Positions 1 to 64,000 of a stretch of 64,000 bases of DNA are shown here, in pieces. Numbering within the stretch: position 1 is the stretch's first letter; the number at the start of each line of letters is the position of its first letter. Under the pieces are notes generated by a model. The model had not been told where the DNA came from. It did no database searches and was given only the letters and a program-made list of their open reading frames with translations. The stretch lies in NCBI GenBank assembly GCA_026018925.1, contig JAKSZU010000018.1:4124920-4188919 (forward strand), written 5' to 3'. The position numbers and the translations under genes were made by a program. Source of the DNA: Tupaia tana (taxonomy: Eukaryota; Chordata; Mammalia; Scandentia; Tupaiidae).

Positions 1-309
1 CAGGCAGCGTTGGTGATGTCAGGAAAATACAATGACCAGGTTTGCAACCGTGAGTTGATTGTCTTGGAACTGTGAGGCCAACATTCCAGGAGGGGGCAGC
101 CGTGTGCCACGAGTGGCCCAGCCCACGGAGCCCGGTCAGGCTCAGAGTGCGCTCAGCCAGCGTTTGTTCTGGAAATAACCTCTTCATACCTGAAACTTCA
201 CGTGACTTAATATCAATAAGGGTCCTTTTTTAAAAAAAAAAAAAAGTTTTTTTCAGTTTTGCTGCAGGACATGTGAGCTGCCTGAGAGACAGAGGGAAAG
301 TAAGAGATC

Positions 310-342
<33 letters not shown>

Positions 343-963
343 TGGCCATGCTGCAGTCCGTTCTCCTCTCAGGATTTGAGGCATGCATGCACAAGTGCCT
401 GATAGGATTCTCAAACTGCTGGGTCCGGGACTTGAACCGCCCACTCGGCCATGAGGGATCTCACTGCCTTAACCACCACACTACTGGCCTGGTTCCTTCC
501 TTTTTGCTTATGCTTTCTGTGGTGCAGTTGAAGGACCGAGGCTGTGGGCTGAGCAGACAGGATTTTGAATCCTGGCTGGAGTCTCGGGCAAGATGCTTAG
601 AACCCAGGCCTCAGTTCCCCAGAATTAAAGCTGCTCCTGGCCAGAGCTAGGTGTTTCTGAAACAAATGTCACATTTCTTAGCAGCTGCCGTTCTGACGCC
701 CACGCCCCCAGCTTATTACCTGGCTCCCTGGGCAGCCCTGAGGCTTGCCCTGCTGGGGCCTGCCCTGCCCGCTGGTCTCTGACCTGCCCACCAGGGCCTG
801 CCCTGCCCGCTGGTCTCTGGGACGCAGCCCCCAGGTGTGATGGGCTCAGGGCACACCTGAGGACAGTCACCAGGTCTGTGCTTGTGCTACACTCACTTTT
901 CCTGGCCTTTGTGCCGGGGCAGACACGGTGACCCTGCTTGTCTCGCTCTCTGGTCACTTTCAG
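1..963 (+). other. MEAK7: MEAK7 intron sequence (upstream part)
   Basis: No coding exon is visible before the acceptor at 962-963. The stretch holds one reverse-oriented SINE (246-490) and otherwise GC-rich sequence with a short direct duplication of a CTGCCCTGCCCGCTGGTCTC-like phrase around 755-820. It is read as intron because the next exon starts in the middle of the TLDc domain. Confidence 0.7.
246..490 (-). mobile_element. tRNA-derived SINE, long form, with a 40-base G run
   Basis: Read on the minus strand, the element starts near 490 with a tRNA-like head whose box B equivalent appears on the + strand as GGGACTTGAACCGCC. It ends in the T/A-rich stretch near 240. The C/G palindrome found in the middle of other copies has become an uninterrupted run of about 40 G at 312-351. 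Confidence 0.8.
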
Positions 964-1082
964 GGGACAACAGATGCTTCCTGTTCTCCATCTCCCCCAG
1001 GATGGCCGTGTACACGCACACGGGCTACAACGACCACTACATGTACCTGAACCACGGCCAGCAGACGATCCCCAACGGCCTG
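964..1082 (+). CDS. MEAK7: MEAK7 third-last coding exon (TLDc domain, N-terminal part of the visible region)
   Basis: The exon is 119 nt. It is preceded by a polypyrimidine tract ending CTTTCAG and followed by GTGAGG. After two bases that finish a glycine codon it encodes 39 residues starting DNRCFLFSI and containing YTHTGYNDHYMYLNHGQQ, a phrase typical of the TLDc domain of MEAK7 (TLDC1). From family knowledge, MEAK7 is a lysosome-associated protein that binds mTOR and supports an alternative mTOR signalling route; the TLDc domain is its globular C-terminal half. The call rests on similarity to the human protein from memory and on the neighbouring ATP2C2 gene, which lies next to MEAK7 in human. 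Upstream exons, with the EF-hand-like N-terminal part, are outside the window. Confidence 0.93.
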
Positions 1083-2361
1083 GTGAGGACTCCGGGGAGC
1101 GGGCAGCGGGTCCCACAGTGGCAGCATCGATCCCAACACCTGCAGAGCAGTCAGGGCCGCGGCGCCGGGCCCAGTTCTGCCCCGGGCCTCCTTGTTAGAG
1201 CAGACAGCGAGGGCGGGGCTTCCTACAGGGTAGGACGAGGCCTGTGCCGGGCCTTCCGGTGGTCTGTGAGCAGGGGGTGAATTCGGCCCGTGTCTTGGGC
1301 TCTCAGAGGGTCGGTTTGTGGCCTGTGGGCCAAGACGGTGCCACTAGGCGTTGCCGCCCCGCGTTACAGCCGGACGCCCTCAGCCCCGTCGTTGGAAGGT
1401 GGGGTACTGGGAGACGGTGCACAGGCCTGCCTTCAGGGGTGTGGCTCCTGTCTGGCCCTTGCTTCAGAAGACGAGGAAGAGGGTGAAGTCCAGGAAGGGC
1501 GGAGGGCTGGGTGGGCGTGGGCAGCCCACACAGACGTCAGCTCGGCGAGAACAGGCCCAGCTCCCAGCCCTTCTCTGCTTTGTGTCCAGGGGCTCCTCTG
1601 GAAAGTCTCGCTCCTGCTTGCAGAGCCGGGCTGAGAAGGCTACCCAGCTGGGTGGCCAGAGGTCCAGATGGCCGTGCAGCTGCCGCAGGGCGTCAGGAGC
1701 TGCTGGGCCCCGAGGACACTGGCAGCAGCCTGGTGCATGCCAGAGCGAGCACTCCCACCTCACGCCCAGTGGTCCCGTAACCCCCGACGGCCACACTCTG
1801 TGCTGGGTCTCTTCCTGCCCCGGGTCAGAACTAGGGCCTACCACGTGCCCCGGGCCCACCAGGGGCCCGCCAGGGGCCAGGGAGGCAGCAGTGGCCGTCA
1901 CTTTGAGGCTGTGTTACAGGGAGGCGAGGTAGAAAAGTCGTTCTCTCCCCGAGCCAGGCCATGTGTGGGGAGAACAGGGTTGAACCCACCCCTTCCCTCC
2001 ACCCCGCCCCCGGTCTCCTTACAGCCGACGGTCTGAGTGCGTGAGTCCCTGCCCAGAAGTGGCTGGGAGGACGGGGCTGAGTGTCCGCGTCCGTGTGCCC
2101 TCGTTCAGTGGCCTGGGCTTTATGACTCTGCGGTCACTGTGCCTCCAGCCCGCCTCACCTGTGAGAAGGCCAGCGGGGGTGCCCGGAGACACCCTGGCTG
2201 TCCTATGACTTGCAGGGGAGGCTCGCGTCACAGCAGTCGGGGGTCTGCATGGTTAAGCAGGGCCCTGCGGGCGACTCATCCGTCGGCCTCGGGCTGGTGC
2301 CCACGCGTGGTGTCCGTGGGCCAAGGGGCTGATGCGGGTCCCGGTCTGCCTTTCTCCGCAG
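1083..2361 (+). other. MEAK7: MEAK7 intron
   Basis: GC-rich intron bounded by GTGAGG and TTTCTCCGCAG. No repeat element of the SINE families seen elsewhere is evident, and no further exon. Confidence 0.85.
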
Positions 2362-2541
2362 GGCATGGGCGGGCAGCACAATTACTTCGGGCTTTGGGTA
2401 GATGCCGACTTTGGGAAAGGACACAGCAGAGCCAAGCCCACGTGCACCACGTACAACAGCCCGCAGCTGTCCGCCAGGGAGCACTTCAACTTCCACAAGA
2501 TGGAGGTGTGGGCCGTGGGCACGGCCAAGGGGGTGCAGCCG
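2362..2541 (+). CDS. MEAK7: MEAK7 second-last coding exon (TLDc core)
   Basis: The exon is 180 nt, exactly 60 codons in phase 0, between acceptor CTCCGCAG and donor GTGAGT. It encodes GMGGQHNYFGLWVD followed by FGKGHSRAKPTCTTYNSP and KMEVWAVG. The pattern GGQHNYFGLW..DFGKG and the closing EVWAVG are the conserved end of TLDc domains, which form the final beta strands of the fold. The last seven residues (after VWAVG) differ from the human protein as I recall it, but the length is the same. Confidence 0.95.
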
Positions 2542-3080
2542 GTGAGTGGGCGCGTGCGCTGGGCACTGTGACCATGGGGACCGTCCCTCATGCCCTTGGG
2601 TCCCCCCCCCACTCCTCCACTGGAGAGGGTTGAGGCCACTTGCTGGGGGGCTGTTGCTCTGGACAGAGGCCGAGGGTGGAGTGGACGGCCCTGGGAAACG
2701 GACCTGCCCGAGGTGAGAACCTGGGTGGGCTGGGACCGGCACGACTTAGGTCACCATGACTGGTGTCACCCACGCCTTGGGTTGCGCCCTGTAGACTGAC
2801 CACAAACACACCCTGGGATCCTGATGCTGAAGGTCACTCGGGGGGCCCCTCTGCCAGATGCACAGGGCCTGGGTTCCCTCTGGCCCCCAGTTCTGTGAGC
2901 GTTTGGTTCCGGAGAACAGGGCTCAGAGAGGGCCTGGAGCCCACCTTTCCTGTGGCTTCAGCAGAGGGTCGACCCGTGCCCCAAAGCTGGAACAGCAGCA
3001 GGAAGTGACCGCAGCTCCTGGGCCGCGACTTGTCTCTCCCTGCAAGTCCCTGAACACGCCCCTTCCCGTCTTCTCCCAAG
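2542..3080 (+). other. MEAK7: MEAK7 last intron
   Basis: Intron of 539 bases from GTGAGT to the acceptor CTTCTCCCAAG. No repeats or exons are recognised inside. Confidence 0.85.
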
Positions 3081-3191
3081 GGCGAGAGCAAGAAGAGCAT
3101 CCTCGACACGGACCCCGAGGCCCGGGCCATGCTGGAGATCAGTGGGCGGCCGTGCCTCAGCAGCGGGTTCCGGGACGCCCCCGAGGACTAG
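3081..3191 (+). CDS. MEAK7: MEAK7 terminal coding exon with stop codon
   Basis: The coding part is 111 nt: 36 codons plus TAG at 3189-3191. It continues phase 0 from the previous exon. It reads GESKKSILDTDPEARAMLEI and then a short divergent tail ending RDAPED. The KSILD.DPEA..LLEI pattern is the C-terminal tail that follows the TLDc domain in MEAK7. The acidic last residues match the style of the human end (PDDE) without being identical. Confidence 0.94.
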   Translation, partial: GESKKSILDTDPEARAMLEISGRPCLSSGFRDAPED

Positions 3192-4451
3192 TGGGGAGCA
3201 GCCCGGGCAGCGGCCTCCCTGGAGCCAGTGCCTGGAGCTTCCTGGGGAGTGGTGCAGGCTCTCCGTGCCAGGTCCCTGGTCCCCCCCACTGGTCCACGAG
3301 ACACAGAGCTGCCTGCTGTGTGCAGGGCGTCCTGCAGGCGCTCGGCCGGAACTCAGCGGTGCCAAGAAAGCCTCCGTTGCCAGACAGCCTGTGTCAGGTC
3401 AGCACTTCGCTCTCTGTGTGCCAGGGGAACCCTAGGTGCTGAGACCTCTGCCGGTCGCCCATGCTGGCAGGGTGAGCTTCTGCCACGGAAGGGGGGCTCC
3501 CACCTGCGGGGGTCCCCGGGCTCCTGCCCAGGCCAGCCCAGCGGTCAGCAGCCCTCAGTGGCCCGGCTCAGTTGGTAGAGAACACAGGCGTTTGGATGGA
3601 TCTCGATGCCTTTCAACGACAGCTTCCAGGGGCGCGGGGTTTCTGTGTCTCCGTGTGTATCGGCACGAACCTGGGCCGTCGGAGGAAACGGCGGAAGACT
3701 GGAAGCTGACGTGGCTCACGGCGGTGTGGGCCCTCAGCGGGGCCTGCACGTAAGGCTCTCAGCTGTCTGAGTGAGTCTGGGCTGTGAGCGGACGGGAGGG
3801 TCAGGAGGTCTGTCTTTGGACAAGCAAAGCTGTTCGTTCGTAACATGACTGGGGCCCTCCCAGTCTGGGCGCGTGGCTGGCACTGCCTGGGCTCTGGACC
3901 TCGGGCACCAATGCCTGGGTCCCAGCCATCAGCATCAGTCCTTGCCCAGGTCTGCTCCCTGAGGGAAGGATGGCACTGACAGCAGCTCCCCTTGAACAGA
4001 CCGCAGCGCTCCCGACATGCTGAAGGTTACCTCAGCGGGTTAGCGTCGGCCAGAGCTGCTGTCTGCCAGACGTGCTGCCCACAGGCAGGAGAGCTGTACG
4101 CCCACAGGGCCCAGCCGACCCCTCCGGCAACTGCCTACCTGGAGGCTCTCTGAGCTGGGCTGAGACGGCACCTCTTCCCGTTGTCTCTTGCTATTAATCT
4201 TCGACCTTTTGCAGAGCTGATGAAAATGCAACCTCTTACCACATCGATCGCCTTGAGGATAAGCCATAGTGACCGAGCCGTTTGCATTTGCAGGGTCTGC
4301 CTTTTCTCAGGAGGGCCGGCACCCTTCCACTTAGCAATAGCCCTGACTAAGGCAGAAGGCTCACACACGGGTCTGCAGGGAGCACGGCCCGGCGCAGGGC
4401 AGGGCACAGACAGGACTCAGGCCATCCATTTGCCTTAGAGAAAAGTAGGCA

Positions 4452-4704
4452 GGGACCAGCAGTTGGCATAATGGCTATGTCGCTGGACTCTCACGTAGTT
4501 GACCGCAGTTCGAGTCTGGGAGCTGTGGCTTAAACTTATGCTGGGTGCGTGTGCGTGCGTGCCCAAGATCCCGAGAGGAGAGTGGAGGAGAAGGGATTGC
4601 AGCGTGGCCATCCCCCCGGGGGGGTAATTTCTCACTTTCTGTCTCTCTGATTTTCTGGCGAGTGCACGCGCCCTATAGCAAAAACCTCTCCAAAAAAAGA
4701 AAAG
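4452..4704 (+). mobile_element. tRNA-derived SINE, long form
   Basis: The head is GGGACCAGCAGTTGGCATAA with an A-box-like TGGCATAATGG and a B-box-like GTTCGAGTC. The body follows, with CCAAGATCCCGAGAGGAGA, the C/G palindrome near 4610, a CT-rich block, and the tail CCCTATAGCAAAAACCTCTCC plus A-rich end. It serves as a reference copy of the long form. Confidence 0.9.
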
Positions 4705-4856
4705 TGGGCGTCTGTTACCCTCTCGGGGTGTGATGCTATCTTTCCCGCTGAGGGGCTGGCAGGCAGAAGACGAGGGCACTTCAGAAGGTTCTTGGACAAA
4801 CAGCAGCAAAGTGTTCCTTCTGGTGCAAAAAATTTTGAAATCCACACTTAGTTTTT

Positions 4857-5136
4857 CCTTTTTTTTTTTAGTTTGATATGGGGCATGTGGGCTTACCAGA
4901 GAGAGATAGAGAGATAGAGATGAGAGGTGAGAAATGAGAGAGGGAGGGGAAAAGTGAGAAATTGTCCTCCAGGGGTTTAGCCATGTCACAGTCCCTTCTC
5001 TTCCATTCTGTCTGCATTTTGGTCACACACGCACACGTTCTTGGCATGTTTTTCAAGCTGCTGGATGCAGGACTTGAACCTCACAGTTAGTCATGTGAGA
5101 TCTGATGCCTTAATCACCACACCACCTGCTGGTCCC
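4857..5136 (-). mobile_element. tRNA-derived SINE, long form, older copy
   Basis: Reverse orientation: a T-run at the left end, a CT/GA block, and the head ending ACCTGCTGGTCCC on the + strand. It is more diverged than the copies on either side. Confidence 0.85.
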
Positions 5137-5217
5137 AGTGTTGATAATGTTTATATTTCCTAGGAAATGGTTGATTTTATCTGTCTTCAAATTAATTTAC
5201 ATAAGATTGACCGAAGT

Positions 5218-5480
5218 GGGAAACAGCAGTTAGCGTAATGGCTATGTCGCTGGACTCCCACATAGTCGACCGCGGTTCACGTCCCGGACCCAGTGGCTTA
5301 AACTCACGCCGGGTGCATGTGCGTGCGTGCCCAAGATCCCGAGAGGAGAATGGAGGAGAAGGGATTGCGGCGTGACCATCCCCCCTGGGGGGGTGATTTC
5401 TCGCTTTCTGTCTCTATGTCTCTGTCTGTCTGTCTGGCGAGTGCACGCACCCTATAGGGAAAAGCTCTCAAAAAAAAAAA
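5218..5480 (+). mobile_element. tRNA-derived SINE, long form, with exact target-site duplication
   Basis: The element is flanked by a perfect 15-bp direct repeat, AAGATTGACCGAAGT, at 5203-5217 and 5481-5495. It ends in a pure A run. The intact duplication marks a recent insertion and fixes both ends of the long form (about 263 bp). Confidence 0.93.
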
Positions 5481-5496
5481 AAGATTGACCGAAGTA

Positions 5497-6250
5497 TTTG
5501 AATTTTTTCACAGTTGTTTTTTCCCCCTTCCTGTCTTGTGTTTCCATTTTTCCTAGATTGGGTTCTAATTTTGTTCTAAAATTTTGCTTTAATATTGTTT
5601 CCTTCTACTTAATTTCTTTTTAAAATTTTGGAGTTGGTTGTTAAATTAAGTAAAACAGAATGAGAGTCAATAAATACATGAAACTGTTTTCCTTGAGCTC
5701 TGAGTTATTTTGCAGTACTGTGTGGGTTCTGATAGGTACGTATTCATGGGCAGCATCTAGATTTTCTGCCATTTTTATTTTGATTCCTTCTTTAACATTT
5801 TGATATGCGAGAGAATTTTCCTAATTCTCTTCATTCGTTTTTGATTCTACAGTGATTAGAGAAGTTTTCTATAATATAGTTACGTCTTGGAGTCAGTGGC
5901 AGTGGCTTACACGTAAGCACTGAGCGTCTTTGTGGGATGTGGTGTTTTTGAAACTGTGTAAACAGTGTATAATAACCAAGTGAAGGGTAGAAATCAAGTC
6001 GATGTGCCCGTCATGCGGTGCACGTTCGATGTCCGTCCTCCTGGTGTGGGTATTGACTTCCTGGTGGCGCGTCACTCGTGTTCGTGTTCCGTAACCTCCT
6101 CCACGTGCTGGCTTCCGTGCGTGGATGGTGCGTCGTTTACTTGCGTACGGTGGCCTGTCAGCCATTGTCCCGGGCACCCTCAGGCACCTGCTGCAGTTTG
6201 ATTTGCGTCCTTTCGTGCATTTAGAATTTTCTGTGTCTACCTGAAGAAGA
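5497..6250 (-). mobile_element. Possible degraded LINE-1 sequence
   Basis: An AT-rich island in an otherwise GC-rich region. Its phrases (ACAGTGATTAGAGAAG, TGATTCCTTCTTTAACATTT) resemble the antisense strand of LINE-1 ORF2. The similarity is weak and comes from memory only. Confidence 0.4.
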
Positions 6251-7194
6251 AAGCTGAAACAAAGTAAGTAAAGCAAAGGACACTCTTTGGGCCAGGGTCA
6301 GGACAGTCAGCCGGCCCCACAGGACCCCGCTTGCCCTGAATACGGTGTGCCGAGGCCCCAGGTTCCTGGGCGATGGCCGTTAAAGGCACAGCTCACGACT
6401 GGGAACACAAGCCCCGTACAGCTGTGCCGGGCTCCACGCTGTGATCGGGGCGCAGGGGGCCTCATGGTCACCTGGAGTCATTTCGCTGAATCTTAAGCCA
6501 AGTGTGCAAACAGCTGGTCTGGAAGGAAAGGGGGATGCCCCGGGCAGGGCCGCTGTCGGTCACGTAGCCCGGAGAGTCCAGGCGAGCTGGAGCTAGGCTG
6601 GGCCAGGGTCCTAGGAAAGCCACAGATTCGAGAAGTTTCCTTTCCTTCCAGTGGTGACTCAGGTGGACTGAATCCTCTTTGCCAGAAAACCTGGCCTGTT
6701 TTGGAATCCTTCAGCTTCCTTAAAGTTTCAGTAGATGGTGTGACATTTTTAGCACGAGCGACTCCATCTCTGTCTGATCTGCTGGGCCGGCGTAGGAGCC
6801 TAGTCCCAAGCCAGTGGGCTCCTGGCATTTGTATTTAACGTCTGCAGGTGTTCTCCGGATTTCTCGTTGAACTTGGATTCTGCGTGGATGACTGCCTTGA
6901 CAGGGCCCTTCTTCGTCTCGCCCAGTGCTTTTGGCCTTGGTCTGTCCCGGCCGGCGTTAATGGCACCGCCCTGTCACCTGTGCTCTCTGCTCACGGACAC
7001 CCGCTCTTTCCTCTGCTTGGTGGAGAGCTTGCCTTTTCTCCATTGAATTGTTCTGGATTTTTGTCAAAAACCAATTGGCTCGTGGAGGGGCTGTTTCTGG
7101 ACTCTTCCTTCCGTCCCATTGGCCCGTGTGTCTGTCGCTGTCCTTGTAATGCAGGGTTACCGTGGTTATAGAGTAAGTCCTAAACGCAGCAGTG

Positions 7195-7462
7195 TTTTTA
7201 TTTTTTTTTTCTTTTTCTACTTCTTCGTTTTTCTTTTTTGGCCAGAAGGTGCTCACACCTACTAGAAACAGAGAGGAGGACGGAGAAAGCGCCCTCCAGT
7301 GGAGTGGGGTCAGGCCGCATTCCCTCCGCCCTGCTGGGATTTGGGGTGTGCATTCACATGTGCCTGGTGAGTCTTTCCAGCATCTGGGGCAAGGATTTGA
7401 ACTGCAGTCGGCCATGTGGGATCCGGCCCCCTTAGTGGCTAAGCCAAGGGGCCGGCCTGTTG
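7195..7462 (-). mobile_element. Old, diverged SINE copy
   Basis: A T-run at the left, a GA block, and a head at the right with TTTGAACTGCAGTCGGCCAT and GGGGCCGGCC. It shares layout with the long form but is strongly diverged. Confidence 0.65.
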
Positions 7463-7739
7463 GCATTTTCTATGAGGACAGCTGCGTCAGTGTGGGGTCC
7501 GTGTTATTGCCTTTCCGGTCTCTTTTCCGATGCCGTTTTGTTTCTTCTTTTCTTGCCATCACACTGACCAGTATGCCCAGTCCTTCATGGGACAGGAGCC
7601 GTGAGCCAGTCTCGCCTTATTCTTCTACTTATGGGGGAAAGCAGCGTTTCATCAAATGCAGTAGCTGTAGGGTTTTTTAAAATGTTCTTTATCAGGTTGA
7701 GGGAGTTTTCTTCTATTCCTGGTTTGGTGAGAGTTTTTA

Positions 7740-7919
7740 TTTATTTATTTTTAAAAGAATTATTAATTTAATTTATTTATTCATTTATTTTAATTTGACC
7801 AGAGAGAGAGACAGAGAGAGGGAAAGCGAGAAAGCAAGCCACCAGGTCCAGGACTCGAACCATGGTCGGCCATGTGGGAGTGTCCAGCGCCTTAACCACC
7901 ATGCCACCTGCTGGTCCCG
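7740..7919 (-). mobile_element. tRNA-derived SINE, short form
   Basis: The left end has the TTTATT-rich tail followed by TTTGACCAGAGAGAGAGAC. The right end has the tRNA-like head (AGGACTCGAACCATGGTC, ACCTGCTGGTCCC). The short form lacks the GAGAGGAGAATGGAGGAG body and the palindrome. Confidence 0.88.
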
Positions 7920-8280
7920 TTTTTTTTTTTTTTTGTTGTTAATACCATAAATGGAGGTTGAATTTTATTAACTGCTTTTTTTGCATCAGTTGATACAACC
8001 ACATGCTGTTCATTTTTTAGATGATTAACACGGTGAGTTATACTGGTTTTTGAATACTGAACAGCCTTTCTTGGATGAACTCTCTCTGGTCGTAGTGTTT
8101 TGTACTCTATGTGACTAGCTATAATTTACTAACAGGTTGAGGGGTGTGTGTGCGTGGTCTTGAGGAATTTTGGTCTGTAGTACTGTTTTTGTTTACTTTT
8201 TGTATCAGGGTAATTCTGGCCTCATGGAGTGAGTTGAAAGTGTTCTCTCCCCTTTAAAAAAATTTTTTTAAACATGATTT

Positions 8281-8447
8281 TTAAAAAGATTTTTATTTAT
8301 TCATTCATATATTTTAATTTGACTAGAGACACGCACAGAGAAAGAGAGGGAAAGTGACAAAACAAGCCGCCAGGTCCAGGACTTGAACCATGGTCGACCA
8401 TGTGGGAGTGTCCAGCGCCTTAACCACCACGCCACCTGCTGGTCCCC
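8281..8447 (-). mobile_element. tRNA-derived SINE, short form
   Basis: Same layout as the copy at 7740: TTTAATTTGACTAGAGACAC, then AGGACTTGAACCATGGTCGA and ACCTGCTGGTCCC. Confidence 0.88.
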
Positions 8448-8567
8448 CCAGCTCCTCTTATTTTCTAGAAGAGGCTTGTAAACTTGTGATTTCCTGTAAT
8501 GCTTAGGAAACTCACCAGTGAAGCTATCTAACTTCGGAGAATTTCCCTTTTGGGAAGCGTTGTTTTT

Positions 8568-8603
8568 TAGAATTATTTTAATTTTATTTATTTTAATTTG
8601 ACC

Positions 8604-8637
<34 letters not shown>

Positions 8638-8734
8638 GGAACGTGAGAAAGCAAGCCACCAGTTCCGAGACTTGAACCATGGTCAGTCATGTGGGAGTGT
8701 CCAGCACCTTAAACACCACGCCACCTGCTGGCCC
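8568..8734 (-). mobile_element. tRNA-derived SINE, short form
   Basis: Same layout, with an expanded GA dinucleotide run at about 8606-8637 in the GA block. Confidence 0.88.
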
Positions 8735-8890
8735 TTTGGAAAGGGTTTCATTGTAGCTTCAGTGTCTTGTTACAAGACTATTTAGATGATCTATTTTATC
8801 GCCAGTGAGTTTTGGTAGTTTGCAGAGTTCAAGGAATTGGTTTGTTTCACTTACCTTGTTGAATTTAGGTATATAAAATTCTTTATAGTA

Positions 8891-8987
8891 GGGGACCAGC
8901 AGATGATGTAATGGTTATGTCACTGGACTCACATGTAGTCAACCACGGTTCAAGTCCTGGACCTGGCAGCTTAAAGCTCATGCCGGA

Positions 8988-9029
<42 letters not shown>

Positions 9030-9174
9030 TGCCCTGTGTGCGTGCCCAAGATCCCAAGAGGAGAATGGAGGAGAAGGGACTGCAGCATGGCCATACGCCC
9101 TAGGGGTGATTTCTGTCTATCTGTCTCTCTGGTGAGTGCATGCGCCCTGTAGCAAAAATCTCTCTAAAAAAACC
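8891..9174 (+). mobile_element. tRNA-derived SINE, long form, with (GT)n expansion
   Basis: The head starts GGGGACCAGCAGATGATGTA. The GCGTGTGCGTGC segment just after the head has grown into a (GT)n run at about 8991-9025. The tail is TAGCAAAAATCTCTC plus A-rich end. Confidence 0.88.
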
Positions 9175-9620
9175 AAAATGATTCATAGTATTATGCGCTT
9201 ATTGCTGTTGGAGCCCTGGGGTCTCCTTGTTTCATTCCGGACACTGTAACTGGTCTCTGCTTTCCCCCCTCTGCTAACCCTCTAGCAAGACTGACAATTT
9301 CACGGATCTCTTCATAGAACTAACTTTTTATCGATTTTTCTCTATTTTTGGTTTCCAGTTTATTGATTCCTGCCCTCTATTTTTATTTTGGTGAATGCGT
9401 CTGTGCTGTTGATGGATGGTGCTCTATACATGCGATCCGGCTAATCTGCATAATGATGTTGTTTAAATCTTTGTGTCCTTGCTGAGAAGTGCTCCCTAAC
9501 GCGGTTCAGTTTATCCACTATCCGTTATCATCAGCATTTCGTGTCTCGCTTAGTAACATTTACCTAGCCCTGTTTTTTCTTCCAGAAGCCTTCTTGTTCT
9601 GTCATTTACACTTACGGTCT

Positions 9621-11040
9621 GCCCTGGATCGTCTGGGATGGTGTGAGTGAGGGCTAGGCCTGGCTTCTGTTACTAACGCTGGTACAGTCAGCCCTAGTTC
9701 CCTTTGATTGCTTCCTTCTCTCCCTCTCTCTCTCTCTTTTTTTTAACGAGACGCGTACTTGGGCCAGCTATGGCTGAAGGGACAGGGCGGCAGGAAGTGT
9801 CCCTGACTGGGGGGCGTCGTAGCAAGTGGTGCCGTACACGACCCAGCCTCAGCAGGCGGCAGCCCTGGGCAGATACCACCCAGTTCAAAAGGCTGCTTCT
9901 CCAGCCAGCCCCGATCTGCTGCTGACCGGACAGCACATCTGCACCTCCCCGCCAGCCCTGGGGTTGGGGGGACCGCCCCCAGGCTGAGAGTCCTACTCTG
10001 GAGAACCCTGAGCTCTGCCCAAAAGATAAGGGGGGTCACTACGCCTGAAAGATACAGGGGTCCACTCTGCCCTTCCCCATCCTGATCTGGCCCAGGCGAC
10101 ACCCGGGAAGCATGCCTACAGCTGGGCTGGGTGGGAGGGGTGCTCTGCTGTGTCCACATGGCTAGGCCACGGGCCCAGCTGCCTGGCCAGACGCAGTCCT
10201 GCTCCTGCTGTGGTAGTTTTTAGAGACCGACAGGTATGCTTCCTGCTGCGGTGGGCCTCGCCCAATCAGTTGGAGGCCTTAAGAGAAAAGACTCAAGATC
10301 ACTGAGGAGTTGGGTTTCCAGACGGCCTTGGAATGCAGGACCACAGCTCCATTCCTCCCCGGGCCCAGCCTGCAGCCTCCGCTAAAGACAGCACTTGGTG
10401 GCCCCCACGGCCACACAGGCCAGCCTCTCAGGTCTCTGCGTCCCTCCCGATCATGTGGGAGTGTCCAGCGCCTTAACCCTAAGGTTCTGTCTGTCGGGGG
10501 AGCTCCGACCGGTCACTGGGGCTAGAACCGGGGCCTCGTTTCCCGAAAGGTGGATTGCATTTCTGGTTCTCCGCGGAGTCTGTGCCTGGCGGCAGACTCA
10601 CAGGGGAGGACGGAGACCGCGGTGCCCTGCTGTCCTTAGGGTGAAGGCAGATAGGTTTAGAACGGCCTTGGGGCAGTGGGAGGAAGCTTCTCAGGCAGAC
10701 GGGAAGTATTCCCAGAGGGAAAGGCCACTTCCCATGCGTCGTCTCCCAGACCCAAGGCCCTCGTTTAGGCCGTCCGGGCTGTGACTGCCGCTCACCGCAT
10801 GCCTGGTCTTCACGCGGTGGTGGCTTCCCAAGGTGGCCTCTGGACTGGCCACCGTCATGGAAGACACTGGCCAAATCTGTCAGAATGCTGTTAGGCCCTG
10901 GCATGCTCGGTACAGCAGTGCCCACGGCCCTCCTGGCACGGCGAGGACACAGCGGAGGAGTGACCCCCAGCGCTCCCCTCTGAAGAGCATGTGGCCTGAC
11001 TCGTGGCCGCGCTGCCCGGAGCCGTGGCGCACACGCAGGG
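9621..11040. other. Intergenic sequence between the two 3' ends
   Basis: No gene recognised. Mostly GC-rich unique-looking sequence with a 30-base scrap of short-form SINE at about 10448-10477 (CATGTGGGAGTGTCCAGCGC). Confidence 0.6.
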
Positions 11041-11065
11041 ACCTTGCTTAGTAAAACCCTGGTGG

Positions 11066-11071
11066 TTTAAT
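11066..11071 (-). terminator. ATP2C2: Candidate ATP2C2 polyadenylation signal (ATTAAA)
   Basis: On the minus strand ATTAAA lies about 210 bases after the stop codon. It is followed within 40 bases by a GT-rich stretch (CCCTGCGTGTGCGCC), the expected layout of a cleavage site. ATTAAA is the second most common mammalian signal. No better AATAAA is seen closer to the stop. Confidence 0.55.
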
Positions 11072-11282
11072 AAATAGCTCGGTGCTCTGCACAGGCTCTG
11101 GGGTGGGGCGGGCGCAGGCGTGGGCCTCCAGGGAGCCTGCCACACGATTCCTGCTGGTCTTCAAGGGCCGCGTGAGTGACCTCCTGCGACACTGTCCACG
11201 AACTCTGAAGAGCCATTGCAGAGTGGCTGGGACAGGGCAGTCACGTGAAAATAGAGATTCCGGGGCCTGCCGGGGGAGCCCA

Positions 11283-50949
<39,667 letters not shown>

Positions 50950-51010
50950 CTGTGAAAAGAGCAGGGTTGTTGTTACGTAAACTGACCTTCTGTACCAACG
51001 CATCTTTTCC

Positions 51011-51220
51011 CTTTTTTTTTTTTTTGAGAGGTTTTTGCTATAGAGCACGTGCGCTTGCTGGAAAGACAGACCCCCTGGGGAGGATGGCCACTCCGCAATC
51101 CCTTCTCCTCCAGCCGCCTTTCAGGATCTTGAGCACGCACACACGTACCCGGCATGAGTGTAAGCTGCTGGGTTCAGGACTCGAACCACAGTGGACTACG
51201 CAGGAGTCCTGCTGGTCCCC
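51011..51220 (-). mobile_element. Long-form SINE (intron 1)
   Basis: T-run, GAGAGGTTTTTGCTATAGAG at the left and GTCCTGCTGGTCCCC at the right. Target duplication AACGCATCTTTT/AATGCATCTTTT. Confidence 0.88.
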
Positions 51221-51249
51221 TAATGCATCTTTTAAAAGTAAACACACAT

Positions 51250-51510
51250 TGGGACCAGCAGTTAGCATAATGGCTATGTCGCTGAACTCCCATGTAGCCT
51301 ACCACGGTTCGAGTCCCAGACCCAGTGGCTTAAATTCATGCCGGACACGTGTGCGTGCGTGCCCCAGATCTAGAGAGGAGAATGGAGGAGAAGGGATTGA
51401 GACGTGGCCATCCCCCCTGGGGGGTGATTTCTCGCTTTTTCTCTGTCTCTCTCTGTCTTTCTGGCAAGCACATGTGCCCTGTAGCAAAAACCTCTCCAAA
51501 AAAAGAAAAT
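51250..51510 (+). mobile_element. Long-form SINE with exact target duplication (intron 1)
   Basis: AAAAGTAAACACACA at 51234-51248 and 51512-51526 flanks the element. Head GGGACCAGCAGTTAGCATAA. Confidence 0.92.
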
Positions 51511-51536
51511 AAAAAGTAAACACACACATAGGAAGT

Positions 51537-51790
51537 GTTGGCCAGTAAGTGGCACAACAGTAATGGCACTGGATGTCCACATGCCTAACTGCGGTTCTAG
51601 TCTTGGACCCGGCGGCTTGAGACTCATGCCGGGCACATGTGCATGTGTGCCCAAGATATCAGGAGGAGAATGGAGAAGGGATTGTGGGGTGGCCGTCCCC
51701 CCAGAGGGTGACGTCTCACTTTCTGTCTCTCTTTTTTGGTAGGGACACATGCCCTAAGGCAAAAAAAAAGAAAAAAAGAAAAAAAAAATG
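51537..51790 (+). mobile_element. Older long-form SINE (intron 1)
   Basis: GTTGGCCAGTAAGTGGCACA head, CCAAGATATCAGGAGGAGAA body and an AAAAAG tail. It lies 200 bp before the telomere-like array. Confidence 0.82.
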
Positions 51791-51985
51791 AGCGTGAACA
51801 TACAGCTTGAATTTTCCCAACCCTCAGAGCCAGCCTCCGAATCAAGAAACAGTCATTATGGCCCGGGAGCCCCTCACACCGGGGGCAGCTGGGTCCTGAT
51901 TCCTACCACCGTGGGTGAGTTCTGCGTGGGGCTGAGCTGCACGCAGATGGCGGCCCGAGTGTCTGTTCTGTCTGCCCTCGCTCCG

Positions 51986-54900
51986 TGCTGTCGGGACGGG
52001 AGCGCCTGTTCTCCTGTGTCTGGGTCAGGGTTAGGGTTAGGTTAGGGTTAGGGTGTCGGGAGGGGAGCGCCTGTTCTCCCGTGTCTGGGTCAGGGTCAGG
52101 GTTAGGGTTAGGTTAGGGTTAGGGTGTCAGGAGGGGAGCGCCTGTTCTCCCGTGTCTGGGTCAGGGTCAGGGTTAGGGTTAGGTTAGGGTTAGGGTGTCA
52201 GGAGGGGAGCGCCTGTTCTCCCGTGTCTGGGTTAGGTTAGGGTTAGGGTGTCAGGAGGGGAGCGCCTGTTCTCCCGTGTCTGGGTTAGGGTGTCGGGAGG
52301 GGAGCGCCTGTTCTCCCGTGTCTGGGTCAGGGTTAGGGTCAGGGTTAGGGTTAGGGTGTCAGGAGGGGAGCGCCTGTTCTCCCGTGTCTAAGTTAGGTTA
52401 GGGTTAGGGTTAGGTTAGGGTTAGGGTGTCGGGAGGGGAGCGCCTGTTCTCCCGTGTCTGGGTCAGGGTTAGGGTTAGGGTTAGGTTAGGGTGTCAGGAG
52501 GGGAGAGCCTGTTCTCCCGTGTCTGGGTTAGGGTTAGGGTTAGGGTGTCAGGAGGGGAGCGCCTGTTCTCCCGTGTCTGGGTCAGGGTTAGGGTTAGGTT
52601 AGGGTTAGGGTGTCAGGAGGGGAGCGCCTGTTCTCCCGTGACTGGGTTAGGGTTAGAGTTAGGGTGTCAGGAGGGGAGAGCCTGTTCTCCCGTGTCTGGG
52701 TTAGGGTTAGGGTTAGGGTGTCAGGAGGGGAGCGCCTGTTCTCCCGTGACTGGGTTAGGGTTAGGGTTAGGTTAGGGTTAGGGTGTCGGGAGGGGAGCGC
52801 CTGTTCTCCCGTGTCTGGGTCAGGGTTAGGGTTAGGGTTAGGTTAGGGTGTCAGGAGGGGAGAGCCTGTTCTCCCGTGTCTGGGTTAGGGTTAGGGTTAG
52901 GGTGTCAGGAGGGGAGCGCCTGTTCTCCCGTGTCTGGGTCAGGGTTAGGGTTAGGTTAGGGTTAGGGTGTCAGGAGGGGAGCGCCTGTTCTCCCGTGACT
53001 GGGTTGGGGTTAGGGTTAGGGTGTCAGGAGGGGAGCGCCTGTTCTCCCGTGACTGGGTTAGGGTTAGAGTTAGGGTGTCAGGAGGGGAGAGCCTGTTCTC
53101 CCGTGTCTGGGTTAGGGTTAGGGTTAGGGTGTCAGGAGGGGAGCGCCTGTTCTCCCGTGTCTGGGTTAGGGTTAGGGTTAGGGTGTCGGGAGTGGAGCGC
53201 CTGTTCTCCCGTGTCTGGGTTAGGGTTAGGGTTAGGGTGTCAGGAGGGGAGCGCCTGTTCTCCCGTGTCTGGGTTAGGGTTAAGGTTAGGGTGTCGGGAG
53301 GGGAGCGCCTGTTCTCCCGTGTCTAAGTTAGGTTAGGGTTAGGGTTAGGTTAGGGTTATGGTGTCAGGAGGGGAGCGCCTGTTCTCCCGTGTCTGGGTTA
53401 GGGTTAGGGTTAGGGTGTCAGGAGGGGAGCACCTGTTCTCCCGTGTCTGGGTTAGGGTTAGGGTGTCAGGAGGGGAGCGCCTGTTCTCCCGTGTCTGGGT
53501 TAGGGTTAGAGTGCCAGGAGGGGAGCGCCTGTTCTCCTGTGTCTGGGTCAGGGTTAGGGTTAGGGTGTCAGGAGGGGAGCGCCTGTTCTCCCGTGTCTGG
53601 GTTAGGGTTAGGGTTAGGGTGTCAGGAGGGGAGCGCCTGTTCTCCCGTGTCTAAGTTAGGTTAGGGTTAGGGTTAGGTTAGGGTTAGGGTGTCGGGAGGG
53701 GAGCGCCTGTTCTCCCGTGTCTGGGTCAGGGTTAGGGTTAGGGTGTCAGGAGGGGAGCGCCTGTTCTCCCGTGACTGGGTTGGGGTTAGGGTTAGGGTGT
53801 CAGGAGGGGAGCGCCTGTTCTCCCGTGTCTGGGTTAGTGTTAGGGTTAGGGTGTCAGGAGGGGAGCGCCTGTTCTCCCGTGTCTGGGTCAGGGTTAGGGT
53901 TAGGGTGTCAGGAGGGGAGCCCCTGTTCTCCCGTGTCTGGGTTAGGGTTAGGGTTAGGGTGTCAGGAGGGGAGCGCCTGTTCTCCCGTGACTGGGTTGGG
54001 GTTAGGGTTAGGGTGTCAGGAGGGGAGCACCTGTTCTCCCGTGTCTGGGTTAGGGTTAGGGTTAGGGTGTCAGGAGGGGAGCGCCTGTTCTCCCGTGACT
54101 GGGTTGGGGTTAGGGTTAGGGTGTCAGGAGGGGAGCGCCTGTTCTCCCGTGTCTGGGTTAGGGTTAGGGTTAGGGTGTCGGGAGGGGAGCGCCTGTTCTC
54201 CCGTGACTGGGTTGGGGTTAGGGTTAGGGTGTCAGGAGGGGAGCACCTGTTCTCCCGTGTCTGGGTTAGGGTTAGGGTTAGGGTGTCAGGAGGGGAGCGC
54301 CTGTTCTCCCGTGACTGGGTTGGGGTTAGGGTTAGGGTGTCAGGAGGGGAGCGCCTGTTCTCCCGTGTCTGGGTTAGGGTTAGGGTTAGGGTGTCAGGAG
54401 GGGAGCACCTGTTCTCCCGTGACTGGGTTGGGGTTAGGGTTAGGGTGTCGGGAGGGGAGCGCCTGTTCTCCCGTGACTGGGTTAGGGTTAGGGTTAGGGT
54501 GTCGGGAGGGGAGCGCCTGTTCTCCCGTGTCTGGGTCAGGGTTAGGGTTAGGTTAGGGTTAGGGTGTCAGGAGGGGAGCGCCTGTTCTTCCGTGACTGGG
54601 TTAGGGTTAGGGTTAGGGTGTCGGGAGGGGAGCGCCTGTTCTCCCGTGACTGGGTTAGGGTTAGGGTTAGGGTGTCGGGAGGGGAGCGCCTGTTCTCCCG
54701 TGTCTGGGTTAGGGTTAGGGTTAGGGTGTCGGGAGGGGAGCGCCTGTTCTCCCGTGTCTGGGTCAGGGTTAGGGTTAGGTTAGGGTTAGGGTGTCAGGAG
54801 GGGAGCACCTGTTCTCCCGTGTCTGGGTCAGGGTTAGGGTTAGGGTGTCGGGAGGGGAGCGCCTGTTCTCCCGTGTCTGGGTTAGGGTTAGGGTTAGGGT

Positions 54901-55970
54901 GTCGGGAGTGGAGCGCCTGTTCTCCCGTGTCTGGGTTAGGGTTAGGGTTAGGGTGTCAGGAGGGGAGCGCCTGTTCTCCCGTGTCTGGGTTAGGGTTAAG
55001 GTTAGGGTGTCGGGAGGGGAGCGCCTGTTCTCCCGTGTCTAAGTTAGGTTAGGGTTAGGGTTAGGTTAGGGTTATGGTGTCAGGAGGGGAGCGCCTGTTC
55101 TCCCGTGTCTGGGTTAGGGTTAGGGTTAGGGTGTCAGGAGGGGAGCACCTGTTCTCCCGTGTCTGGGTTAGGGTTAGAGTGCCAGGAGGGGAGCGCCTGT
55201 TCTCCTGTGTCTGGGTCAGGGTTAGGGTTAGGGTGTCAGGAGGGGAGCGCCTGTTCTCCCGTGTCTGGGTTAGGGTTAGGGTTAGGGTGTCAGGAGGGGA
55301 GCGCCTGTTCTCCCGTGTCTGGGTTAAGGTTAGGGTGTCGGGAGGGGAGCGCCTGTTCTCCCGTGTCTGGGTTAGGGTTAGGGTTAGGGTGTCAGGAGGG
55401 GAGCGCCTGTTCTCCCGTGTCTGGGTTAGTGTTAGGGTTAGGGTGTCAGGAGGGGAGCGCCTGTTCTCCCGTGTCTGGGTTAGGTTAGGGTTAGGGTTAG
55501 GGTGTCAGGAGGGGAGCGCCTGTTCTCCCGTGACTGGGTTGGGGTTAGGGTTAGGGTGTCAGGAGGGGAGCGCCTGTTCTCCCGTGTCTGGGTTAGGGTT
55601 AGGGTTAGGGTGTCAGGAGGGGAGCGCCTGTTCTCCCGTGTCTGGGTTAGGGTTAGGGTTAGGGTGTCAGGAGGGGAGCGCCTGTTCTCCCGTGTCTGGG
55701 TTAGGGTTAGGGTGTCAGGAGGGGAGCGCCTGTTCTCCCGTGTCTGGGTTAAGGTTAGGGTGTCAGGAGGGGAGCGCCTGTTCTCCCGTGTCTGGGTTAG
55801 GGTTAGGGTGTCAGGAGGGGAGTTCCTGTCCTCCCGTGTCTGGGTTAGGGTTAGGGTTAGGGTGTCAGGAGGGGAGCGCCTGTTCTCCTGTGTCTGGGTT
55901 AGGGTTAGGGTGTCAGGAGGTGAGCGTCTGTCCTCCCGTCTGCCCTCGCTCGGCACTGTCAGGAGGGGCC
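51986..55970 (+). repeat. Telomere-containing minisatellite, about 71 units of 54 bp
   Basis: Each unit has a 36-base spacer (starts TGTCAGGAGGGGAGCGCC, ends TTCTCCCGTGTCTGGG) followed by two to four TTAGGG repeats, most often three, giving 54 bp. Variants are a GTCGGG start, CGTGACTGGG, a shortened GGTTAGG step, and rare TTAAGG, TTGGGG, TTATGG and TTAGAG. GGGAG and CTCCC within the spacer can pair around an 8-base loop. The telomere G-rich strand is the + strand, so the ATP2C2 transcript would carry CCCTAA. The array is far from a chromosome end in this window. Flanks on both sides keep a spacer-like copy with CTGCCCTCGCTC in place of the telomere repeats. Confidence 0.97.
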
Positions 55971-56024
55971 TGCACGTGCTGCCTGCCATGCAAGCCCATC
56001 CCCAAGGCTGCGCCGTCTGAGTGC

Positions 56025-56180
56025 ACACACCACAAAATCCCTTCTCGGTTGTCCTCCCGGGATTTGGGGCACGCATGCACACACGTCCTGCATGCTTGTC
56101 AAGATGCTGGTCGAGAACTGACCCGCGGTCAGCCATGTGGGGTCCAGCAGCCTCATCCTCCACGCCACCTGCTGGGCCCT
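56025..56180 (-). mobile_element. Truncated long-form SINE at the right edge of the array
   Basis: CACAAAATCCCTTCTCGGTT, GATTTGGGGCACGCATGCAC and the head CCACGCCACCTGCTGGGCCC. The 3' part is missing. Confidence 0.75.
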
Positions 56181-59069
56181 CTGAGACATTTGGAACAACC
56201 CAAGGAAAGGGTGGAGGAGCCGGGGCAGGCTCTGCAGTCCGTGTGCTCTGTGCTGCGACCCTCCCACGTGGGAAGGAGCCGTCTGGAACACCTGTGGGCT
56301 GCGGGCTCTGGGCAACTGTGAGAACACAGGGTGTCTTAGCATCAGGAAAGAGCTGGCGTCTATGTGAGATTATTCCTGGTATTTTGACACCCAGGACGTG
56401 AGAGATATCTTTTCCTTTTCTGGCAGGTTATGGGAACTGGGAAGGAGGAAGAGAGAGGCGTTGGCCAATTTCTTCCTTTCACAGGAACAGACATTGCAAA
56501 TCCCTCTCTTCCTTCACCACCCCCACCCCTCAACAATTTCCCCGTGCCCCGTCTGCTCAGGCAGCCCATCTGTGTAGACGGCCCCGTCCGCATAGACGGT
56601 TCTGCGACCCACACGCTTCCCAGGGCCAGCTCTCACTGGTGCCCAGTGAGCAGGAAGTGAGCAGCGTCTGCAGGCCGTGCCCGGCTCGCCCACCATTGTG
56701 AGCGCCTCGGGCCAGCGCCCCGTGCTCTGTAGGCTTCCCGTGATGGGAGACGGGCCGGCACAGGACAGAGGCTTTCCTCCCTCTCCGTGCCCAGGACGTG
56801 GTCCTGCTGCAGGGACGCAGTGCTTGGCCCTGGTTCACCTGGGGCTCCAGCACCCGCCCCGGGCTGCCCTTGGTCTCGCCATTCCCTCTGGCCACTACTA
56901 CACCCAGTCTGCTTTCCATACAGCACCTTAGTGACCCTGAAACATGGAACTCCAGTCTGGACCCGCCACTCACCACACATGCACATGCACTCGCACACGC
57001 ACACACAGGCCGTGCCCGAGAAGTGCTCGGGACCCGCTGCTCCCAGACACACCCTCCCTGCAGTGCAGACGCCGCGTTGGCCCTTGTCCTCCTTAACGGT
57101 CCGGGTCTAGCTTGGGGCGGCAGCACGCCTGGCTAAGGTCTTTCCTTGGCCCCCGAGGACCTGGCACTGCCTCCTGGAGGGGTCCCGTGTGCCCAGGAAC
57201 AGGCTTCTGAGAGCTCCCTCCATCCGTCCACGCTAGGCTTGGCTGGGTGTGGACTGCGGGAGGCCAGGCCTCAGTACCCTGGGCTCGAGGGCGGGAGCCA
57301 GTGCCCCGCTGCTCTCCCCACGTGACAGCATGAGGCACACTTCCTCGGCCCCACTCCACCTGAACACGGGGCTCCCAACCAGGGCAGCTGGGCTCAGGCA
57401 GCTTCGGCGACGTCCAGCCATGCGGCCATCACCACCAGGAGGCGGGGCACTGGCGGTGCCTGCCGGGGACTGTGGGGATGCCACAAGCTTTGGAGGGGAC
57501 TCAGGACCACACCCATCCCCCAAAAACACCTGGGAGAAAACGTCAGTAGTCCCGAGGGGGAAACCCCACTTGAAGATAGATGGGCTCTCTGCCCGAGGTC
57601 TCCCCAGACCAGCCTGGTGACCTGCCCGACACCGTAGTGGGCTCGCAAGGTTGCCAGCAAGCGTCCTTACCTAAGTGCCTTCTGCTCACTGCCGCGGCCA
57701 CCGCTGGAAGTCGGGGCCAGGGTCTGGCAGTCGGCGCTAAGGGCTCCTTTTGAAGCACACAGGTCGTTACCTCCATCGGAAGGACGACTGGGCACGCTCT
57801 CAGCACACAAGCCTCAGTTTACCCTCATTGCCACAGCTGTCCAGGAGCCCGTGTGTCACCAGGCAAGCGACTGTCACACAGGGATGGCAGTGTCCACCTC
57901 GTCATGTTTAGGTAGAATTACGTGAGTTCACGCATGGTGGGGGCTTGACCCATGTCAGACCCACCGAGCCCCAGTGGGTGCCAGCCTGAGCTAGACCCCA
58001 TGCTCTGCAGCGGGTGCTGGCTGGCTGTCGAACCCCACTCAGCTCTACACCACACTCGGGGTAGGGGCTGGCCCCACAGTCGAGGGCTCGGCCCCCGTGA
58101 CTGCATGCTTCACACGCCACCCCAGGTCCAGACCTCTGGACCTTCTGGCCCGCAGGTCCCACAGTCTCCCCCCCTCAGGTCGGAATACCCTGCTAGAACA
58201 GCTGAAGCACTCAGGGAAGAGGGCTGTGGCCTGACTGCAGCCCACCGGGAGGGGCGCTTTCTCTCCCACTCTCTCTGGCAAGCACATGCACCCCGATAAT
58301 TACACAGCAACGACAGAAAGTGACTATTACAAAGAACCGCCCTCTCTGGGGGCGCCTCCCTCCAGGGGTTCGCTCCCTGCAAGCCCTCCACCCTCCTTTG
58401 GGGACCTCACTGCATAAGCATGAGGGAACCGCCTGGGCAGGGCCCTGCAAGGCCTGTGCTCAGATCCTCGGCCCTTCTGCGTGGCCTTCCTTCCCCCACA
58501 CCCGGGGGCAGAGGGCAGGGCCCTTCTGGAATGAGGGTTTTCAAGGGGGAGGGATCGGAGTTGCTGTGCAGGCTTTGGTGAGAGGAGGGACTGTCTCTCA
58601 TCTTTAGCCCCGCCCCAAGCTGTCCCCAAGCCCCGCCCATGACTCTGTCTCTATCTGGGGAAACCCTGCTCTCCCGCTGACCAGGTCTGGCACTGGGGTG
58701 AGAACCCGCAGGGCAGGGCTTTACAGAAGAAGCCGTGTCTGTAAATGCACCTCACACATGGGGCACGTTCAGCACATTCCAGAAAGAACCAGCACCCTGA
58801 AGGGATCAGGTGGGCCCGTGAGGGTGTGGCTGCCACTCACAGGCAGCAGAGGGCGTCTCTGTGACCTTGTCATGGGGCTGCCACTCCGGAGCCTCTCTGA
58901 GGGGACGAGGTCTTTGCAGTGTCTAGAACACGCGTGAGGGTCTGCATCTTTGAGTGTTTTTAATGAGCACTGAAAGCACAGGTCAGAAAGTTATGAATCT
59001 GTTTTTAAAAAGCTTCCTTGGTTTGCATTCAATACTGGCCTCAAGTGATTTCTCTACATTTAAAAAAGG

Positions 59070-59215
59070 TCAACAGGAGAATGGACAGACAAGATGCTGA
59101 ACGTACACACAGCAGAGTGTCACTCAGCCTCAAGAATGAAATAAATGCATAAATAAAAATAAGTAAATAATTCTTAAAAAAAATAAAAGGATGGACACAA
59201 TTCTGACCCCTGGGT
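59070..59215 (-). mobile_element. LINE-1 3'-end-like fragment with SINE-tail insert
   Basis: GTCAACAGGAGAATGGACAG and TGTCACTCAGCCTCAAGAAT, then an AAATAAGTAAATAATTCTT piece and GGATGGACACAATTCTGACC. Confidence 0.55.
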
Positions 59216-59671
59216 TAGAGGCCAGGCCGTGTCAGCACTCAAGCGTCTGTGGACCCCCGGCCCGAGTCGACCTCCCACGGCTACTGAGGGATGTCCATAT
59301 CGCCCGAATGTCTGACGCCCTGCCATTATCAACTGTGAGTTAATATTTGAAGATATGAGGTGGTAACTGTGATTCTATTCCTTAAGAGTTTCTGTCTTCA
59401 GTGACATATTTATATGGAAATATTGTAGATGAAAGGCTGAGATTTGTGTCAAAACAACCCAGGGTAGAGCTGAACCGGATCGGCTGGCTGGCTCACTGAC
59501 AGAGTGAGGGGGTTCCCACGTGCAAAATGGAAAGAGCACAACCACGGGGACAGCACGGGTAGGCATCAGGAAAGGAATCCGCAGAGCGACCTCTACAATG
59601 TTATCCTAGTTTTAGGGGAAAAGCACTCACATAAAAGAATCTGGAAAGTTTCTTGGCATGTGAGTTTCCAT

Positions 59672-59752
59672 GGCTACCTAGGGCAGTTTCCATGGCTACC
59701 TAGGGCAGTTTCCATGGCTACCTAGGGCAGTTTCCATGGCTACCTAGGGCGA
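59672..59752 (+). repeat. 22-bp tandem repeat, about 4 copies
   Basis: CAGTTTCCATGGCTACCTAG plus GG repeated four times with almost no change. Confidence 0.95.
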
Positions 59753-60104
59753 TTTCCTGTGCCTTAACAAGTGCCACCGTCTGGTGTTGGGGACAATGGA
59801 AGCGTGATTTCTCCCAGGTCTGGAAGCTGGAGCTCTGAGGTCACGGGGATTCCCTCTGAGACCGCCGGGGTGGCCCGTCCTGGCCTCTCGTGTCCGGTGG
59901 TTGCCAAGAACCCCGGCCTTCCTTGGCTCGCGGACACAGCAGCCAGCCCCGCCTTTGGCACTGCGGCCCTTCCTCCCTGAGTGTCTCTGCTCGGCCTTTC
60001 TGTGAAGGTCCCACCGTTGCGTCGGGGCCCATGCTGACCCGGCACACCCACATCTTAGCTTGCGTAGCCTCCAAAGACCCCATTTCCAAATAAGATCACT
60101 TCCA

Positions 60105-60412
60105 CAGACCGGGCCAGCCAGACATGCGATGGCTAAGGGAGCTGGCTCCCGCGTGACTGTGGTTCGAGTCCTGAGCCAGGAGGCTTGAAAACCGCAGCGG
60201 GTACATGTGCATGCTCCCAACTCCAGGAGAACAGAAGAGAAAGGACGGCAGGGGCCATCCCCTGGGGTGCTTTCCCACTTTCCCCCTCTCTGTCTGTCTG
60301 CCTCTCTCTGGCTCTGGTGAGTGCACACATCTTATAGCAATTAAAAGGAAGAAGAAGAAGAAGAAGGAGGAGGAGGAGGAGGAGGAGGAGGAGGAGGAGG
60401 AGGAGGAGAAGA
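60105..60412 (+). mobile_element. Older long-form SINE with (AAG)n(GAG)n tail (intron 1)
   Basis: GACCGGGCCAGCCAGACATG head, GACTGTGGTTCGAGTCCTGA and ATCTTATAGCAATTAAAAGG, then a trinucleotide purine run to 60412. Confidence 0.82.
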
Positions 60413-60754
60413 AGAGGCCATTTCCACAAGTCCAGGAGCAGGGACTCCGGGGTGGTTTTGGGGCGGGGGTGAGGTACAGAGCGTGGCAGGGTCCGGGTGC
60501 CCAGGAGGATGGGAGGAGGGCGGGCAGCAGCTGCCCCGGCGTGGGACTGGGCAAGATGGCTGCCGCCCACCGCGACTCTGGACACACCTGTGCAGTCCGA
60601 ATGGCCGTGTGGCCCTTGTGTAAGGAGGGCAGCGTGTCGGTTAGGCCGGACTCTGTCCCTAGCCCTCCTGCTGTGCCCAGCCCGCTGTGTGTGGGGCCGC
60701 CCACCCCGTCTCCCCGTTTCCCTCCTGCTCTCCTCCTTCCTTCATGTTCTTAGA

Positions 60755-61010
60755 TGTGCTTAACTTTTCTCAGGAACACAACTCAGCGCACTCACAGAGA
60801 GGACCTTCACAATGGTGGGCAGCCACCACCTCGAGCTCCTTCCAGGACATTCTCTCACCCCGGTAACCTGTCCACGTGACGCGCCGTCCCCCCCGCGCCC
60901 CCTGAAGCCACCCCCTTGCTGCCTATGGGTTTGTATCTGCATCTCTCACACAAACGGAACCGGACAGCTCGGGACCTTTCGTGTCTGTGCGGCTTCTCTG
61001 TGACCCTGTT
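60755..61010 (+). mobile_element. LINE-1 3'-end-like fragment
   Basis: TCCTTCCAGGACATTCTCTC, GTATCTGCATCTCTCACACA and TCGTGTCTGTGCGGCTTCTC follow the same order as the copy at 34940 and overlap the same consensus region. Confidence 0.6.
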
Positions 61011-63863
61011 TGCCCGCAGCAAACAGACCTGTCAGGGCCGCCGGTGGCGAGGGGCCTTCCTAAGCCCCGAGGAAAGTCACGCTCACAGGGCCTCTTGGAG
61101 AAGTGTCACCGAGCAAACACCGCGCAGCACTGACATTTAACCTGGCGGAGGCCACAAAGGGCAGGCGTGGCTGGTGTGGACAGACAGGCTGGGGAGGAGG
61201 TGAGCAGGGAACTGCGGGGAGCAGGAACACAGGGCGAGCCACCTCGCGGGCCGCCCTGGCCAGTGGGGCGCCCCCAGGATGCTCCTACCCAGCAGGGTAC
61301 TCCGTCCATCTCACGAATCAGACCCTGGACCTCCCTGTCGGAGGGCTCCCCCACACCTGAGTTTCCCCACTTCTTTGTCCCAAACCGCCCGGCCTTAGTC
61401 TCCTTCTCTGGAAAGTGGGGGTGCGAACGGCAGGACCGTGCAGGGCTGCCGGGGGTGGGGGCGACCTCCGGGAAGCCTGAGCGTGGTGCACTAAGCACCT
61501 GTGAGCATGGGGGTGACGGGGACAGCCGGAGCCTCGTCCCAGGGGCTCGGGGCACACCGGGGCCTGACGGGGGCCGAGCAGACACACACGGAGCCCAGAT
61601 ACCGCAGCACCCAGACTAGGAGTAATGTCAGTCCACACGCGCCAGATAGCACACGGGACGTGTGTACACTGAGCAACGGCTCGCGGTCTATCTGAAACCC
61701 AAACGTGACTGAGGGTCCCACGCACATCCGTCAACACGAGGGACAGACAAGGCCAGGGACGGTCACACCACACGTGGCAGTGCTTTGACGGGGTGCACTG
61801 ACACCAATAAAGGAGCCGGGTGACCCCCACCTCACATTGTGGGGGTTCCAGGACGATGGGAAGGGTCTCCGAGAAGCTGCCCAGTGTGAGATCTCTGGGG
61901 CAGTGGAGTGTGGCCTTCGGGGCCTGGGGTGGTGCGTGTGCTCAGCGCTGAGGGCCCAGCCCCTGCACCATTTCATGACATCGGGGGAGGCGGCACTGGG
62001 GGTCACTGTGACTGGAGGAGGACAACGCGAGGGCCACGATGGCAGAACCACAGAGAAGGTGACATCTGGTCGCTGGGAAGTGGGCCACCCCTGCAGATGC
62101 TCCCTTCTCCCCAGGACCCCGTCCATCCGCCCCGAGGCGCGTGCTGTGTAGTCTGGCCTACTCAGCCTGGGCGTGTTGAGGTGTGACCGTGGGCCAGCAG
62201 GGCCTGGGAACGTTCTCGGGAACGTTCTCGGCCCCGTCCTGGACCCGGGCCCTCCGGAAGGGGCAGGGGTAACCTGTTTCCCAGTCCTCCAGCGGACTCC
62301 GATTGTTCCCAGGTCACCACGGCTCTCTCACAGGGGCACGCCTGCCTGGCCACCTCTGCACCTGGTAGTCAAGGCGGCCAATGCCCCGTGGCCGACGCGG
62401 TGTCGGGCGCTGTGCCCGCCTGCTTGGGAGCGCCGTGTCCTGCCCGGCCCACGCCTCGTGAGGCACCCGTGCTTCTCTCTGCTCCACTGCAGCGCTCTCC
62501 CTGCTGCCGTGGGACTCCCACTGCACGGGCATCCCGCGCATGTACGTGTTGGCGTGTGGTGGCGTCGCGTGCCCGGCGCGGCTGCTACCCAAGCGCGGTG
62601 CCCCCAGGTGTGAGCCGCTGGCAGCGGAGGCCCACGGATTGCCGGCCACAGGCACATGCCCCTGCAGGAGCTGCTGCCCGGCTGTGCACCCAAGGGAGGG
62701 GCCGCAATGACAGCCCGAGGGAGACACGCACGGCCGAGAAGCTCAGCCCGGGCAGGCGGAGCAGCCCTCCCTCGGCACAGGAGCGGCGGGCAGGCTGCAC
62801 GGGGGAAGGACCCGGGCCGCCCTCAGGGCTGGGGACGGGCCGTCTGGAGACCTTTGCTTCACACCCTTTTGTACACTCTGAAATCTTGTTTTTAACCTTA
62901 TTTTTTCTGGGAGTCATAGAAGCACATGGAGAGACACCACCCCCACAGGGTCTTGACTCCACAATCCCCCCACAACTTTGGCCGTGCCTGGCACATCCAG
63001 GGAGGTCTCCAACACACACCCAGAAGCACCCACTCAGGTAGGGCTCACAGAGCTGTGCTTCAGCGCCACGCCACCACCCAGACACCTTCTTAAACCTTGA
63101 CCCAATATGAGTTGCTGATGGCAAAGGGGACACCCAGTTGTGACCCAGTCTGGGGGTCTGTGCAGAAGCGAGCCGGGCTTTCCAGGGGACAGACACAGAG
63201 GAAGTCGTGCAGCCAGGGAGGGGGGAGGAGGAAGAGCCCTCCGTGCAGGACGGTGTATGCAAAGGCCTGACCAGAGGCTCACGGCTCATTTACCGGAGGT
63301 GGCATGGCTCGGCACAGCGGGCAGCCGGGAGCCCAGGTCCTGGCCCCGGGCAGGTGGTCCAGTCAGAGCGTCAGGTCAACTGGGATGGCGGGAGAGCACG
63401 GTGAGCGGACTCGGAGGCCTGCCTGCTTCTTTTTCAAACTTTGTTTATTTCTTTTGAGAGAGAAAGGAAGGGAGGGAGAGACTGCCCCTTGACAGGGTCC
63501 TGCCATGCGGCGGTCGCCCCCCCAGCCTCCCAGCCAGTCGGGGCTGCACCTGCTGTGTCGAGGTGACCCCGGGTCTGAGCCCTGGGCCTCCCCCGTGGTC
63601 CCAGGGCTGTGAGGTGGCACCCTCCCGCCCGCGCCACCGTGCTGGGCCCCAGCCTTCGTGGCCGGGCCCTGGTCCTTGTCCCTTGCTGTCTGTGCGACCA
63701 TTGACAAGCCCCTCGGTTTGTCTGAGTCTCTGCCCCCCTCTGTAAAGTGGGGATCACAACACCCCACAGCCAGGATTGCTGTGAGAACGGGGCTCTTACA
63801 TTTCACCCTCGGGTCCAGAGGGGTTTCCGAGATCCTTTCCAGTCCCTGAAACTACGTGGAGGT
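61011..63863 (-). other. ATP2C2: ATP2C2 intron 1, distal part
   Basis: GC-rich sequence without recognised exons. I saw no match to the SPCA2 start and no clear promoter signature. Confidence 0.5.
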
Positions 63864-63874
63864 CGTGTGTGTGT

Positions 63875-63910
<36 letters not shown>
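63864..63910 (+). repeat. (GT)n microsatellite
   Basis: GTGTGTGTACGTGTGTGTGT run of about 45 bases. Confidence 0.95.
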
Positions 63911-64000
63911 TGCAGTACAGACCCAGAAGGCAAAGCCTACCAGGAGGACCACATGGCATACACAGAGCCTTACCACCCCACGGCGCGTTACCACCCCACG

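Follow-up and report, generated by a model that had tools for sequence, protein, structure and literature searches.

Short interstitial telomeric sequences (s-ITSs) inserted at double-strand breaks are the closest described counterparts of the locus analyzed here, and in the accessible portions of the published surveys, loci with a deletion at the insertion site are the commonest class, making up 65 of 130 loci in rodents and 13 of 25 in primates (PMC2246262) and 20 of 66 in the horse (PMC7215372). As those portions describe them, s-ITSs are mostly single tracts with an orthologous empty site. The array we describe in Tupaia tana resembles them (PMC2246262, PMC7215372) in being an internal TTAGGG-type tract of one orientation, in the apparent loss of a short stretch of target and in having an identifiable telomere-free counterpart of the site; it differs in that its tract forms one component of a longer unit present about 70 times and in that its empty site is paralogous, lying at the edges of the array itself. 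GC-rich minisatellites and VNTRs are the second system that bears comparison. Minisatellites consist of tandem units of about 10-100 bp extending over 0.5-30 kb, a range into which the 42-71 bp units and 3.98-kb extent of this array fall, and 4 kb of such units with strand asymmetry, block duplications and diverged edges is what GC-rich members of the class look like, but here about two fifths of the length is telomeric-type repeat, and this part varies mostly by hexamers. No minisatellite within a gene carrying a telomeric block in every unit was found among the open-access titles and abstract openings that were searched. Our preferred reading, which we hold to be probable, is that the array, a GC-rich minisatellite at a single locus, arose from an interstitial telomeric insertion.

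The array occupies 51,986-55,970 on the plus strand, in the TTAGGG direction throughout, all coordinates being those of the 64,000-nt window, the whole stretch of contig JAKSZU010000018.1 that was analyzed. It decomposes, as assembled, into 71 spacer cores (spanning 51,993-55,936) and 70 telomeric blocks. The limits of the array and the 71 units given in a preliminary description both hold, and Tandem Repeats Finder, the kind of search which that description had proposed, reports the array with a main row at 52,472-55,911 (period 54, 62.3 copies, score 4620). The 70 core-to-core distances are 54 bases in 44 cases, 65 in eight, 48 in eight, 70 in four and 71 in two, with 66, 59, 53 and 42 occurring once each. 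Each of the 70 units consists of a spacer of 33 bases and between one and six TTAGGG-type hexamers, all in a single orientation; the telomere motif does lie inside the minisatellite unit itself, as had been claimed. The 36-base spacer of the same description is recovered only when the adjoining GGG is included (by manual count on the unit), the non-telomeric part being 33 bases, and its two to four TTAGGG repeats per unit give way to blocks of 9-38 bases with one to six hexamers, among which the longest perfect consecutive run is three hexamers.

Counted on the plus strand of 51,986-55,970, the array contains 179 TTAGGG, 18 TCAGGG and 8 TTGGGG, and no CCCTAA. Sequences of the same length drawn 200 times from a first-order model of the window held a mean of 1.0 TTAGGG (maximum 5), and those from a model built on the array's own dinucleotides held a mean of 13.4 (maximum 23 in 200). 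Telomeric-type repeat accounts for 1,564 of the 3,985 bases, exact GGG(TTAGGG)3 makes up 25 of the 70 blocks, and GC skew is 0.39-0.47 across four 1-kb stretches of the array. Every one of the 70 blocks parses as [C/T]GTG[T/A]CT, telomeric block, TG[T/C]C, and therefore the insert sits at a single fixed place in the unit.

There are 38 distinct units among the 70, and strings of units recur. The 327-bp segment at 53,135-53,461 (plus strand; unit string OPQN) has a perfect repeat 1,716 bp downstream, at 54,851-55,177, and is a block duplication within the array. The unit list also reveals a higher-order stretch at 53,910-54,449 (plus strand), in which ten 54-bp units form five 108-bp dimers, TGACTGGGTTGGGG units alternating with other units that are mostly TGTCTGGGTTAGGG. 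Mean pairwise divergence of the cores is 4.3%; only the last core (3 of 22 bases) and the one two places before it differ from the consensus at three positions, and the first core differs at two. Repeats this long can be mis-sized in assembly, and a false expansion or a false join would make the array an artefact, a reading that we regard as very improbable given the 38 distinct units, the locus-specific edges on both sides, the absence of any N from the printed sequence at 51,500-56,600 and the placement of the array with exon 2 of the host gene below it and exon 1 above.

That gene, which we take to be ATP2C2 from its match to human peptides, lies on the minus strand, with exon 1 matching at about 71,320-71,421 (beyond the window), a 111-bp exon 2 with a CAG acceptor and a GTAAGC donor at 50,839-50,949, and exon 3 at 47,900-48,022, the last being the extent of the match rather than splice-exact limits. 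The array thus lies in intron 1, above 50,949 and about 1.0 kb from exon 2, which bears out its original placement in the first intron of a conserved gene. Because ATP2C2 runs on the minus strand, transcription uses the G-rich strand of the array as its template and puts CCCUAA into the pre-mRNA. Neither an Rfam scan nor a tRNA scan of the 64-kb window returned any hit. Neighboring minisatellites are found at 50,116-50,533 (plus strand; 23-bp unit, about 18 copies), within ATP2C2, and at 42,746-43,114 (plus strand; 41-bp unit, about 9 copies), and the first of these is one of several in the gene, so that amplification in this region is not peculiar to telomeric DNA.

Compared with s-ITSs, the array is internal, 4.18 Mb into a 70.86-Mb contig and between ATP2C2 exons 1 and 2, and its longest exact run of three units is long enough only under lenient counting, that is, if longer blocks with few variants are admitted or if GGG(TTAGGG)3 is counted together with the preceding TCTGGG. 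Its kilobase scale and variant repeats are also those of subtelomeric or fusion-type degenerate ITSs, and the distance of 4.18 Mb from one contig end could be taken to suggest that the array is left over from a chromosome fusion or from a degenerate subtelomeric block. We give this reading hardly any credence, since it is contradicted by orientation and by the continuity of the gene: the 179 TTAGGG against 0 CCCTAA are not a head-to-head arrangement, there is neither a long continuous telomeric tract nor an inverted arrangement, the telomeric DNA is broken up at regular spacing by a locus-specific spacer, and the array is intronic in a host gene whose exons are in order.

The edges of the array preserve copies of the unit that lack telomeric repeats. 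In an edge-to-edge alignment, the left edge (51,957-52,014, plus strand) has a telomere-free version running directly into the first core, the copy GTCTGCCCTCGCTC.G..CTGTC at 51,970-51,992 abutting that core, and the right edge (55,915-55,968, plus strand) consists of the last core, one base and a second telomere-free version at 55,938-55,960. The two edges align over 47 columns, with 20 of 23 bases identical in the telomere-free 23-mer, and the flank-only score of 31 was reached by none of 500 shuffles (maximum 28). When array units are set against the telomere-free version, the telomeric repeats occupy the place of about 14 bases. The edge copies, which point to the origin, are absent from the preliminary description.

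An ordered series of events can be proposed from these features. Since telomere-free copies stand at both edges, two to three tandem copies of a repeat of roughly 43-48 bp would already have been present at the site. One inner copy would then have lost about 14 bases (CCCTCGCTC.G..C) and gained GG(TTAGGG)n, probably at a double-strand break whose repair added telomeric repeats; the junctions suggest this step, as does a parallel case in a SINE of the same genome (L045), where (TTAGGG)6 stands in place of about 13 bases and 20 approximate copies in the window and flanks have 10-21 non-telomeric bases. The insert-bearing unit would next have multiplied to about 70 copies via unequal exchange, slippage or conversion, a step suggested by the traces it appears to have left in the unit map, namely block duplications, alternating dimers, block lengths that differ mostly by whole hexamers, and greater divergence of the units at the edges. 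That all the telomeric repeats share one direction speaks for this model. On the break side a single G remains in register with the insert, and such a one-base register, often met by chance, counts against the model, as do the TCAGGG and TTGGGG variants, which are unexpected in a fresh telomerase product unless they were mutated before amplification.

These same variants within the array blocks would be accommodated if the telomeric block had not been made by telomerase and had instead been captured, by template switching or gene conversion, from degenerate telomere-like DNA elsewhere in the genome. Such DNA is present as degenerate tracts and as a 168-bp satellite (L018, L026, L039), and strings like TCTGGGTCAGGG are seen repeatedly in L039. 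The spacer itself is confined to this locus: its 25-mer has 51 of 51 exact matches within the array in the whole assembly, and its 29-mer, with up to three mismatches, has 70 of 70 there in the 2.95-Gb assembly, which answers for this assembly the spacer search suggested earlier and rules out a dispersed repeat family. A 221-base query gave 72 matches, 70 in the array and two elsewhere (C531 and C386), both resting on telomeric letters plus junctions. The C531 match, in the degenerate telomeric tract L039, includes a 45-base stretch that shares 96% identity with one block and its junctions, as capture would have it, but partial matches are expected within a tract of this kind. The exact 23-mer TCTGGGTCAGGGTTAGGGTTAGG has all 12 of its 12 matches within the array and 25 of the 70 blocks are perfect GGG(TTAGGG)3, both of which weigh against capture, and on balance we consider it unlikely, if less so than the other alternatives. 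The 168-bp satellite was rejected as a source; its likeness comprises the telomeric block and a few preceding letters, not the remaining spacer.

The second match, C386 (L040), is a 5.7-copy ITS with the array's TCTGGG...GGGTGTC junctions. Spacer-like letters in its downstream flank reach a score matched by 133 of 40,000 random 100-mers and by 93 of 24,214 GC-matched ones, figures not adjusted for the trial of both flanks or for the choice of this locus from two candidates; the upstream flank scores lower. In view of these two off-locus matches, a paralogous origin of the array unit retains some probability.

When overlapping matches are counted, (TTAGGG)4 occurs in the genome 1,385 times in the forward and 430 times in the reverse direction. 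The 24 other telomere-bearing places that we inspected, 22 chosen from the first 100 (TTAGGG)4 places plus the two off-locus matches, are not a random sample. Several among them have TTAGGG hexamers within a longer repeated unit, as the array does, including a 31-bp telomere-like unit in about 65 copies that are 70% alike (L028) and the telomere-like satellite of 168-bp unit (L018/L026). In these, however, the remaining letters also look telomere-derived, whereas the array spacer is GC-rich and locus-specific; their copies are more diverged or their unit is longer; and the 168-bp family is on more than one contig, whereas the array is intronic. In L046 (126-bp unit, 1.8 copies) and L047 (49-bp unit, 1.9 copies), a telomeric block and non-telomeric letters are likewise tandemly duplicated, but with only about two copies and different spacers. 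Three telomeric tracts have the look of retrocopies made from polyadenylated telomeric RNA; only L052 among them would fit the A8-downstream pattern, and wrong-side tail controls across the whole genome gave two matches for T8 downstream and one for A8 upstream.

The array contains 48 non-overlapping G-quadruplex (G4) motifs on the plus strand and none on the minus strand. The recurrence of four successive G3 runs on the plus strand, noted earlier, was seen with short loops in 38 of the 44 54-base units by block-list count. The usual R-loop/G4 arrangement needs a G-rich non-template strand, and the orientation of ATP2C2 does not favor it because the G-rich strand is the template. The spacer stem GGGAG/CTCCC with its 8-base loop exists as described, at -3.6 kcal/mol, but its stability is no better than chance (z = -0.25), 72 of 200 shuffles folding at least as well, and we reject the hairpin as a functional part.

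The 112 TTAGGGTT sites in the array, all on one strand, make TRF1/TRF2 binding plausible. According to the accessible part of one study, TRF binding at human ITSs favors genic regions and depends on ITS length and sequence conservation (PMC6410037). The sites and the genic preference would suit a selected regulatory element at which bound TRF1/TRF2 silence or loop ATP2C2, but perfect runs here do not exceed three hexamers, a poor fit to the length and conservation dependence in that part of the study (PMC6410037), the spacer hairpin is no stabler than expected by chance, and the neighboring ATP2C2 minisatellites suggest ordinary amplification, so that we find selection for regulation distinctly improbable. 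Equally improbable in our estimation is an internal shelterin platform in ATP2C2, in which TRF half-sites, 112 of them at regular spacing over about 70 units, would recruit TRF1/TRF2, the C-rich pre-mRNA (CCCUAA) would behave as the internal equivalent of the C-rich RNA of telomeres, and ATP2C2 output or replication-fork stability would be tuned by the length of the array. If the array is the insertion-born minisatellite that we prefer, it is most likely a passive part of the intron, which could bind a certain amount of TRF1/TRF2 and vary in length, and an array of this kind, with no demonstrated function, can be explained without selection for one.

On this reading, the array links telomeric insertion during break repair with the birth of a minisatellite, two processes that are usually treated apart, and because a telomere-free unit is kept at its edges, a sequence of steps can be put forward on the evidence of one genome and then compared with its relatives. 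Binding of TRF to the array, if it occurs, would make it a natural test of how interrupted telomeric DNA behaves in a gene with the G-rich strand as template, and if it were indeed a shelterin platform, telomeric insertion would be a route to new VNTRs with built-in protein binding.

Decomposition of the array between window positions 51,986 and 55,970 gave 71 spacer cores in tandem, and the junctions of all 70 telomeric blocks parse to a single unit formula in which, small variants aside, a telomeric block comes after TGTC[A/G]GGAGGGGAGCGCCTGTTCTCC[C/T]GTG[T/A]CT. The unit measures 54 bp in 44 of 70 cases and 65, 48, 70, 71, 66, 59, 53 or 42 bp in the others, with blocks of 9-38 bases each, most commonly GGG(TTAGGG)3 (25 of 70). 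A + strand hexamer count across the array found 179 TTAGGG, 18 TCAGGG and 8 TTGGGG but not a single CCCTAA, where a first-order model of the window would predict about 1 TTAGGG in this length and the array's own dinucleotide model 13. Given this excess over both models and the unit structure, the preliminary description was right that the telomere motif is built into the minisatellite unit; the hairpin it proposed for the spacer has a stability no greater than chance. Scanning the window for Rfam families and tRNAs gave no matches. The spacer can be excluded as a dispersed repeat, since all 70 genome-wide matches of a 29-mer from it, allowing up to three mismatches, fall within the array.

The gene setting was examined by tblastn with human SPCA1 and ATP2C2 peptides as queries. 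A P-type ATPase gene lies on the minus strand; leaving aside a few weak stray matches, its exons descend in order from near 48.0 kb to 11.3 kb, and the exon 1 match falls at about 71.4 kb (window numbering), in the fetched stretch L011 beyond the window. We take this gene to be ATP2C2 because its N-terminal exons match the ATP2C2 peptides. Exon 2 occupies 50,839-50,949 on the minus strand, with a CAG acceptor and a GTAAGC donor, so with exon 2 below and the exon 1 match above, the array is placed by sequence within intron 1, 1,036 bp above exon 2, and the first-intron position proposed earlier holds, under a gene name that comes from these peptide matches. The array's G-rich strand is the template strand, and the pre-mRNA thus carries a C-rich repeat. 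Within its 70.86-Mb contig the array begins about 4.18 Mb from the first base. A chromosome-fusion remnant is excluded because the array contains no inverted telomeric repeats.

On its + strand the array holds 112 TTAGGGTT sites and 48 non-overlapping G4 motifs, with none of either on its minus strand; outside the array, the two strands of the window carry 16 and 24 such G4 motifs, and the mean G4Hunter score is 0.83 in the array versus -0.59 to 0.34 in 1-kb stretches elsewhere in the window. According to PMC6410037, TRF1/TRF2 are found at a subset of ITSs, mostly favouring genic regions and depending on how long and how conserved the ITS is; rearrangements arose from an 800-bp telomeric tract within an APRT intron, and an ITS at 2q14 is fragile and needs TRF1. 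The longest perfect telomeric run in the array is three hexamers, so TRF-type binding, rearrangement or fragility effects may be weak here.

For comparison we classified, by our own reading, a non-random sample of 24 telomere-bearing places fetched from the same genome: 12 single short tracts (L023, L025, L040, L043, L045, L048-L053, L056), two small composites of about two copies (L046, L047), one variant-rich block (L024), eight long degenerate or satellite-like tracts (L026, L028, L039, L041, L042, L044, L054, L055) and one inverted block (L027). The last, at 54.13 Mb of C231, has a degenerate CCCTAA block followed by degenerate TTAGGG, whereas an end-to-end telomere fusion would show the reverse order. 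L028 (C199:565,400-567,400) is a telomere-like satellite of about 65 copies, 70% alike, of a 31-bp (alternatively 62-bp) unit made up of TTAGGG hexamers in alternation with GATAGTG-type letters, and a 168-bp satellite of telomere-like letters, with hexamers inside the longer unit, occurs in L018 (C297, about 59 copies within the first 10 kb) and L026 (C221). The array is therefore not the only case in this genome of a longer unit that includes a telomere motif. Within this non-random sample the array is set apart by its GC-rich, locus-specific spacer and its intronic place, and its copies are more alike than those of L028. In L020, which with L018 makes up C297:1-20,000, a hexamer count alone gave 138 TTAGGG and no CCCTAA; at the C297 start, the satellite's TTAGGG points the opposite way from the repeats of a left-end telomere. 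The two small composites have telomere-bearing units of 126 bp (L046, C220:70.81 Mb; 1.8 copies) and 49 bp (L047, C231:0.385 Mb; 1.9 copies), and could possibly be early stages of the array's kind.

A flanking-duplication test on 13 places, with 500 shuffles each, singled out L025 (C242:80.96 Mb), L043 (C220:7.80 Mb) and L052 (C242:93.88 Mb), where a short (TTAGGG)n tract is followed first by an A-rich stretch and then by a duplicate of the upstream flank (18 of 18, 14 of 14 and 16 of 17 bases, respectively, each reached by 0 of 500 shuffles). By sequence, all three resemble retrocopies that LINE-1 would make from polyadenylated telomeric RNA. L023 also has an A-rich stretch and a weaker flank duplication (18 of 500 shuffles), a level that is not telling, since L051 and L056, which have no A-rich stretch, reach 18 and 12 of 500. 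In a genome pattern search, the wrong-side tail controls gave 2 matches for T8 downstream and 1 for A8 upstream. A derivation of some ITSs from TERRA, via a repair route, is suggested in PMC7215372.

The array's own origin can be approached from its edges, which share a telomere-free 23-mer (51,970-51,992 and 55,938-55,960, 20 of 23 identical), the left one directly before the first core and the right one beginning one base after the last. The full edge-to-edge alignment spans 47 columns, and the flank-only score was reached by 0 of 500 shuffles. Since these telomere-free copies match the array unit to either side of its telomeric block, the latter occupies the place of about 14 bases, CCCTCGCTC.G..C, of the telomere-free unit. 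A same-genome parallel is offered by L045 (C220:52.88 Mb), where (TTAGGG)6 within a SINE replaces about 13 bases, at a place where 20 approximate SINE copies have 10-21 other bases; its boundary, upset by a distant TTAGGG, puts it outside the reach of the duplication test, and its sequence points to an insertion of the break-repair type, for which the SINE family serves as the empty site. Among published insertions the most frequent outcome is that a short target stretch is lost, as at 65 of 130 loci in rodents and 13 of 25 in primates (PMC2246262) and at 20 of 66 in the horse (PMC7215372).

The simplest order of events is repeat first, then telomeric uptake, then amplification: a short tandem repeat, of roughly 43-48 bp by our reading, would have been present beforehand, one inner copy would have taken up telomeric repeats with the loss of about 14 bases, and this insert-bearing copy would have been amplified into the array. 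The insert may have been either a telomerase product or a captured telomere-like fragment, the TCAGGG and TTGGGG variants leaving room for capture. The 70 units comprise 38 distinct ones, one four-unit and several three-unit strings are repeated, and a 327-bp segment recurs 1,716 bp away with zero mismatches; the first core differs from the consensus at 2 positions and the third from last and last at 3 each, with most inner cores at 0 or 1. These repeats, the duplication and the diverged edge cores are what unequal exchange and block duplication ordinarily leave behind. Further minisatellites lie elsewhere in ATP2C2, at 20,099-20,692, 30,421-30,650, 42,746-43,114, 50,116-50,533 and 59,663-59,757 of the window, which marks this as a region with a general tendency to tandem amplification.
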